Shown in pieces: positions 1 through 64,000 of a DNA stretch of 64,000 nucleotides. This DNA is from Streptomyces venezuelae (GTDB taxonomy: Bacteria; Actinomycetota; Actinomycetes; Streptomycetales; Streptomycetaceae): NCBI RefSeq assembly GCF_008642315.1, contig NZ_CP029192.1:1674001-1738000 (forward strand), given 5' to 3'. The number at the start of each line of letters is the position of its first letter. Position 1 is the stretch's first letter. Made by a program: the position numbers and the translations under genes. Below the pieces are notes generated by a model. It ran no database searches. It was not told the origin of the DNA and saw only the letters and a list, made by a program, of their open reading frames with translations.

Positions 1-405
1 CAGCTGTTGGGTCACCGTCGGCGAGAGCACGGGCTCGCCCGCCGCCACCGCGCGCACCGCCGCGACGATCTCGGCCGGTGCCGTGTCCTTGAGGACGAAT
101 CCGGCGGCGCCCGCGCGCAGGGCGCGCAGCACCTGCTCGTCGGCGTGGAACGTGGTGAGGACGATGACCTCGGGGGCGCCTGGACGCCTGCGCAGCGCCT
201 CGGTGGCGGCGAGGCCGTCCATCGTGGGCATGCGGATGTCCATCAGGACGACGTCGGGCCTGAGTTCGCCGACCAGCGGGGCGACCTCGGTGCCGTCGCC
301 CGCCTCACCGACGATCTCGATGTCGTCCGCGCCGCCGAGCATGAAGGAGAGCCCGGCCCGCACGAGCGGGTCGTCGTCGACGAGGAGCAGCTTGATCGGT
401 TTCAT
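1..405 (-). CDS. NarL/LuxR-family response regulator, N-terminal part (cut by window edge)
   Basis: Only the first 135 codons are present, encoding a CheY-like receiver domain. The acidic pocket (DDD at residues 10-12) and the phosphoacceptor Asp56 in VVLMDIRMP are visible, followed by the conserved Thr of VIVLTTF and the Lys of GFVLKD. The C-terminal LuxR-type DNA-binding domain, expected from this receiver type and from the DesK-like kinase partner, lies outside the window. The ATG overlaps the stop of the upstream kinase gene as ATGA (402-405), so the two are translationally coupled. The pair would sense a signal at the membrane and control transcription; target genes cannot be inferred. 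Confidence 0.9.
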   Translation of the reverse strand, partial: MKPIKLLLVDDDPLVRAGLSFMLGGADDIEIVGEAGDGTEVAPLVGELRPDVVLMDIRMPTMDGLAATEALRRRPGAPEVIVLTTFHADEQVLRALRAGAAGFVLKDTAPAEIVAAVRAVAAGEPVLSPTVTQQL

Positions 406-1670
406 GACGCCCACGGTAGCCAGGCCTCCAGGTGGAATCCGCCGTCGTCCCCGGCCTCGTGGCCGAGCCTGCCGCCCGCGAGCGAGGCCCGCTCGGCGAG
501 CCCGATCAGGCCCTGTCCCGAGCCGGGCACCGCGGGCACGGGCCCGGGCGGTGCGGGATTGCGGACGGACAGGGTCAGGCCCTCGCCGGGCGCGCCCGTG
601 ACGGTGACGGTCACTTCGGCGCCGGGGGCGTGTTTGCGGGCATTGGTCAGGCCTTCCTGGGCGATGCGGTAGGCGGTGCGCCCGAGGGCCGTGGGCACGG
701 AATCGGGATCGGTGACGCGGTTGTCGAGGACGACCTTCATGTCGGCGTCGCGGGACTCGGCGATCAGGGTGCCGAGGGCGGCGAGGGTGGGCTGCGGGCG
801 GCCGGAGGCGTCGGCCTCGCCGCCGCGCAGGACGCCGATCACCTGGCGCAGGTCCTGCAGCGCCTCGTGGGAGCTCTCCCGGATGACGCCCGCCGCCCTG
901 ACGATCTCCTCACGCGGCGCGTCCGGGCGGAACTCCAGGGCTCCGGCGTGGACGCTGAGCAGGGTGAGGCGGTGGGCGAGGACGTCGTGCATCTCGCGTG
1001 CGATGTCCTCGCGGGCGAGCCGCTGGGCCTGCTCGGCGCGGAGCGCGGCCTCGTTCTCGGCGCGCACGGCGCGGTCACGGAGGCTGAGCAGGAGTTCGCG
1101 GCGGGAGCGCACGAACATGCCCCAGCCGATGACCGTGACGGTGATCAGCACGCCGAAGGCGATGGAGATGCCGTACGACATGCCGGAGTCCGGGCGCAGC
1201 CAGTAGGTGAGGGGGACCACGGCGACCGAGACTCCGCCGACCCAGGCGACGTACCGGAAGGGCCGGTGCACGGCGAGGGTGAAGAGGGCGACCGCCGCGG
1301 CGCCGCCCGCCGTGTCGGAGGCCACCGCGACCGGCACCATCACGACGGCGAGGCCGACGGGCCACCGCCTGCGCAGCCAGACCGCGGCGCAGGCCAGGGC
1401 GCCGAGCACCTGGTCGAACTCGGCCCAGCCCGGGGAGATGTGCGGGTTGCCGGAGACCGCGTCGGCGCCGACCATCCCGATGAGCACGGCGGCGAAGAAG
1501 CAGGCGAAGTCGGCGATCCAGTCGCGGACGGTGCGCCGCGACGCGCGTCCGGCGCGGCTCGGGTCGAACTCCCGGGCGATGGCGGAGGGCAGTGTCCAGG
1601 GGCGCCTGGCCAGGGGGCCGCTCAGGGAGCCCACGGGCTCGGGGGGTCGCTCGGGATCTGTGCCGCTCAT
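402..1670 (-). CDS. Membrane sensor histidine kinase, DesK/NarX-like (HisKA_3)
   Basis: 422-aa kinase. The N-terminal half (about residues 40-190) has several hydrophobic membrane segments. It is followed by the HisKA_3 box with phosphoacceptor His228 in AREMHDVLAHRLT, and a C-terminal HATPase region with the N-box pattern (EGLTNARKHAPGA) and a Gly-rich lid (GSGQGLIGLAERA). Such kinases autophosphorylate and pass phosphate to a NarL-type regulator, here the overlapping downstream gene. The ATG at 1670 (MSGTDPERPPEP) was chosen because the segment before it is atypical; a GTG at 1715 is the alternative. Ligand unknown. Confidence 0.9.
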   Translation of the reverse strand: MSGTDPERPPEPVGSLSGPLARRPWTLPSAIAREFDPSRAGRASRRTVRDWIADFACFFAAVLIGMVGADAVSGNPHISPGWAEFDQVLGALACAAVWLRRRWPVGLAVVMVPVAVASDTAGGAAAVALFTLAVHRPFRYVAWVGGVSVAVVPLTYWLRPDSGMSYGISIAFGVLITVTVIGWGMFVRSRRELLLSLRDRAVRAENEAALRAEQAQRLAREDIAREMHDVLAHRLTLLSVHAGALEFRPDAPREEIVRAAGVIRESSHEALQDLRQVIGVLRGGEADASGRPQPTLAALGTLIAESRDADMKVVLDNRVTDPDSVPTALGRTAYRIAQEGLTNARKHAPGAEVTVTVTGAPGEGLTLSVRNPAPPGPVPAVPGSGQGLIGLAERASLAGGRLGHEAGDDGGFHLEAWLPWAS

Positions 1671-1738
1671 GGTCGACAAATCTACGCACCGCGGGCGGCC
1701 CCGCACGGTCCTCACGCGTGATCGTCTACCAAAGTCGC

Positions 1739-1826
1739 GCGGGTCCGCGACTTTCGGACCCGCTCAGGAGGAAGATCCTCGCCCCGCGGCGGATGCCCGC
1801 CGGGAAGGTGCGGGACGAGGATCTTC
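1739..1826 (+). promoter_or_regulatory. Two tandem hairpins in the leader of the small membrane protein gene
   Basis: The first inverted repeat has 9-bp arms GCGGGTCCG (1739-1747) and CGGACCCGC (1755-1763) around a 7-nt loop. The second pairs GAAGATCCTCGCCCCGC (1771-1787) with GCGGGACGAGGATCTTC (1810-1826) with one mismatch. The only Shine-Dalgarno-like sequence of the next gene (GAGGA, 1817-1821) lies inside the 3' arm of the second stem, ending 7 nt before the ATG. The geometry fits a hairpin that hides the ribosome site; function is inferred. Confidence 0.5.
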
Positions 1827-1828
1827 GC

Positions 1829-2035
1829 ATGAAGCAGCTACTGGAGATTCTCGGTGTGGTCCTGCTGTTGCAGGGCGCGGTCGGCCTGGTCCACAGCTTC
1901 ACCGGCGCACTGGGCGGCTGGGGTCTGATCCAGCGCTTCGGCTTCCTCGACGGGTACGAGACGTACGCGAGCGTGGCCCTGATCGTGCTGGGCTGCGCCC
2001 TGTTCGCCGCGCTGCGGAGCCTCGGGAACGACTGA
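1829..2035 (+). CDS. Small two-helix membrane protein, function unknown
   Basis: 68-aa protein with two hydrophobic segments (about residues 5-25 and 45-62) joined by a short loop with aromatic and charged residues (IQRFGFLDGYETYA). This is the layout of a small integral membrane hairpin. The ATG at 1829 follows GAGGA by 7 nt. It lies divergent to the two-component kinase and converges on the ribonuclease gene, with one base between the two stops. No family was recognised. The conspicuous stem-loops upstream suggest post-transcriptional control. Confidence 0.6.
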   Translation: MKQLLEILGVVLLLQGAVGLVHSFTGALGGWGLIQRFGFLDGYETYASVALIVLGCALFAALRSLGND

Positions 2036-2036
2036 C

Positions 2037-2447
2037 TCAGCAGCCGTGGTCGACCAGGTCGAACGACGCGTAGTGGTCGGCGGTGTAGTAGTCCTCCTGG
2101 CTCTTCTCGCCGGTGACGATGCGGCGGGCGCCGCGGTCGTCGGAGCCGGGCGTGACGACCGTGTACTCGTGGTAGTAGCCGGAGCTCTGCTGGGGCAGCT
2201 CACCCTCGCGGTTCTGGAAGACGGTGCCGTCCTGCGGGTACGGGTAGGGGCCGCCCTTTTCGATCAGGTCGAGCGTGTCGTGTGCCTGGGAGGGCAGCGC
2301 GGAGAGACAGATGTCGCCGACGGCGGCGGCGGAGTGCGAGACGGCGGCGACCGGGGCCGCCGGTGCCGCGCTCGCCGCGACGGGGCCGCCGACGAGCAGG
2401 GCGGCGGCGAGGGCAGTGACGCTGACGATTCGTGGGGGGATTCGCAT
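2037..2447 (-). CDS. Secreted guanyl-specific ribonuclease (RNase Sa/barnase family)
   Basis: 136-aa precursor with an N-terminal signal peptide (about residues 1-28, ending near AASA) and a mature domain closely following Streptomyces RNase Sa: CLSALP near the N-terminus, PYPQDGTVFQNREG, YYHEYTVVTPG with the catalytic Glu, the GARRIVTGE segment with the catalytic Arg, YYTADHYASF with the catalytic His, and a C-terminal Cys for the family disulfide. Such enzymes cut RNA after guanosine outside the cell. No barstar-like inhibitor gene is adjacent; many secreted Streptomyces RNases lack a linked one. ATG at 2447. Confidence 0.93.
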   Translation of the reverse strand: MRIPPRIVSVTALAAALLVGGPVAASAAPAAPVAAVSHSAAAVGDICLSALPSQAHDTLDLIEKGGPYPYPQDGTVFQNREGELPQQSSGYYHEYTVVTPGSDDRGARRIVTGEKSQEDYYTADHYASFDLVDHGC

Positions 2448-2472
2448 GGGTCCAGTGTGACGCGCGTAGAGG

Positions 2473-2490
2473 TTGTCGTGTCAACGACAA
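2473..2490. promoter_or_regulatory. Palindrome over the RNase promoter region
   Basis: TTGTCGT (2473-2479) and ACGACAA (2484-2490) form perfect 7-bp arms around a 4-bp centre. On the minus strand the centre reads TTGACA, a good -35 hexamer about 25-40 nt before the RNase start, although the -10 is weak. It could be an operator for the RNase gene. It sits in the 196-bp gap between the divergent RNase and SDR genes. Confidence 0.35.
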
Positions 2491-2643
2491 GTAAGGGAAA
2501 TTCTCCGGGAGTTAACCGAGCGGCGCGGACCGGCGGACTCCGTGTCCGATTGCCGCCAGCCGATACCCGCCCGAACGCCTTTCATTGAACCCGCAAGCAC
2601 TTGGCGACCGTGCCGCAGTGCGATTCAGACGGAAGGTATCGAC

Positions 2644-3384
2644 ATGTCTACTCTCAACGGCAGGACGGCTCTGGTCACCGGCGGCAGCCGCGGCATGGGC
2701 GCGGCGATCGCGCTGCGCCTCGCCCAGGAGGGCGCGGACGTGGCCCTCACCTACGTCCACAACGAGGCGGCCGCCGAGGAAGTGGTCACGAAGATCCGGG
2801 CCATGGGGCGGCGCGGCTTCGCCATCCGGGCGGACGCGGCGGACGCCGGGGACGCGGCCGGCGCGGTCGACCGCGCGGCCGACGACCTGGGCGGCCTGGA
2901 CATCCTGGTGAACAACGCGGGGATCGGCGTCCTCGGTCCCGTCGGCGACCTGTCGCTCGCCGACATCGACCGGGTCATGGCCGTGAACGTACGAGGGGTC
3001 TTCCTCGCCTCGCAGACGGCGGCCGTGCGGCTCCGCGACGGCGGGCGGATCATCACCATCGGCAGCTGCATGGCGCAGCGCGTCCCGGGCCCCGGCGGCA
3101 CCCTGTACGCGACCAGCAAGGCCGCGCTGATCGGCCTCAACAAGGCGCTGGCACGGGAGTTGGGCGGGCGCGGGATCACGGCGAACCTGGTCCAGCCGGG
3201 TCCGATCGACACGGACATGAACCCGGCGAACGGCCCCTTCGCGGACGGCCAGAGCGCCATGACCGCCCTCGGCCGCTTCGGCTCCGCCGACGAGGTGGCG
3301 TCCCTGGTCGGCTATCTCGCCGGGGACGACGCGGCGTACATCACCGGCACCGAGCTGTCGGTGGACGGCGGTCACGCGGCCTGA
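2644..3384 (+). CDS. Short-chain dehydrogenase/reductase (SDR, FabG-like)
   Basis: 246-aa classical SDR. The TGGSRGMG cofactor loop is at residues 12-19, NNAG follows mid-domain, and the catalytic Ser (TIGSC) and Tyr-x3-Lys (LYATSK) are present. The C-terminal AYITGTELSVDGG is typical of NADPH-dependent oxidoreductases. Start ATG at 2644 is preceded by GGAAGG. Substrate cannot be told from sequence. It may belong with the MDR oxidoreductase and AraC regulator downstream, but a 372-bp gap separates them. Confidence 0.88.
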   Translation: MSTLNGRTALVTGGSRGMGAAIALRLAQEGADVALTYVHNEAAAEEVVTKIRAMGRRGFAIRADAADAGDAAGAVDRAADDLGGLDILVNNAGIGVLGPVGDLSLADIDRVMAVNVRGVFLASQTAAVRLRDGGRIITIGSCMAQRVPGPGGTLYATSKAALIGLNKALARELGGRGITANLVQPGPIDTDMNPANGPFADGQSAMTALGRFGSADEVASLVGYLAGDDAAYITGTELSVDGGHAA

Positions 3385-3756
3385 GCTTCAGCCTCCCGCC
3401 TGCCGCCAGGTCGCTGCCGTGCCATCCGCTGGCGCCACCATCCCGAGGGAGAACCCTGTGCACAGCACCAGCCCGCAGATCGCGGAGGTCCTGCCGCGCC
3501 GCGGCGGGACGCTCCTGGCCTGCTCCTGCCACACCTCCGCCCCCTCCCCGGCTGAACGCCCGCGCCCCGGGGCAGGGCTCGACGTGCCGCGAGTCGCACT
3601 GACACAGATCGTCAACTCATTGATTCTCACGGGTCTGGTCGCTGTCCAGGTCCTGCGAAAGGGTTCCAAGAAGGCGGCAGTGCGGCATCTGCGCACTCGA
3701 TCTGCTGCCGCGCCGAGCGTTCAGGCGCACCCGCGAGAGAAGGAAGCACACCCCTT
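3385..3756. other. 372-bp gap between SDR and MDR genes; no convincing gene
   Basis: No recognisable protein is encoded. An open frame from GTG 3461 (GGGAGA 6 nt upstream) runs with unusual composition into the next gene in another frame and has no family resemblance. An AT-richer stretch around 3610-3640 could carry the promoter of the downstream oxidoreductase. No clear inverted repeat was found. Confidence 0.5.
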
Positions 3757-4665
3757 ATGCGCGCCCTTGTGGTCGATCACAGTGAGGCCGGCCCCGTCCG
3801 GTTCGCCGATGTCGACGAGCCCGTACCGTCCGCCGGTGAGGCGTTGGTGGAGATACGGCACATCGGTCTCAACTTCGGAGAGCTGAATTACGTGCACCAG
3901 TGGCCGGCCGGAGCTGTGCACGGTCACGACGCGGCCGGCATCGTGGTGCGCGCCGCGTCCGACGGTTCCGGGCCGCCCGAAGGTACGCGCGTCACAGTGG
4001 GAATGTCCCCCCACGCGTGGGCGGAGCGGGTGGCAGTCAGCCCCGCCTCGCTCGGCACCGTCCCCGAGGGTGTCGATCTGGCCCACGCCGCGGCGCTGGG
4101 GATCGCCGGAGTCACCCCTCTGCGTGTGCTGCGCAAGCGTTCCCTGTTGGCGCGCGACGTTCTGGTCACCGGCGCCAGCGGGGGCGTGGGGCATTTCGCC
4201 GTCCAGTTGGCGGCCCTGGCGGGCGCCCGGGTGACGGCACTCGTCGGTTCGCCGGAGCGCGCCGTCGGGCTCCGTGAACTCGGGGCCGACAAGGTCCTGA
4301 CCGACCTGGCCGAGACCGGGGACCGGTTCGACCTCGTCCTGGACACGGTCGGCGGGCCGCTGGTGGCCCAGGCGTGGAATGCGCTCGCCGAGGGCGGCAC
4401 CATCCATCTGGTCGGTTACTCCTCCGGGCAGGAAACCACCTTCCCGGCAGGGGCCTTGTTCGGCTTCGGCGAACCCCGCAGCATCTCCACCTACGGGGAC
4501 AAGACGCCGACCGGCGGGGAGCTGACGGACCTGCTGGGCCTCATGGCCGCCGGGAGGCTCTCGGCGCCGGTCGGACTGCGAGGCGACTGGCAGGGCGTGG
4601 ACGACGCGGTCCGGGCGCTGTTCGCGCGGAAGGTGCACGGAAAGGTCGTTCTTGACGTGGTCTGA
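3757..4665 (+). CDS. Zinc-independent MDR-family NADPH:quinone oxidoreductase-like enzyme
   Basis: 302-aa protein of the medium-chain dehydrogenase/reductase superfamily. The N-terminal GroES-like part contains HIGLNFGELNY and GHDAAGIVV. The Rossmann domain has the nucleotide-binding GASGGVGHFAVQLA and ends KVHGKVVLDVV. The catalytic zinc ligands and structural zinc cysteines of alcohol dehydrogenases are absent, as in quinone oxidoreductases. ATG 3757 has AGAGAAGGAAG upstream. It is followed by an AraC regulator on the same strand 70 nt away, a common pairing for detoxifying oxidoreductases. Confidence 0.88.
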   Translation: MRALVVDHSEAGPVRFADVDEPVPSAGEALVEIRHIGLNFGELNYVHQWPAGAVHGHDAAGIVVRAASDGSGPPEGTRVTVGMSPHAWAERVAVSPASLGTVPEGVDLAHAAALGIAGVTPLRVLRKRSLLARDVLVTGASGGVGHFAVQLAALAGARVTALVGSPERAVGLRELGADKVLTDLAETGDRFDLVLDTVGGPLVAQAWNALAEGGTIHLVGYSSGQETTFPAGALFGFGEPRSISTYGDKTPTGGELTDLLGLMAAGRLSAPVGLRGDWQGVDDAVRALFARKVHGKVVLDVV

Positions 4666-4735
4666 CGCTGCGGGCGAGGACACATGCGCCTCGCCCGCCG
4701 GCGGGCCGTTCGCGGCGGTGGACGAGAATGGACCC

Positions 4736-5653
4736 ATGGATGTGCTGGCGGAGGTCTTGCGCGTTTCGGGTGCGCGAGGAGGGCTCGGGGCCGTGCTGAA
4801 GGCCGGCGGAACCTGGGGCCTGCGGCTGGACTCCTCTCCAGGAGCGGCCCTGCACGTGGTGTCCCGCGGCACCATGTGGCTGCATGTCACGGGTGAGAAA
4901 CCTCTTCAGGTGCAGGCCGGGGACGCCGTCCTGGTGCCGCCGGGCACCGCACACGGGATAGCCGGCGGCGCCGGCATGACGATGGGTTCCTGCGACCGGG
5001 AGGCAGCGGCCCGGTCGTTCGCCGATGGCCGGGCCCTGCGGCTGGGCTCGGCGCCGGTGCGGACGGAAGTGATCGTCCTGCGCTACGAGCAGGACCCGGA
5101 GGTGCGCACACCGGTGCTTGCCTCCCTCGCTCGGCCGATGCACGTCGCAGCCCGGGAGAACGCGCAGCTCAGAAGGACCGTCGAACTCCTCGCTGCCGAG
5201 CTCGCACAGCCGCAGATCGGCACCACCGCCGCCATCAACAGCATCGTCGACCTGCTGCTCGTCCAGTTCGTACGCGCCTGGCTGGCCCGCCACCCGCAGG
5301 AGCAGTCCGGCTCATGGCTGGGAGCGATGCGTGATCCGGTCGTGCGCGACGCTCTGGCATGCGTCCACGCCCGACCGGAGCACCCCTGGACCACGGAGAC
5401 CCTGGCCGCCGCGACGAGCGTCTCCCGAGCGACGCTGTCCAGGCGTTTCCGGTCCGCCCTCGGACAGACGCCGGGCGCGTACGTGATGCAGTGGCGCATC
5501 GACCTGGCGTCCGTCCGGCTCCGCGATACCGATGAGCCGGTCGAGTCGATCTCCGGCGCGGTCGGATACGGCTCTCCGCACGCTTTCAGCCGTGCCTTCA
5601 GACGTGCCCGAGGCACGGCCCCGGGCGAATATCGTTCTCGACTTCGCAGGTGA
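4736..5653 (+). CDS. AraC-family regulator with N-terminal cupin domain
   Basis: 305-aa regulator. Residues about 1-110 form a cupin-type sensor (VQAGDAVLVPPGTAHGIAG). Residues about 205-305 carry two helix-turn-helix motifs of the AraC/XylS type (LAAATSVSRATLSRRFRSAL, then ISGAVGYGSPHAFSRAFRRA). The ATG at 4736 (MDVLAEVLRV) fits where homologues of this cupin-AraC type begin; a TTG at 4652 would overlap the oxidoreductase gene. It probably controls the upstream oxidoreductase or itself. No ligand can be named. Confidence 0.88.
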   Translation: MDVLAEVLRVSGARGGLGAVLKAGGTWGLRLDSSPGAALHVVSRGTMWLHVTGEKPLQVQAGDAVLVPPGTAHGIAGGAGMTMGSCDREAAARSFADGRALRLGSAPVRTEVIVLRYEQDPEVRTPVLASLARPMHVAARENAQLRRTVELLAAELAQPQIGTTAAINSIVDLLLVQFVRAWLARHPQEQSGSWLGAMRDPVVRDALACVHARPEHPWTTETLAAATSVSRATLSRRFRSALGQTPGAYVMQWRIDLASVRLRDTDEPVESISGAVGYGSPHAFSRAFRRARGTAPGEYRSRLRR

Positions 5654-5716
5654 TCCGGCCTCGACCGGTAGGAACATCGGCCTCCGCGTACGGGAGGACG
5701 TGTGGCGGCCCGCAGT

Positions 5717-6793
5717 TCATTGGATCAGGTCTGTGTGTGGATGCTCGGGAGAAGTGGGACAGACGTAGATCTGCAGGTTGTCCGTGCTGCCCACTTCCAC
5801 CCTCGTCGGCTGCGAGAGGTACTGGCGCGGGCCGCGAGAGCCGGCGAGGACGGCGTCCTGTTCCTCCTGCGGCGCCCAGCTGCGGCCCTCACCGCCGTCC
5901 CACTCGAAGGAAGCAATCGTCAGCAGCGGGACCATTTGCACCTCGCACACAGCGCAGTACCGGCGGATCGGGTCGGTGCGGCCCCAAGGGGGCCAGCCAC
6001 CGACCTTCCAGCCCGGCGCGTTGCCCAGATGAAGGGAGTAGAACTCGCGCGGATACCGTGCGTAGGAGCTGTCCACACCGGACCCGGCCGCCTGCCACCT
6101 GCTCCAGTCCTCCAGCAGACGCTGCAGCTCCGGGCTCAGATCCAGGCTGTTGGGGTAGTCGGTGATCGCTTCCGGCGCCAGCACGCACGGCTCCGGCACA
6201 TAACCCGGATAGTCCGCCTCGTACGGTTCCGGCGGCGCGGCAAGGATGTCCCCGACCTCCGCCGCCGACCGCCACACCAGCACGGCCGACGGCTTGCAGT
6301 CCGGTTCGTGCTCGTACGGGCACCACAGAACCTGCAGCAGATCGGCCCGCCCGGGCGGGCGCAACAGGGGTACGTCGCGAAGGAACAGCTGAGCCACGGG
6401 CAACAGCGGGACCGGGCATTCGGCGGGCCACGCAAGGCCGGAGTCGAGCCGTTCGGCGAGCCGTGCGGCAGCGCGTTCCCTGAGCGCTTCCTCCTCGGGT
6501 GTGTACGCGGGAGGCCGCTCATCAGGGCGCCACCTGGACTGCAGGCCTCTCTGCAGCCGCACTTCGGTCAGTGACTCGCGAAACCCCGTGTCCACGTGCA
6601 GGTGCACGTCCTCGCAGTGCGGCCATGGCTCCCCCGCCGGCCACAACAACGGCCCACCGACCGAGCTGTCCCCGACCGAAGGCGACCCCGGACGCGGATG
6701 CAACCGAATGGCAGGTCGCGCCAACGGGGCCAACTCAGGGAAGACCGCGCCCACCTGGAGGGGCCGCGACGGAGTGGTACGTACGAAAACCAT
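5717..6793 (-). CDS. DUF1963 (YwqG-like) protein
   Basis: 358-aa cytosolic protein. Hallmarks of the DUF1963/YwqG group are VGGPLLWPAGEPWPHC near the N-terminus, LLQVLWCPYEHEPD and TIASFEWDGGEG in the middle, and a closing LQIYVCP. The biochemical role of this family is unknown; members often sit near polymorphic toxin or stress genes, but nothing here indicates that. ATG 6793 (MVFVRTTPSRPLQVG) was preferred to the earlier start at 6871 because AGGAT precedes it and the extra N-terminus is Arg/His-rich and unlike the family. Confidence 0.75.
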   Translation of the reverse strand: MVFVRTTPSRPLQVGAVFPELAPLARPAIRLHPRPGSPSVGDSSVGGPLLWPAGEPWPHCEDVHLHVDTGFRESLTEVRLQRGLQSRWRPDERPPAYTPEEEALRERAAARLAERLDSGLAWPAECPVPLLPVAQLFLRDVPLLRPPGRADLLQVLWCPYEHEPDCKPSAVLVWRSAAEVGDILAAPPEPYEADYPGYVPEPCVLAPEAITDYPNSLDLSPELQRLLEDWSRWQAAGSGVDSSYARYPREFYSLHLGNAPGWKVGGWPPWGRTDPIRRYCAVCEVQMVPLLTIASFEWDGGEGRSWAPQEEQDAVLAGSRGPRQYLSQPTRVEVGSTDNLQIYVCPTSPEHPHTDLIQ

Positions 6794-6945
6794 GCCGGTG
6801 ATCCTGCCACCAGCCACTGACAGGCCCCGGTGATGGTGCCGATCAGGGTGCCTCCGCGCACGACACACCACGTGGCATTGTCCTGCGCCATCCCTTGGGA
6901 CACGGCTCCTCTCGCTGACCCCGTCGTCCGGGCGGGGACATGGGT

Positions 6946-6983
6946 GTGGGGCGCGCCGGGGCTGTCCACCCGGCGCGCCCCAC
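6946..6983 (-). terminator. Terminator hairpin of the allB-alc operon
   Basis: Perfect 15-bp stem GTGGGGCGCGCCGGG (6946-6960) / CCCGGCGCGCCCCAC (6969-6983) with an 8-nt loop, starting 17 nt past the allantoicase stop in the direction of transcription. No U-tract, as is usual in Streptomyces. Confidence 0.8.
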
Positions 6984-6999
6984 GTTCAATGGGGGCGGA

Positions 7000-8115
7000 T
7001 CAGCCGCCCAGCTCCTGGTGGCGGGCCGCCAGCTTGGCCGCGCCGTCCTCGGTCAGCGAACCGAACAGGCGCAGCCGGGAGATGCCGCCGTCCGGGAAGA
7101 TGTCGATGCGGACGTGCGTGCCGACGACCGGCGCGTCCAGGACGAAACGGTGGTTGGTGTCGGGCTGCAGGCGGGTGCGGGGCAGCGCCTCGACCCACTC
7201 GCCCGACGCGCCGTCGCGCACCGAAAGGGCCGCCCAGCCCGCCGAGTTGCCCTTGAGGTAGGCGGTGTCGATCTCGACCACGCGGATCTCGGACTGCTGG
7301 ACGAGCTGGTAGCGGATCCAGTCGTTGCCGGTGTCGCGGCGGCGGCGGGTCTCCCAGCCGTCGTCCATCTTGCGGGAGCGGCCCGGCTGGATGGTGTTGG
7401 TGGCCGGGGAGTAGAAGCGGTCGGACGCATCCTCGACCTGGCCGCCGTTCTCCAGGGCGACGACGTCGAACGTGCCGAGCGCGGCGAGCCACTTGGGGTC
7501 GGCGACGACCTCGCCGTACACGCGCAGACGGGCGATGCCGCCGTCCGGGTGCTGGTTGACACGCAGGTGCGTGAAGCGCTGCTCGATGTCGACGGCGAAG
7601 CCGTTGGCGGCGTGGCCGCCGACGGGCGTGCGCGGGACGAGGGTCGTCCACTTCACGTCGTCGGCGCAGAGCTCCTCGGGCGTCGGCGAACCGTCGACGC
7701 TGGTGCCCTCGACGGACACGGCCTGCGGGTAGTTGCCGCGGAAGTGGGCGGTGTCGATGACGATGCCGCGTACGATGCCGGGCGCGCCGAGCCGTACGAG
7801 AGCCCAGTCGTGGTCGTCCTGGGTGGGCCACGGGTGCTCGCCCGAGACACCACGCCTGCGGCGGGTCTCCCAGCCGTCCATGACCTTGCCCTTGTGGCCG
7901 AAGTGCTCGGGGTCGAACACGGCCGGGTGGGCGAGCAGCAGGTTCTCGCGCATCGCGAAGAACTCGTCGTTGGCGGCGATCACACCGGCGCCGAGCTGCC
8001 GGTCGGCGAGGTTGGCGTACTGGGTGAAGGGGAAGTCGGCCGTGCGGTAGTCGGCGTAGGGCTCGCCGCCGCCGTAGGGGCTCGCGTCGCCGGTGAAGGA
8101 AGGTATCGCCGTCAC
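7000..8115 (-). CDS. alc: Allantoicase
   Basis: 371-aa enzyme that hydrolyses allantoate to ureidoglycolate and urea in ureide breakdown. It consists of two homologous jelly-roll repeats, each starting with the family signature: KVMDGWETRRRRG in the first half and KMDDGWETRRRRD in the second. Each repeat also contains the WALVRLG/IRYQLVQ strand and HLRVNQHPDGGIARLRVYGE-like end (in the second repeat HVRIDIFPDGGISRLRLFG). It starts with GTG at 8115, 4 nt after the allantoinase stop, so it is the second gene of an allB-alc operon closed by the hairpin at 6946. Confidence 0.96.
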   Translation of the reverse strand: MTAIPSFTGDASPYGGGEPYADYRTADFPFTQYANLADRQLGAGVIAANDEFFAMRENLLLAHPAVFDPEHFGHKGKVMDGWETRRRRGVSGEHPWPTQDDHDWALVRLGAPGIVRGIVIDTAHFRGNYPQAVSVEGTSVDGSPTPEELCADDVKWTTLVPRTPVGGHAANGFAVDIEQRFTHLRVNQHPDGGIARLRVYGEVVADPKWLAALGTFDVVALENGGQVEDASDRFYSPATNTIQPGRSRKMDDGWETRRRRDTGNDWIRYQLVQQSEIRVVEIDTAYLKGNSAGWAALSVRDGASGEWVEALPRTRLQPDTNHRFVLDAPVVGTHVRIDIFPDGGISRLRLFGSLTEDGAAKLAARHQELGG

Positions 8116-8119
8116 TGTT

Positions 8120-9535
8120 TCAGTTGTTCCTTTCCAGAAGTCGGCCTGCGGGTTCGCTGAACTCGCCGCCGTGCAGGATGCGTTCGCCGCGCAGCCAGGT
8201 GGACTTCACGACGCCGCTGAGGGTCTTGCCCGCGTACGCCGTGACTCGGTTCCGGTGCTGCAGCTCCGCGGGGTCCACGGTGAAGGTCTCGTCGGGCGCG
8301 AGGACCGCGAAGTCGGCGTCGCGGCCGGCCTCGATGGCGCCCTTCTGGTCGAGTCCGACCAGTTGTGCGGTGCGCGTGGACATCCAGCGCACCACGTCCT
8401 CGAGGGAGTGACCGCGCTTCCTGGCCTCGGTCCAGACGGCGGGCAGGCTCAGCTGGAGTCCGGAGATGCCGCCCCACGCGGTCGCGAAGTCGTCGGTCTT
8501 GAGGTCTGCGGTGGAGGGAGAGTGGTCCGTGACGACGCAGTCGATGGTGCCGTCCGCGAGCGCCTCCCACAGCAGGTCCTGGTTGCCGGCCTCACGGATG
8601 GGCGGGCAGCACTTGAACTCGCTGGCGCCGTCCGGGACTTCCTCGGCGGTCAGGGTGAGGTAGTGCGGGCAGGTCTCGACGGTCAGCTGTACACCCTCGC
8701 GCTTGGCGGCGGCGACGAGCGGCAGCGCGTCGGAGGAGGACAGGTGCAGGACGTGCACGCGGGCGCCGAGCCGCTTGGCGACGGCGATGAGCCCCTCGAT
8801 CGCGGTGTCCTCGGAGATACGGGGCCGGGTCTGGAGGTAGTCCGCGTACTTGGGGCCGCTCTTGTGCGGGGCGGCGTCCAGCTCGTGCGGGTCCTCGGCG
8901 TGCACGATCAGGAGCCCGCCGAACCCGGCGATCTCGGCCATGGAGGCGGTGAGCTGGTCCTGGTTCAGCTCGGGGAACTCGTCGACGCCCGAGGGCGAGA
9001 GGAAGCACTTGAAGCCGTAGACCCCGGCGTCGTGCAGCGGCTTGAGGTCCTGGACGTTGTCGGGCAGGGCGCCGCCCCAGAAGCCGACGTCGATGTGCGC
9101 CTTGGTGCGGGCGACGTCCTGCTTGGTGCGCAGGTTGTCGACGGTCGTCGTCGGCGGCAGGGAGTTGAGGGGCATGTCGACGAGGGTGGTGATGCCGCCG
9201 GCGGCCGCGGCGCGGGTGGCGGTCCAGAAGCCCTCCCACTCCGTGCGGCCCGGGTCGTTCACGTGGACGTGCGTGTCGACGAGGCCGGGGAGCAGCGTGT
9301 CGTCGCCGAGGTCCTCCAGGCGGGCGCCGTCCGGCACCTCGGCGTCGTACGCGTCGACGGCCACGATCTTTCCGCCGGACACGGCGACCGAGGCGGCCCG
9401 GGTGCCCTCAGGGGTGATGACGCGGGTCGAGCGGAGCACCAGTTGCACGTTCGCACCCGTCGCAGCCGTCGCACCTGCCGCATCCGCCGCACTCGCGCCG
9501 GCTGTCGCGTCCACGTGCACGTCCTTTTCGGACAC
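8120..9535 (-). CDS. allB: Allantoinase
   Basis: 471-aa cyclic amidohydrolase converting allantoin to allantoate. Metal-site motifs are in order: [16 protein letters not shown] (HxH), the carboxylated-lysine segment [10 protein letters not shown], the ligand His of [15 protein letters not shown], and the Asp of [10 protein letters not shown]. The C-terminus has the expected [18 protein letters not shown]. The first 28 residues are a low-complexity Ala-rich extension not typical of shorter allantoinases. GTG 9535 has AAAGGGGA upstream. It leads the operon with allantoicase and faces the divergent regulator gene across an operator-rich 366-bp region. Confidence 0.96.
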
Positions 9536-9583
9536 CCGCGTCCCCTTTCTGCTTTCTTCTGTTCCGCTACACAGACCTTTTGC

Positions 9584-9615
9584 TTCCGCTTAACGGAATT
9601 CAACGTTCTGTTGAA
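9584..9615 (-). promoter_or_regulatory. Composite operator upstream of allB (two adjoining palindromes)
   Basis: On the plus strand TTCCGCTTAACGGAA (9584-9598) is a palindrome of the form TTCC-N7-GGAA. It is followed directly by TTCAACGTTCTGTTGAA (9599-9615), arms TTCAAC/GTTGAA. Both lie 49-80 nt before the allB start. The same two elements recur in the same order relative to the gene in front of aceB. The likely binder is the IclR-type regulator encoded next door. Confidence 0.7.
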
Positions 9616-9696
9616 GGAGTTTTCACGCTTGCTCTCGCGACGTCAAGGGTGTGCTTGTTCACGACCGCGAGGTTCCGGCGACGTTCCGGTTCGGAC

Positions 9697-9728
9697 TGGA
9701 CGTTTCCACAACGTGGAATTAGAATTCC
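9697..9728 (+). promoter_or_regulatory. Promoter and operator of the IclR-type regulator gene
   Basis: A -35-like TGGACG (9697-9702) and a good -10 TAGAAT (9720-9725) are 17 nt apart. The palindrome TTCCACAACGTGGAA (9704-9718, again TTCC-N7-GGAA) fills the spacer, and a second palindrome GGAATTAGAATTCC (9715-9728) overlaps the -10. The arrangement predicts autorepression. No other feature was seen in the rest of the 9536-9901 gap. Confidence 0.6.
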
Positions 9729-9901
9729 GCTGGCCAGAACGTAGCTACGCACAACGCGAGCGTCGGGGTTCGCGGGACAACCCCGCGAAGACACGGACAA
9801 AGGCCCCCTGACCGGCGACGACGGCATACCGAGCAAGAGCCCTCGTGAAGAACCGACCGGTAGGCTGCTTCCTTGCCCGCCAGCACCGAAAGGAACGCGC
9901 C

Positions 9902-10717
9902 GTGCCGACGTCAAGCGCCAGCGACGCCCCTGCTGAGACCGCCGCCTCCAAGACCCCCGCCGCGAGCGGTGGCGTCCAGTCCCTCGAGCGCGCCTTCGAT
10001 CTGCTCGAGCGGATGGCGGACGCGGGGGGCGAGGTCGGTCTCAGTGAACTCTCCGCCAGCAGCGGCCTTCCGCTGCCCACGATCCACCGCCTCATGCGCA
10101 CGCTGGTCGCCTGCGGGTACGTGCGTCAGCAGGCCAACCGCCGCTACTCGCTCGGCCCGCGCCTGATCCGCCTCGGCGAATCCGCGTCCCGGCTGCTCGG
10201 CACGTGGGCGCGGCCCTACCTCGCCCGGCTCGTCGAGGAGACCGGCGAGACGGCGAACATGGCGCTCCTCGACGGCGACGAGATCGTGTACGTCGCGCAG
10301 GTGCCGTCCAAGCACTCCATGCGGATGTTCACCGAGGTCGGCCGGCGGGTGCTGCCGCACTCCACGGGTGTCGGCAAGGCGCTGCTCGCGCACGCGTCGC
10401 CGGACGAGGTCCGCGCGCTGCTCGCCCGCACGGGGATGCCGGCGGCGACGGAGAAGACGATCACCACGCCGGAAGGCTTCCTGGCCGCCCTCGACGACGT
10501 GCGCCGCACGGGGTACGCCGTCGACGACAACGAGCAGGAGATCGGCGTCCGGTGCCTGGCCGTGCCGGTGCCCGACTCCCCCACGGCCGCGGCGATCTCC
10601 ATCTCCGGGCCCGCGGGGCGGGTGACGGAGGCGGCCACGGACAAGATCGTGCCGGTGCTGCAGCAGGTGGCGGTGGAACTCTCGGCCGCGCTCGCCAGCG
10701 CGACACCTGGCTCCTGA
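9902..10717 (+). CDS. allR: IclR-family regulator of the allantoin/glyoxylate genes (AllR-like)
   Basis: 271-aa repressor. The N-terminal winged helix spans about residues 25-85 (SLERAFDLLERMADAGGEVG, LSELSASSGLPLPTIHRLMR). The C-terminal IclR effector domain includes VYVAQVPSKHSMRMFTEVGR, LPHSTGVGKALLAH and the DDNEQEIGVRCLAVPV segment. GTG 9902 is preferred (AAAGGA upstream) to GTG 9845. Position divergent to allB and matching operators at allB, aceB and its own promoter support an AllR role. AllR of S. coelicolor is described as repressing allantoin-pathway genes, with allantoate and glyoxylate as effectors. The symbol is an inference from context. Confidence 0.85.
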   Translation: MPTSSASDAPAETAASKTPAASGGVQSLERAFDLLERMADAGGEVGLSELSASSGLPLPTIHRLMRTLVACGYVRQQANRRYSLGPRLIRLGESASRLLGTWARPYLARLVEETGETANMALLDGDEIVYVAQVPSKHSMRMFTEVGRRVLPHSTGVGKALLAHASPDEVRALLARTGMPAATEKTITTPEGFLAALDDVRRTGYAVDDNEQEIGVRCLAVPVPDSPTAAAISISGPAGRVTEAATDKIVPVLQQVAVELSAALASATPGS

Positions 10718-10795
10718 GCCCTGGGCGTCCCTTTCCCACCCACCCACCCAACTACCGGCACCACCGACTCACCGTAGGGCCCACACCCGACGGGT

Positions 10796-11125
10796 GGAAC
10801 GGTCGCGAAGCGGCGGAGAGGGCCGGGCCTGCTGATCGCCGGGTACCGGGCACCCGGGCGGGAAACCGTCGCGGAGCGACGGAGAAGACCAGGCCCGCTG
10901 ATCGCCGGGTAACGGGTGGGCGGGCGGGAAACCGTCGCGGAGCGACGGAGAAGACCAGGCCCGCTGATCGCCGGGTAACGGGTGGGCGGGCGGGAAACCG
11001 TCGCGGAGCGACGGAGAGGGCCTGGCCCACTGGTCGCCGAGCAACGGGCGGGCGGGTGGGAAACCCGTCGCGGAGCGACGGAGAGGGGCCGGCCCGCCCG
11101 TCGCCGGGCAACGGATGGGTGGGAG
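10796..11125. repeat. Five ~66-bp tandem repeats, each with a hairpin, between convergent genes
   Basis: The unit begins GGAAACCGTCGCGGAGCGAC and repeats at 10861, 10927, 10993 and 11059 (exact 66-bp spacing), with a degenerate copy at 10796. Each good copy carries the palindrome CCGTCGC-GGA-GCGACGG (10866-10882, 10932-10948, 10998-11014, 11065-11081). The array fills most of the 490-bp gap between allR and the stress-protein gene. Because 66 is divisible by three, long false open frames cross it on both strands. Likely roles are serial bidirectional terminators or a structural repeat. Confidence 0.75.
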
Positions 11126-11207
11126 AGGCAAGGGCGCGCGCTCGTCGCCGGGCAACGGGTGCGGCGAAGAGCGCGGAGCCGCGCATCGCGGGACGGCTTG
11201 CGTGGGG

Positions 11208-11756
11208 CTACTGATTCGCCAGGGCGAAGTCCTCCGCGGTCATCCGCCGCAACGTGCGGCGCATACCCCGCGGCCGCGCCGGCGCCGGCGCCGTGAGAAC
11301 CGCGCAGGCCGCGTGCGCGTGAACGTAGCGGTGAGTGCGGGCAGCATGCCGACGCGGCCGAGCCCCGATGACAAGGAGCGCATCCGGATGCGCGGCCAAC
11401 TCGCAGAGAACTCGCCCCGCCCGCCCCCGAACCACGCGCCGCTCGACGACAACCCCCCGCGGCGCCCCGCCGAAGACCTCGTCGAAGGCCCGGTCCAGGC
11501 GCCCCCGGGCCTCCGCGTACCAGTGGCGCGCCCACGCCGGATCGGGGTGACGCAGGTACAGACCCTCACCCTCGGGCGGTTCCCACGCCAGGACGGCGAC
11601 CAGCACACGGCCCCCGCGCCGCGCCTGCACCGCCCCCGCCCGCAGCGCCGCGAGGCTCGCGAGCGACCCGCTGACCCCGACCACCACCACTTCCCGCCCG
11701 GACACCACCGCTTCCCGCCCGGACACCTCCGCTTCCCACCCAGACATCCCAGACAT
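11208..11756 (-). CDS. Universal stress protein (UspA family)
   Basis: 182-aa single-domain Usp. The core begins VVVVGVSGSLASLAALRAGA (beta-1/loop/alpha-1) and continues with VLVAVLAWEPPEGEG, a helical region RLDRAFDEVFGG, and DALLVIGARPRR. The usual ATP-binding G-x2-G-x9-GS/T pattern is not complete, so nucleotide binding is uncertain. The first 20 residues contain a small duplication (SGREAVVSGREVVV). ATG 11756 has a strong GGGGAGAGGG upstream; an in-frame ATG lies at 11747. The gene diverges from the MocR regulator gene. Confidence 0.8.
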   Translation of the reverse strand: MSGMSGWEAEVSGREAVVSGREVVVVGVSGSLASLAALRAGAVQARRGGRVLVAVLAWEPPEGEGLYLRHPDPAWARHWYAEARGRLDRAFDEVFGGAPRGVVVERRVVRGRAGRVLCELAAHPDALLVIGARPRRHAARTHRYVHAHAACAVLTAPAPARPRGMRRTLRRMTAEDFALANQ

Positions 11757-11825
11757 CCCTCTCCCCTCGCCCCTCTCCCCAGGCCAAACGCCGACTGAAG
11801 TGCTTCGATCCGCAGTCTGTACGCT

Positions 11826-11851
11826 GATTGGCCTGGACAGCAGGGCCAATC
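11826..11851 (+). promoter_or_regulatory. Inverted repeat upstream of the MocR-type regulator gene
   Basis: GATTGGCC (11826-11833) and GGCCAATC (11844-11851) form perfect 8-bp arms around 10 bp, ending 13 nt before the regulator ATG. MocR regulators commonly bind paired sites in the divergent promoter they control, so autoregulation and control of the stress-protein gene are plausible. Confidence 0.5.
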
Positions 11852-11864
11852 GGCAGGAGTTGGC

Positions 11865-13337
11865 ATGGCAGACGCACGCGTGGTCCACACCGTGGACAGG
11901 AGGCTCGGCAGCCGTCAGCTGGCCCAGCTCCTGACCGGCACGGTCGGCGAGCGCCCCGGCTACCGCGCGCTGGCGAGCGGAGTGTGCACGCTGCTGCTCG
12001 ATGGCCGCATCCCCCTGCACACCCGGCTCCCCGCGGAGCGCGAACTGGCCTCCGCGCTGAGCGTCAGCCGGGCCACGGTCACGGCGGCGTACGACGTGCT
12101 GCGCGAGGGCGGGTACGCCCTCAGTCGGCGCGGCGCCGGCACCTGGACCGAGCTGCCGCGGGGGCAGCGGCCGTCCAGCGTCGCCGCCTTCCCCGCGGGC
12201 GACGGCGTCCTCGACCTGGCCGTCGCCGCGCCGGGCGCCCCGGAGGCGGAGCTCGGCGCCGCCCTCGCCGCCGCGGGCACGATGCTGGCCGGGCACGCGC
12301 CGACACCGGGCTACCACCCGTACGGCATACCGGAGTTGCGGACCGCCGTCGCCGAGCGCTTCACACGGCGCGGCCTGCCCACCCTCCCCGAGCAGATCCT
12401 CATCACCACCGGCGCCCAGCACGCGCTGTCCCTGACCCTCGCGCTGCTCGGCCGTCCTGGTGACCGCGTCCTGGTCGAGAACCCGTCGTACCCGAACGCC
12501 CTGGACGCGATCCGTGGCGCGGGCCTGCGCGCCGTCCCCGTCCCCGTGACGGAGGACGGGTGGGACGCCGGGCTGGTCGAGTCGTCGCTGCGGCAGGCGG
12601 CGCCCCGACTCGCGTACCTCGTACCGGACTTCCAGAACCCGACGGGCGCCCTGATGCCCCGCGAGCAGCGCGTCCGCATCCTGGAGACCGCCCGCGCCAC
12701 CGGCACCTGGCTGCTGATCGACGAGACGATCGCCGACATCGCGCTGGACGTGCCGCCGCCCGCGCCCTTCGCCTCGCTCGCGCCGCACGGCGCGGGCGAA
12801 CAGGTCGTCACCGTGGGGTCGTTGAGCAAGACGCACTGGGGCGGGCTGCGCATCGGTTGGGTGCGGGCCGGGTCGCGGCTGATCACCGAGCTGGCGACCA
12901 AGCGCGTGCCGAGCGACATGGCGACGCCCGTCATCGAGCAGCTCGTGGCGCTGCATCTCCTGCGCGGCATGGACGACGTGCTGCGCGAGCGGCTGCCGCG
13001 CCTGCGGGCGCAGCGGGACGCGCTCGCGGCGTCGTTGGCCCGCCACGTGCCGGAGTGGCGCTGGCAGGTGCCTCCGGGCGGGCTCTCGCTCTGGGTGGAC
13101 CTGGGCCGTCCGATCGCGTCCTCGCTGGCCCGCGCGGTCCTCGCGCAGGGCGTACGGATCGAGGGCGGTTCACGGTTCGGCGCGGATCCGGGGACGCACG
13201 AGCACCGGCTCCGCATCCCGTACACGCTGTCGGCCGACCTGTCGGAGCAGGCCGTACGCCGACTGGCGACGGCTCTGGCGGGTGACCTGCGCCCCACGGC
13301 GGGTGACGACGTCGGCCGCAGGCACTGGGTGGCCTGA
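11865..13337 (+). CDS. MocR-type GntR regulator with aminotransferase domain
   Basis: 490-aa fusion. Residues about 15-90 are a GntR winged helix (PLHTRLPAERELASALSVSR). The rest is a fold-type I PLP aminotransferase domain with YHPYGIPELRTAVA, LVENPSYPNALDAI, PDFQNPTGALM, a DET aspartate region, and the PLP lysine in VGSLSKTHWGGLRIGW. MocR proteins use PLP or an amino compound as effector rather than catalysing a reaction. ATG 11865 follows GGAG. It diverges from the stress-protein gene; the typical pdxST or yczE partners are not seen here. Confidence 0.88.
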   Translation: MADARVVHTVDRRLGSRQLAQLLTGTVGERPGYRALASGVCTLLLDGRIPLHTRLPAERELASALSVSRATVTAAYDVLREGGYALSRRGAGTWTELPRGQRPSSVAAFPAGDGVLDLAVAAPGAPEAELGAALAAAGTMLAGHAPTPGYHPYGIPELRTAVAERFTRRGLPTLPEQILITTGAQHALSLTLALLGRPGDRVLVENPSYPNALDAIRGAGLRAVPVPVTEDGWDAGLVESSLRQAAPRLAYLVPDFQNPTGALMPREQRVRILETARATGTWLLIDETIADIALDVPPPAPFASLAPHGAGEQVVTVGSLSKTHWGGLRIGWVRAGSRLITELATKRVPSDMATPVIEQLVALHLLRGMDDVLRERLPRLRAQRDALAASLARHVPEWRWQVPPGGLSLWVDLGRPIASSLARAVLAQGVRIEGGSRFGADPGTHEHRLRIPYTLSADLSEQAVRRLATALAGDLRPTAGDDVGRRHWVA

Positions 13338-13380
13338 CCTCGGCACGCCCCCCGGCGGCCGCAGAACCGATTCCCCAGCG

Positions 13381-13668
13381 CTACCGCCCGTCCGGTTCCC
13401 CGAATATCTCCACGGCCACCCGCACCGCCGCCAGGCCCGCCGCCAGTGCGCTGACCGAGCCGATCGCGCCGGCCACCAGCAGGAGTGACCTGCGCATCCT
13501 GGGGATCTCGGGGGCGCCGCCGTACGCCATCTCCGACAGCGCGGCCAGTTCGTCCTCGGCGATGCCGCGGTCGGTGAACTCGGCCGGGTGCGCGGCGAGC
13601 TCACGGCGCAGCCGGGCCACGGCGGCGCGCAGTTCCGCCACCCGCGGGTCTTCGTCGCTCCCTGTCAC
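13381..13668 (-). CDS. Small membrane-associated protein, DUF5955-like
   Basis: 95-aa protein. The N-terminal half is charged and helical (VAELRAAVARLRRELAAHPA), followed by ALSEMAYGGAPEIPRMRRSL, then one or two hydrophobic segments (about residues 60-88) and a charged end. This resembles small Streptomyces proteins grouped as DUF5955; function unknown. GTG 13668 was chosen because the frame upstream is low complexity (tandem CTTGCC on the plus strand, 13667-13690). It converges on the MocR gene and diverges from the nucleotidyltransferase gene. Confidence 0.6.
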   Translation of the reverse strand: MTGSDEDPRVAELRAAVARLRRELAAHPAEFTDRGIAEDELAALSEMAYGGAPEIPRMRRSLLLVAGAIGSVSALAAGLAAVRVAVEIFGEPDGR

Positions 13669-13827
13669 TTGCCCTTGCCCTTGCCTTTGCTGCAATTCCC
13701 CGGCTCCCCGTTGCTGGTCGGGCGTCAGGGGGCCGCGGGTCAGTAAACCGCTCCCGAGACGCGGGGCGCCACTTTCGCGTACGCCGTCGGCGGCGGGTGT
13801 CGCGAACATCTCGTGTATCCAGGAGTC

Positions 13828-14556
13828 ATGACGACAGAACCGATGAACACGCAGGTTGACGGGGCGGGCGAGGTCGTCGGGCTGCTGCTCGCCGCGGGGG
13901 GCGGGCGGCGCCTCGGCGGGCGGCCGAAGGCGTTGCTGGAGCACCGGGGCAGGCCGCTCGTGGAGCACGCCGTGCGGGTGCTGCGCGAGGCGGGCTGCAC
14001 GCGGGTGCACGTGGTCCTCGGCGCTTCCGCCGACGCCGTGCGCGCGCGGGCCTCGCTGCCCGGCTGCCTACTGGTCGACAACCCGGAGTGGGAGGAGGGC
14101 ATGGGCTCGTCGCTGCGCACCGGCCTCGCCTCGCTCGCGGGCACGGACGCCGCCGCCGTGCTGGTCTCGCTGGTCGATCAGCCGGGGATCGGCCCGGCGG
14201 CGACGGCGCGTGTCCGTGCCGCGTACCGCTCACCGACGACGCTGGCGGCGGCCGCGTACGACGGGGTGCGGGGCCACCCGGTCCTGTTCGGCAGGGACCA
14301 CTGGGCGGGGATCGCGGCGAGTGCGGTGGGCGATCGGGGGGCACGCGATTACTTGCGGGAGCACGTGGGTGAGATCACGCTCGTGGAGTGCGGGGACGTG
14401 GCGGAGGCGTACGACATCGACACGGCGGAGGATCTGATGCGCCTGGAACCGGGCACTGGGTTGCCGCCCGCCCCCGGAGCCCCGGACCCCCTTCCGCCCG
14501 CCGGCCCCGGAACCCTGCCCTCCAGCCCCACTGGAGGCCCGGCGCACGTGGAGTGA
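13828..14556 (+). CDS. MobA-like NTP transferase (molybdenum cofactor nucleotidyltransferase, MocA-like)
   Basis: 242-aa protein with the nucleotidyltransferase signature LLAAGGGRRLGGRPKALLEH, then HVVLGASADAV, NPEWEEGMGSSLRTGL, VSLVDQPGIG with the metal-binding Asp, and GVRGHPVLFGRDHW. The VDQP and GHPVLF motifs match MocA/CoxI-linked enzymes that attach CMP to molybdopterin for xanthine dehydrogenase-type enzymes. Since xanthine oxidation feeds allantoin formation, its place between allR and aceB makes sense, but no dehydrogenase is in the window. ATG 13828 follows CCAGGAGTC. The last 30 residues are Pro/Gly-rich and unlike the family. Confidence 0.82.
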   Translation: MTTEPMNTQVDGAGEVVGLLLAAGGGRRLGGRPKALLEHRGRPLVEHAVRVLREAGCTRVHVVLGASADAVRARASLPGCLLVDNPEWEEGMGSSLRTGLASLAGTDAAAVLVSLVDQPGIGPAATARVRAAYRSPTTLAAAAYDGVRGHPVLFGRDHWAGIAASAVGDRGARDYLREHVGEITLVECGDVAEAYDIDTAEDLMRLEPGTGLPPAPGAPDPLPPAGPGTLPSSPTGGPAHVE

Positions 14557-14604
14557 CCGGCATGGCACTCAGCGACACGTTCTGTCGACGAGAAGAATCT
14601 CGAC

Positions 14605-14645
14605 GTCAACAAACCATTGAACTTCCACCATAAGGAAACTAGTAT
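14605..14645 (+). promoter_or_regulatory. aceB promoter with composite AllR-type operator
   Basis: TTGAAC (14617-14622) and TAGTAT (14640-14645) are separated by 17 nt. The spacer contains TTCCACCATAAGGAA (14623-14637), a TTCC-N7-GGAA palindrome. Just upstream, GTCAACAAACCATTGAA (14605-14621) matches the second allB element at 13 of 17 positions in the same relative order. A repressor bound here would block polymerase directly. The rest of the 14557-14781 gap holds about 135 nt of untranslated leader without an obvious element. Confidence 0.7.
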
Positions 14646-14781
14646 CCACTGACCAGAAGGCCCGTTATCTCGGACGGGGCCCCAAAGCCGTACCTCGGCT
14701 CCTGTGGCACCCAGTGCCACCTGTCTGCCCGGCGGCTCGCCCGGCACCGTCCGTGCAGCTCTCTGAAGGAAGTGACAGGAC

Positions 14782-16401
14782 ATGTCCGCACTAGCGCCGT
14801 CGCCGCTGGCCATCGTCGACGCAGAGCCCCTGCCCCGGCAGGAAGAGGTGCTCACCGACGCGGCCCTCGCCTTTGTGGCCGAGCTGCACCGGCAGTTCAC
14901 GCCCCGGCGTGACGAGCTCCTCGCCCGCCGTGCCGAGCGCCGCGCGGAGATCGCCCGCACCTCCACCCTGGACTTCCTCCCGGAGACCGCCGCGGTCCGC
15001 GAGGACGACTCCTGGAAGGTCGCGCCGGCCCCGGCCGCGCTGAACGACCGCCGCGTGGAGATCACGGGCCCGACCGACCGCAAGATGACCATCAACGCCC
15101 TGAACTCGGGCGCGAAGGTCTGGCTCGCGGACTTCGAGGACGCCTCGGCTCCCACCTGGGAGAACGTGGTCCTCGGCCAGCTCAACCTCACCGACGCCTA
15201 CGAGCGCCGCATCGACTTCACGGACGAGCGCAGCGGCAAGTCGTACGCGCTGAAGGGCGCCGACGAGCTCGCCACCGTCGTCATGCGTCCGCGCGGCTGG
15301 CACCTGGACGAGCGTCACCTTCAGGTCGAGGGCCGCGCGGTCCCCGGCGCGCTGGTCGACTTCGGCCTGTACTTCTTCCACAACGCCAAGCGCCTCATCG
15401 AACTCGGCAAGGGCCCGTACTTCTACCTCCCGAAGACGGAGTCGTACCTGGAGGCCCGCCTCTGGAACGACATCTTCGTCTTCGCGCAGGACTACGTCGG
15501 CATCCCGCAGGGCACGGTCCGCGCCACCGTCCTCATCGAGACGATCACGGCCGCGTACCAGATGGAGGAGATCCTCTACGAGCTGCGCGACCACGCCTCC
15601 GGCCTGAACGCGGGCCGCTGGGACTACCTCTTCTCCATCGTCAAGAACTTCCGTGACGGCGGCTCGAAGTTCGTCCTGCCGGACCGCAACCTGGTGACGA
15701 TGACCGCCCCGTTCATGCGGGCGTACACCGAACTCCTCGTCCGCACCTGCCACAAGCGCGGCGCGCACGCGATCGGCGGCATGGCCGCGTTCATCCCGTC
15801 CCGCAAGGACGCGGAGGTCAACAAGGTCGCGTTCGAGAAGGTCGCGAACGACAAGGACCGCGAGGCCGGGGACGGCTTCGACGGCTCGTGGGTGGCCCAC
15901 CCCGACCTGGTCCCGATCGCCATGAAGTCCTTCGACGCGGTCCTGGGCGACAAGCCCAACCAGAAGGACCGGCTGCGCGAGGACGTCTCGGTCGCGCCCG
16001 GTGACCTGATCGCCATCGACTCCCTCGACGCGAAGCCCACCTACGACGGCCTGGTCAACGCCGTCCAGGTCGGCATCCGCTACATCGAGGCGTGGCTGCG
16101 CGGCCTCGGCGCCGTCGCCATCTTCAACCTGATGGAGGACGCCGCCACCGCCGAGATCTCCCGCTCCCAGATCTGGCAGTGGATCAACGCGGGCGTCGTC
16201 TTCGAGACGGGCGAGACGGCCACGGCCGACCTGGCCCGCAAGGTCGCCGCCGAGGAGCTCGCCGCGATCCGCGAGGAGATCGGCGACGAGGCCTTCGCGT
16301 CCGGCAAGTGGCAGCAGGCCCACGACCTCCTCCTCCAGCTCTCCCTGGACGCGGACTACGCCGACTTCCTGACCCTCCCCGCGTACGAGCAGCTGCGCTG
16401 A
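14782..16401 (+). CDS. aceB: Malate synthase A
   Basis: 539-aa enzyme condensing glyoxylate with acetyl-CoA to malate. Length and motifs match the A isoform (short, without the extra domain of isoform G): INALNSGAKVWLADFEDAS, VVMRPRGWHLDERHL, YFYLPKTESYLEARLWNDIF, ATVLIETITAAYQMEEILYE, HAIGGMAAFIPSRKD and the C-terminal GLGAVAIFNLMEDAATAEIS. ATG 14782 follows AAGGAAGTG. It serves as the sink for glyoxylate released from allantoin (or by isocitrate lyase, not in the window) and carries the operators of the allantoin genes. Confidence 0.97.
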   Translation: MSALAPSPLAIVDAEPLPRQEEVLTDAALAFVAELHRQFTPRRDELLARRAERRAEIARTSTLDFLPETAAVREDDSWKVAPAPAALNDRRVEITGPTDRKMTINALNSGAKVWLADFEDASAPTWENVVLGQLNLTDAYERRIDFTDERSGKSYALKGADELATVVMRPRGWHLDERHLQVEGRAVPGALVDFGLYFFHNAKRLIELGKGPYFYLPKTESYLEARLWNDIFVFAQDYVGIPQGTVRATVLIETITAAYQMEEILYELRDHASGLNAGRWDYLFSIVKNFRDGGSKFVLPDRNLVTMTAPFMRAYTELLVRTCHKRGAHAIGGMAAFIPSRKDAEVNKVAFEKVANDKDREAGDGFDGSWVAHPDLVPIAMKSFDAVLGDKPNQKDRLREDVSVAPGDLIAIDSLDAKPTYDGLVNAVQVGIRYIEAWLRGLGAVAIFNLMEDAATAEISRSQIWQWINAGVVFETGETATADLARKVAAEELAAIREEIGDEAFASGKWQQAHDLLLQLSLDADYADFLTLPAYEQLR

Positions 16402-16425
16402 CCCGTCGCACACCCCGCATCACCC

Positions 16426-16465
16426 GACCGAGCCCCCGGCACCGCACAGCGCCGGGGGCTCGGTC
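16426..16465 (+). terminator. Terminator of aceB
   Basis: Perfect 15-bp stem GACCGAGCCCCCGGC (16426-16440) / GCCGGGGGCTCGGTC (16451-16465) with a 10-nt loop, 24 nt after the stop codon. Confidence 0.85.
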
Positions 16466-16671
16466 GTGCAGTAGGAAGAGCCATATCCCTCGAACGTTAC
16501 CCATCTGACACCAAATCAGGTACAACCATGCGTGAAGTCACAACTCAGGCCGATAATTTGCCCCTCAAGCCACAAAAAGTCCGTTTGGCTCCATGCGTGG
16601 CAACTACATACAGTCTCGACTCGGTTCCCTCCTTAAGGGAATTTTCATCTTTCTGACTGGTCGGGTGGGAT

Positions 16672-19600
16672 ATGTGGAGGCGCGCGCGTCGGCGCGGCGG
16701 GACAGGGGCATTGGCGAGCCTGATGAGTGTGGCGGTCGTGGCCGGCCTCGCCCCTGCGGCGGAAGCCGCGGGGGCCACGCCGGCCGCATCTGCGGCCACG
16801 AACTCCGCGAATGCGGGTTCCGCCGCCGAACAGGACACTGTCGAGGCGGCGTTGGCGTCGGCCAAGCGCACGGGAAAACCCGTCGAGGTGACCTCGCAAC
16901 GCGGTGAATCCCGCGATGTATATGCGACACCTGACGGGAACTTGGAGGCACGGGAGTATCTCCGCCCCGTTCGAACCCGGGTGGGCGAGCACTGGAACTC
17001 AATCGACACCGACCTTGTGAAGTCGTCCAATGGACTCGTCGCCCCGAAGGCGACGACGCTCGGGCTTGAGTTCTCTGGCGGCGGAGACGCCCCCTTGGTA
17101 CGGATGACGAAGGCCGGGCGCGAGCTGGCACTGTCATGGCCGAGCCGGCTGCCCGCCCCCAGAGTCGAGGGTTCGACCGCCACCTACGCCGATGTACTGC
17201 CCGATGTGGACCTGCGAATGGGTGCGCAGGAAGACGGCTTCACTCAGCTGCTGGTGGTGAAGTCCGCCAAAGCGGCGCGGAGTTCGGAACTCGCGCAGCT
17301 GCGGCTCCGGCTGGCGACCGAAGGTGTGGAGGTGCGGAAGACCCCCGATGGCGAGCTCCAAGCCGTCGACAGGGGCGCCAAGGGCGTGGTGTTCGAGGCG
17401 CCGAAGCCGATGATGTGGGACTCCAGCCCGGGGCCGGGCAGCACGGCTAGCACGCGCTCGGCGGCGTTCAAGGCCTCAAGACCGTCACAGAACGGCGCTC
17501 ACCGGGCTGAGGGCGAGCCCGCAGCGGGCGACTCCGGCAAACTCGCACCCGTCGAGGTGGATGTGCCCGACGGCAAGGAACTGGTGCTGACCCCTGACGC
17601 AAAAACGCTGAAGGCCAAGGACACCACGTACCCGGTGTTCATCGACCCGCAGTGGTCCTCGCCACAAGCCAGGGCGTGGACGATGGCATCGAAGCACTGG
17701 GACAGTTCGCCGCAATGGAAGTTCAACGGCGAGCATGACGCCGGCCTGGGTTACTGCAACTGGTACTACTGCAAGCCGCATGACACCAAACGGCTCTTCT
17801 ACCGCATCCCCGTCTCCACCTTCGCCGGAAAGTCGGTCCTGTCGGCCGAGTTCGTGGTCCGCAACACCTGGTCGGCCTCCTGCGACAAGCGAGAGGTGGA
17901 GCTGTGGCGGACCAAGGACATCTCATCGTCCACCACGTGGAACTCACAGAACGCATCCGGATTCTGGAAGAAGCGGCTGGCCTCTGCGTCCTTCGCTCAC
18001 GGCTTCTCCGGCTGCGCCGCGAAGGACGCCGAATTCTCCGTGACATCAGCCCTGCAGGCTGCGGCTGACGGTCGGGACAAGACGATGACGTTCGGGCTGC
18101 GAGCCGCTGACGAGGCGGACGCGTACGGCTGGAAGCGGTTCTCGGACAAGGCGTTTCTGCGCGTCAAGTACAACCGCCCGCCCGCGCAGCTCAAGAGCTC
18201 GCAGCTGAGCATGGAATACGGCGGCGCCTGCAAGAAGTCCGGGAACGCCGCGCACGTGCGCACATTGGGGAAGATCTACGCCAACGACGTAAGGGACCCG
18301 GACGGCGACACCGTCTCGGTGCAGTTCCAGGCCAAGTGGGACGGCGGCAGCTGGAAGCCGAAGCGGACCTCGGCCAAGAAGTCCGGAAACAACATCTTCG
18401 CCGTCGGCCTACCGTCCTCGATCCCGACGAACAAGCAGATCAATTGGTACGCACGCGTCTACGACGGGGCGCAGTACTCGCCTTGGTCCTACGCCGGGAA
18501 TCCAACGGCCTGCTACTTCGTGTACGACACCAAGGTCCCCAAGGCGCCGACGGTCACCTCGAGCGACTATCCGCCCTCCGACCCCGAGGACCCGAACGAC
18601 CCCTGGTACGACGGGGTGGGCAAGTACGGATCGTTCGCGCTGAAGGCCGCCGACAGTGACGTCACCTCTTACCGGTACGGCATCAATCACGACCCCAGTC
18701 CGAAGAACAAGATGGCCACTTCCGGAGGCTCAGTGAAGTCCGCGCGGGCGCTGCCTGCCAAGCCGGGGCTGAACTTCATCACGGCCCAAGCCTTCGACAG
18801 CGCGGGCAACGGCAGCGAAATCCGCACGTACCAGTACCGTGTGAAAGCCGGGCAACCGGAGCGGGCCACCTGGCAACTGGACGAGACCGCGGGTGCCGGC
18901 GAGGCCAAGGGGACAACCCCGTCACGCACCGCACAACTGCACGGCGGGGCCACCCCAGGTGTGCCCGGCGTTCAAGGCACAGCCGTCGCTTTCAACGGAA
19001 CGGACGGTTATGCCTCTACGGACATTCCCATAGTCGACACCAAGGGCGGGTTTTCCGTTTCGGCCTGGGCACAGTTGTCCCGTATTCCCGATGGCACCGC
19101 CGTCGTCGCCACGCAGCCGGGTAACCACAAGCCTGGCTTCGAGCTCTATTACTCCTCGTCCTACGACCGCTGGGTGTTCAACCAGTACGAGTCCGACTCC
19201 GCCGGGGCCCGAGCGGTCCGCGCAATGGCAGGCGAGCCCGGCGGCGTGACGGCCGGCAAGTGGACCCACCTGGTCGGCTCCTACGATTCGGCGCGCGATG
19301 TCCTCGAGCTGTTCGTCGACGGCAAGCTGGTCGGCCGGACAGGCCACAGCAATCCGTGGGAAGCACGCCGCGGCCTTCAGCTCGGAGCCGGTTCCTACAG
19401 CGGGTCCCCCGCAGGGTTCTTCCCCGGCACGATCGATGCCGTCCAGCTGTTCGACAAGCCGTTGGCCCAGGACGAAGTCGACAAGCTGCACACACAACAG
19501 AGCATCGGTGACCCGGGTCGTCCCGCGACAGCAATCTTTGATATGGACGAGGCAGCAGACGCGAGGGAGGTCTCGGGGTACGGCGGCGTGCTCCCCGCCG

Positions 19601-20943
19601 AGTACCACGGCGGCGTCACGACCGGTGTGGCTGGCGTCTCGGGCAAGGCCACGACGTTCAACGGAACCGACGGTTACGCCCGGATCGGCCGGGTCAGCGG
19701 TCCGCATGTGAACACGTCACGGAGCTTCACCGTTTCCGCATGGGCCAAGCTCGACAAGAAACCCGGCGGGGCAGCGGTCATCGCCGCGCAGGCGGGCAAG
19801 GAACGCCCTGGATTCGAGCTGTATTACTCCTCCGCCTACGACCGGTGGGCAGTGAACCAGTATTCCTCCGACACGGCCGACGCGAAACCGATCCGCGCCA
19901 TGCAACAGGACGGCGCCGGTGCCCAGGTGAAGAAGTGGGTGCATCTGGTGGGTGTGCACGACACCGTCGCCGACACCCTGACCCTGTACGTCGACGGAGT
20001 CGAGGCCGGGTCGACGAAGCTGTCCGGGGCGTTCTACGCGAACCAGTCCATGTACTTGGGCGCGAGCAATTACGGCGGCAAGGTGGCCGCTCACTTCCCT
20101 GGCAGCATCGACGACGTACGTCTTCTCGACCGCCCGGTCTCGGCCGAAGAGGTCCAGCAGATGTTCCGCCAACGCCCGCTCGTCAAGGGCCGCTGGAACT
20201 TCGAGGGCGGCAGCACCAGTAGCCCGGCCACCACACCGGACTCGTCGCCGGAGAATCGTCCGATGGGTCTGTACGGCGGTGCCCAGCTCGGCGAGGGCAT
20301 GATCAACCTGCAGGGGCTCGAGCTGAACGGCACGGACGCGTACGCGGCCACCTCTTCGATGCCCATGGACACCAGCGGCAGTTTCACCGCCACCGCCTGG
20401 GCCAGGACCGCGGCGCTCCCGGAGCATGATGTCTCCGTGGTCAGTGGTGAGGGCGGTACGCGCAGCTCTTTCGACGTGCGCTTCGTCCCGGACACCAAGG
20501 ATCCCGAGGGGCTCGGGCGTTGGGAGCTCTCGCTGCCCGCCGAGGACGGCACCGACGCTGTGGTCACCCGGCTGGCCAACACAGAGTTCTTCGACGCCCG
20601 CGAGTGGAACCACCTCGCGGTGGTTTATGACGGCTTCGCCAAGGAGGCCCGTCTTTACGTCAACGGCGTGCTGCAGGAAGTCGCCTGCGGGGACGCGGAC
20701 GGTGACGGGGACGCGGACGACACCGCGTGCCAGGACCTGATCGCTTGGGGTGACAACGCCCTGACCTTCAAGGCCACCAAGTCCCTGCAGGTCGGCAGGG
20801 CGAAGGGCGACGCCAAGGGGACGTACTTCCCCGGTTCCATCGATGACGTGTGGACGTTCCAGGGTGCCCTGACGGACGCACAGATCGAGAAACTGGCCGG
20901 CTCCCTGACCGGCCTCCCCACCGCAGTGCCGGGCGACAGCTGA
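16672..20943 (+). CDS. Large secreted protein with DNRLRE-like region and three LamG domains
   Basis: 1423-aa exported protein. A signal peptide covers about residues 1-33 (RRARRRGG, hydrophobic core, ending AAEAAG). A region seen in actinobacterial wall-associated/RHS-linked proteins follows, and about residues 335-500 resemble DNRLRE domains (VFIDPQWSS, STFAGKSVLSAEFVVRNTWS). Three LamG/concanavalin-like jelly rolls occupy about 732-945, 950-1165 and 1175-1415; the first two are close duplicates (FNGTDGYA, GFELYYSSxYDRW, FPGxIDxVxLxD). Probably binds glycans or displays the partner RHS protein, whose gene follows 98 nt later. ATG 16672; visible codon use is less GC-extreme than in flanking genes. 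Confidence 0.85.
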   Translation: MWRRARRRGGTGALASLMSVAVVAGLAPAAEAAGATPAASAATNSANAGSAAEQDTVEAALASAKRTGKPVEVTSQRGESRDVYATPDGNLEAREYLRPVRTRVGEHWNSIDTDLVKSSNGLVAPKATTLGLEFSGGGDAPLVRMTKAGRELALSWPSRLPAPRVEGSTATYADVLPDVDLRMGAQEDGFTQLLVVKSAKAARSSELAQLRLRLATEGVEVRKTPDGELQAVDRGAKGVVFEAPKPMMWDSSPGPGSTASTRSAAFKASRPSQNGAHRAEGEPAAGDSGKLAPVEVDVPDGKELVLTPDAKTLKAKDTTYPVFIDPQWSSPQARAWTMASKHWDSSPQWKFNGEHDAGLGYCNWYYCKPHDTKRLFYRIPVSTFAGKSVLSAEFVVRNTWSASCDKREVELWRTKDISSSTTWNSQNASGFWKKRLASASFAHGFSGCAAKDAEFSVTSALQAAADGRDKTMTFGLRAADEADAYGWKRFSDKAFLRVKYNRPPAQLKSSQLSMEYGGACKKSGNAAHVRTLGKIYANDVRDPDGDTVSVQFQAKWDGGSWKPKRTSAKKSGNNIFAVGLPSSIPTNKQINWYARVYDGAQYSPWSYAGNPTACYFVYDTKVPKAPTVTSSDYPPSDPEDPNDPWYDGVGKYGSFALKAADSDVTSYRYGINHDPSPKNKMATSGGSVKSARALPAKPGLNFITAQAFDSAGNGSEIRTYQYRVKAGQPERATWQLDETAGAGEAKGTTPSRTAQLHGGATPGVPGVQGTAVAFNGTDGYASTDIPIVDTKGGFSVSAWAQLSRIPDGTAVVATQPGNHKPGFELYYSSSYDRWVFNQYESDSAGARAVRAMAGEPGGVTAGKWTHLVGSYDSARDVLELFVDGKLVGRTGHSNPWEARRGLQLGAGSYSGSPAGFFPGTIDAVQLFDKPLAQDEVDKLHTQQSIGDPGRPATAIFDMDEAADAREVSGYGGVLPAEYHGGVTTGVAGVSGKATTFNGTDGYARIGRVSGPHVNTSRSFTVSAWAKLDKKPGGAAVIAAQAGKERPGFELYYSSAYDRWAVNQYSSDTADAKPIRAMQQDGAGAQVKKWVHLVGVHDTVADTLTLYVDGVEAGSTKLSGAFYANQSMYLGASNYGGKVAAHFPGSIDDVRLLDRPVSAEEVQQMFRQRPLVKGRWNFEGGSTSSPATTPDSSPENRPMGLYGGAQLGEGMINLQGLELNGTDAYAATSSMPMDTSGSFTATAWARTAALPEHDVSVVSGEGGTRSSFDVRFVPDTKDPEGLGRWELSLPAEDGTDAVVTRLANTEFFDAREWNHLAVVYDGFAKEARLYVNGVLQEVACGDADGDGDADDTACQDLIAWGDNALTFKATKSLQVGRAKGDAKGTYFPGSIDDVWTFQGALTDAQIEKLAGSLTGLPTAVPGDS

Positions 20944-20978
20944 CCCTCCCCGGCACACCACTGACAACCGAGCTCTTC

Positions 20979-21017
20979 CAACACCGTTCCGCGCTGCCGC
21001 GCGGAGTGCTGGTGTTG
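20979..21017 (+). promoter_or_regulatory. Long imperfect hairpin between the LamG and RHS genes
   Basis: Outer arms CAACACC (20979-20985) / GGTGTTG (21011-21017) and inner arms TCCGCGC (20988-20994) / GCGCGGA (20999-21005) with a TGCC loop and a small asymmetric internal bulge. It sits 24 nt before the RHS start codon. It could be an attenuator or an RNA-processing site that sets the ratio of the two products. Confidence 0.45.
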
Positions 21018-21041
21018 TCGTGTGAAGGACTGATTCCGAAC

Positions 21042-24000
21042 ATGAACGGCAGAACAAGGCCCCGCCGATTCGCCGCGCTGCGGCGAACAGCGGCGCTGGT
21101 GGTGTCCACCGCGTTGGTGGGCACACTGCTGCAGGCCGCCGCACCAGCGGCGGCAGCGCAAGGCAACAACCGCCCGAAGCTTCCCTCCGCGGAGAATCCG
21201 ATCGAGGGCAGCGACGGCAGCAGGAGCACACCGCGAACGGTCTCCAAGGGGCCGAGGACTCCGGGCAGAGCGCCGAAGGCGGCCTGGCCGAAGCCGGGGT
21301 CCGCCGTGGTGCGCATCCCTGATGCATCGCCGAAGACCGCCGGTGCGCCCGTCGGGGCGAAGGGGCTACCGCTCGCACTGGGTGCCCCTCCGGCTCTGTC
21401 CACCAAGAGCGCGGGCCGGCGGGCCGGAGCCGCCGAGCCGGCCGCTCAGGGCAAGGTCACGGCCCAGGTGCTGAGCAGGAAGGCCGCGGAGCGGGCGGGT
21501 GTGAACGGCGTGCTGTTCACCCTGGAGAACGGTGACGCGAAAAACGACAGGCACGGCGAAGTCCGGGCCGAGCTCGACTACTCCGGCTTCGCCGAGGCTT
21601 TCGGTGGGGGCTACGCCTCCCGGCTCACGCTCGTCGAGCTTCCGGCCTGTGTCCTGGACACGCCGTCGAAGCAACAGTGCCGCCACACGCCCGAGCCGGT
21701 GCGGACGATCAACGACACGGAGAAGCAGACCCTGACGGCAAACGGGGTAGCCCTTCGTGCGTCGGGGCCGACCGTGCTGGCAGCCGTCGCGGACGACAAG
21801 AGTGCCGGTGGTGACTACAAGGCGACCTCACTGTCGCCCTCCGCCACCTGGGACACCAATCTCAACACCGGTGACTTCTCTTGGTCGTACGAGATGCCGG
21901 TGCCAGAGGTACCGGGCGAGCTGAAGCCAGAGGTGGGCCTGTCCTACTCCTCCGGGGCCATAGACGGGCGGACCGGGACCACGAACAACCAGTCGTCCTG
22001 GGCCGGTGACGGCTTCGACTTGTGGCCCGGATATATCGAGCGCCGCTACAAGCCGTGCGCCGACGACGGACAGCAGAACGCGGACGGCAACAAGCCCGGC
22101 GACCTGTGCTGGGGCTACGACAACGCATTCATCACCTTCAACGGAAAGGGCGGTGAGCTGGTCCCGGCCGGTGGCGACGAGTTCAAGTTCAAGCAGGACG
22201 ACGGCAGCCGCATCAAGAGGCTGACGTCCGCCGACCGCGGCAACGGCGACAACGACGGCGAGTACTGGCGTCTGACCGACCCCGACGGCGTGCGCTACTA
22301 CTTCGGGTACAACCGGCTGCCCGGCTGGAAGGACGGCAGGGCCACCACGGGGTCGACCTGGACGGCTCCCGTGTTCGGCAACGACAAGGACGAGCCCTGC
22401 CACAAGGCAGCCTTCGCCGACTCCTGGTGTCAGCAGGCCTGGCGGTGGAACCTCGACTACGTCGTCGACCCTCATGGCAACGCCATCGCGTACTACTACG
22501 ACCAGGAGAAGAATTCCTATGGCCGCAACCTGAAGGCCAAGAACAACAGCCGCTACGTACGCGGTGGTTCGCTGAACCGAATCGAGTACGGCCTCAAGTC
22601 AACCTCGATGTACGGCACCAAGCCGCTGGCCAAGGTCGACTTCACCACTGCAGAACGCTGTCTGCCGGATGGCAAGACGGACTGCAGGGACATCGGCAAG
22701 GACGCCTTCTACTGGTATGACACGCCGTGGGACATGAACTGCACGGAGACGGAGGAGTGCGACAAGGGCCGCCTCTCCCCGACGTTCTTCACCCGTAAGC
22801 GACTGACCGGGGTCACCACCCAGGTTCTGAACGGCACCACTTACAGCAACGTCGACTCCTGGAAACTGGACCACCGATGGGGCCAGGCAGATGTGGATTA
22901 CCAGCTGCTGCTCGACTCCGTGCAGCACTCCGGACACACCGCCAAGCCCACCCTGACGCTGCCGAAGACCACCTTCGCGTACACCCAACTCGCCAACCGC
23001 CTGGACAAGGTGGGCGACGGCTACGCGCCGTTCATCAAGTCCCGGCTGTCCACGATCGCCGACGAGTCCGGCGGCCAGGTCGACGTCAACTACTCGGCAC
23101 CGGCCTGCGACGCGAGCGCACTCCCCACGCCGCACTCGAACACCACCCGTTGCTTCCCGCAGTACGTCGGAGGCTCCAGCTCCGACGATCCCGAACGCCA
23201 GTGGTTCAACAAATACGTCGTCACCTCGACGACCACCTCCGACCGCACCGGGGGCGCTCCGGACGCCGTCACCTCGTACGACTACCTAGGCGGCGGCGCC
23301 TGGCACTATGACGATGACGACGGCCTGACCAAGAAGAAGTTCAAGACCTGGTCACAGTGGCGCGGCTATGGTCACGTCCGGGTGAGGACCGGCGGCCAAG
23401 GCGGAGGCGACGCCCTCAAGTCACAGGAGGAGTCCTACTTCCTGCGGGGCATGGACGGTGACCGCAAGGACGACTCCGGCGGCACCAGGTCCGTCAGCGT
23501 CCAGCTCGGCGAGGGCGAAGGTGACCCGATCACCGACCATGAGGCGACAGCCGGATTCGGCTACAAGACGGTTTCCTTCTCCGGGCCGGGCGGCAAGGTC
23601 CTGACCAAGACCGTGAACCGTCCTTGGCACCACGAGACCGCGAAGAAGGTTCGTGACTGGGGGACGGTGACCGCCAGCTTCACGGGCGCAGACCGCTCCA
23701 AGACGTGGACGTCGCTCGACGACGGTGCGGGCAAGGAATGGCGGACCACTTCGACGGCCACCCGGTTCGACACCGTAGCGGGCCGTGTCACCCAGGTCGA
23801 CGACTTCGGAGACAGCACCTCGGCGGCCGACAATCAGTGCACCCGCACCACCTACGCCACCAACACCGACGACAACATCCTCACCCTGCCCTCGCGGGTG
23901 GAAGCCGTCGCGGTCAAGTGCGCCGACGCCCCCGACCGTGCCGAGCAGGTCCTCTCCGACGTGCGTACCGCGTACGACGGCGGCGCTTACGGTGCGGCGC

Positions 24001-27000
24001 CCACCAAAGGTGACGCCACTACGATCGCGACGCTGAAGAAGCACGACGGCGCCAAGGCCACCTACCTGGAATCCGGTGTCACTTTCGACGCCTACGGTCG
24101 CAAGCTGACGTCCACGGACATCACAGCGGACGTCACCGTCACGGGCGAAGGCAATCCGGTGCGCTCCGTGCGCAAGGACGGCCGCACCACGACCACCGGC
24201 TACAGCCCCGCCACCGGTTTCGCGAGCAAGGTCACCGAGACCGGTCCGCCGGTCAAGGCTGCCGATCCCGGGTCGGCGCAGACCTCGGTCACCGAGATGG
24301 AGCCGCTGCGCGGACAGCCGAAGGCGACGGTGGACACCAACGGCAAGCGCACCGAGATGACGTACGACGCGTTCGGCCGTTCGGCGAAGGTCTGGCTTGC
24401 CGACCGCAGGACCAGCCAGACGCCCAGCTACCAGTTCACCTACTTCGTGGACGAGGGCAAGCCGGTCGCGGTCCGCACCCAGACCCTGAACAACGAAGGC
24501 GGGCAGGTCGCCTCCTACACGCTGTACGACGGATTTCTGCGCGAGCGCCAGGTCCAGCAACCGGGCCCCGAGGGCGGTCGCCTACTCGCCGACTCCTTCT
24601 ATGACGAACGAGGGCTGAACAGCAAGACGTTCGCTCCGTACTACACCGAGGGCCCGCCCAAGCGGGAACTGTTCAAACCGGCTGACGCGATGAGCGTGGA
24701 GTCGCAGACCCGCACCACCTACGACGGTCTCGGCCGCGCCGTGGAGGAGCGGCAGATCGCCGGAAACGGTGACGGCGGCAAGGAGCTGGCCACCACCAGG
24801 ACCCTCTACGGCGGCGACCGCACCACGGTCGTCCCGCCCGAGGGCGCCACGGCGACCACCACCCTTACCGATGCCCGGGGGCAGGCGACTGAACTCCGTC
24901 AGCACCACACACGCAGCGCCGGTGCGGACTTCGACACCACGAAGTACGCCTTCACCCCACGCGGCGAACTGCGGAAGGTGACCGACCCGGCAGGCAATGT
25001 CTGGACGTACGAGTACGACCAATCGGGTCGCCAGACCCGTACTACCGACCCCGACAGGGGCACCACCAAGAGCACCTATGACGACCGGGACCAGCTGACC
25101 ACGACCACCGATCAGCGCGGAACGGTACTGGTCAGCGTCTACGACAATCTGGGCCGCAAGACCGAACTGCACAAGGACAGCGCGTCGGGTGAGCTGCGCG
25201 CCAAGTGGACTTACGACACCGTGGCCGGCGCCAAGGGCCAGCTGTCCGAGTCCACGCGCTACGTGGACGGCGCCGCCTACACCTCCAAGGTCACCGGCTA
25301 CGACCGGCAGTACCGGCCCACGAAGACCGCCGTGGTGATCCCCGGAAAGGAAGGGGCCCTGGCCGGCACCTACCAGAGCGGCACCACGTACAAGCCCTCC
25401 GGCCTGGTGGGCACTGTGAGCTACTCCGAGGCGGGCTCGCTGCCCGGGGGAAGTTTCACGACCACCTATGAAAAGGAGACGCTCCGCCCCGTCTCGATCC
25501 TGGGCGACGGTTTTCAGGCAGACACCAGCTACTCGTGGACCGGAAAGGCGCTCCAGTACCAGTTGGCCGGCACGGGCGGCAAGAAGATCTGGGCCACCAA
25601 CACCTATGAGTGGGGAACACAGCGTCTGGCCACCGCCCGGGTCGACCGCGAGGATCAGAGCGGTGTCGATCAGCACGACACCTACCGCTACGACCAGGCG
25701 GGCAACGTCTTGTCCGTCTCGGATGTCTCCCGCACAGGCACCGACACCCAGTGCTTCAGCTATGACCATCTGCGGCGGATGACCGAGGCGTGGACTCAGG
25801 GCGACAAGACCTGTGCGACGGCTCCGACGGCGGGCAGGACGGGTGGCCCGGCCCCGTACTGGCACTCCTACACCTATGACAAGGCCGGCAACCGCACGAC
25901 CGAAACCCTGCACGACCTCGCGGGAGACGGCAAGCAGGACACCAGGCGGACCTACGACTACCCCAAGCCCGGCACACCGCAGCCACACACGCTGACCTCG
26001 GTCACCACCGACAAGCCGGGCGGCACCGCCACCAAGGACTCCTACGGCTACGACGAGACGGGCAACACCGACAGCCGCACTCTGCACGGCGACACTCAGC
26101 GCCTGAGCTGGGACGCCGAGGGCCATCTCGCCAAGGTCACCGAACCCGGCGAGGACGGCAAGGAGGAGGTCACCGAGTACGTCTACGACCCCGACGGCAA
26201 CCGTCTGATCGGACGCACCCCGACCGAGACCACGCTCTACCTCGGGCACACCGAAGTCACCCTGGCCAACGGCGCGGACAAGACCAAGGCCACCCGCTAC
26301 ACCCCCCTGGGCGGGGGTCACCAAGCCGTCAAGGACGACAACGGCAACGTCACCTTCACCACCGCCGATCACCAGGGCACCGGACAACTCTCCGTCGCCG
26401 CGGCCGATCTGAAGCTGACCCAGCGCCGCACGCTTCCCTTCGGCGGGCCGCGCGGTGAAACTCCGAAGTCCTGGCCCGGCACCAAGGGGTTCGTCGGCGG
26501 CACCGACGACACCAAGTCCACCGGCCTGACCCATCTGGGCGCACGCGAGTACGACCCGACGACGGGCCGCTTCCTCTCCGTCGACCCAGTCATGGACCTG
26601 ACGGATCCTCAGCAGATCAACGGTTACACCTACGGCAACAACAACCCTGTCACCTTCAGCGATCCGACGGGACGCCTCTTCGGCTGCCTGATGTGCGCGG
26701 TCGCGAAACTCACCAAAACTGCCATCAAGACGTTCCACAAGGTGGTCTCGGCCAACCGGGGCGGCTACCGCGGCGGCGGCGGAGCGAATCGTGGCGGATA
26801 CCGCAGTCGCGGATACGGCGGCGGGCACGCCAGCAGCGCCGTCTACCGCGGGGGCGGGACAAGGAGCATGTCCCGGACCTCGTACGGGATCGACGGTGGT
26901 TTCGGTGTCCTGAACCATGGCGTTTTCCGCCACTTGAACGACTTCTTCTCCGGCGGTGGCGCAGCCGAGGCGGTGAAGGACTTCGTTCTGCCTGACGTCA

Positions 27001-27974
27001 ATTCCTGGAAGTCATGCGGGCAGCACCCCGGCGTCAGCATGGACTGCTTCGACGTGACCATGGATGCCCCCTTTGGTAAGTGGCTCAAACCGTTCAAGGG
27101 CACTATCAAGAAATTGGTCAAGGGGGTGGAGGACGGAGCAGGGTCGGCCGCCAAGGCGAAGAAGGGCAGGCCCTCGGGCTGCAAGTGCTTCCTCGCCGGC
27201 ACCGGTGTCCTCATGGCCGACGGGTCGTCCAAGAACATCGAGGACGTCGAACTCGGCGACAAGGTCCTGGCCACCGACCCGCAAACGGGCGAGACCAGCG
27301 AACGCGAAGTCACGGCGACGATCGTCACCGACAACGACAAACAGTTCACCGAGCTGACCATCGCCACCCCCGAGGGCAGCGAGAAGCTGACGGCCACGTA
27401 TGAGCACCCCTTCTGGTCGGTCGAAAAGAAGGACTGGGTGAAGGCCGGTGACCTCAAGCCGGGCATGACCCTGCGCACGGACGAGGGCCGCACGGTCAGC
27501 GTCACAGCGGCTCGCCAGTACCGAGATCACGCACGCACCTACAACCTCACCGTTGAGGGTCTCCACACGTACTATGTGCTGGCGGGGCAGACTCCGGTTC
27601 TAGTTCACAATTCCAACTGCCCGCACACTGGCGGGTTTAAGGTGGGCGTCAGCGCGGACGAGATCGCCGATATCAACCGCGGTTTCGGTGGGGAAACGTT
27701 GTTGAGCGGTTCGCCAGCAAACACCCTGGCTAACGCCAGTCGCTACAACAGGTTCTGGGACAAGTCGGCAGTTGTGATCCGGGATATTGCTGGGAGCCAC
27801 ATGTTCAACAATGGGAATAAGCGAACTGCTCAGGCTACCGTTGAACAGTTGATGCAACGGAACGGCATCACGAGCGGCCCCACTTCTGCTGACCTGCGAG
27901 GTGTCATCGACAGGGTAGGTAAAGGTCAGCTGCATGACGTCAGCGATATCTCGGCAGCCTTGAGAGGCTATTGA
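21042..27974 (+). CDS. Secreted RHS-repeat polymorphic toxin with Hint and C-terminal Doc/Fic-like domain
   Basis: 2310-aa protein. A signal peptide covers about residues 1-40 (ends QAAAPAAAAQ). An SpvB/RHS N-terminal region (GDFSWSYEMPVPEVPGELKP, EVGLSYSSGAIDGRTG) precedes many YD repeats to about 1870, ending with the core signature LGAREYDPTTGRFLSVDPV. A Gly/Arg/Tyr-rich linker leads to a Hint autoprocessing domain (about 2047-2190, CKCFLAGTGVLMADGS to TPVLVHNS). The last 120 residues are the toxin: SHMFNNGNKRTAQATVEQLM (His2253) matches the Doc active-site pattern HxFx(D)(A/G)NKR, but the metal-binding acidic residue is Asn. Doc phosphorylates EF-Tu; other Fic enzymes AMPylate. Start ATG 21042; the stop overlaps the immunity gene. 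G+C drops in the toxin part. Confidence 0.88.
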   Translation: MNGRTRPRRFAALRRTAALVVSTALVGTLLQAAAPAAAAQGNNRPKLPSAENPIEGSDGSRSTPRTVSKGPRTPGRAPKAAWPKPGSAVVRIPDASPKTAGAPVGAKGLPLALGAPPALSTKSAGRRAGAAEPAAQGKVTAQVLSRKAAERAGVNGVLFTLENGDAKNDRHGEVRAELDYSGFAEAFGGGYASRLTLVELPACVLDTPSKQQCRHTPEPVRTINDTEKQTLTANGVALRASGPTVLAAVADDKSAGGDYKATSLSPSATWDTNLNTGDFSWSYEMPVPEVPGELKPEVGLSYSSGAIDGRTGTTNNQSSWAGDGFDLWPGYIERRYKPCADDGQQNADGNKPGDLCWGYDNAFITFNGKGGELVPAGGDEFKFKQDDGSRIKRLTSADRGNGDNDGEYWRLTDPDGVRYYFGYNRLPGWKDGRATTGSTWTAPVFGNDKDEPCHKAAFADSWCQQAWRWNLDYVVDPHGNAIAYYYDQEKNSYGRNLKAKNNSRYVRGGSLNRIEYGLKSTSMYGTKPLAKVDFTTAERCLPDGKTDCRDIGKDAFYWYDTPWDMNCTETEECDKGRLSPTFFTRKRLTGVTTQVLNGTTYSNVDSWKLDHRWGQADVDYQLLLDSVQHSGHTAKPTLTLPKTTFAYTQLANRLDKVGDGYAPFIKSRLSTIADESGGQVDVNYSAPACDASALPTPHSNTTRCFPQYVGGSSSDDPERQWFNKYVVTSTTTSDRTGGAPDAVTSYDYLGGGAWHYDDDDGLTKKKFKTWSQWRGYGHVRVRTGGQGGGDALKSQEESYFLRGMDGDRKDDSGGTRSVSVQLGEGEGDPITDHEATAGFGYKTVSFSGPGGKVLTKTVNRPWHHETAKKVRDWGTVTASFTGADRSKTWTSLDDGAGKEWRTTSTATRFDTVAGRVTQVDDFGDSTSAADNQCTRTTYATNTDDNILTLPSRVEAVAVKCADAPDRAEQVLSDVRTAYDGGAYGAAPTKGDATTIATLKKHDGAKATYLESGVTFDAYGRKLTSTDITADVTVTGEGNPVRSVRKDGRTTTTGYSPATGFASKVTETGPPVKAADPGSAQTSVTEMEPLRGQPKATVDTNGKRTEMTYDAFGRSAKVWLADRRTSQTPSYQFTYFVDEGKPVAVRTQTLNNEGGQVASYTLYDGFLRERQVQQPGPEGGRLLADSFYDERGLNSKTFAPYYTEGPPKRELFKPADAMSVESQTRTTYDGLGRAVEERQIAGNGDGGKELATTRTLYGGDRTTVVPPEGATATTTLTDARGQATELRQHHTRSAGADFDTTKYAFTPRGELRKVTDPAGNVWTYEYDQSGRQTRTTDPDRGTTKSTYDDRDQLTTTTDQRGTVLVSVYDNLGRKTELHKDSASGELRAKWTYDTVAGAKGQLSESTRYVDGAAYTSKVTGYDRQYRPTKTAVVIPGKEGALAGTYQSGTTYKPSGLVGTVSYSEAGSLPGGSFTTTYEKETLRPVSILGDGFQADTSYSWTGKALQYQLAGTGGKKIWATNTYEWGTQRLATARVDREDQSGVDQHDTYRYDQAGNVLSVSDVSRTGTDTQCFSYDHLRRMTEAWTQGDKTCATAPTAGRTGGPAPYWHSYTYDKAGNRTTETLHDLAGDGKQDTRRTYDYPKPGTPQPHTLTSVTTDKPGGTATKDSYGYDETGNTDSRTLHGDTQRLSWDAEGHLAKVTEPGEDGKEEVTEYVYDPDGNRLIGRTPTETTLYLGHTEVTLANGADKTKATRYTPLGGGHQAVKDDNGNVTFTTADHQGTGQLSVAAADLKLTQRRTLPFGGPRGETPKSWPGTKGFVGGTDDTKSTGLTHLGAREYDPTTGRFLSVDPVMDLTDPQQINGYTYGNNNPVTFSDPTGRLFGCLMCAVAKLTKTAIKTFHKVVSANRGGYRGGGGANRGGYRSRGYGGGHASSAVYRGGGTRSMSRTSYGIDGGFGVLNHGVFRHLNDFFSGGGAAEAVKDFVLPDVNSWKSCGQHPGVSMDCFDVTMDAPFGKWLKPFKGTIKKLVKGVEDGAGSAAKAKKGRPSGCKCFLAGTGVLMADGSSKNIEDVELGDKVLATDPQTGETSEREVTATIVTDNDKQFTELTIATPEGSEKLTATYEHPFWSVEKKDWVKAGDLKPGMTLRTDEGRTVSVTAARQYRDHARTYNLTVEGLHTYYVLAGQTPVLVHNSNCPHTGGFKVGVSADEIADINRGFGGETLLSGSPANTLANASRYNRFWDKSAVVIRDIAGSHMFNNGNKRTAQATVEQLMQRNGITSGPTSADLRGVIDRVGKGQLHDVSDISAALRGY

Positions 27975-28228
27975 TGGGAGCAAAAGTGATGGATATCGAG
28001 CAGCTTATGGACAAGTTGGGCCGCTCTGGCGTCACTGTCATCCTCAAGGTGGATGATGAGAGAATGACGGAAGGTGGAGAGCCTTGGACGTTGGTGATGT
28101 CCGGGTCGGGGCTAGGTGAGCAGGGGTTTATCCGTGCCGAATCTTCGAGCCTCAATGACTGCCTGGAGCAAGGGTTCGCACAGCTGCGCGCCAGGCCCGG
28201 CGACTGGGAATGGATGACTGAAATCTAG
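27974..28228 (+). CDS. Small putative immunity protein for the Doc/Fic-like toxin
   Basis: 84-aa acidic cytosolic protein (MDIEQLMDKLGRSGVTVILK, then EPWTLVMSGSGLGEQGFIRA and a C-terminal RPGDWEWMTEI). It begins at ATG 27974, whose A is the last base of the toxin stop codon (TGATG). A downstream ATG at 27992 is possible. Direct coupling of a small acidic gene to the toxin-bearing end of an RHS gene is the standard layout of polymorphic toxin immunity genes; no named immunity family was recognised. It is followed by a strong terminator. Base composition is lower in G+C than the flanking chromosome, like the toxin domain. Confidence 0.65.
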   Translation: MGAKVMDIEQLMDKLGRSGVTVILKVDDERMTEGGEPWTLVMSGSGLGEQGFIRAESSSLNDCLEQGFAQLRARPGDWEWMTEI

Positions 28229-28240
28229 TAGTCATCGAAA

Positions 28241-28273
28241 TGAGGCCCTCCCGAGAATTCAGGGAGGGCCTCA
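28241..28273 (+). terminator. Terminator after the RHS toxin-immunity pair
   Basis: Perfect 12-bp stem TGAGGCCCTCCC (28241-28252) / GGGAGGGCCTCA (28262-28273) with a 9-nt loop, 12 nt after the immunity gene stop and followed by CTCCGTTT. Confidence 0.85.
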
Positions 28274-28291
28274 CTCCGTTTGACAGCAACG

Positions 28292-29220
28292 TCAGCGGAC
28301 GACGGCTGCGGCGGGTGGGTCGTCGGGGGTGTCGGTCGGGTTGAGGGCGTCGCCGAGGGGTCGATGGCCCGGCGCTGGAGGCGGAATCGGACGTGGGCGT
28401 AGACGTCGGCGGTGACACCAATGTGGGCGTGGTCGAGGAGTTCCTCGATGACGACGGGCCTACGCCCTGTTCCAGGAGCAGCGTGGCCGTCGAGTGGCGG
28501 AGATCGTGGAAGCGGTTCGTCCGGAGCCCGGCCGCGTAGCGGAAGCGGCGGGTGAGGTTGATGGGGCGAGCGGCCTGCCCTTCGAGGCGGTGAAGACGAG
28601 CCCGGTGTCCGCCCAGCCCGGTCCGGCCGCCTGACGATCCTCCCACTGCCATTCCTGGTGCATCTTGAGGGAGTTGATGCATTCGGTGGAGAGGACGATG
28701 CGGCGTTCAGAGGCGAAGGTTCTGGTCTTCAGTACGGTCAGGCCCTGGCTGCGGGTGCGCTGGAGGGAGCGGTGGACAGTTGCGGTGCCGCTGTCGAGGT
28801 CGAGGTCTTCCCAGTGGAGGCCGAGGAGTTCGCCCTTGCGCAGTCCGGTGCGCAGGGCGAGCTTCTTGGCGCCGAGGCCGGGGGTGAGGTGGAGGCGGAT
28901 GGAGGCGGCGTAGCGGGTGTGGGCGTTCTACCGAAGGTGGTGAACGGCGACGCCGTTGGGCCAGTACGTGAGGTAGGCGCTCACGGTACTGCCGGGCGCT
29001 GCGACCGGCAGGCCGCGGTTGCTGGCGGCAATCTGCTCCGTGAGCTTCGCCAGGGCCTCCTTCCTGGTCGTGCCGTTGACGCGGACGCGCCTGCGGGCGT
29101 TGCCGGGGACGAGGACACATAAGGCGGCTTCCCTGCTGTTGTCCTTGCGCTGGTAGACGGTTCCGTCTCCGTCCGCACGGGTGCGGGAGCGGCGGACGAA
29201 GTGGGGCGGGCTGTGGTCAT
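28292..29220 (-). pseudogene. Decayed tyrosine recombinase (integrase) gene
   Basis: Pieces of one actinobacterial phage/ICE-type integrase lie in order but in different frames. From the N-terminus: DGDGTVYQRKDNSR..RVRVNGTTRKEALAKLTEQI (start ATG 29220 is in another frame, so a frameshift follows), SAYLTYW, a stop/frameshift near 28930, HTRYAASIRLHLTPGLG joined directly to LALRTGLRKGELLGLHWEDL (internal deletion of roughly 100 residues), GLVFTASKGRPLAP, a frameshift to NRFHDLRHSTATLLLEQGV, and another to HAHIGVTADVYAHV. Catalytic Arg, His-x-x-Arg and Tyr are still recognisable, but the gene cannot make an enzyme. It is a scar of an integrative element. Confidence 0.88.
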
Positions 29221-29311
29221 CAGACGGCGGCCTCCTGTTCGAGGCGGGTGCGGATGAAGTCGGTGAGGGCGTGGGTGGGGATGCGGCGGGCTCGGCCGAC
29301 GGTAATCGAGG
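29220..29311 (-). pseudogene. C-terminal remnant of an excisionase/MerR-like HTH protein
   Basis: Minus-strand frame reading SITVGRARRIPTHALTDFIR then TRLEQEAAV and a stop. This matches the end of small excisionase-type HTH proteins, which usually close with a V/KxGRxRRIP strand and a short helix. Its stop overlaps the integrase ATG (TGATG at 29222-29218), the usual xis-int coupling. The N-terminal helix-turn-helix is missing; homology stops where the displaced toxin tail begins on the other strand, near 29305-29311, so a recombination junction is likely there. Confidence 0.6.
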
Positions 29312-29481
29312 TTCGCGACTACCTCGCGGACCCGGATGCTTACGACAACAAGGGTTTCCTGAAAAACGCACCGACCGAAGAGGTTCGTCAGCGAATCATT
29401 GACGGGCGCACACGGCATTTGAGGAAGGAAATACAAACCTTCCACGACAATATTGCGAAAATTAACAGGAGTGTTTGCTAG
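29305..29481 (+). pseudogene. Displaced C-terminal tail of a second polymorphic toxin
   Basis: Open frame encoding about 58 residues (IEVRDYLADPDAYDNKGFLK, NAPTEEVRQRIIDGRTRHLR, KEIQTFHDNIAKINRSVC) with no start codon of its own in the homologous part; the preceding in-frame codons are antisense to the excisionase relic. The helical, charged sequence looks like the end of a toxin domain, not a whole protein. It ends with TAG overlapping the GTG of the next small gene, exactly as a toxin tail overlaps its immunity gene. G+C near 50% over 29401-29460 contrasts with the chromosome. The toxin family was not recognised. Confidence 0.55.
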
Positions 29482-29768
29482 TGGTAGCGATCCCCGCAGA
29501 CAAGCTTAAAGACGTACTCTGCCTACTTTTGGAGAAAATTCACTCCGGGGAACAGGTGCTGGAAATCAACAAAGAGGCGTTCTGGTCCGTTCCCCCGGAT
29601 CGGGCTTACGAAATCTACAGCCAGCCCGAAGACCTCACGATCGGTATGATTTCTGAGTCGTGGGGCCACCTGGAAGACATGCTCTCCGACCCTGATCGTG
29701 TCGTGGGGTACGGATTCGTCTGGCTGTCCGATGTGCTTCGCGCCATTGGCGACGAATCAACCTCCTGA
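29481..29768 (+). CDS. Orphan putative immunity protein
   Basis: 95-aa acidic soluble protein (VVAIPADKLKDVLCLLLEKI, IYSQPEDLTIGMISESWGHL, VGYGFVWLSDVLRAIGDE). It starts at GTG 29481 inside the TAG stop of the displaced toxin tail (TAGTG) and has AGGAG at 29468-29472. Size, acidity, low G+C and position behind a toxin tail all fit an immunity protein kept after its toxin was displaced; no named family recognised. The next 202 nt (29769-29970) before the sigma factor gene hold no evident gene; the sigma factor promoter should lie there. Confidence 0.6.
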   Translation: MVAIPADKLKDVLCLLLEKIHSGEQVLEINKEAFWSVPPDRAYEIYSQPEDLTIGMISESWGHLEDMLSDPDRVVGYGFVWLSDVLRAIGDESTS

Positions 29769-29970
29769 GGCGCTGACAGCTCCATCCACACACCGCCGAG
29801 ACCAGCGCCTCCTCGATCGCCTGGCCGCGACCCCGGAGAGGCGCTGGCCCCGCACGCAATTCGGCTGGGCTGAGGAACCCGGCGCGGTTCGCGTGGCGGT
29901 TGACCAATCCGGGGCGCCAACGGCTACGTATCAGAGGTGTACGTCGGTCTGCGCCCTGGAGGGTCTGCGC

Positions 29971-30555
29971 GTGAATGAAGTCGTCCGCATCGGGGCCAGG
30001 TCGGCGCCCGGGCCCGATCTGCAGGAGTTGCTCGCCCGGGTCGCCCGCGGTGATCAGCAGGCGTTCACCGGGGTCTACGACGCCGTGGCGGGCCCCGTTC
30101 TCGGGGTCGTGCGCGGCGTGCTGCGCGACCACGCCCAGTCCGAGGAGGTCACGCAGGACGTCCTGGTCGAGGTGTGGCGCACCGCGCCCCGGTACCGGGC
30201 CGACCGCGGCACCGCGATGACCTGGGTCCTCACGCTCGCCCACCGGCGCGCGGTGGACCGGGTCCGCTCCGTGGAGGCGGCCGCCGCCCGCGACCGCAAG
30301 GCGGCGCAGCTCGCGAGCACCCCCGCGTTCGACGAGGTCAGCGAGGAGGTCGAGGCGCATCTGGAGCGCGAGCAGGTGCGCCGGTGTCTGCGCGCCCTCA
30401 CCGAGGTCCAGCGCCAGTCCGTGACCCTCGCGTACTACCGCGGCCTGACCTACCGCCAGGTCGCCGAGCTCCTCGCCCTCCCCTTGGGCACCGTCAAGAC
30501 CCGCCTGCGCGACGGACTCATCCGGCTGCGCGACTGCCTGGGGGTGAGCGCATGA
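29971..30555 (+). CDS. sigK: ECF sigma factor, SigK-like
   Basis: 194-aa ECF-type RNA polymerase sigma factor. Region 2 contains AFTGVYDAVAGPVLGVVRGV, EEVTQDVLVEVWRTAPRY and MTWVLTLAHRRAVDRVRSVE; region 4 contains VQRQSVTLAYYRGLTYRQVA and LPLGTVKTRLRDGLIRLRDC. The pattern is that of the SigK group. GTG 29971 has GGAGGG 7 nt upstream; the ATG at 29974 is out of frame. The stop overlaps the next gene (ATGA, 30552-30555), an RskA-like anti-sigma factor. With the fasciclin gene downstream this resembles the mycobacterial sigK-rskA-mpt83/mpt70 regulon, hence the symbol (tentative). Confidence 0.88.
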   Translation: MNEVVRIGARSAPGPDLQELLARVARGDQQAFTGVYDAVAGPVLGVVRGVLRDHAQSEEVTQDVLVEVWRTAPRYRADRGTAMTWVLTLAHRRAVDRVRSVEAAAARDRKAAQLASTPAFDEVSEEVEAHLEREQVRRCLRALTEVQRQSVTLAYYRGLTYRQVAELLALPLGTVKTRLRDGLIRLRDCLGVSA

Positions 30556-31325
30556 ACAGCGCGGCCGACCTGCACACCCTGACCGGCGCCTACGCCGCCG
30601 ACGCCCTCGACGACGCGGAACGCGCCCGGTTCGAGGAGCACCTCGCGCTCTGCCCCTCCTGCGACCAGGAGGTGCGGGAGCTGACCGCGACCGTCGCCCG
30701 CCTGGCCCTCGCCTCCGCCGTCACGCCCCGGCCCGCCCTCAAGGACGAGGTGCTTCGGCGCATCGGCACCGTCCGCCAGGACGTTCCCGAGGTACGGCGC
30801 GAAACCGCGGCGGTCCCCGGCCCCGCGCCGCGCCGCACGCGCGGGGTATACCGCTGGGCCCTCGCCGCCTGCGTCGCCGCCGCCGTCGGCCTCGGCGGCA
30901 CCGCGGTCTGGCAGCACCAGCAAGCCGAGGACGCACGCGATCAGGCGCGGCAAGCGCGGGAGCAGAGCAGCCGGCGGTCGCAGGAGCTCGCCGCCGTGCT
31001 CGCCGCCCCGGACGCGAAAACCCGTACCGGCGGACTCACGGACGGGGCCAGGGGCACGGTCGTCGCGTCCAAGAGCCTCGACAAGGCCGTGTTCATCGCG
31101 GCCGGCATGGCACCGCCCCCCAAGGGCAAGGTCTACCAACTCTGGTTCGACGACAGTGGTTCCATGCGCTCGGCCGGACTGATGGACCCCGACCGCACCG
31201 CGGCGACCGTCCTGATGCGGGGCGGGATCGGCAAGGCGACCGGCATGGGCATCACCGTGGAGCCCGCGGGCGGTTCGGACGAGCCGACCTCCTCGCCCGT
31301 GGCGCTGATGGAGCTGCCCACCTGA
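30552..31325 (+). CDS. rskA: Membrane anti-sigma factor, RskA-like
   Basis: 257-aa regulator. The N-terminal cytosolic anti-sigma domain has LTGAYAADALDDAERARFEE and the zinc-type H-x3-C-x2-C (HLALCPSC). One transmembrane helix lies at about residues 97-115 (WALAACVAAAVGLGGTAVW). A coiled-coil-prone stretch (AEDARDQARQAREQSSRRSQ) and the extracytoplasmic RskA domain follow (AVFIAAGMAPPPKGKVYQLW, TVEPAGGSDEPTSSPVALME). It would hold SigK at the membrane until regulated proteolysis. It overlaps sigK by 4 nt. Confidence 0.9.
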   Translation: MNSAADLHTLTGAYAADALDDAERARFEEHLALCPSCDQEVRELTATVARLALASAVTPRPALKDEVLRRIGTVRQDVPEVRRETAAVPGPAPRRTRGVYRWALAACVAAAVGLGGTAVWQHQQAEDARDQARQAREQSSRRSQELAAVLAAPDAKTRTGGLTDGARGTVVASKSLDKAVFIAAGMAPPPKGKVYQLWFDDSGSMRSAGLMDPDRTAATVLMRGGIGKATGMGITVEPAGGSDEPTSSPVALMELPT

Positions 31326-31401
31326 CCGTGCGCATCCGTGATTCCTCGGAACCGACGGGGAATCGACCAATCCGCACGGCCGTCGGCCTCGGATACCGGG
31401 T

Positions 31402-32997
31402 GTGAAGACAGAACGGAACGGTTCCGGATCGCGCTTCGACCTGGCACGTGCCGCGGCCGGTGCCCTGAGCGGGCTACTGGCCGGGTTCGCCGCCCTCGCG
31501 GTGGCCGAGCTGCTGTCCGCCGCGGTGCGTCCCGAGGCCGGGCCGGTCGTCGCGGTCGGCGGCGCGGCGATCGACCGTACGCCCGCGTCCGTCAAGGACT
31601 GGGCGATCCGGGAGTTCGGCACCGACGACAAGCTCGTTCTGCAGTCCGGCATCGTGGTGGTGCTGGCGCTCCTCGCCCTCGCGCTGGGACTCGTCGCCCT
31701 GCGCCACCGCCGGATCGGGGCGGCGGGTGTGCTCCTCTTCGGTGTGGTCGGTGCTCTCGCCGCCGTCTCCCGGCCGGATGCGTCCGGGCCGGTGGACGCG
31801 CTGCCCTCCCTGGTGGGTGCCGTGGCCGGGGCGGCGCTGCTGTACGGGCTCGCCGGGCGTCTCGCCCAGGTACCCGAAGGCGTAGCGGGGGATGCGGAGG
31901 CCGGGGGGTGGGACCGGCGCGGGTTCCTGGTCGCCACCACCGCGGCCGCCGCCGCGTCGGCGGGCGTCGGCGCGCTGGGCAGGTCGTTCAACGCCTCGCG
32001 CGGCAAGGACGCCATCGCCTCGCGCGACGGCATCGTCCTGCCCGCTCCGGCCTCGCCGGCCTCCGCCGTCCCCAGGGGCGCGCGGCTGCGCGTGCCGGGC
32101 ATCAGCCCCTTCGTCACGTCCTCGAAGGACTTCTACCGGGTGGACACCGCCCTCGTGGTGCCCAAGGTTGACGCGGACGCCTGGCGGCTGCGCATCCACG
32201 GCAAGGGTGTCGCGCGCGAGACGACCGTGTCGTTCCAGGACCTGCTGCGGCGTGAACTGGTCGAGCGGGACATCACGTTGACCTGCGTGTCCAACGAGGT
32301 CGGCGGCCCCTACGTGGGCAACGCCCGCTGGATCGGCGTACGCCTCGCGGACGTGCTCGCCGAGTGCGGGGTCGAGCCGCCGGCCCGGGGCGGCCCCGCG
32401 GACCAGCTGGTCGCGCGGTCCGTGGACGGCATGACCATCGGCACGCCCGTGGACGACGTGATGGACGGCCGCGACGCGCTCCTCGCGCTCGGCATGAACG
32501 GTGAACCGCTGCCGTTCGAGCACGGGTTCCCCGTCCGCATGGTGGTGCCCGGGCTGTACGGCTACGTCTCCGCCTGCAAGTGGATCGAGGACATCGAGCT
32601 GACGACGTTCGACGCGTACGACCCCTACTGGGTACGGCGCGACTGGGCCGCCAAGGCTCCCGTCAAGACCCAGTCCCGGATCGACACCCCCAAGCCGTTC
32701 GCCAGGCCGAAGGCGGGCACCGTGATGGTCGCCGGCGTGGCGTGGGCGCAGCACCGCGGCATCGACAAGGTCGAGGTGCGCGTCGACGACGGCCCGTGGC
32801 GGACGGCCGACCTGGCCGCCGAGGACACCCGGGACACCTGGCGTCAGTGGTCCTTTCCCTGGCAGGCCGCTCCGGGCGGTCACACCCTGACGGTGCGGGC
32901 GACCGACCGTACGGGTGCCGTCCAGACGGCGGAACGAACCCGCACGATCCCCGACGGGGCGAGCGGTCGGCATTCGGTGGTGATCACCGTCATCTGA
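31402..32997 (+). CDS. Membrane molybdopterin-dependent oxidoreductase (sulfite oxidase/YedY-like fold)
   Basis: 531-aa protein. Four hydrophobic segments occupy about residues 15-160, and a twin-arginine-like segment ([20 protein letters not shown]) at about 169-188 precedes the catalytic domain. The domain contains [10 protein letters not shown], the molybdenum-ligand Cys295 in [40 protein letters not shown] and the C-terminal Ig-like dimerisation domain ([20 protein letters not shown]). Substrate unknown. GTG 31402, 76 nt after rskA and 50 nt before the fasciclin gene, suggests one transcription unit under the sigma factor. Confidence 0.88.
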
Positions 32998-33047
32998 CCC
33001 GCGTCACTCCCCCGGTACACCAGCTCACTCACCCTCTTGGAGAAGTC

Positions 33048-33710
33048 ATGAACACCACCCCCCGCCGTGTCCGTCGCGCCGCCGTCGCCGTCGTCTCGGC
33101 CGCCTTTCTCCCCCTCGCCCTGACGGCCTGCTCCGACGACGGCAAGGACACCTCCGCGTCCTCGGACACCGCCAAGTCGTCGGCCGCCGAGGACAAGGCG
33201 ACCCAGAGCCCCTCCGATGACATGGGATCCATGTCGGAGCCGTTCGGGCCCGCCTGTTCGTCCGTGCCGAAGGACGGCAAGGGCAGCTTCGACGGCATGG
33301 CGAAGGACCCCGTGGCCACGGCCGCGTCGAACAACCCGGCCCTGTCCACGCTGGTGACCGCCGTCAAGAAGGCCGGCCTGGTCGACACGTTGAACAACGC
33401 CAAGGACATCACCGTCTTCGCCCCGACGAACGACGCCTTCGCGAAGATCCCCAAGGCCGACCTGGACAAGGTCCTCAACGACAAGGCGCAGCTCACCAAG
33501 ATCCTCACGTACCACGTGGTGGGCCAGCGGCTGGCGCCCGAGGACCTGAAGAGCGGCTCCTACGAGACGCTGGAGAAGTCGAAGCTCACGACGTCCGGTT
33601 CGGGAGAGTCGTACAAGGTGAACGACTCGGCGAACGTCGTCTGCGGCAACGTCAAGACGGCCAACGCCGACGTGCACATCATCGACACGGTCCTGATGCC
33701 GAAGAGCTGA
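33048..33710 (+). CDS. Fasciclin-domain lipoprotein (MPT70/MPT83-like)
   Basis: 220-aa precursor. The lipobox LTAC places the lipidated Cys at residue 28; a Ser/Asp-rich linker and one FAS1 domain follow (NPALSTLVTAVKKAGLVDTL, ITVFAPTNDAFAKIP, KILTYHVVGQRL, ending VHIIDTVLMP). ATG 33048 follows TTGGAGAAG. The domain matches secreted mycobacterial MPT70/MPT83, which are SigK targets. Probably a cell-surface adhesion or binding protein. Confidence 0.92.
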   Translation: MNTTPRRVRRAAVAVVSAAFLPLALTACSDDGKDTSASSDTAKSSAAEDKATQSPSDDMGSMSEPFGPACSSVPKDGKGSFDGMAKDPVATAASNNPALSTLVTAVKKAGLVDTLNNAKDITVFAPTNDAFAKIPKADLDKVLNDKAQLTKILTYHVVGQRLAPEDLKSGSYETLEKSKLTTSGSGESYKVNDSANVVCGNVKTANADVHIIDTVLMPKS

Positions 33711-33734
33711 GACCGGCTCCTGTCGGAGCTGTGA

Positions 33735-34649
33735 TCAACCGAGATGGGTCGACCAGTCCTGCTGGGCCGCGGGCTTCCCGTGCAGATCGGGGACGCGCTT
33801 CAGCCAGGCGGGCCGGCCCTTCTCGGTGGCGGCTGCGCGCCGTGCGTCGGCGGCTGCGAGTTCGTCGCGGGAGGGGAAGCACGTGGGCAGCCAGACCGCC
33901 GAGGCGCGGGCACGCGCCAGGAGGTGCTCGACGTACGCCTCGCGGACCGCGTCAGGCGAGTCGAAGCCCGGCTCGTCGGCGAGCCACGCGCCGGGGACGA
34001 GGGCGACGATCTCGCGGAGGGCCTCCTCGGTGACGAGGGGCGCCAGGTCGGCGTCGGCGGCGGCCATGTCCGGGCCGTACGACCCGAGGGCGTGGTGCCG
34101 GAAGTCGTACTCCTTGTCCGGGGCGGAGGCGCCCCAGCGGTGGTGGAAGACGAGCGCGGCACCGTGGTCGATGAGCCACAGCTTCGGCTCGTGCACGCCG
34201 AACGTGGGCCAGATCATCAGGTTCGAACTGTGCACCGTGCGGTCGACGTTCGCGGTGAGGGCGTCGAGCCAGACGACTTTGCCGGCCTCCAGCGGGTCGA
34301 CGTCGATGGCCTCCGGTGTGAAGTCCGCGGCGCCCGGCAGCAGGTCCATCCCGAGGTTGAGCCCGGCACTCGCGTGCAGCAGGTCCTGGACCTCCTGGTG
34401 CGGTTCGTCGGCGCCGACCGCCGGGTCGAAGTGGACCAGGACGAGCTCGGGGAAGCGCAGCCCGAGGCGGCGCGCGAGCTCGCCGACGATGATCTCGGCG
34501 ACGAGCGCCTTGCGGCCCTGGGCGGATCCGGTGAATTTGACGACGTACGTCCCCAGGTCGTCGGCCTCGACGACACCGGGCACGGACCCGCCGGTCCGCA
34601 GCGGATTCACATACCGGACAGCAGTCACTTCACGCAGCACACCGGCCAC
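33735..34649 (-). CDS. HipA-like (HipA_2) kinase-fold protein
   Basis: 304-aa protein resembling the short HipA-related group: an N-terminal sheet with YVVKFTGSAQGRKALVAEII (putative nucleotide-binding Lys), VVWLDALTANVDRTVHSSNL (catalytic-loop-like D..N.DR), and WLIDHGAALVFHH (DHG in the place of the metal-binding DxD/DFG). It lacks an HipB partner, so a classic toxin-antitoxin role is doubtful. GTG 34649 is the track start; a GTG at 34640 is an alternative. It converges on the fasciclin gene with 24 nt between stops. Confidence 0.75.
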   Translation of the reverse strand: MAGVLREVTAVRYVNPLRTGGSVPGVVEADDLGTYVVKFTGSAQGRKALVAEIIVGELARRLGLRFPELVLVHFDPAVGADEPHQEVQDLLHASAGLNLGMDLLPGAADFTPEAIDVDPLEAGKVVWLDALTANVDRTVHSSNLMIWPTFGVHEPKLWLIDHGAALVFHHRWGASAPDKEYDFRHHALGSYGPDMAAADADLAPLVTEEALREIVALVPGAWLADEPGFDSPDAVREAYVEHLLARARASAVWLPTCFPSRDELAAADARRAAATEKGRPAWLKRVPDLHGKPAAQQDWSTHLG

Positions 34650-34677
34650 TGTATGCCGGGGGCCGGTGCGGGCACGA

Positions 34678-35937
34678 TCAGGTTTTGCCGAGGACCGCGT
34701 TCATCTCCTGCTCGATGATCTCCTGGAACGGGGCGTCGTCGTGATTGCCGAGGACGACGCCGACCCACCCGCTGTCCGGGTAGATGTTCCAGCTGGCGAG
34801 GCTGCCGGGGTTGACGCCCGCGCGGCCGTTGAGCCACTGACCGTCGATCAGGCTCACCGGCATCATGTATGTCGTGAAGGCCGCGTCGGCGGGGGTGGTC
34901 CGGTGCGCCCGGAGGCCGCCGCCTCCCTGCGGGGCGAGGGGGATCTTCGCGGCGGTGAGGAGTTCGGCGTAGGGCCGGTCGAGTACCGTGCCGTCGCCGA
35001 GCGCGTGCGCGAAGCGGACCAGGTCGGGTGCGGTGGCGAAGCCGCCGTCCCCGGGGAAGTCGATGTAGCTGCGGGCCGGGTTCTTGCCCAGCTGGAGCGG
35101 GTCCGGGCTGCCCTTGTCCAGGTTGCGGACGGCGTCCACGCGGCTGCCGTCGGCCTGGCGCATGTACGAGTGCGCGATGTGCGGGTCGGTGAGCCACTGC
35201 GGCCTGGTGAAGAACGCCGTGCCGGTCATGCCGCAGCGCTTGAAGATGTGCTCCTCCACGTAGTCCCAGTACGTCATGCCGGTCACCGCCTCCACGATCA
35301 GCGCCGGGATGGCGACCTCGGCGCCCGCGTGGTCGGTGGGCGTGCCGGGCGGGCCGACCGGTTTCGCCTGCCGGGCCCACTTCTCGTAGAACTCCCGCAC
35401 CTCCTCCCTGCTCCGGAAGACGCGTTGCAGGTCCTCCTCCGGGGTGTCGAGCCCGGAGATGCCGGAGAGCAGGTGGTGGATGGTCACCTTGTCGGCGATC
35501 GACTCGGGGAATCCCGTCAGATGGGTGCCCACCGTGTCCGAGAGTCTCAGCCTTCCCCGCTGCGCCAGTTGCAGGACGGCCACCGCGCCGAACGGCTTGC
35601 CGGCCGATGAGAGGTTGAACGCGGTGCCCTCGTGGTTGCGGATCCCCTTCTCCTTGTCCGCCATTCCGTAGCTGCGGGACAGCACCGTCCGGCCCCGGTG
35701 CGACAGCAGCACGACGCCGGAGAACCTGTCCTCGGCGGCGAGCTTCGCCAGGTATCGGTCGTAGGCTCCGCCCGGTCGTGTGTCCCGGGGGATCGCTCGG
35801 GGACCGGTTGCCGCCGCAGCGGCGTGGGCGGTTCGGGCACCCGCTGACTGCGCGCCTCCCACCACCGCGAGCCCGCCCCATCCGCCCCATCCGAGCAACC
35901 GCCGCCGCCCCACGCCCCGTACGGAATCCGATCCCAT
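34678..35937 (-). CDS. Secreted beta-lactamase-fold serine hydrolase with degenerate second motif
   Basis: 419-aa protein. The N-terminus (GRRRLLGWGGWGGLAVVGG) looks like a Tat signal. The SxxK motif is present (FNLSSAGKPFGAVAV), but where class C-type members have Tyr-x-Asn (usually YSNxGY) this protein reads TPTDHAGAEVAIPALIVEAV, so both Tyr and Asn are missing. The rest follows the family (LLSGISGLDTP, FATAPDLVRFAHALGDG, WVGVVLGNHDD). It may be a non-hydrolytic or altered enzyme. ATG 35937 has AGGAGGGGG upstream. The gene precedes the HipA-like gene by 28 nt. Confidence 0.85.
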   Translation of the reverse strand: MGSDSVRGVGRRRLLGWGGWGGLAVVGGAQSAGARTAHAAAAATGPRAIPRDTRPGGAYDRYLAKLAAEDRFSGVVLLSHRGRTVLSRSYGMADKEKGIRNHEGTAFNLSSAGKPFGAVAVLQLAQRGRLRLSDTVGTHLTGFPESIADKVTIHHLLSGISGLDTPEEDLQRVFRSREEVREFYEKWARQAKPVGPPGTPTDHAGAEVAIPALIVEAVTGMTYWDYVEEHIFKRCGMTGTAFFTRPQWLTDPHIAHSYMRQADGSRVDAVRNLDKGSPDPLQLGKNPARSYIDFPGDGGFATAPDLVRFAHALGDGTVLDRPYAELLTAAKIPLAPQGGGGLRAHRTTPADAAFTTYMMPVSLIDGQWLNGRAGVNPGSLASWNIYPDSGWVGVVLGNHDDAPFQEIIEQEMNAVLGKT

Positions 35938-36107
35938 GTCACGCCCCCTCCTGGTCGACGGACCGGCCGTCCGACAGTGCGGGGGCGGTCCGTGGCTCCA
36001 CTCAAGCCGTGGCTCCACTCAAGTGGTGGGGGCGTTGCGGGGGCGTATGCGTTTTTCGATACGCCCGCGATACGTGGGCGTCCTGGGCGTCGCCCGGACG
36101 GCGGGCG

Positions 36108-36377
36108 TCAGGCGTTCAGCCGCTCCTCCAGGTGGACGGTCACCGTGTCTCCCTCCTCCTTGCCGATCGCCTTGCGCACCTCCGCCTTCACCGGCAGCTT
36201 GTGCGTGCCGTCTCCCAGAGCCATGAACGAGCTCCGGAACGGATGGCCGTCGATCGTGCCCCGGACCTTCACCAGGCCCCGGGTGCCGAAGAACTCGGCC
36301 GATTCGGGCCACACGACGTACGTCCAGCCGCCGACGGCCGGGCTCTTCCGCAGGGTCGCGGTGAACTGCTTGTCCAT
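36108..36377 (-). CDS. DUF1905 domain protein
   Basis: 89-aa single-domain protein ([72 protein letters not shown]). The small beta-barrel DUF1905 fold has no known catalytic role. The GTG at 36380 immediately before this ATG is an alternative start. It diverges from the MarR gene across about 125 nt. Confidence 0.82.
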
Positions 36378-36504
36378 CACTGATACCGCCTGTCCATGAG
36401 GTACCCCGGTTCACGGGGTCTCGACGAAGGTATGACCGCCGCGAGCGCGGAAAGTCACCGCTCCCTCCGAAGGGCGTCCGCGGGCGGCTCTATAGGCTTC
36501 TCGC

Positions 36505-36969
36505 GTGGCGTCCATGAAAGATCCAGCACCTGACAGCAGCGCGGCGACGGACCTGGTCTCGTTCGCGGTGCAGTTGCGTCGCATGAACGGCGAGATCAAC
36601 CGGCTGGTGCACGCGTTCGCCGCGGGTCACGAGCTGCACGCCACCGATGTCCAGGCCCTGGGCGCCATCCTCGACTCACCGGAACCGATGACTCCGGGAC
36701 GGCTCAGGGCGCACCTGGGCCTGACGTCCGGCGCCGTGACGGCCTGTCTGGACCGGCTGGAGCGGGCCGGGCACATCCGGCGGTCGCGGGAGAGCCGGGA
36801 CCGCCGGGTCGTCCACCTGCACTACGAGGCGAGCGCCCGAGCCGCGGCGCGGGCCTTCTTCCAGCCGCTGGCGGTGGCCACCGAGAGTGCGCGCGGCCGT
36901 TTCAGCACCGAGGAACTGGCCGTCGTCATGCGTTTCCTGACCGCGCTCAACGAGGAACTGGCCGACTAG
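36505..36969 (+). CDS. MarR-family regulator
   Basis: 154-aa winged-helix protein: HELHATDVQALGAILDSPEP, RLRAHLGLTSGAVTACLDRL (recognition helix), ERAGHIRRSRESRDRRVVHL (wing). Start GTG 36505, with ATG 36514 as alternative. It precedes an MMPL transporter gene by about 100 nt on the same strand, a common regulator-exporter layout, and a TCAAT-C-ATTGA palindrome lies between them. Confidence 0.88.
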   Translation: MASMKDPAPDSSAATDLVSFAVQLRRMNGEINRLVHAFAAGHELHATDVQALGAILDSPEPMTPGRLRAHLGLTSGAVTACLDRLERAGHIRRSRESRDRRVVHLHYEASARAAARAFFQPLAVATESARGRFSTEELAVVMRFLTALNEELAD

Positions 36970-37018
36970 GAAGGACAGCCCGGGGCAGGTGTCTGATTCC
37001 GCCCGAACCCCATTTGAT

Positions 37019-37029
37019 TCAATCATTGA
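37019..37029 (+). promoter_or_regulatory. Small palindrome in front of the MMPL gene
   Basis: TCAAT-C-ATTGA, 44 nt before the transporter start, within an AT-rich patch with four TTGA words (37014-37054). Size and position fit a MarR-type operator. Confidence 0.4.
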
Positions 37030-37072
37030 GATTGTTTTTCGTTGAGGTACCTTGAGGTCTAGGAGCACCACC

Positions 37073-39163
37073 ATGCCCCCCACAGGTCCACGCCTCCCCC
37101 GCTGGCTCCTGCCCGTCGTCCTGCTCGTGGTCTGGCTGGGCGTCGGTGCCGCGCTGGGGCCCTACGCCGGGAAACTGGGCGAGGTCGCCACCAACGACCA
37201 GGCCGCCTTCCTGCCGCGGAACGCCGAATCGACGCGGGTCATCGACGCACAGCGCGCCTTCGACCAGGACGAGTCCGTGCCCGCGATCGTCGTGTGGACG
37301 GCCGACTCCGCCGCGCCGTCGGGCCGCCTGGAGGCGTCGCAGAAGGAGGCCGCCACCCGCGCGTTGCGCTCGCTCGACGGCTCGCCCGGGGTCGCGGGGC
37401 GCGTCTCGCCCGCACTGCCCGCCGAGGACGGCCGGGCCCTGCAAGGCGTCGTTCCGCTCCGGCCCGACCTGGGCGACCGGTTGCCCCAGGTCCTGGAGCG
37501 GATCGAGCAGCGCGCGGCGCAGGTGCCGGGCACGACCGTGGAGCTGGCGGGTCCCGCGGCCAGTCAGGCCGATCTGTCCGACGCCTTCGCGGGCATCGAC
37601 GGAATCCTGCTGGGCGTCGCCCTGGCCACCGTGCTGCTGATCCTGCTGCTCGTCTACCGCAGCGTGCTGCTCCCCTTCGTCATCATCGTCGGCGCCGTGT
37701 TCGCCCTGGGGCTTGCCTGCGCGATCGTCTACGCGCTCGCCGACCACGACGTGGTCCGCGTGGACGGGCAGGTGCAGGGCATCCTGTCGATCCTCGTCAT
37801 CGGCGCCGCGACGGACTACGCACTGCTGCTCACCGCCCGCTTCCGGGAGGAACTCACCCGTACCCGCGACAGGACGAAGGCCATGCGCGCGGCGCTGCGC
37901 CGTTCGTTCGGCCCGATCCTCGCCAGCGGCGCGACGGTCGCGCTCGGTCTGCTGGCGCTGCTGCTCAGCGATCTGACGAACAACCGCGCACTCGGCCCGG
38001 TCGGCGCGATCGGCATCGCGTGCGCCGTACTGAGCGCGCTGAGCTTCCTGCCCGCGGCGCTGCTGCTGCTGGGACGCGCCGCGTACTGGCCTGCCAAGCC
38101 CCGCACATCGCCGGACCCGTCGGGCGAGGGGAACGGGATCTGGGGGAAGGTCGCCGCCCTCGTGGACCGGGCGCCGCGCAAGGTCTGGGCGGGCACACTG
38201 GCCGCACTGTGCGTGTGCGCCGCGTTCGCCCCGACCCTCACCGCCAAGGGCGTCCCGCTGGACGAGATCTTCGTCGACGACGCGCCCTCCGTCGCCGCCC
38301 AGGAGACGCTGAGCCGCCACTTCCCCGGCGGCTCGGGCAACCCGGCCGTCGTGATCACCGACGCGGACCGCCTGGCCGCCGTCACCGCGGCGGCGAAGCG
38401 CACCGAGGGCGTGGCCGGCGCCTCCGCGGTGACCGCTTCCGGCCGTCCGGGAGACGGCGGGCCCCGCGTCGTCCAGGGGCGGGCGCGCATCGACGTCACG
38501 CTCGAGGACGCCGCGGACAGCGACGCCGCGAAGCGGGCCGTGGTGCGGCTGCGCGACGCGGTGCACCGTGCGGGCGGGTCCGGCAGCCTCGTCGGCGGCT
38601 ACACCGCTCAGCAGTACGACACCCAGCGGACGGCGGAGCACGACCGCACCCTCATCGTGCCGGTGGTCCTGGCCATCATCCTGGTGATCCTGGTCGGCCT
38701 GCTGCGGTCGCTCCTGCTGCCGCTGCTCCTGGTCGCCACGGTGGCCCTGAACTTCGTCGCGACCCTCGGGGTGTCCGCTCTCGTGTTCCAGCACGTGCTG
38801 GGCTTCAGCGGCACGGATTCCTCGGTGCCGCTGTACGGCTTCGTCTTCCTCGTCGCACTCGGCGTGGACTACAACATCTTCCTCATGTCCCGGGTCCGGG
38901 AGGAGTCCGCCCGCCACGGCACCCGGCAGGGTGTCCTGCGCGGGCTGACCGCGACGGGCGGCGTCATCACCTCCGCGGGCGTCGTCCTCGCGGCCACGTT
39001 CGCCGCCCTGGGCGTCATCCCGCTGGCCTTCCTGGTGCAGATCGCGTTCATCGTCGCGTTCGGCGTCCTGCTGGACACCCTGGTCGTACGGTCCCTGCTG
39101 GTACCGGCGCTGGTCCGCGACATCGGCCGGGCGGCGTGGTGGCCGTGGAAGGCGCGGCCCTAG
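37073..39163 (+). CDS. MMPL/RND-family transporter
   Basis: 696-aa polytopic protein. One N-terminal helix precedes a large extracytoplasmic domain (about 45-180). Two blocks of five to six helices follow at about 185-350 and 520-690, separated by a second external domain. Typical MMPL motifs are GAATDYALLLTARFREELTR in the first half and VALGVDYNIFLMSRVREESA in the second, each with the Asp-Tyr pair linked to proton transfer. Such proteins export lipids, drugs or siderophores. ATG 37073 follows AGGAG. Its stop overlaps that of the convergent hydrolase gene by 4 nt. Confidence 0.92.
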   Translation: MPPTGPRLPRWLLPVVLLVVWLGVGAALGPYAGKLGEVATNDQAAFLPRNAESTRVIDAQRAFDQDESVPAIVVWTADSAAPSGRLEASQKEAATRALRSLDGSPGVAGRVSPALPAEDGRALQGVVPLRPDLGDRLPQVLERIEQRAAQVPGTTVELAGPAASQADLSDAFAGIDGILLGVALATVLLILLLVYRSVLLPFVIIVGAVFALGLACAIVYALADHDVVRVDGQVQGILSILVIGAATDYALLLTARFREELTRTRDRTKAMRAALRRSFGPILASGATVALGLLALLLSDLTNNRALGPVGAIGIACAVLSALSFLPAALLLLGRAAYWPAKPRTSPDPSGEGNGIWGKVAALVDRAPRKVWAGTLAALCVCAAFAPTLTAKGVPLDEIFVDDAPSVAAQETLSRHFPGGSGNPAVVITDADRLAAVTAAAKRTEGVAGASAVTASGRPGDGGPRVVQGRARIDVTLEDAADSDAAKRAVVRLRDAVHRAGGSGSLVGGYTAQQYDTQRTAEHDRTLIVPVVLAIILVILVGLLRSLLLPLLLVATVALNFVATLGVSALVFQHVLGFSGTDSSVPLYGFVFLVALGVDYNIFLMSRVREESARHGTRQGVLRGLTATGGVITSAGVVLAATFAALGVIPLAFLVQIAFIVAFGVLLDTLVVRSLLVPALVRDIGRAAWWPWKARP

Positions 39164-39990
39164 ACGTGCAACGCCTTGCGGAGGTGTTCCGCGAACTCGG
39201 ACGGGTGGGTGGTCAGACCGATGTGTCCGCCGGGGAAGTGCCGGAGTTCCGTGCCGAGGCGTTCGGCGAGGAACGCCGCGGGGCGGTACGGGAGTTCACC
39301 GCGGGAGTCCTCGCCGCAGGCGAGTACGAGCCGGTCCGACAGGGTGTCGAGCCGGGCGATGTCGGGTGCGTAGGACATGAACGCGGGCACGATGCGCCGG
39401 ATGAAGTACGGCAGGCCGCCCAGGGTCTGCTCGGCCCGTTCCGCCGCCTGCGGCGGGAGTTCCGTCGGGGGCGCGGTCGTGTCGCCGTCCTCGCGCAGGC
39501 CCGCGGCGAACACGGCCATCGCCGGCATCAGCCCCTGGTCGCGGAGTGTCTCCTGGACCCGCGCGAGCAGCGCGCGGTGCGTCGCGGCGTCCGGGAGGAC
39601 CTCCACCACCGGTGGTTCGTGCACCACGACGCGGCGCACGCGGTCCGGGTGGGCCAGGAGCAGGTGCAGGGCGGCGATCGCTCCCGAGCTGGAGCCGAAC
39701 ACCAGGGCGGGCGCTTCCGGCGAGAGCAGGTCGAGCAGCCGGAGCGCGTCCTCGGCGTGCTCCTCCACCCGCTGCTCGGCCTCCGGGTCGTCCAGCGTGC
39801 TGCCGGCCATCCCTCGGGGGTCGTACGTGACCACCGTGCGGGAGTCGGCCAGGTCGGTCGCCACGGAGGCCAGGGAGGCCGCGCCGCCCGTTCCTCCCGG
39901 GATGAGCAGCAGGAGCGGACCCCGGCCCCGGACTTCGTAGTGCAGGGTCGCGCCGTTCACGCGCAGGGTTTTGACGGTGGGCTCGGTCAT
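39160..39990 (-). CDS. Alpha/beta hydrolase
   Basis: 276-aa protein of the canonical fold: LLLLIPGGTGGAASLASVAT (oxyanion strand), VVTYDPRGMAGST, nucleophile elbow VFGSSSGAIAALHL (middle Ser), Asp candidate in LVLACGEDSRGE, and catalytic His in HFPGGHIGLTTHPSEF. Substrate unknown. ATG 39990 overlaps the stop of the TetR gene (ATGA), so regulator and enzyme form one operon. Confidence 0.9.
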   Translation of the reverse strand: MTEPTVKTLRVNGATLHYEVRGRGPLLLLIPGGTGGAASLASVATDLADSRTVVTYDPRGMAGSTLDDPEAEQRVEEHAEDALRLLDLLSPEAPALVFGSSSGAIAALHLLLAHPDRVRRVVVHEPPVVEVLPDAATHRALLARVQETLRDQGLMPAMAVFAAGLREDGDTTAPPTELPPQAAERAEQTLGGLPYFIRRIVPAFMSYAPDIARLDTLSDRLVLACGEDSRGELPYRPAAFLAERLGTELRHFPGGHIGLTTHPSEFAEHLRKALHV

Positions 39991-40589
39991 GCCTTCTTTT
40001 CTCCCTTTTCCCTCTCGGACGAGGGCCAGTGTTCGAGGAGGGTGTGCAGGGCGTCGAGTGCGCGGTTCCAGGAGTCCTGTGCCGGGCGCTTGTGCGCGAA
40101 GCCGCCCGCCGCTTCCAGCGCGACGAACCCGTGGAAGGTGCTGCGCAGCAGGCGGACCGCGTCGGTCAGGTCGGGTTCGGCCAGGCCGTAGGCGCGCAGC
40201 ATGCCGTACGTCAGCTCGACCGCGCGCCGCGGGCCCGGCGCGTCCGCGGCCAGCGCGGGGTCGATCTCGATCGGGGTCTGCGTGGCCGTGTAGCGGCCGG
40301 GGTGCCGGCGGGCGTAGTCCCGCCAGGCGTCCGCGTACGCGAAGAGTGCGTCCTTGCCGGACCGGCCCGCCGTCGCCTCCGCGATGCGGATCGTCTTCTC
40401 GTCCGCCGCCAGGAGCGCGATGCGTCCCCGCAGGTCCTCCAGGCCGCGGACGTGCGCGTAGAGACTCGCGTCCTTCACGCCGAGCCGCCGCGCCACCTGG
40501 GACATGGTCAGCCGGTCGAGTCCGGCCTCGTCCGCCAGCTCGGCGCCGGCGATCGTCACGCGCTCCGCCGTCAGTCCGGCCCTCACCAT
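39987..40589 (-). CDS. TetR-family regulator with WHG-type C-terminal domain
   Basis: 200-aa repressor. The N-terminal HTH contains LTMSQVARRLGVKDASLYAHV. The C-terminal ligand domain (ALFAYADAWRDYARRHPGRY, ELTYGMLRAYGL, RLLRSTFHGFVALEAAGGFA) is the WHG type. ATG 40589 has GGAGGGG 9 nt upstream; a GTG at 40595 sits too close to that site. The preceding 43-bp palindrome is the likely autoregulatory operator. Confidence 0.9.
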   Translation of the reverse strand: MVRAGLTAERVTIAGAELADEAGLDRLTMSQVARRLGVKDASLYAHVRGLEDLRGRIALLAADEKTIRIAEATAGRSGKDALFAYADAWRDYARRHPGRYTATQTPIEIDPALAADAPGPRRAVELTYGMLRAYGLAEPDLTDAVRLLRSTFHGFVALEAAGGFAHKRPAQDSWNRALDALHTLLEHWPSSEREKGEKKA

Positions 40590-40604
40590 GGACACCCCTC
40601 CAGT

Positions 40605-40647
40605 CGTTCCTAGGGCCCTTAGGTTAAACCTAAGGGTCCTAGGAACG
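40605..40647 (-). promoter_or_regulatory. 43-bp near-perfect palindrome upstream of the TetR-hydrolase operon
   Basis: Arms of 21 nt (40605-40625 and 40627-40647) around one central base, pairing at 20 of 21 positions. The left arm contains TTCCTAGGGCCCTTAGGTT, the right arm AACCTAAGGGTCCTAGGAA. It starts 16 nt before the TetR start codon and ends 20 nt from the HxlR-SCP2 gene stop. Long enough for two TetR dimers. Confidence 0.8.
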
Positions 40648-40666
40648 TAACCGGATTTCCTTGGCG

Positions 40667-41332
40667 TCAGGCCTCGCGCAGGGCCTTCGCCAGGACGCTC
40701 TCGCCCGTGAGCTCGATCCGGCCTTCCCGTACGCCCTCGCCGAGTGCGAGTTCACCCCGGGCGACGGCCGCGCATGTCACGGCGTCCAGGACGATGCGGG
40801 CGTCGGGCTCCTCAGGCGCCTCCCCCTCGCCGTACGCCTCGACACCCCCTCCCGTCCGTACGTGGAACACGCCCTCGTCGAGCCGCACCTCAAGGACCCC
40901 TTCGGCGTCCAGCGCCGACAAGGCCTCCAGGAGCGGCAGCGCGAACCAGTGCGCCCGCACCGCGTCCGTGGGCCTGCGCTCCGCGAGAGCGGGGGCGCCC
41001 CAGGCGGCGAGGGCCCGGAGGACCGGGAGCAACTCGCGCCCCCTGTCCGTGAGTTCGTAGACGTACGCCGCCGCGGGCGGGGGCAGCTTGCGGCGGGTGC
41101 CGATGCCATGCTGCTCCATGTCCTTCAGGCGCGACGCCAGGACGTCCGTGCTGACGCCGGGCAGGTCGGCGTGCAGGTCGGTGTAGCGACGCGGGCCCGC
41201 GAGCAGCTCCCGGACGATCAGCAGGGTCCAGCGGTCGCCCACGGCGTCGAGGCCACGGGCTGCGGCGCAGTACTGGTCGTAGCTTCGGCGGGGCCGGGCG
41301 GTGGCGTTCGGCCGGGGCGGCTGAGGTGGCAT
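40667..41332 (-). CDS. HxlR-family regulator fused to an SCP2-like domain
   Basis: 221-aa protein. Residues about 15-105 are an HxlR winged helix (GDRWTLLIVRELLAGPRRYT, LPGVSTDVLASRLKDMEQHG, YELTDRGRELLPVLRAL). The C-terminal half resembles a sterol-carrier-protein-2/alkyl-sulfatase-like fold (DEGVFHVRTGGGVEAYGEGE, ARIVLDAVTCAAVARGELAL), probably a lipid or small-molecule sensor. ATG 41332 was preferred to 41425 because the promoter lies between. It diverges from the aminotransferase gene over paired operator-like sites. Confidence 0.87.
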   Translation of the reverse strand: MPPQPPRPNATARPRRSYDQYCAAARGLDAVGDRWTLLIVRELLAGPRRYTDLHADLPGVSTDVLASRLKDMEQHGIGTRRKLPPPAAAYVYELTDRGRELLPVLRALAAWGAPALAERRPTDAVRAHWFALPLLEALSALDAEGVLEVRLDEGVFHVRTGGGVEAYGEGEAPEEPDARIVLDAVTCAAVARGELALGEGVREGRIELTGESVLAKALREA

Positions 41333-41335
41333 GCG

Positions 41336-41389
41336 GCATAGTCTATGCAAGTTGTTGGACTTTCCAAGCGGGGACTTGGTAAAACCAAG
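41336..41389. promoter_or_regulatory. Divergent promoter with paired TTGG-N5-CCAA sites
   Basis: TTGGACTTTCCAA (41355-41367) and TTGGTAAAACCAA (41376-41388) share the form TTGG-N5-CCAA, with centres 21 bp apart (two helical turns). A third palindrome, GCATAGTCTATGC, lies at 41336-41348. On the minus strand TTGGAA and TAGACT, 16 nt apart, make a good promoter for the HxlR gene overlapping the first site. Confidence 0.6.
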
Positions 41390-41439
41390 CAACACCGAGT
41401 GGGACACGTCAGCGGCACACGTCATGGGAGGCGCAGCGC

Positions 41440-42651
41440 ATGGAGTTCCGGCAGTCGAGCAAGCTCAGCGAGGTCTGTTACGAGATCCGGGGCCCCGTGA
41501 TCGAGCACGCCAACGCACTGGAGGAGGCGGGCCACAGCGTCCTGCGCCTCAACACCGGCAACCCCGCGCTCTTCGGCTTCGAGGCGCCCGAGGAGATCGT
41601 CCAGGACATGATCCGGATGCTCCCCCAGGCGCACGGCTACACGGACTCGCGCGGCATCCTCTCCGCCCGCCGCGCGGTCGCCCAGCGGTATCAGGCGCTC
41701 GGCCTGGACGACGTCTCCGTAGACGACGTCTTTCTCGGCAACGGTGTGTCCGAGCTGGTCACGATGGCGGTGCAGGCCCTCCTGGAGGACGGCGACGAAG
41801 TCCTCATCCCCGCCCCCGACTTCCCCCTGTGGACCGCCGTGACGACCCTCTCCGGGGGCAAGGCCGTCCACTACGTGTGCGACGAGTCCGCCGACTGGTA
41901 CCCCGACCTCGACGACATGGCCTCGAAGATCACCGACCGCACCAAAGCCGTCGTGATCATCAACCCGAACAACCCCACCGGCGCGGTCTATCCGAAGGAG
42001 ATCCTGGAGGGCATCCTCGACCTGGCGCGCCGGCACGGCCTGATGGTCTTCGCCGACGAGATCTACGACCAGATCCTGTACGACGACGCCGTGCACCACA
42101 GTGTCGCCGCCCTCGCCCCCGACCTCGTCGTCCTCACCTTCTGCGGTCTTTCGAAGACGTACAGGGTGGCCGGTTTCCGGTCCGGGTGGCTGGTCGTCAC
42201 CGGGCCGCAGCAGCACGCCAAGAGCTATCTGGAGGGGCTGACGATGCTCGCCTCCATGCGGCTGTGCCCGAACGCCCCCGCGCAGTACGCCATCCAGGCC
42301 GCACTCGGCGGCCGCCAGTCCATCCGTGAACTCACCGCGCCGGGCGGCCGGTTGCACGAGCAGCGCGACAAGGCCTGGGAGAAGCTGAACGAGATCCCCG
42401 GCGTCTCGTGCGTGAAGCCGAAGGGCGCCCTGTACGCGTTCCCGCGTCTGGACCCGAAGGTCCACCCGATCCACGACGACGAGAAGTTCGTGCTCGACCT
42501 CCTCCTCCAGGAGAAGATCCAGGTCGTCCAGGGCACGGGCTTCAACTGGGCCCGCCCCGACCACTTCCGCATCCTCACGCTTCCGTACGCTGACGACCTG
42601 GACGCGGCGATCAGCCGCATCGGCCGCTTCCTGAGCGGCTACCGCCAGTGA
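41440..42651 (+). CDS. PLP-dependent aminotransferase, AlaA-like (alanine/aspartate type)
   Basis: 403-aa fold-type I enzyme. Motifs: LRLNTGNPALFGFEAPEEIV, HGYTDSRGILSARRAVAQRY, IPAPDFPLWTAVTTL, VIINPNNPTGAVYPKEILEG, FADEIYDQILYDD, and PLP Lys in FCGLSKTYRVAGFRSGWLVV. This pattern matches AlaA-type alanine transaminases. ATG 41440. The stop overlaps the GTG of the next gene (GTGA), so the C39-like protein is co-translated. The HxlR regulator is divergent. Confidence 0.9.
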   Translation: MEFRQSSKLSEVCYEIRGPVIEHANALEEAGHSVLRLNTGNPALFGFEAPEEIVQDMIRMLPQAHGYTDSRGILSARRAVAQRYQALGLDDVSVDDVFLGNGVSELVTMAVQALLEDGDEVLIPAPDFPLWTAVTTLSGGKAVHYVCDESADWYPDLDDMASKITDRTKAVVIINPNNPTGAVYPKEILEGILDLARRHGLMVFADEIYDQILYDDAVHHSVAALAPDLVVLTFCGLSKTYRVAGFRSGWLVVTGPQQHAKSYLEGLTMLASMRLCPNAPAQYAIQAALGGRQSIRELTAPGGRLHEQRDKAWEKLNEIPGVSCVKPKGALYAFPRLDPKVHPIHDDEKFVLDLLLQEKIQVVQGTGFNWARPDHFRILTLPYADDLDAAISRIGRFLSGYRQ

Positions 42652-43307
42652 AGCCACTCGAGTCAGTGACGCCTCCCACGGCGCCGACCCCCAGGAGCAC
42701 CGTGCCGCCCTGCGCCGACTGCGGACAGCCCGTCCTCACCCAGTTCGCCTCGCCCGACCTCGTCGCGCCCATCGTGTACGAGGGCTTCGACCGCGCCGCC
42801 GACCCGGCCTGGCGCACCTCGGGCGCCGCCACCCTCGACGACTACGCGCGCTGGTGCGGGCACCTGTGCGGCCTGACGTGCTTCCGGATGGCCCTCGGCC
42901 CTTCCGCGCCGCCCCTGTTCGAGCTGCGGGACGGCGCGCTCAAGCACGGCGCGTACACGGACGTGGACAACGTCATCAAGGGCATGATCTACGCCCCGTT
43001 CGCCGCATACGCCCGCGACGCGTTCGGCGTCGACGCCGAGGTCCACCGGCATCTCTCCGTCGACGAGATCGGCGCGCTCCTCGACGAGGGGCGGCAGGTC
43101 ATCGCCTCGGTGCACTTCGAGATCCGCCGCCCGCACCTCCCCTCGCCCGGCAGGGGCGGCCACCTGGTCCTGCTCACCGCGCGCACGCCCGACGGCGGCC
43201 TGCACTTCCACAATCCGTCCGGCATCGACGCGGCGACCCGCACGGCGGCGCTCACCGCCGACGCGTTCGAGCCGTTCTTCGCCGGGCGCGGGGTGTCTCT
43301 GCGCTGA
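42648..43307 (+). CDS. C39-like papain-fold protein
   Basis: 219-aa protein. A CPxC-like start (PPCADCGQP) could bind zinc. The papain-fold core has WCGHLCGLTCFRMAL (candidate nucleophile Cys), DEGRQVIASVHFEIRRPHLP and GGHLVLLTARTPDGGLHFHN (candidate His and Asn). No signal peptide, so an intracellular role is likely, unlike bacteriocin-exporter C39 peptidases. GTG 42648 overlaps the aminotransferase stop. Its job with the aminotransferase is unclear; a modifying or amidase-like activity is possible. Confidence 0.7.
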   Translation: MKPLESVTPPTAPTPRSTVPPCADCGQPVLTQFASPDLVAPIVYEGFDRAADPAWRTSGAATLDDYARWCGHLCGLTCFRMALGPSAPPLFELRDGALKHGAYTDVDNVIKGMIYAPFAAYARDAFGVDAEVHRHLSVDEIGALLDEGRQVIASVHFEIRRPHLPSPGRGGHLVLLTARTPDGGLHFHNPSGIDAATRTAALTADAFEPFFAGRGVSLR

Positions 43308-43339
43308 CAGGCGGTCACCGCGGCTGCCAGGATGGCGCC

Positions 43340-44569
43340 ATGATGCGTGGAGGCAAGGTCGCCGTCGTCGGCGGCAGCATCGCCGGATGCGCCGCGGCCC
43401 TGGCCGCGCACCGCGGCGGCGCGGACGAGATCACCGTGTACGAACGGGCCGCCGGGGACCTCGCGGACCGCGGGGTGGGACTCGCCGTGCACGACTCCCG
43501 CTACGCCGAGCTGGCGTCGGCCGGGTACCTGGACGCGGGCATGCCGTGGGTGCAGCTCGTGCGGCGGCGCTGGTACGTGCGGGACGACGCGTCCGGCACC
43601 CCGGTGGGCCGCGAGATCGCCGTGATGCCGTTCCCCTTCCGCACGTACAACTGGGGTCCTCTGTGGCGCGAGTTGCGCGGCCGCGTCCCGGCGGGCGTGG
43701 ACTTCCGTGCCGGGTCCCCGGTGCGGCACGTGCGTCCCGGCCCCGACGGCGTCGAGGTGACCACGGACACGGACAGCTCCCGCCACGACCTGGTGATCGG
43801 CGCCGACGGCTACCGGTCCGCCGTGCGCGCCGCCCGCTTCGGAGACGTACGCCCCGCCTACGCGGGCTACCTCGCCTGGCGCGGCGCCTTCCCCGAGGCC
43901 CGGCTGCGCGATCCGGAGCCGTGGGCCGACGACGACTGCGTGTACGCCGTCTTCCCGGGCGGTCACGTGATCATCTACCGCATCCCGGACGGCGCGGGCG
44001 GCCGCTGCGTCAACTGGGTCCTGTACACCGCGCCGCCTCCCGGCCTCGACCTCGGGCTCGGCCTCGACCTGCGGCTCACCGGCCCCACGAGCCTGCCGCC
44101 CGGCGGCCTCACCGACGCGCTCTCCGCCCACCTCGGTTTCGTGGCCGACGAGCTCCTGCCGCCCTACTGGGGCGCGCTGCTGCGCGAGACGGCGCCCGAC
44201 GAGCTCTTCCTCCAGCCCATGTACGACTTCACGGCGCCGCGCTGCACGGCGGACCGCGTCCTGCTGGTCGGCGACGCGGCGGCGGTGGCCCGCCCGCACA
44301 CCGGCGCCGGGGCGGTCAAGGCGCTCCAGGACGCGACGGTCCTGGAGTCCGCCCTCGCCACGGCGGACACCTGGGACGACGCCCTGGACACGTACGACAC
44401 CGACCGCACGGTCTCCGGGCGCGCGATGGTGGACCTGGGGCGGCGGCTCGGCGGCGCGTTCGTCCAGGCGACGCCGGACTGGCGGGCGATGGACCAGGCC
44501 GCGATGGAGGCGTGGTGGAAGCGGGCCGACGGGTCCGGTGCGTTCGGGGGCCGTGTGCTGAAGAACTGA
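43340..44569 (+). CDS. FAD-dependent monooxygenase (PHBH-like)
   Basis: 409-aa aromatic hydroxylase-type flavoprotein: VAVVGGSIAGCAAALAAHRG (GxGxxG-type FAD loop), LVIGADGYRSAVRAARFGDV (DG motif), and VLLVGDAAAVARPHTGAGAV (second FAD motif). ATG 43340 with ATG 43343 as alternative, CAGGAT upstream. It lies 32 nt after the C39-like gene on the same strand, so it may be part of the same unit. Substrate unknown. Confidence 0.88.
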   Translation: MMRGGKVAVVGGSIAGCAAALAAHRGGADEITVYERAAGDLADRGVGLAVHDSRYAELASAGYLDAGMPWVQLVRRRWYVRDDASGTPVGREIAVMPFPFRTYNWGPLWRELRGRVPAGVDFRAGSPVRHVRPGPDGVEVTTDTDSSRHDLVIGADGYRSAVRAARFGDVRPAYAGYLAWRGAFPEARLRDPEPWADDDCVYAVFPGGHVIIYRIPDGAGGRCVNWVLYTAPPPGLDLGLGLDLRLTGPTSLPPGGLTDALSAHLGFVADELLPPYWGALLRETAPDELFLQPMYDFTAPRCTADRVLLVGDAAAVARPHTGAGAVKALQDATVLESALATADTWDDALDTYDTDRTVSGRAMVDLGRRLGGAFVQATPDWRAMDQAAMEAWWKRADGSGAFGGRVLKN

Positions 44570-44612
44570 CGCCGTTTTGGGGATGCGCACCGTTGATCAA
44601 TAGTATCCGGCG

Positions 44613-45917
44613 ATGATCACAAGACAACGGCCGGCGGCCTGGGCCATCGCCCTGCTCGCCGCCCTGACCGCCGGGCTCGTCACGGCAGGCCCCGCCGCCG
44701 CCGATGACGACGACGAACCGGCACGGCCCAACCCGAAGGTCGAACTCGTCCTCGACGTCAGCGGCTCCATGCGCGCCCGCGACATCGACGGCAAGTCCCG
44801 CATGGCCGCCGCGAAGCAGGCCTTCAACGAGGTCCTGGACGCGACCCCGGACGAGGTCGCCCTCGGCATCCGCACCCTGGGCGCCAACTACCGCGGGGAC
44901 GACCGCAAGACGGGCTGCAAGGACACCGAGCTGCTCTACCCCGTGGAGCAGCTCGACAAGGCGGGCCGCACCGACGCGAAGACCGCCGTGGCGACGCTCG
45001 CGCCGACCGGCTGGACCCCGATCGGCCCGACGCTCCTCAAGGCCGCCGACGACCTGACGAAGGACGACGACGCCGAGCGCAGCCGCCGCATCGTGCTGAT
45101 CTCCGACGGCGAGGACACCTGCCAGCCGCTCGACCCGTGCGTGGTCGCCCGCGACATCTCCGCCAAGGGCATCCACCTCACCATCGACACGCTGGGCCTG
45201 GTTCCCGACGCCAAGACCCGCGACCAGCTGAGCTGCATCGCGGAGGCCACCGGCGGCACGTACACCTCCGTCCGGCACACCGATGAACTGTCGGGCCGTG
45301 TCAAGCAGTTGGTGGACCGCGCGGCCGACCCGGTCGTCACGCCCGTGGAGGCGAAGGGCGCCGCGCAGTGCACCGACGCGCCCGAGCTGAAGTCCGGTCT
45401 CTACACGGACCGCGAGAAGTTCGGCGAGCACCGCTGGTACCGCGTGGACGTCCCCGCGGGCAAGGAGCTGCGCGCCTCGGTGAGCGTCGCCGCCGACCGG
45501 GCGGTCAACCAGGACTACGGCGTGCTGCTGCGCGCCGAGACGCAGGGCGGCCGTGAGATCGTGCGCGGCCAGGAGTCCGGCGACGGGCGCACCGACGTCA
45601 TCTCGACGGGCCTGCGCCATCCGCGGCCCGAGGCAGACGATGACGACGAGGACGCCAAGTACGGCGCGAGCGAAACCGTCTGTCTGCGCGTCAGCAACTC
45701 CTTCTCCGCGCCCGCTTCGGTGAAGACGTCGCCGGGCCTGCCCGTGGAGCTCGCCGTCGACCTGGTCGACTCCCCCGACGACGCGTCCGACGTCGCCTTC
45801 TTCGGGCTCGGCCACGGCTGGTGGCTGCTCGGTGTGCTCGTCCTGGTCGGCTTCCTCGCCGGTCTGGTCTGGGGCTGGGTCTCGCGCTGGCGCTTCGCGG
45901 TCTGGAGGACCAACTGA
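44613..45917 (+). CDS. Exported VWA-domain protein with C-terminal membrane anchor
   Basis: 434-aa protein. The signal peptide (about 1-30) is followed by a VWA domain with intact MIDAS DxSxS (VELVLDVSGSMRARDIDG), IGPTLLKAADDL and RRIVLISDGEDTCQP. A beta-rich region at about 250-390 (HRWYRVDVPAGKELRASVSV) resembles the PPC-like fold, and one transmembrane helix near the C-terminus (WWLLGVLVLVGFLAGLVWGW) leaves a short basic tail inside. Extracellular protein binding is likely. Stop and the next start overlap (TGATG). Confidence 0.87.
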   Translation: MITRQRPAAWAIALLAALTAGLVTAGPAAADDDDEPARPNPKVELVLDVSGSMRARDIDGKSRMAAAKQAFNEVLDATPDEVALGIRTLGANYRGDDRKTGCKDTELLYPVEQLDKAGRTDAKTAVATLAPTGWTPIGPTLLKAADDLTKDDDAERSRRIVLISDGEDTCQPLDPCVVARDISAKGIHLTIDTLGLVPDAKTRDQLSCIAEATGGTYTSVRHTDELSGRVKQLVDRAADPVVTPVEAKGAAQCTDAPELKSGLYTDREKFGEHRWYRVDVPAGKELRASVSVAADRAVNQDYGVLLRAETQGGREIVRGQESGDGRTDVISTGLRHPRPEADDDDEDAKYGASETVCLRVSNSFSAPASVKTSPGLPVELAVDLVDSPDDASDVAFFGLGHGWWLLGVLVLVGFLAGLVWGWVSRWRFAVWRTN

Positions 45918-46702
45918 TGCGTACGACACGTGTGGTGCGGCGCTTCGCCGTGACGACCGGCGCCGCCCTGCTGGCGCTGACCGGGGCGGCCGGGTCCGCC
46001 GCGGCGGACGACGACACCCCCGAGAAGGTGACGGAGGCGGGCACGTCCTTCCGTACCGCCACCGCGCTCCGCATCGACCAGGAGGCGTCGGCGGAGGCGT
46101 CCACGGGTGACTACCTGTACTGGGCGTTCCCCGTGGACGCCGGGCAGCGCGCCACCGTGCACGCGACGGTGAAGCTGCCCGACGCGGCCGCCCGGCACGC
46201 CGCGTCCACCTGGCGGGTCGACGTGTACGACGGGCTTCGGCGCCGCCAGGCCTGCCGCCTCGGCACGCCCGCGAAGACGGCGGCGCGGGACGAATCGTCG
46301 GTGTCGCTGTCCTGCTCGCTGCGGACCGTCAGGGCCTGGTCGGAGCAGTGGGCGAACGACCCGCTGCCCGGCACGTACTACCTGCGGCTCACGGTCACCG
46401 ACCTCAAGGCGGACGACCTGGGTCTTCCGGTGCGGGCCGAGGCGAAGGTCACCGCGACCGACGCGGGCGGCGCGCAGGCCGTCGACGGCTCGCTCGGGGA
46501 GCCGCTGGTGCCGGGCGCGGGCTCGGACGGGCTGCGGACCGCCGCCGCCGTCGAGCCGGAGGACGGCTGGTCGGACGGCTGGTGGTCGTCCCGCTGGCTC
46601 TGGACGGCGGCGGGCGGTGTCCTCGCGGCGCTGGCGGGCGTCGGCGGCTACGCGCTGACGCGCGGGTCGGGGCGGCCCGCGCGGGTGCCGCAGGGCATGT
46701 AG
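45917..46702 (+). CDS. Exported, membrane-anchored partner of the VWA protein
   Basis: 261-aa protein with a signal peptide (about 1-31), a beta-rich region resembling the second half of the VWA protein (GDYLYWAFPVDAGQRATVHA, TWRVDVYDGLRRRQACRLG), then RLTVTDLKADDLGLPVRAEA. It ends in a Trp-rich juxtamembrane segment and a C-terminal helix (LWTAAGGVLAALAGVGGYAL). Two mid-domain Cys could form a disulfide. ATG 45917 uses the last base of the upstream stop. Coupled synthesis suggests a complex at the outer membrane face; function unknown. Confidence 0.75.
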   Translation: MRTTRVVRRFAVTTGAALLALTGAAGSAAADDDTPEKVTEAGTSFRTATALRIDQEASAEASTGDYLYWAFPVDAGQRATVHATVKLPDAAARHAASTWRVDVYDGLRRRQACRLGTPAKTAARDESSVSLSCSLRTVRAWSEQWANDPLPGTYYLRLTVTDLKADDLGLPVRAEAKVTATDAGGAQAVDGSLGEPLVPGAGSDGLRTAAAVEPEDGWSDGWWSSRWLWTAAGGVLAALAGVGGYALTRGSGRPARVPQGM

Positions 46703-46826
46703 CACGCCGTTCGCGCGCCCGCCTGCCGGGTCCCCGCCGGGCGCGGGCCCCGGGGGGGCGTGGCAGGCTCGGTGGTGGCGGTGCCGGACGGCCCGCCACC
46801 ACCGGGAGAACAGGAACGGCACGATC

Positions 46827-47432
46827 ATGGGTGATCTGCTCCTCGTCCGGCACGGCGAGACGGAGTGGTCCCTGTCCGGGCAGCACACCGGCTACACGGA
46901 CATCCCCCTCACGGACAACGGCAGGGAGCAGGCCCGCTCGCTCGCCCCGCTGATCGGGCGGTTCCGGATCGGCGCGGCGTTCGTCAGCCCCCGGCAGCGC
47001 GCGCGGGAGACCGCGGAGCTCGCCGGTTTCGCGAACGCGCGGGTCGACCCGGACCTGAGCGAATGGGACTACGGGGCGTACGAGGGCATCACGACCTTCG
47101 ACATCCACCGCACCCGTCCCGACTGGTACCTCTTCACCGACGGTGTGGCGCCCGGCCCTCCGGAGCACCCCGGCGAGAGCCCGGAGCAGGTGGGCGACCG
47201 TGCCGACCGCATGCTGGCCAAGGTCGACGCGGCGCTCGCGAACAACGAGGGCAGCGTCGTCCTCTTCGCCCACAGCCACTTCCTGCGTGTCCTGACCGCC
47301 CGCCGTCTGGGCCTGCCCGCGTCGGGCGGCTCGATGTTCCTGCTCGCCACCGGCACGGTGAGCCGGCTCTCCACGGAGCACCGGCGGCACGTGGTGGCGA
47401 GCTGGAACCTCCGCCCCGAACTGCTGAAGTGA
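46827..47432 (+). CDS. Histidine phosphatase (phosphoglycerate mutase-like)
   Basis: 201-aa member of the branch-1 histidine phosphatases: catalytic LLLVRHGETEWSLSGQHTGY (RHG), RQRARETAELAG, EWDYGAYEG with the acid Glu, and VVLFAHSHFLRVLTARRLGL with the second His. ATG 46827 follows GGGAGAACAGGAACGG. Substrate could be a sugar phosphate or another small phosphoester. Confidence 0.88.
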   Translation: MGDLLLVRHGETEWSLSGQHTGYTDIPLTDNGREQARSLAPLIGRFRIGAAFVSPRQRARETAELAGFANARVDPDLSEWDYGAYEGITTFDIHRTRPDWYLFTDGVAPGPPEHPGESPEQVGDRADRMLAKVDAALANNEGSVVLFAHSHFLRVLTARRLGLPASGGSMFLLATGTVSRLSTEHRRHVVASWNLRPELLK

Positions 47433-47474
47433 CGGCATTCGACACACGTCGACGTGATCATCAAGACTTCGGTC

Positions 47475-48359
47475 ATGCGATACGGCATCAACCTCCTCAA
47501 CTTCGGCTCAGGCACGACCCCCGACTCCCTGCTCCGGCAGGCGACCGACGCCCGCGATCTCGGGTTCGAGTTCGCGATGATCTCCGACCACATAGCGGTG
47601 ACGCCCGACGTCCACGAGGTCTATCCGGCGCCGTTCTACGACCAGTTCGTGCTCGCCGCGTACCTCGCGGGCCGGGTGCCGGGGCTGCGGCTCGGGACGA
47701 CCATCACCGTCGTCCCGTACCGGCACCCGCTCCAGACCGCCCGCATGGCCGCCAACATCGACCAGTTGAACGACGCCGGGTTCATCCTGGGCACCGGGGT
47801 GGGCTGGTCCGCCGCCGAGTACGAGGTGCTCGGCGTCCCCTTCCGCGAGCGCGGCGCGATCACCGACGAGTATCTGACGGCGATCCGCGCCGCGTGGCGC
47901 GAGGACCCGACGTCGTTCCGCGGGAAGTACGTCTCGTACGACGGGGTCCGCACCGCGCCGGCCCCCGCGAGCAGCCCGCTGCCGGTCTGGGTCGGCGGCA
48001 ACTCCCCCGCCGCGCAGCGCCGTGCCGCCCGCCTCGGCGAGGGCTGGCACCCGTTCATGCCGAGCCGTGCGCTGCTCGACGAGGCGCTCCCGCGCATCGC
48101 CGCGGAGGCCGAGGCCGCGGGCCGTCCCGTGCCGGACCTGGCACCGCGCTTGCAGATCAGCGTCGGGGAGCGGCAGGACACCGCGGAGCGGCCGCTCGGG
48201 CACGGCAGCGTCGACCAGATCCGCGGCGACCTGGAGACGTTGGCCGGTCTGGGCGCGACGGACGTCCTGCTGGACACGTATCCCGGGAGCCCCGGGGAGC
48301 GGGCGGGCGCCGACGAGGACCGCCGGGTCCTCGAACTCCTGATGTCAGTGGCCTCCTGA
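47475..48359 (+). CDS. LLM-class (F420-dependent type) oxidoreductase
   Basis: 294-aa luciferase-like TIM barrel: LNFGSGTTPDSLLRQATDAR, FEFAMISDHIAVTPDVHEVY, LRLGTTITVVPYRHPLQTAR, FILGTGVGWSAAEYEVLGVP, LPVWVGGNSPAAQRRAARLG. The GWSxxEY and VWVGG motifs are typical of F420-linked actinobacterial members. ATG 47475 chosen; GTG 47454 would add seven residues; neither has a good ribosome site. The stop lies in the first unit of a 17-bp triplication. Confidence 0.86.
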   Translation: MRYGINLLNFGSGTTPDSLLRQATDARDLGFEFAMISDHIAVTPDVHEVYPAPFYDQFVLAAYLAGRVPGLRLGTTITVVPYRHPLQTARMAANIDQLNDAGFILGTGVGWSAAEYEVLGVPFRERGAITDEYLTAIRAAWREDPTSFRGKYVSYDGVRTAPAPASSPLPVWVGGNSPAAQRRAARLGEGWHPFMPSRALLDEALPRIAAEAEAAGRPVPDLAPRLQISVGERQDTAERPLGHGSVDQIRGDLETLAGLGATDVLLDTYPGSPGERAGADEDRRVLELLMSVAS

Positions 48360-48386
48360 TGTCGCTGGCCTCCTGATGTCAGTGGC
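48336..48386 (+). repeat. 17-bp sequence in three tandem copies at the end of the LLM gene
   Basis: CTCCTGATGTCAGTGGC at 48336-48352 and 48370-48386, with a central copy at 48353-48369 differing by two bases. Each copy includes a TGA; the gene ends in the second copy. Probably slippage. Confidence 0.8.
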
Positions 48387-48445
48387 ACAGGGCACCATCG
48401 GTACCGGTTGACGTAACTCGTCGACGGAACCGGCCCGGGGAAGGG

Positions 48446-49096
48446 GTGCGTGCGGTGAAGCCTTTGACAGCGGCTCAGCGACGGATCGTCGAGGCCGCGG
48501 ATCCGGGCACGGGCCGGCTGTCCGGCAGCGAGGCCCAGCTGACGGCCCTGGTGCGGGCGCGCCTCGCCTTCCGCCACCCCCGGCCGCCGCACGCGTATTT
48601 CCTGACCTCGGCGGGCCATCGGGTACGGGACGAGGGTGCCGCCCCCGCGCCGCCCCCGCCGGAGCCGTCGCCCCCGGCCCCCGCGTCCTCCGGTGTCTTC
48701 GCCGCACGCACCGGCACGGAGACGGAGCCGACCGGCGCGGAGGGCCCCGCCCGCGCGCGTGAGGTCCGCAGCGCCTGGGAGGGCCTGGTCGAGCTGCGCC
48801 GCATGACGAATCCGGACGGCACGCGGGACCGCCCTTGCGCGTGGGAGCGCACGCACCTGGTGCAGGCGGCGGCGCTGGCCCTTGAGGCGGCGGGCTGCGG
48901 CCCGGCCGGTCCGGACCGCGAGGGCTATCGGGTGTCCCCCACCCCGCAGCCGGAGGCCGTCGCCGTCCGCGAACCGACGGCGGAGGGGATACGGGCGTGC
49001 GCGACGGCCCTGGAGCGGGCCGGATGGCAGACCAGTGAGCACACGGAGCGGCGCGGCGGCGGACGCTATGTGCTGGCGTCGCCCCGGCGGGTGTGA
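48446..49096 (+). CDS. Hypothetical protein with Pro-rich linker
   Basis: 216-aa soluble protein, unrecognised. The N-terminal helical part (KPLTAAQRRIVEAADPGTGR) is followed by a Pro/Ala-rich linker at about residues 69-92, then a helical middle (SAWEGLVELRRMTN) and an alpha/beta end (AEGIRACATALERAGWQTSE, GRYVLASPRRV). Regular codon use with GC-rich third positions supports it as a real gene. GTG 48446 follows AAGGGG; a GTG at 48455 is possible. Confidence 0.65.
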   Translation: MRAVKPLTAAQRRIVEAADPGTGRLSGSEAQLTALVRARLAFRHPRPPHAYFLTSAGHRVRDEGAAPAPPPPEPSPPAPASSGVFAARTGTETEPTGAEGPARAREVRSAWEGLVELRRMTNPDGTRDRPCAWERTHLVQAAALALEAAGCGPAGPDREGYRVSPTPQPEAVAVREPTAEGIRACATALERAGWQTSEHTERRGGGRYVLASPRRV

Positions 49097-49209
49097 GCGG
49101 TGGGGGCCCGTGCCTTCTCAGGGCGGCCGACTCCCGGAATGCCCTGCGCCACCTACAGGTTGAACGCACCGGGCAGCACCCAGAAGGCCGGTCCACCGAA
49201 GGGAACACC

Positions 49210-49632
49210 GTGACAGAGCCCTACTCCGTGAGCGTCGGCGTCCGTGGATACGAGACGGACACCCAGGGCCACCTCAACCAGGCCGTGTACCTCCAGTACG
49301 CCGAGCACGCGCGCTGGTCCCTGCTGCGCGCGGCGGGCATCGCGCAGACCGACCTGCTGGACAAGGGCGTGGGCCCGGTGGTCCTTGAGACCACGGTGCG
49401 CTACCGGCGCGAACTCCTCGCGGGTGACGAGGCGTCGGTGAGCTGCGCGTTCGTGTGGGGCGAGCGCAAGACGTTCGGCGTCGAGCAGACGATCACGAAG
49501 GCGGACGGGACGGTCGCCGCGACGATTTCCTCCGTAGGGGGGCTGCTCGACCTCAAGGAGCGGCGGCTCGTGGCGGATCCGCGCGAGTACTTCCGGGCGC
49601 TGGCGACGGACGCGACGGTGATGGGCCTCTAG
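49210..49632 (+). CDS. Acyl-CoA thioesterase, 4-HBT hotdog family
   Basis: 140-aa single hotdog domain: VRGYETDTQGHLNQAVYLQY carries the family aspartate/asparagine pattern (normally D..GHVNN), then EHARWSLLRAAG and VLETTVRYRRELLAGDEASV. Hydrolyses an acyl-CoA or similar thioester. GTG 49210 has GAAGGGA upstream; no adjacent biosynthetic genes indicate the substrate. Confidence 0.86.
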   Translation: MTEPYSVSVGVRGYETDTQGHLNQAVYLQYAEHARWSLLRAAGIAQTDLLDKGVGPVVLETTVRYRRELLAGDEASVSCAFVWGERKTFGVEQTITKADGTVAATISSVGGLLDLKERRLVADPREYFRALATDATVMGL

Positions 49633-49713
49633 ATCTCGTGTACATGACATCGTCACCCAACCACCCCGACACGTTCACACGGTCGTACGCACATCCGTGC
49701 CACTCTCCCGATG

Positions 49714-49727
49714 GTTGAGTAGTCAAC
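49714..49727 (+). promoter_or_regulatory. Small palindrome upstream of the endonuclease gene
   Basis: GTTGA-GTAG-TCAAC, 72 nt before the endonuclease start, in an otherwise featureless leader region. Confidence 0.3.
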
Positions 49728-49798
49728 TCGCGTAGACCGCACGCTCGTCGGTTCGGGCGGGCGGCGCGCGAGGCCATCGGGAAAGGACACACCCCCAC

Positions 49799-50623
49799 AT
49801 GCCCATCCCGCGCGTACGCCGCTGGAAACCCCTGGCCCTGACCGCGGCCGCGGTCCTCGCCGGCATCACCGTGCCGGCCACCGCCACGGCCACCCCCACC
49901 CCCACCAACGCCCCGGTCACCGCGGCCGTCGGCACCTATGACGACACGTACTACAAGGACGCGCTCGGGAAGACAGGCCCCGAGCTGAAGTCTGCGCTGC
50001 ACACGATCGTCAGCGAGCAGACCAAGCTCTCGTACGACCAGGTCTGGGACGCCCTCAAGACCACGGACGAGGACCCGGCCAACAGCTCGAACGTCATCCT
50101 GCTCTACTCCGGCACCTCGCGGAGCAAGAGCAGCAGCGGCGGCGACCAGGGCGACTGGAACCGTGAGCACGTCTGGGCGAAGTCCCACGGCGACTTCGGC
50201 ACGGCGACCGGTCCCGGCACCGACGTCCACCACCTGCGCCCCGAGGACGTCACGGTCAACAGCATCCGTGGCAACAAGGACTTCGACAACGGCGGCAGCG
50301 CGGTCGAGGGTGCCCCCGGCAACCTCACCGACGGCGACTCCTTCGAGCCCCGCGACGCGGTCAAGGGCGATGTGGCCCGCATGATCCTCTACATGGCGGT
50401 CCGCTACGACGGCGAGAGCGGCTTCCCCGACCTGGAGCCCAACGACAAGGTGGACAACGGCAGCGCGCCCGCCATCGGCCGCCTCTCCGTCCTGAAGAAG
50501 TGGAGCGACGAGGACCCGCCGGACGCGTTCGAGAAGAACCGCAACCAGGTCATCTTCGACAAGTTCCAGCACAACAGGAACCCGTTCATCGACCACCCGG
50601 AGTGGGTGGAAGAGGTCTATTGA
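49799..50623 (+). CDS. Secreted endonuclease I family nuclease
   Basis: 274-aa precursor with a signal peptide (about 1-32) and an endonuclease I/NucM beta-beta-alpha-metal domain: YYKDALGKTGPELKSALHTI, GDWNREHVWAKSHGDFG (catalytic His), TDVHHLRPEDVTVNSIRGNK (metal-site His/Asn). It would cut nucleic acids outside the cell, probably for phosphate or nucleotide scavenging. ATG 49799. Confidence 0.92.
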   Translation: MPIPRVRRWKPLALTAAAVLAGITVPATATATPTPTNAPVTAAVGTYDDTYYKDALGKTGPELKSALHTIVSEQTKLSYDQVWDALKTTDEDPANSSNVILLYSGTSRSKSSSGGDQGDWNREHVWAKSHGDFGTATGPGTDVHHLRPEDVTVNSIRGNKDFDNGGSAVEGAPGNLTDGDSFEPRDAVKGDVARMILYMAVRYDGESGFPDLEPNDKVDNGSAPAIGRLSVLKKWSDEDPPDAFEKNRNQVIFDKFQHNRNPFIDHPEWVEEVY

Positions 50624-50645
50624 CCCGACCCTGACGAGTCAGCGG

Positions 50646-51677
50646 TCACCGGCCGGTGAACGCGAGGATCTCGCGGGTCACGGCCTGCGGGTTCTCCTCG
50701 GCCAGCCAGTGCCCGGACTTCGGGATCTCGGCCGCCCGCGTGACGTTGCGCAGCATCGGCGTCAGGGTCGGCCGGGTCGCGGCGAGGGAACCGGTCGCCG
50801 TGAGGAGGAGGGTGGGGGTGTCGGTGGGGGCGGCCGCGATGTTGTCGCGCTCGTCCTCGTCGAGGGTCCGGTAGAGCTCGAAGCCCGCGTGCAGGGCGTC
50901 GGGACGGCTGTAGGTGCGGGCGTACTCGTCCGTCTCCTCCCTGGTGAAGGGCGGCTTCGTCCGCGTGCCGCCGAAGGCCGTGCCGCCGTGGGCGACTTGT
51001 GTGGCGAACGCCGTGATGTATGCGCGTACGTCCTCGCGGTCGTCGACGAGCTTCTCGGGGATCGCGCGCTGGCTGTTGAACGCCATGTGCCAGGAGAACG
51101 TCCGGTACCGGGCGGCGGGGAGCTCACGGCCCGGGAGCGGATAGTCCATGTGGACGTAGGAGTTGACCTCGCGGGGGTATCGCGAGGCGTACTGCGCCCC
51201 GACCCCCGCGCCCAGGTCGTGTGCCACCAGGTCGAAGTCGTCCAGCCCCATGCGGTCGCGGAGCAGTTCGTGGACGTAGCGGGCGAGTGTCTTCTTGTCG
51301 AACCTCTCCGGGCTCCCCTTGCTGTCGCCGAGGCCGGGGAGGTCGAGCGCGTACACGGTGTGGTGCTCGGCGAGCGCCGGCATGATCTTCCGCCACTCGT
51401 ACCAGGTCTGGGGCCAGCCGTGGAGGAGGACGAGTGCCGGGCCTTTCCCGCCGGTCACGTAGTGCATGCGGACGCCGCGGACCTCGGCGTACTTGTGCTT
51501 GAACGTCGCGGCGAAGGCGGCATGCTTTGCGGTGGTGGTGCCGTCCGAGGAGGTGGTGACCGGGGGCGCCGCCGCCGCTCCGTCCGGCGCGTCCCATCCG
51601 ACCGTGCCGCCCACGGCCAACGACAGCGCCAGTGCGCCTGCTCCGAGGAGTGTGCTTCTGCTTCGGGGAAAGGTCAT
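50646..51677 (-). CDS. Exported epoxide hydrolase-like alpha/beta hydrolase
   Basis: 343-aa protein with an N-terminal signal-like segment (RSRSTLLGAGALALSLAVGG). The catalytic domain has HGWPQTWYEWRKIMPALAEH, a nucleophile elbow with Asp (FDLVAHDLGAGVGAQYASRY) as in epoxide hydrolases and haloalkane dehalogenases, and catalytic His in IPKSGHWLAEENPQ. ATG 51677 was chosen over GTG 51737 because it starts directly at the signal peptide. It diverges from the XRE-cupin regulator. Confidence 0.87.
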   Translation of the reverse strand: MTFPRSRSTLLGAGALALSLAVGGTVGWDAPDGAAAAPPVTTSSDGTTTAKHAAFAATFKHKYAEVRGVRMHYVTGGKGPALVLLHGWPQTWYEWRKIMPALAEHHTVYALDLPGLGDSKGSPERFDKKTLARYVHELLRDRMGLDDFDLVAHDLGAGVGAQYASRYPREVNSYVHMDYPLPGRELPAARYRTFSWHMAFNSQRAIPEKLVDDREDVRAYITAFATQVAHGGTAFGGTRTKPPFTREETDEYARTYSRPDALHAGFELYRTLDEDERDNIAAAPTDTPTLLLTATGSLAATRPTLTPMLRNVTRAAEIPKSGHWLAEENPQAVTREILAFTGR

Positions 51678-51775
51678 GGTGCGATCGTGAGGTGCCCCCT
51701 TGCGGAACCGCACGGAATTTTGCAGCCTTGCAAACACCGCACGTCCCCGGTGACCGCAGAAGGGTGCCGACCGCT

Positions 51776-52348
51776 GTGACCGAAGACCAGGCCGTACTGG
51801 AGAACGTCGGACCGCGACTCAGAGGCTTCCGTCAGGCCCTCGGCCTCACCCTCGCCACGCTCGCGGAGCGCACGGGACTCACGCCGAGCACCATCTCGCG
51901 GCTCGAACGCGGGCACATCCGTCCCACCCTGGAACAGCTCCTTCCGCTCGCCCGCGCGTACGCTGTGCCGCTCGACGAACTCGTCGCCGCGCCGGCCGTC
52001 GGCGATCCGCGGGTCCACCTGCGCCCCTTCCGCAAGGACGGGCTGACGTTCGTGCCGCTGGGCGTGAAGACGGGCGGCATGCGCGCGTACAAGGTGATCT
52101 ACCCGCCGATGTCGCAGCTCCCGCCGCCGCGCTTCCACGTGCACCCCGGCCGGGAGTGGTTCTACGTCCTCCACGGGACGGTCCAGCTCGTCCTGACCGA
52201 CACCCGGACGGAACTGACGGCGGGTGAGGCGGCGGAGTTCGACACGGCGACGCCGCACTGGATCGGCAACGCGCGGGACGACATCCCCGCGGAGACCATC
52301 GCCATCTACGGGCAGCAGGGCGAGCGCGTGCACGTGGCGGACGTCTGA
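51776..52348 (+). CDS. XRE-family regulator with C-terminal cupin domain
   Basis: 190-aa one-component regulator. The N-terminal helix-turn-helix (FRQALGLTLATLAERTGLTP, STISRLERGHIRPTLEQLLP) is followed by a cupin (FHVHPGREWFYVLHGTVQLV, GEAAEFDTATPHWIGN). GTG 51776 in frame with GTG 51764; AGAAGGG upstream fits either. It diverges from the exported hydrolase gene, its likely target. Confidence 0.88.
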   Translation: MTEDQAVLENVGPRLRGFRQALGLTLATLAERTGLTPSTISRLERGHIRPTLEQLLPLARAYAVPLDELVAAPAVGDPRVHLRPFRKDGLTFVPLGVKTGGMRAYKVIYPPMSQLPPPRFHVHPGREWFYVLHGTVQLVLTDTRTELTAGEAAEFDTATPHWIGNARDDIPAETIAIYGQQGERVHVADV

Positions 52349-52357
52349 GAGGCCTGG

Positions 52358-52399
52358 AGGTCTTGAGGTCTTGAGGTCTGAGAGGTCTTGAGGTCTGAG
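52358..52399 (+). repeat. Short tandem repeat AGGTCTTG/AGGTCTGAG
   Basis: Five 8- or 9-bp units begin at 52358, 52366, 52374, 52383 and 52391. It starts 9 nt after the regulator stop in the 227-bp gap before the DUF4232 gene; the rest of the gap shows nothing clear. Confidence 0.7.
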
Positions 52400-52575
52400 A
52401 CGTTCCAGTCACTCGTTCCAGGGTGACGGTCTTTGCGCTGGTCAGCGGCCGTTTCAGCGTTCCGGCGTCCCGTATCGCCGGTGGGTGCTGGCGGCCGGGA
52501 CGGGTCACGGCCCAGGCTGTGGATCGTCCGAGCGGCCCGCCGGACGAACCACTCACCGCACCCATGGAGTTCCCG

Positions 52576-53103
52576 ATGCGTTCGCGTCTCGCCGCCCGCC
52601 CCGCCCGTCTGGTCCTGACCGCCGTGGCCGCCGCGGCCCTCGCCACCACCGCCGCCGGTACCGCCCTCGCCGTCGGCGGGCAGTCCAAGGCCCCCGTCGA
52701 GCAGCTCTGCGGGACCAACGACCTCACCTTCAAGGTCACCGAGAAGACGCAGGCCGGCGGCTACCTGCTCGTGACGGCCAAGGCCAAGCCGGGCATCACC
52801 TGCTACCTGGAGGGCACGTTCCCCTCCGCCGGCTTCGGCTCCCACCCCGACCGGCAGGTCACGCCCGTCGAGCAGGCCATCACCGACACCGTCAAGGTCT
52901 CGGGCTCCAAGGCCGCGTACGCGGGCATCAACCCCAAGTCGACCAACGGCGACTTCGGCGCGGAGTTCGACTGGATGGCCATCGCCGTCTCCGGTGACGA
53001 GGCGAGCGCCACCGACGTCCGCCTCCCCAGCCCGACGCTGATCGACAAGCCGAAGAGCACGAACTGGCACGCCAACGCGGCGGACGCCGTCCCGTTCGAC
53101 TGA
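52576..53103 (+). CDS. Secreted DUF4232 protein
   Basis: 175-aa precursor with a signal peptide (about 1-35, ARLVLTAVAAAALATTAAGT). The mature beta-sandwich has two Cys (EQLCGTNDL, GITCYLEGTF) and FDWMAIAVSGDEASATDVRL, as in DUF4232 proteins of unknown function. ATG 52576 is preferred to ATG 52564 because GGAG lies at the right distance. Confidence 0.82.
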   Translation: MRSRLAARPARLVLTAVAAAALATTAAGTALAVGGQSKAPVEQLCGTNDLTFKVTEKTQAGGYLLVTAKAKPGITCYLEGTFPSAGFGSHPDRQVTPVEQAITDTVKVSGSKAAYAGINPKSTNGDFGAEFDWMAIAVSGDEASATDVRLPSPTLIDKPKSTNWHANAADAVPFD

Positions 53104-53150
53104 CGGGTCTCCAAAGCACTGACGAGTCTCCTGACAAGTCTGCAAAAGCA

Positions 53151-53189
53151 CGGCCGGTCCGCCGCTGCCCCCCGGCGGCGGACCGGCCG
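53151..53189. terminator. Bidirectional terminator between convergent genes
   Basis: Perfect 15-bp stem, CGGCCGGTCCGCCGC (53151-53165) / GCGGCGGACCGGCCG (53175-53189), 9-nt loop, between the DUF4232 stop and the serine hydrolase stop. Confidence 0.85.
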
Positions 53190-53215
53190 CTCCCTCTCCC
53201 CCAGCCCCTCGGGCC

Positions 53216-54325
53216 TCAGGCCGACGCGAACCCCAGCGCGCAGCCGTAGCTGAACTCCGTCTCCAGGAGGTCGCTGAAGACGCCGATCGGGTCCTCCCAG
53301 TGGCCCGTCGCCCAGTCGGCGTTCATGTTCACGGCGAGCATGTGCGTGCCGTCGCGCGTCCCGTAGACGTACGACCAGGAGCCGAAGAGCGCGCCGCCCA
53401 TCCCCCAGACCGCCGTGCCGGAGGGCAGGAGCAGGCGGGAGATCCCGATGCCGTACGTGGTGCGCGGGAGCCAATCGCGGGTCGGCACCATCGTGAGCAA
53501 CTCCCGTTGCTGCTCCGGTCGCAGGAGGCGTCCTCCGAGAAGGGCCGAGAAGAACCGGGTCAGGTCGTCGACGGTGGAGATCATGCCGCCCGCCGCCCAG
53601 TACGGGCTCGCCTCCAGTTCCGTGACGTCGTGGACCGGGGCGTCCGGGTCGGGCGAGAACAGCTTGGTGTAGTGGTGTGCGTGCGGCTTCGGGAGGGTCT
53701 GGTCGGCCGTCGCCGGTAAGGAGGTGCCGGTCAGGCCGAGCGGGCGGACGATGCGGTCGGCGATCTCCGCCGCGAGCGTCCGTCCCGTCACCCGCTCGAT
53801 GATCATTCCTACGACGATGTAGTTGGTGTTGGAGTACGCCCAGCCCGTCCCCGCCGGGAAGTCCGCCGGGTGCGACAGGGCGATCCCGACGAGGTCCGCC
53901 GGCGTGTAGGTCTCCTGCGTGGTCAGCGCGGCCTGGTCGTGCGTGTAGCTGTAGATCCCGCTGGTGTGGTCGAGAAGCTGTCGGACGGTGGTCGTGGTGC
54001 CGTCGTGCCCGTTCCCCCGGAGCACGCCCGGCAGCCACTGTTCCACCGTGTCCCGCAGCGTCAGTTTGCGTTCGCCCACGAGCTGTTGGAGCACAGCGGC
54101 GACGAACGTCTTCGTGATGCTGCCGATCCGGAACCTCTCCTCGTGCCCCCTTGGCCGCCGCGTCCGCCGGTCGGCTACCCCCGCCGTGCCGCACCAGTTC
54201 CCGCCCCGGTCGCGCACCTGGGCGATGATGCCCGGCACGCCCCCTTCCCGCACGGCCCGGTCGAGGACGTGCTGGGCGGCTTCGTGGCCACCTCGGGTGG
54301 GCGCCACAGGCGTGGCGTCTTCCAT
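53216..54325 (-). CDS. Beta-lactamase-fold serine hydrolase (DD-peptidase-like)
   Basis: 369-aa protein with all active-site motifs: SxxK in FRIGSITKTFVAAVLQQLVG, Tyr-x-Asn in GTGWAYSNTNYIVVGMIIER, and a third-strand candidate (WGMGGALFGSWSYVYG). No signal peptide is visible from ATG 54325 (MEDATPVAPTRGG, with AGGGGGG upstream), so it may act inside or be exported non-classically. Likely substrates are D-Ala peptides or esters. It diverges from a dual-HTH regulator. Confidence 0.9.
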   Translation of the reverse strand: MEDATPVAPTRGGHEAAQHVLDRAVREGGVPGIIAQVRDRGGNWCGTAGVADRRTRRPRGHEERFRIGSITKTFVAAVLQQLVGERKLTLRDTVEQWLPGVLRGNGHDGTTTTVRQLLDHTSGIYSYTHDQAALTTQETYTPADLVGIALSHPADFPAGTGWAYSNTNYIVVGMIIERVTGRTLAAEIADRIVRPLGLTGTSLPATADQTLPKPHAHHYTKLFSPDPDAPVHDVTELEASPYWAAGGMISTVDDLTRFFSALLGGRLLRPEQQRELLTMVPTRDWLPRTTYGIGISRLLLPSGTAVWGMGGALFGSWSYVYGTRDGTHMLAVNMNADWATGHWEDPIGVFSDLLETEFSYGCALGFASA

Positions 54326-54347
54326 CTGAACCCCCCTGGTTCTTTCG

Positions 54348-54498
54348 TACGTCGTCTTGCGTACGTCACCTTGCGCTTTCTTTCGCGACCACTGAAAGCT
54401 ACGTTGCGCAAGCGGCCGTCTGAAGTGACAACGGCGTACAACTCCGTGGAACAGCAGGCTTTTTGGGGTCACGTAGCGTTACCGATGAGGGCTAACGC
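54348..54498. promoter_or_regulatory. Repeat-rich divergent control region of hydrolase and dual-HTH regulator
   Basis: Two abutting 14-bp direct repeats, TACGTCGTCTTGCG (54348-54361) and TACGTCACCTTGCG (54362-54375), match at 12 of 14. The palindrome TTGCGCAA lies at 54404-54411, and GCGTTA (54476-54481) / TAACGC (54493-54498) form arms 11 bp apart, 17 nt before the regulator start. Confidence 0.55.
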
Positions 54499-54514
54499 AA
54501 CGCAAAGGGGGAAC

Positions 54515-55474
54515 ATGGGCGGCGGACGGCTGACAGCGGACGACCGGAGAGCGATCGAGGCGGGGCTGTCCGACGCGTTGTCGTACGCCGCCATCGCCCG
54601 CCGGCTGGGGCGGGCGACCTCGTCCGTGAGCAGGGAGGTGGCCCGCAACGGCGGCCCGGACGCCTACCGCGCGGAGCACGCCGACCGCGCCGACACGTGG
54701 CGGCGGCGCAACCGGCTGCCACCCCGGCGGCCCACGGCCCCCGCACCGACGCCCCCGGACGCCGAGACGTCGGGAGAAGCCACGCACGGACCCGATCCCG
54801 CCGCAGTCCACGCCTACGTGGACAAGTTCGCCGCCCTGCTGATCGCGGTCGGGCTGCCCCGCACGGCCGCGAGGGTGCTGGCGTGCCTGGTGACCGCCCC
54901 CACCGGGGCCGAGACCTCCGCCGAGCTCACGCGGCGGCTGAAGGTGAGCCCGGCCTCGGTGTCGAAGGCCGTCGGCTACCTCGAAGGGCTCGACGTCCTC
55001 AGCCGCGAGCACGAGCCCGGCCGTCGCCGCGACCGCTACGTCATCGACGAGGAGGTCTGGCTGCGCGCCTGGCTGACCAGCGCGCACAAGAACGCCGCGT
55101 GCGCCGCGACCGCCCAGGAGGGCGCGGACCTGTTCGGGCCCGACACCCCCACGGGCGCGCGGCTCGGGGCGATGCACGCGTTCTTCGCCGGGATTCACCG
55201 GAGCATGACGGGCCCGCCGACCTCCGCCGCCATCGAGGACGCGCTGACGGTCCTGGCCGCCCTCTTCCATGCGGCCAGGCCCCTCACCACCAGCGAGCTC
55301 GCCGTCGCCCTCGGCTGGCCGACGTCGCGCGTCATCACGGCGGTACAGGCCGCCGGGCACGATCCGGGAGTCCGGCTCACGCGCGAGCAGCGGGCAGCGC
55401 TCTCCGGGCCCGCGCAACCGCCCGGGGAGGGGCACGCCGCCGGCCGACGTTTCAGTCGTCCAGCGTCTTCATGA
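54515..55474 (+). CDS. Transcriptional regulator with IS30-like HTH and GbsR/MarR-like winged helix
   Basis: 319-aa protein. Residues about 1-60 form an HTH like that of IS30-type transposases (LTADDRRAIEAGLSDALSYA, AIARRLGRATSSVSREVARN). A Pro-rich linker follows, then a GbsR/MarR-type winged helix (about 100-190: VLACLVTAPTGAETSAELTR, RLKVSPASVSKAVGYLEGLD) and a C-terminal helical/HTH part (RPLTTSELAVALGWPTSRVI). No catalytic transposase domain, so a regulator. ATG 54515 follows AAAGGGGG; upstream ATG 54485 is less likely. It probably controls the divergent hydrolase. The last 23 nt overlap the convergent phytase gene. Confidence 0.8.
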   Translation: MGGGRLTADDRRAIEAGLSDALSYAAIARRLGRATSSVSREVARNGGPDAYRAEHADRADTWRRRNRLPPRRPTAPAPTPPDAETSGEATHGPDPAAVHAYVDKFAALLIAVGLPRTAARVLACLVTAPTGAETSAELTRRLKVSPASVSKAVGYLEGLDVLSREHEPGRRRDRYVIDEEVWLRAWLTSAHKNAACAATAQEGADLFGPDTPTGARLGAMHAFFAGIHRSMTGPPTSAAIEDALTVLAALFHAARPLTTSELAVALGWPTSRVITAVQAAGHDPGVRLTREQRAALSGPAQPPGEGHAAGRRFSRPASS

Positions 55475-56759
55475 CCTTGCCGAGGTCGACGAACTTGAAG
55501 TTCGTGGCGGGGCGGTCGCCGTCGCCGGGGGCGTCGTGGCCGTCCTGGACGACGAGGAGGCCGTGCGGGTACTTCGGCCCGAGCGGCTCGTTCAGCGCGG
55601 CCGCGCCGTCGCACTCCTCGGAGCCGTCGAGCGCGCCGCCCGCCGGGGTGACCCTGAAACCGCCCTCGTACTCGTTGTGGTCGCTCAGTTCACGGTCGTA
55701 CGCGGCGAAGGTGTCGTCGCCCTGGCTGGAGGCGAGGAGGTACCCGTCCCCGTCGGCCTCATTGACGAGGGTGAGGCCCTCGACGTCGGCGGTGATCCGC
55801 TTGCCGCCGTACCCGGGGTCGGCGCCCGGCGTGCACTCCTCGGTCTCCTCGTCGTAGACGCCGGGAACGCCGTACTCCCGCACCTTGTCGACGAGTTCGG
55901 GCCTGCCGGTCAGGTCGGCGCGCATGCGCCAGATGCCGACGTCCTCCTGCCCCGCGTACAGCGTGCCGTTCGCCGCGTCGACGACCATCCCCTCGACCTG
56001 CGGCAGTTCACCCGGTTCGTTGCACGGGCTCCACGACGTGCCGTTCGGCAGCCGGAACGAGGACGGCAGGTCCAGCGTGCGCAGTTTGCGGTACGTGACC
56101 TTGCCGCCGGGGGCCGGGAGCAGTTCGAGGAGCGCGACGCTGGTGCGCTCGCGGCGGCTGACGAGCGCGTACGAGCGACCGCTCGCCTTGTCCTGCCAGG
56201 TCGCGAGGCCGTACGCGGTGCGCTGCTCGTTGATCTCGGCCTGGTCGGCGGAGAAGACGGGCGGCGCCGCGGGGTCCGTGACGTCGGTGAGCGGCCCGCC
56301 GGACCGGTCGCGGTCGATGCGGTAGAAACGCAGCCGGTCGTGGCCGCGGTCGCTGGTGACGGCGAGGTCGGCGGAGCCGGAGGAGAGCTTCAGGCCACGC
56401 ACGAGGTCGACGTTGTTGAAGCGGCCCGGCGCGTCGTCGGGGCTGTCCGCGGGCGGTGCGGCGACGGACTGGACGGGGCGGGCGTCCAGGTCGTAGGCGC
56501 GCAGGCCGCCCTCCTTGGCCGTGGCGATCACCAGGCTGCGCGCCGGGTCGGCGGTGTCGCGCCAGATCGCGGGGTCGTCGGCGTCGGCGTTGCCGCCCGC
56601 GTCGTCGTCGTGCAGCACGGGGGTCTCGGCCCGGGGCGTGACCCCGGGCAGCGGGTCGGCGGCCACGGCCGTGGCGGAGGCCGAGGTCGCGGCGAGCACG
56701 GTGGTCAGCGCGAGGACGACCGAGCCGATCGTTCGACGGGTCGGACAGTGTCTGGTCAC
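55452..56759 (-). CDS. Secreted beta-propeller 3-phytase
   Basis: 435-aa precursor with a signal peptide (about 1-34) and a six-bladed-propeller phytase domain: DADDPAIWRDTADPARSLVI, AKEGGLRAYDLDARPVQSVA, GRFNNVDLVRGLKL, YGLATWQDKASGRSYALVSR, QVEGMVVDAANGTLYAGQED, GIWRMRADL, DVEGLTLVNEADGDGYLLAS, SSQGDDTFAAYDR. It removes phosphate from phytate with calcium outside the cell. GTG 56759 has GAGGAGA upstream. A PHO-box-like pair lies about 100 nt upstream. Confidence 0.94.
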   Translation of the reverse strand: MTRHCPTRRTIGSVVLALTTVLAATSASATAVAADPLPGVTPRAETPVLHDDDAGGNADADDPAIWRDTADPARSLVIATAKEGGLRAYDLDARPVQSVAAPPADSPDDAPGRFNNVDLVRGLKLSSGSADLAVTSDRGHDRLRFYRIDRDRSGGPLTDVTDPAAPPVFSADQAEINEQRTAYGLATWQDKASGRSYALVSRRERTSVALLELLPAPGGKVTYRKLRTLDLPSSFRLPNGTSWSPCNEPGELPQVEGMVVDAANGTLYAGQEDVGIWRMRADLTGRPELVDKVREYGVPGVYDEETEECTPGADPGYGGKRITADVEGLTLVNEADGDGYLLASSQGDDTFAAYDRELSDHNEYEGGFRVTPAGGALDGSEECDGAAALNEPLGPKYPHGLLVVQDGHDAPGDGDRPATNFKFVDLGKVMKTLDD

Positions 56760-56859
56760 GCGATGTCTCCTCGTTCCGGGAACGGATGGATCTTGCGTGA
56801 GACTGGGCCTTGCCGGTGTCGGCGCGGCGTACGCGACGCGTCCGGTAACACCCCGCCCG

Positions 56860-56877
56860 AATGTACACAGGGTTAAC
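56860..56877 (-). promoter_or_regulatory. PHO-box-like direct repeat upstream of the phytase gene
   Basis: On the minus strand GTTAACC (56877-56871) and GTACATT (56866-56860) are 11 nt apart, the spacing of Streptomyces PHO boxes (consensus GTTCACC). The first matches at six of seven positions, the second at four. A single weak pair. Confidence 0.35.
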
Positions 56878-56888
56878 ACGCCCTGGTT

Positions 56889-57329
56889 TCAGTGGGGTTG
56901 GGAGAGCACGGCGAGTTCCGCCCACACCGTCTTGCCCGCCTTCCGGCCGACGACGCCCCACTCGACGGCGAGCGCCGCCACGATCGTGAGCCCCCGCCCC
57001 GTCTCCCGCTCGGGCGACGGCGCGTCGCGCGCCACCAGGGGTGCGCCTTCCGCGCGGGCATCCGCGACCTCGATACGCAGCGTGTCCGCACGCAGCGTCA
57101 GCCCGAGCTCGAAGTCGAGGCCCGGCACGAGGCCGTGCGTCACGGCGTTCGCGGCGAGCTCGGCGACGATCGCCTCGGCGGCGTCCGAGAGTTCGGTGTC
57201 GTACGCGATCCCCCAGCCGTCCAGGTGATACCTGGCCAGCCTCCTCGCGAGGCGTGCGCCCCGGGGCGTGGCACTGAAGCGTTGCGCGAAGGTGCGGGGT
57301 GCGGCGGCGGGGCGCGCTTGCGTCGACAT
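56889..57329 (-). CDS. HATPase-fold regulator (RsbW-like ATP-binding protein)
   Basis: 146-aa single-domain GHKL ATPase: DAAEAIVAELAANAVTHGLV (N-box), LRIEVADARAEGAPLVARDA (G1-like), ETGRGLTIVAALAVEWGVVG (G2). Such proteins in Streptomyces act in small signalling groups with XRE-DUF5753 and DUF397 proteins, as here with the divergent pair at 57483-58561. ATG 57329. Confidence 0.9.
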   Translation of the reverse strand: MSTQARPAAAPRTFAQRFSATPRGARLARRLARYHLDGWGIAYDTELSDAAEAIVAELAANAVTHGLVPGLDFELGLTLRADTLRIEVADARAEGAPLVARDAPSPERETGRGLTIVAALAVEWGVVGRKAGKTVWAELAVLSQPH

Positions 57330-57482
57330 GGCGGCAACGGTGGCCGTGCACGACTGTGGACACCAGGAGCAAAACTCGTACGCTGCGTAATTGTACGAGT
57401 GCGAAGGGTGGACAGTACGGGTAACGGAACGTGAGCATGGGCGCGTTGGCGCAGACCGATAGCCGAGCGTCAGGGGATACCC

Positions 57483-58319
57483 GTGATGTCGTCAAGTGCG
57501 ACGAGCAGTAATGAGCCCGAACCGACCGATGGCTTGAAGGCGTTCGGCGCCGTCCTGAAGAGCTTCCGCAAACGCGCCGGGTACACGCAGGAGTCCCTGG
57601 CCGAGGAGATCGGCTACTCAGTCCATTTCATCGCCTCCGTCGAACAGGGCCGCCGCTTTCATCCGCCCCGGTTCGTCGACCAGTGCGAGGCGACGCTGGA
57701 TGCGTTCGGGACGCTGCGGCTGGCGGCGAATCAGCTGTCGCGGCAGCGGGGTCTTGCGTCCTGGTTCCGGCGGTGGGCGCAGCTGGAGCAGGAGGCGGTG
57801 GCGCTTTCGACGTATGAGTGCCGGTTGATTCCGGGGTTGTTGCAGACGGAGGCGTATGCGCGGACCCTGTTCGTCAATCAGCTGCCTCCGATGGGCGACG
57901 AGCAGATCGAGGCCCAGCTGGAAGCGCGCGTGGAACGTCAACTGCTCCTCACGGAGCGGCCGAACACCGCGTACAGCTTCATCCTGGAGGAACACCTGTT
58001 CCAGCGCCGCATGGGCGGGCATGAAGTCACCATGGAACTCATCGACCATGTTCTCGGACTCGCCGAGCGGCGGAACATCGAGCTTCAGATCATGCCGGTG
58101 ATGCGGGAGAGTCATGCGGGACTGGATGGGCCCGTTCGACTCCTGGAGACACCCGAGAACCAGTGGTTCGCCTACGCCGAGAGCCAGCGGAGCGGGCAGC
58201 TCATCTCCTCCCCGAAAGAGATCAGCGTTCTCCAGATGCGGTATGCCAGGATGCGCGCACAGGCTCTCTCGTTCGACGACTCGATGAGCCTGCTGGAGCG
58301 GATGCGAGGAGCGCAATGA
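57483..58319 (+). CDS. XRE-family DUF5753 regulator
   Basis: 278-aa protein. The N-terminal XRE HTH (LKSFRKRAGYTQESLAEEIG, YSVHFIASVEQGRRFHPPRF) is followed by the DUF5753 domain (ALSTYECRLIPGLLQTEAYA, RPNTAYSFILEEHLFQRRMG, NIELQIMPVMRESHAGLDGP, VRLLETPENQWFAYAESQRS). GTG 57483 or ATG 57486; AGGGGA upstream. The stop overlaps the DUF397 gene (ATGA). Confidence 0.93.
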   Translation: MMSSSATSSNEPEPTDGLKAFGAVLKSFRKRAGYTQESLAEEIGYSVHFIASVEQGRRFHPPRFVDQCEATLDAFGTLRLAANQLSRQRGLASWFRRWAQLEQEAVALSTYECRLIPGLLQTEAYARTLFVNQLPPMGDEQIEAQLEARVERQLLLTERPNTAYSFILEEHLFQRRMGGHEVTMELIDHVLGLAERRNIELQIMPVMRESHAGLDGPVRLLETPENQWFAYAESQRSGQLISSPKEISVLQMRYARMRAQALSFDDSMSLLERMRGAQ

Positions 58320-58561
58320 GCACCCCCGAACTGGCCTGGTTCAAGAGCAGCTACAGCGGAGGCGATGGCGACGACTGCATAGAGATCGCCCTCACCTGGC
58401 GCAAGTCCAGCTACAGCAGCGGTGGCGGCGGAGACTGCGTAGAGATCGCCCCCTGCCCCACTACCCTCCACGTACGCGACTCCAAGAACCCCGACGGCCC
58501 CCAACTCGCCCTGAACCCCCACGCCTGGACGGAGTTCGTCGCGTACGCCTCCCGCCCCTGA
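58316..58561 (+). CDS. DUF397 protein with duplicated motif
   Basis: 81-aa protein. The DUF397 signature occurs twice in tandem (WFKSSYSGGDGDDCIEIA, WRKSSYSSGGGGDCVEIA), followed by a single copy of the usual end (VRDSKNPDGPQLALNPHAW, EFVAYA). It starts in the stop of the XRE gene. Probably modulates the XRE partner. Its second half (101 nt) overlaps the MATE gene on the other strand. Confidence 0.9.
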   Translation: MSTPELAWFKSSYSGGDGDDCIEIALTWRKSSYSSGGGGDCVEIAPCPTTLHVRDSKNPDGPQLALNPHAWTEFVAYASRP

Positions 58562-59825
58562 CCCGCGTCAGCGCCACGCACTGGAGGCCGACCGCACACG
58601 CCATCGCCAGGCAGATCCCGGGTAGCCCGTGGCCCGACAGCGCGTACGCCGCGCCGAGTTGGGCCGCGACACCGCACACCGTGATGCGGGCCAGCGCCGG
58701 ACTGTCGCCGCCGCCTTCATACACCCCGGCCACCCCGATGAAGCACGCGAGCAGCACCAGGTACGGCCCGAGGCACCGCAGGTAGAGCGTCCCGGCGGCG
58801 GCCACCTCACCGTCCGCGCCGAACGCCCGCATGATCCAGGGCGCGGCGGCGAGGAGCAGCACGGCGGCCGTCAGGCCGAGCGTTCCAGCGACGAGCAGTG
58901 CCTCGCGACAGATCGCCCGGCGTTCGTCGCGCCCGGCGCCGAGTTGGTGGGCGGTGTGGATCGCGGCGGCCTGGCGTACGGAGTAGAAGGCCATCGTCGC
59001 GACGTACGTGGCCTTCGTCGCGATGCCGTACGCGGCGACCTCGTCGACACCGATCCGGGCCACCACCGCGACCAGCGCCAGCGTGCCCGTCATGCGGACG
59101 ACGAAGTCGGCCGACATGGGCAGACCGGTCGCGGCGGTCCGGCGCGCGTCCGCGGCGAGGGCGCGGACCCGCAGGCCGGACGGTCGCAGCGAGGGCCGCA
59201 GCACCAGCAGCCCGCAGATCAACGCCACCGAGCGGCCGGTCACCGTGGCGATCGCCGCGCCGCGCACGCCCAGGTCACAGGCGAGGATGAGGACCGGGTC
59301 CAGGACGAGGATCAGCCCGTTGGCCAGCAGGGCGAGCCGCATCGGGGTGCGCGTGTTGCCCGATCCCTTGAGGATGCCGTCGACCACGTTCGTGGCGAAG
59401 TAGACCGCCACGCCGGGCAGCGCGATCGCGAAGTACTCCGTGGCGAGGTGGACGGAGGCGCCGCCGTCCTCGCCGAGCACCCACCGGGCCAACCGCTCCC
59501 GACCCGCGTAACCCCCGACCGCGACCACGGGAGTGAGCAGCGCCCACAGCGCCCAGCCGCCCCGCACGGCCGAGCGCGCCGCCGCCGGATCACCCGCTCC
59601 CCGTGCGCGGGCCACAAGCACGGTCGTACCGGAACCCGCCATGAGGATCACGCCGAGCAACACGTTCTCGACGTTCGTCGCGACCGCCACCGCGGCCACC
59701 GCGGCCCCACCCAGCCCGGCCACCCAGACCATGTTGATGATCCCGGCCGCGACTCCCGCGAGGAGTTCCCCGTAGACCGGCAGCGCGAGCGACACCACCC
59801 GCCGTCGATGCTCCGTCGGACCCAT
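58461..59825 (-). CDS. MATE-family efflux transporter
   Basis: 454-aa polytopic protein of 12 helices in two related halves: VVSLALPVYGELLAGVAAGI, GSGTTVLVARARGAGDPAAA, LKGSGNTRTPMRLALLANGL, then AATGLPMSADFVVRMTGTLA, HQLGAGRDERRAICREALLV. The last 34 residues are a nearly pure Arg/Gly/Ser tail antisense to the DUF397 gene. ATG 59825. Diverges from the PadR gene across a perfect palindrome, so PadR probably controls it. Confidence 0.92.
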   Translation of the reverse strand: MGPTEHRRRVVSLALPVYGELLAGVAAGIINMVWVAGLGGAAVAAVAVATNVENVLLGVILMAGSGTTVLVARARGAGDPAAARSAVRGGWALWALLTPVVAVGGYAGRERLARWVLGEDGGASVHLATEYFAIALPGVAVYFATNVVDGILKGSGNTRTPMRLALLANGLILVLDPVLILACDLGVRGAAIATVTGRSVALICGLLVLRPSLRPSGLRVRALAADARRTAATGLPMSADFVVRMTGTLALVAVVARIGVDEVAAYGIATKATYVATMAFYSVRQAAAIHTAHQLGAGRDERRAICREALLVAGTLGLTAAVLLLAAAPWIMRAFGADGEVAAAGTLYLRCLGPYLVLLACFIGVAGVYEGGGDSPALARITVCGVAAQLGAAYALSGHGLPGICLAMACAVGLQCVALTRVRGGRRTRRTPSRRGGSGRVGGRRGSWSRVRGG

Positions 59826-59846
59826 GCCCCATCCCCCTCCACCCGT

Positions 59847-59865
59847 GTACCTCGAATCGAGGTAC
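59847..59865. promoter_or_regulatory. Perfect 19-bp palindrome between the MATE and PadR genes
   Basis: GTACCTCGA-A-TCGAGGTAC lies 22 nt from the MATE start and 57 nt from the PadR start, with a -10-like TAGCAT at 59878-59883 toward PadR. Probable PadR operator. Confidence 0.7.
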
Positions 59866-59922
59866 CACGAAAAGAGATAGCATCACGGGCACGGAACGTA
59901 CAAGGGTGAAAGGGCAGCACTC

Positions 59923-60450
59923 ATGCTGGAGTTGGCGATTCTCGGGTTCCTGTACGAGGAGCCCTTGCACGGGTACGAGCTCAAGGCCCGTATCCAGGAC
60001 CTGAACGGGCACATCCGGCCCGTGAGCGACGGCGCGCTCTACCCGGCGATCAGCCGGCTCACGACGGCCGGGTACATCGACCAGCGCACCGAACCCGGCA
60101 GCAGCGCCGCACCCCGCCGGGTCCTGTCACTCACCGACGCCGGGCGCACCCGCCTGTTCGCCCGGCTGCGCGGGCCCAAGGACGTCGAGATCACCGACGG
60201 ACAGCGCTTCTTCACGCTCCTCGCGTTTCTGCGCCACCTTCCGGACCCGGCCGAACAGGCCACCGTCCTCCGCCGTCGACAGGCGTTCCTGTCCACCCCC
60301 GCCAGCTTCTTCTACCGCGACGGGAAACCCGTGCGGGCGGAAGAGGCCGAGGACCTCTTCCGCCAGGGGATGCTGCGCATCGCGCGTGCCACCGGCACGG
60401 AGGAGAAGGCGTGGCTGACCGAGGCGATCACCACGCTGGAGAAACCCTGA
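59923..60450 (+). CDS. PadR-family regulator
   Basis: 175-aa regulator. The N-terminal winged helix (LELAILGFLYEEPLHGYELK, VSDGALYPAISRLTTAGYID) precedes a C-terminal helical dimer part (FFTLLAFLRHLPDPAEQATV). ATG 59923. Divergent from the MATE exporter, its likely target. Confidence 0.92.
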   Translation: MLELAILGFLYEEPLHGYELKARIQDLNGHIRPVSDGALYPAISRLTTAGYIDQRTEPGSSAAPRRVLSLTDAGRTRLFARLRGPKDVEITDGQRFFTLLAFLRHLPDPAEQATVLRRRQAFLSTPASFFYRDGKPVRAEEAEDLFRQGMLRIARATGTEEKAWLTEAITTLEKP

Positions 60451-60474
60451 GGGAGAAGCCCTGAGGTGCCAGCC

Positions 60475-61944
60475 TCAGGACACCCGCTGCGACTCCACCA
60501 GTTCCCGCGCCTCCTCGTCCGTCGCCACCGAGGGCGGCGAGCCCTCCAGCGGCTTGCGGGCCGTCTCCTTCATCGCGGCGACCGCGATGATGCCGACGAG
60601 TCCGAAGAGCATCGTGTAGAACGCGGGCATCAGGTCGTTGCCGGTCGCGCCGATCAGCGCGGCGACGACCAGCGGGGTCGTACCGCCGAAGAGCGAGACG
60701 GAGATGTTGAAGCCGATGGAGAGCGAGCTGTAGCGGATGTCCGTCGGGAAGAGGGCCGGGAGCGACGAGGACATGGCGCCCAGGTAGCAGACCAGCGCGA
60801 GGCCGAGGATCAGCAGGCCCGTGAAGACCGCGACCGTTCCGCCCTGCTTGATGAGGAGGAACGCGGGGAGGGCGAGGACGAAGAAGCCCACCGAGCCCGC
60901 CATCAGGACCGGCTTGCGGCCGATGCGGTCGGAGAGGCGGCCGACGGAGTTGATCAGCGCCATCAGGATCAGCATGACGACGACGATCGACATCAGGCCA
61001 CCGGTCTCGCCGAAGCCGAGCTGTGTGAGGTACGTCGGCATGTACGACAGGAGCATGTAGTCGGTGACGTTGAACGCCGCGACCAGCGCGATGCACAGCA
61101 GCATCGCGCGCCACTGACCGAAGAAGGAATCCTTGAAGGACTTCTTGTCGCGCTCGGCGGCGGGCCCGCCCTCCTCCATCTTCTGGAAGGCGGGCGACTC
61201 GTCGAGCTTCATCCGCAGGTAGAGGCCGATGAGGCCGAGCGGCGCCGCCACCAGGAACGGGATGCGCCAGCCCCACGACTGCATGGCGTCGTCGCTGAGC
61301 GCCGCGGTGAGGGAGGTGACGAGCACCGCGGCGACCGTGTAGCCGATCAGCGTGCCGAACTCCAGGAACGAGCCCCAGAAACCGCGGCGCTTGTCGGGCG
61401 CGTACTCCGCGATGAACGTCGCGGCACCCCCGTACTCACCGCCCGTCGAGAAGCCCTGCACCATGCGGCAGAGGACGAGGAGAATGGGCGCCCAGACGCC
61501 GATCGACGTGTAGCTCGGGATCAGACCGATCGCCAGCGTCGCCGTCGACATCATGATCATGGTGAGCGCGAGGATCTTCTTGCGGCCCACGCGGTCGCCG
61601 AGCGGGCCGAAGAACATGCCGCCGATGGGACGGACCAGGAAGGCCGCCGCGAAGGTCGCCAGGGAGGAGAGGGTCTGCGCGGTGTCGTTCCCGGAGGGGA
61701 AGAACTCCTTGCCGATGATGACGGCGAGGTAGGCGTAGACACCGAAGTCGTACCACTCCATGGCGTTGCCCAGCGCGGTCGCCTTCACCGCGCGCTTGAC
61801 CTGGGCTTCCTCGGTGACGGTGATGTCCGTCTGGCGCAGGCGCGGGTTCTTGCGGCGGTGGATCGCCCGGAAGAGCGCCCGGTGCCGTGCCACGGCTTCG
61901 GGAGCCGGCGGTGCCGGTGTTTCGGGGGCTTCGGGCGCGCTCAC
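60475..61944 (-). CDS. MFS transporter of the metabolite:H+ symporter (MHS/ProP-like) family
   Basis: 489-aa protein with 12 helices. Signatures: TALGNAMEWYDFGVYAYLAV (MHS N-terminal motif), FLVRPIGGMFFGPLGDRVGR, RMVQGFSTGGEYGGAATFIA, GRLSDRIGRKPVLMAGSVGF. This group imports organic acids, betaine or proline with protons. GTG 61944. It converges on padR with 24 nt between stops. Confidence 0.9.
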   Translation of the reverse strand: MSAPEAPETPAPPAPEAVARHRALFRAIHRRKNPRLRQTDITVTEEAQVKRAVKATALGNAMEWYDFGVYAYLAVIIGKEFFPSGNDTAQTLSSLATFAAAFLVRPIGGMFFGPLGDRVGRKKILALTMIMMSTATLAIGLIPSYTSIGVWAPILLVLCRMVQGFSTGGEYGGAATFIAEYAPDKRRGFWGSFLEFGTLIGYTVAAVLVTSLTAALSDDAMQSWGWRIPFLVAAPLGLIGLYLRMKLDESPAFQKMEEGGPAAERDKKSFKDSFFGQWRAMLLCIALVAAFNVTDYMLLSYMPTYLTQLGFGETGGLMSIVVVMLILMALINSVGRLSDRIGRKPVLMAGSVGFFVLALPAFLLIKQGGTVAVFTGLLILGLALVCYLGAMSSSLPALFPTDIRYSSLSIGFNISVSLFGGTTPLVVAALIGATGNDLMPAFYTMLFGLVGIIAVAAMKETARKPLEGSPPSVATDEEARELVESQRVS

Positions 61945-62048
61945 TGGTCAGTCACTCTCTCTCGGCACCTGGGTCCTTCGGGTCGGACGTCGATCAACAT
62001 TGCCAACCCAGGTCAAGGAAAGTGCCCGCTGATGGTCCTCACGAACAT

Positions 62049-62082
62049 GGCCTCAAGTCCCTGTTCTCAGGGACTTGAGGCC
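62049..62082 (-). terminator. Terminator after the fucosidase gene
   Basis: Perfect 15-bp stem GGCCTCAAGTCCCTG (62049-62063) / CAGGGACTTGAGGCC (62068-62082) with a TTCT loop, 57 nt past the fucosidase stop and 105 nt before the transporter start. Confidence 0.85.
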
Positions 62083-62138
62083 TGTTTCACCACAAACTCT
62101 CCGGGCAGACGGTCAAGGCGGACCGTCGGCGCGGACTG

Positions 62139-63941
62139 TCAGCGCGTGTACAGCTGTGACCTGGGGATCACCTGCTGCTCCTGGCCCGGGCTCGACCACA
62201 GCAGCTTCAGGTGCGCCTCGCCCGTCCGCTCCGCGTACTCGACCTTGATCGAGTGCCGCCTCCCCGCCGTCAGCCGCACCTCCGCCTTGTCGAGCCGCGG
62301 CTCGTGCGGCGTCCAGGAGTCGATGACGAGCTTGCCGTCGATCCAGACGCGGGCCATGTCGTCGGAGACGGTCGTGAGGGTGTACGTCTCCGAGCGGCGC
62401 GGCTCGACCGATCCCGTCCAGCGGATGCTGAAGCGGTCCGCCGGGATCGAGGCGGCGGGTGAGCCGGTGTACTTCCAGGAGTGGTTGAGGGTGGCGTCGG
62501 TGCGGGTGATCCTCGGGGCGCCTTCGAGGTTCTCGTTGTCGAAGATCTCCTGCTTGAGGCCCTTGCCGCGGCCGGGGCGGGATGTCGGGCCGGGGTCGAC
62601 GCGCAGCTCGACGACCGTCGCCGTGTCGTTCGTGGCGGCGCCCGACGGCTTGATGTCGTAGCCGTCGCCGGACCGGGTGACGGTCACCTTCTGGTCGCTG
62701 CCGAGGACGCGTGCCGACTTCACCTCGAAATCCGTACGGACCTTCAGGTGGAGGGAGCCGCCCGTAGCGGGCCACTGGGTGACCGCCGCGTACAGCTTGT
62801 CGCCCTTGCGGCTCACGTGGCCCCAGGCCGGCTCCTCGACCAGGCCTCCGTAGCGGGCGCCGAAGACCGCTTCGCCCTGGCCCGCCGTGCGCAGCCAGTC
62901 GCCCATCTGCCGGAGGCGGTCGACGGAGGGCTGCGGGACGCGGCCGCGGGCGTCGGGGCCGACGTTGAGGAGATAGTTGCCGCTGCGGGACGTGGTGGCG
63001 AGCAGATTGCGGGTCAGGGTCTGCGCGGACTTCCAGTTCTGGTCGTGGCGCGCGTACCCCCAGTGGTCGTTGAGGGTCATGCACGACTCCCAGAGCTGGC
63101 CGTCGACGGGCGCGCCGGGGATCTCCTGCTCGGGGGTGCCGTAGTCGCCGTCGACGACGCGGCGCTTGCCGACGCGGTTGTTGATGACGAGGTCGGGGTC
63201 GAGGCCGCGGAGGTAGGACTCCAGGCGCTCGCCGTCCCTCGCCGTCCAGGGGTTGTGCGGCTTGTCGGTGTCCCACTCGCCGTCGAACCAGAGGAGCGCC
63301 GGGTCGTAGGTGTCGACCAACTCCTTGAGCTGCGCGTACATGCGCTTCTCGTACTTGGGGAACGTCGCGGGATCCGGGAAGTCCTTGTCGTGCCAGTCCC
63401 AGATCGAGTAGTAGAAGCCGAGCTTGATGCCCGCGTCGTCGGACGCCTTCTTCAGCTCGGCGAGGATGTCTCGGTTCTTGTCGAAGGAGGAGTGGTCGCG
63501 CAGGTTCCAGTCGTTGACCTTCGTCGGCCACATCGCATAGCCCTCGTGGTGCTTGGACGTGATGACGATGTAGCGCATCCCGGCGTCCTTGGCCGCCTTG
63601 ACGATCGCCTTCGCGTCGAAGTCCGCGGGGTTGAAGTTCTGCGCCTGCTTCTCGTACTCGTCCATCGGGATGTCGCACTCCCGCTTGATCCACTCCGCGT
63701 TGCGGCAGGTGCTGCCGTCGGGGCGCTTGTACTCGCCCTCCAGGTTCGAGTACGCGCCGAAGTGGATGAACATGCCGAAGCGGTCCTGACGGAACCAGTT
63801 GGTGCGGTCGGCGGTGAAGGGGTCGTCGGCGGCGTGGTCGGTGCCGTCCGCCCTGCCCGAGCCGGCCGTCGCGGCCGGGACGGCCGTGGCCGCGAGGGCG
63901 GCGGCGAGGAGCAGAGCGAGTCCAGTTGCTCTGTGGCGCAT
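62139..63941 (-). CDS. Secreted alpha-L-fucosidase (GH29) with C-terminal PA14-like domain
   Basis: 600-aa precursor. The signal peptide (about 1-26) is followed by a GH29 barrel: DRFGMFIHFGAYSNLEGEYK, MRYIVITSKHHEGYAMWPTK, nucleophile Asp in YDPALLWFDGEWDTDKPHNP, ESCMTLNDHWGYARHDQNWK, SGNYLLNVGPDARGRVPQPS. A beta-sandwich follows at about 360-455, then a PA14-like domain (SIRWTGSVEPRRSETYTLTT, VSDDMARVWIDGKLVIDSW) to the end. It releases L-fucose from glycans outside the cell. ATG 63941 has GGGAG upstream. The last 59 nt of the window (63942-64000) hold only its leader. Confidence 0.94.
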   Translation of the reverse strand: MRHRATGLALLLAAALAATAVPAATAGSGRADGTDHAADDPFTADRTNWFRQDRFGMFIHFGAYSNLEGEYKRPDGSTCRNAEWIKRECDIPMDEYEKQAQNFNPADFDAKAIVKAAKDAGMRYIVITSKHHEGYAMWPTKVNDWNLRDHSSFDKNRDILAELKKASDDAGIKLGFYYSIWDWHDKDFPDPATFPKYEKRMYAQLKELVDTYDPALLWFDGEWDTDKPHNPWTARDGERLESYLRGLDPDLVINNRVGKRRVVDGDYGTPEQEIPGAPVDGQLWESCMTLNDHWGYARHDQNWKSAQTLTRNLLATTSRSGNYLLNVGPDARGRVPQPSVDRLRQMGDWLRTAGQGEAVFGARYGGLVEEPAWGHVSRKGDKLYAAVTQWPATGGSLHLKVRTDFEVKSARVLGSDQKVTVTRSGDGYDIKPSGAATNDTATVVELRVDPGPTSRPGRGKGLKQEIFDNENLEGAPRITRTDATLNHSWKYTGSPAASIPADRFSIRWTGSVEPRRSETYTLTTVSDDMARVWIDGKLVIDSWTPHEPRLDKAEVRLTAGRRHSIKVEYAERTGEAHLKLLWSSPGQEQQVIPRSQLYTR

Positions 63942-64000
63942 GGGGCGGCTCCCGGTGTTGTTCCGGATCCCTGGGTTGGGGGGTCGCACGGGAACGTAGG

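Follow-up and report, generated by a model that had tools for sequence, protein, structure and literature searches.

The window analysed here, a stretch of 64,000 nucleotides from an 8.94 Mb Streptomyces genome, encodes an RHS polymorphic toxin with a Doc-like tail, whose Fic/Doc motif carries an asparagine at position 5. This asparagine is a real, selected and known variant of Doc and is, on its own, no evidence of other chemistry. The new element is a mimic of EF-Tu, which is found in a sibling cassette. Taken as a whole, the following explanation is probable: the protein is an exported RHS toxin whose Doc-like tail acts on EF-Tu, an 84-amino-acid protein confers immunity, and a decoy serves this purpose in one relative.

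The RHS/YD-repeat toxin gene (21042..27974, plus strand) starts with the ATG at 21042, its stop codon ends at 27974, and it encodes a protein of 2310 amino acids. RHS/YD repeats, an RHS core, a PT-HINT domain and a C-terminal intein splice block were detected using Pfam and NCBIfam. The Hint domain (residues 2049-2190; 27186..27611, plus strand) reaches 76.6 bits in Pfam with a cut-off of 27.7, and the intein_Cterm match in the same region 22.1 bits in NCBIfam. The initial annotation had described a signal-peptide-bearing RHS shell with an intact Hint domain, and both parts of this description hold, with the N-terminal signal peptide recognized by eye only. It had further placed the start of the feature at 27100. 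This position is no feature boundary: it falls inside the gene, ahead of the Hint domain, and not in the reading frame. By eye, the Hint residues are complete, namely the first cysteine Cys2049, the TxxH block TATYEHPFW and the VHN/S junction after residue 2190; cleavage is therefore predicted after Asn2190, and release of residues 2191-2310 is to be expected from the sequence. The reading frame is unbroken through signal, shell, Hint domain and tail and is followed by the immunity gene. The protein thus combines a carrier, a processing domain, an exchangeable C-terminal toxin and a downstream partner gene, as is typical of the RHS class of polymorphic toxins, and we infer that the carrier is secreted, processed and countered by immunity as such toxins are. 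Directly upstream of the RHS gene, a 1423-amino-acid protein with four Laminin_G_3 stretches is encoded (16672-20943), and it might act together with the RHS shell.

The Doc-like toxin tail (residues 2191-2310; 27612..27971, plus strand) is supported by a fold model and the family alignment, and translation and alignment place the motif HMFNNGNKR at residues 2253-2261 (27798..27824, plus strand), exactly where it had been reported. The motif conforms to the Doc consensus HxFx(D/N)(A/G)NKR given in PMC4177925, which also states that a lysine at motif position 8 forces inverted ATP binding and phosphorylation. In the structure prediction that the initial annotation had proposed, the tail shows the six-helix core of the Doc fold. 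The Fic/DOC profile PF02661 scored 19.5 in the whole-protein scan, below its cut-off of 24, and 24.2 in the genome search, just above it. The NCBIfam profile DOC_P1 gave 27.3 bits for the window protein, short of the cut-off of 38.65, and 26.1-31 bits in seven of eight scanned relatives, the eighth of which (L024) had no match. The fold model, the lysine at position 8 and the profile search agree with the earlier assignment of the tail to Doc rather than to AMPylating Fic.

The pattern H-M-[FY]-[ND]-N-G-[NS]-K-R is present in all 20 homologous tails (the window, L015-L028, L005, L031, L067, L035 and the plasmid locus L080), and the motif is thus not a product of chance. This set counts same-contig duplicates once (L003/L015, L004/L022, L029/L017, L030/L019, L032/L028, L033/L026), and it excludes a 39-residue remnant without the motif (L034) as well as distant Doc-like ORFs (L006-L014, L036, L038-L041, L068). 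Position 5 is asparagine in 20/20 tails. In the 18 tails used for codon comparison (all except L035 and L080), it is encoded twelve times by AAT and six times by AAC, so that the residue stays the same despite drift of its codon. Lys8 and Arg9 are found in each of these 18 tails; position 4 is asparagine in 14 and aspartate in four (L005, L024, L025, L067), and position 7 is serine once (L024). Position 3 is tyrosine in L035. Beyond this family, the solved Doc-family chain 9vzc_A reads HCFYNANKR and thus also has asparagine at position 5, and Asn-type Doc-like ORFs occur in five other actinobacterial genomes. In pattern searches of Actinomycetota, the Asn type was matched 6 times, in 6 of 396 genomes (counting the window), and the Asp type 63 times, in 60 of 336 genomes, whereas the reversed-pattern controls gave none among the matches listed; asparagine is the rarer type.

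The suggestion that the asparagine is an anomalous loss of a metal ligand with altered chemistry is therefore not supported, in view of the consensus given in PMC4177925, of 9vzc_A, of the five further genomes and of the invariance within the family. The random residues at this position, which had been named, together with a lack of toxicity, as a refutation, did not occur; conservation, the other possible outcome of the proposed alignment, was complete. It is still conceivable, though unlikely, that the tail is a Doc-fold toxin with another chemistry (e.g., nucleotidyl transfer) or another target, and that Asn5 marks this switch. A minority form that is fixed in 20/20 tails must have been selected for something, and the tail encoded beside the EF-Tu paralogue (L005) has Asp4, as only four of 18 tails do, so that the target could differ between branches. 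However, the same asparagine lies within the published range of Doc, Lys8 is invariant, and the other three Asp4 tails carry the usual 84-amino-acid gene. The EF-Tu mimic that accompanies a sibling tail speaks as well against the different target that the initial annotation had considered.

The partner gene that had been presumed behind the tail is present: a predicted immunity gene of 84 amino acids (27974..28228, plus strand), the ATG of which overlaps the toxin stop codon (TGATG). It is followed by an 11-bp perfect inverted repeat with a 9-base loop (28242..28272, plus strand), which was noticed by eye and could be a terminator; the terminator scan did not list it. The 84-amino-acid gene stands behind 19 of the 20 tails, including the Asp4 tails L024, L025 and L067, and its plasmid copy (L080) is annotated as hypothetical. 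At E<=10, the only Pfam match of the protein was SH3_18 at 0.097, and three proteins of this type gave no match to Imm23, SUKH or Imm13, all of which are families in Pfam. The protein model is confident (pLDDT 88.4) and has the order alpha-beta-alpha-beta-beta-alpha, and structure comparison found no clear relative. Its role in immunity is predicted from position and co-inheritance only.

Sequence comparison points to a mobile cassette. The tail DNA of the window is 82-91% identical to that of L015, L016, L017, L019, L020 and L022, and identity in the same pairs falls to 60-72% in the 450 bases upstream (Hint) and to 43-63% in the next 1 kb. Remoter tails are 75% (L027), 70% (L025) and 66% (L005) identical to the window. 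The G+C content is 56.2% in the tail (27603-27974), 56.9% in the 84-amino-acid gene and 67.0% in the RHS core. Among the carriers scanned, RHS proteins with a Hint domain carry the tail in the window, L017, L025 and L027; in L015 and L020, the carriers are RHS proteins that show either a Hint end or an intein splice block. Proteins with eight ALF repeats carry it in L042 (with Hint) and L026 (no Hint match), the latter being the UmbC layout. As part of the overall explanation, the tail is probably the exchangeable toxin part of a polymorphic toxin directed against bacteria. In one genome (G412, L034), an intact 84-amino-acid gene stands behind the 39-residue remnant of a Doc tail as an orphan immunity gene. 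Just downstream of the cassette in the window, broken pieces on the minus strand (28152-29445) resemble a tyrosine recombinase/integrase by eye. Two small ORFs of 77 and 97 amino acids (29248-29768; third-position G+C 0.68-0.69) have no Pfam match and could, by eye, be a leftover toxin tail and its immunity gene.

That the tail of the window is itself a worn-out, inactive cassette is very improbable: displaced tails do exist, as the orphan in L034 illustrates, but here the frame is open from the signal to the immunity gene, the motif is invariant despite synonymous codon changes, and the immunity gene is conserved.

The pointer to EF-Tu comes from a single locus of the same genus (L005/L042), in which a tail of 61% identity, with the motif HMFDNGNKR, sits on an ALF-Hint protein. 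No homologue of the 84-amino-acid gene was found in the 16 kb of L042; the toxin-immunity position beside the Doc-tail toxin is taken by a degenerate EF-Tu paralogue of 399 amino acids (L042:8178-9377, on G018:C9), whose start, GTG at 8178, was chosen for its GGAGG site. About 150 bp with a hairpin-like repeat separate the two genes. The paralogue is 41% identical to E. coli TufA and scores 276.6 bits with TIGR00485, the cut-off of which is 522.4. In E. coli numbering, residues 33-39 and 49-62 are absent, and T25S, H84R and an alanine at 382 are found; part of switch I, with Thr61, and the catalytic His84 of a functional EF-Tu are thus lost. No stop codon interrupts its 399 codons, and the P-loop aspartate is retained. 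Compared with the main EF-Tu of its own genome (L048), the paralogue is 34.5% identical in the G domain, 48.9% in domain 2 and 47.4% in domain 3, whereas the trend is opposite in a tuf3-type paralogue (L049; 69.6, 54.3 and 53.8%). Thr382 was looked at in 18 EF-Tu-family ORFs, comprising that of E. coli, ten main EF-Tus that are nearly identical, six tuf3-like proteins and the L042 paralogue, and only the last of these lacks it. According to PMC5851678, this threonine is the residue of E. coli EF-Tu which is phosphorylated by Doc. At such divergence, T382A could also be drift. A tuf3-like EF-Tu on another contig (L051, G018:C1) is likewise degenerate, with the P-loop GHHRHGKT, and still has Thr382.

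L042 contains two tandem ALF-Hint toxins (L042:3990-15750), the tails of which are Doc and TreTu and are both presumed to hit EF-Tu. The second tail matches TreTu_C with 109 bits in Pfam, and directly behind the EF-Tu paralogue lies a TriTu-like gene that scores 24.4 bits, short of the cut-off of 27. EF-Tu is reported as the target of TreTu in PMC10469887. Self-comparison revealed that both modules share the upstream DNA, ALF (75.7%), Hint (75.9%), the TriTu-like gene (92.6%) and the DNA beyond. They differ most clearly at the tail, where module 1 has the Doc tail and the paralogue (7601-9390) and module 2 the TreTu tail (15067-15425); the tail is not their only difference, since other stretches, such as that from ALF to Hint, align in short collinear pieces only. 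The simplest history suggested by these borders is that the Doc tail and the paralogue arrived as one piece and took the place of a TreTu tail, whose TriTu gene remained; the paralogue is therefore likely the partner of the Doc tail. The restriction to one locus, the gap of about 150 bp with its hairpin-like repeat, and the possible origin of T382A by drift weigh against this pairing.

Alternatively, the paralogue might be unrelated to the Doc tail and either guard against the neighbouring TreTu, which ADP-ribosylates EF-Tu, or be a decaying bystander, in which case it would be silent on the target of Doc. The adjacent TreTu tail and the TriTu-like gene behind the paralogue lend this reading some weight, and yet it is doubtful. 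In the TreTu module, the near-identical TriTu-like gene overlaps the toxin end with no paralogue between them, and the paralogue lies within the segment that arrived with the Doc tail. The paralogue keeps the P-loop aspartate (Asp21), the site of TreTu modification, and lacks Thr382. Its frame, open across 399 codons, speaks against decay.

In the preferred reading, in which the Doc-like tail acts on EF-Tu, the RHS shell would be exported, and Hint would cut after Asn2190, thereby freeing a Doc-fold enzyme of about 120 residues in the recipient cell. The motif around His2253, Asn2259, Lys2260 and Arg2261 would bind ATP in the Doc orientation, as in phage P1 Doc, and EF-Tu would be phosphorylated, most likely at the residue equivalent to Thr382, so that translation stops. 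The producer would be protected by the 84-amino-acid protein from the overlapping downstream gene and, in one relative (L042), by the degenerate EF-Tu paralogue, which would offer no Thr382 for phosphorylation and is probably a decoy. The chances are about even that exported Doc kinases are an antibacterial weapon of Streptomyces against EF-Tu and that one lineage protects itself by a non-phosphorylatable, GTPase-degenerate EF-Tu mimic within a mobile toxin-decoy cassette. A suspected odd residue thus turns out to be ordinary and is replaced by a sharper, testable lead: a kinase fold that stops translation and is known chiefly from toxin-antitoxin modules is carried by delivery proteins of the RHS and ALF types, and a look-alike of the target possibly serves for self-protection. 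Should the mimic prove to work, it would be a ready-made probe of how EF-Tu is recognized by Doc.

The export of Doc toxins is in itself no novelty, since a 2012 catalogue (PMC3482391) already lists Doc domains of polymorphic toxins, and a Doc variant on large carriers is of a known kind, foreseen by the Tox-Doc of Zhang et al. (PMC3482391). Both are Doc/Fic-fold tails on secreted actinobacterial polymorphic toxins with immunity genes. The Tox-Doc table in that source lists the motif HxFx[DE]GNxR, trafficking by T5SS and T7SS (WXG), caspase protease and FilH repeats, and immunity by Imm23/SUKH/Imm13; the present family instead has Asn5 in 20/20 tails, RHS+Hint and ALF carriers and, in three proteins of the 84-amino-acid type, none of these immunity types by Pfam. 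PMC2686095, PMC5033356, PMC8636562, PMC13324451 and PMC13018210 served as background only. In phage P1, Doc is the toxin of the type II toxin-antitoxin system phd-doc, whereas the window tail is the C-terminal module of a large RHS/Hint protein, or of an ALF protein in relatives, has asparagine at position 5 and stays below the DOC_P1 cut-off. Its partner is a mixed alpha/beta protein of 84 amino acids without a Phd match in Pfam at E<=10. The tail may work like Doc and could phosphorylate Thr382 of EF-Tu, for which the T382A paralogue in L042 is an indirect hint, but it is not filed as phd-doc, since the Phd partner is lacking and the score stays below the curated cut-off. In L026 and L042, the Doc tail belongs to 8xALF proteins that resemble UmbC, the Streptomyces umbrella toxin (PMC11062931, in the main text of which the words Fic, Doc and EF-Tu are absent), whereas the carrier in the window is an RHS shell. 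The TreTu/TriTu system, known from a Salmonella Rhs toxin, resembles the Doc cassette in being RHS- or ALF-borne, in its presumed target EF-Tu and in the TreTu module that adjoins the sibling Doc module; TreTu, however, is an ADP-ribosyltransferase and differs in fold and chemistry.
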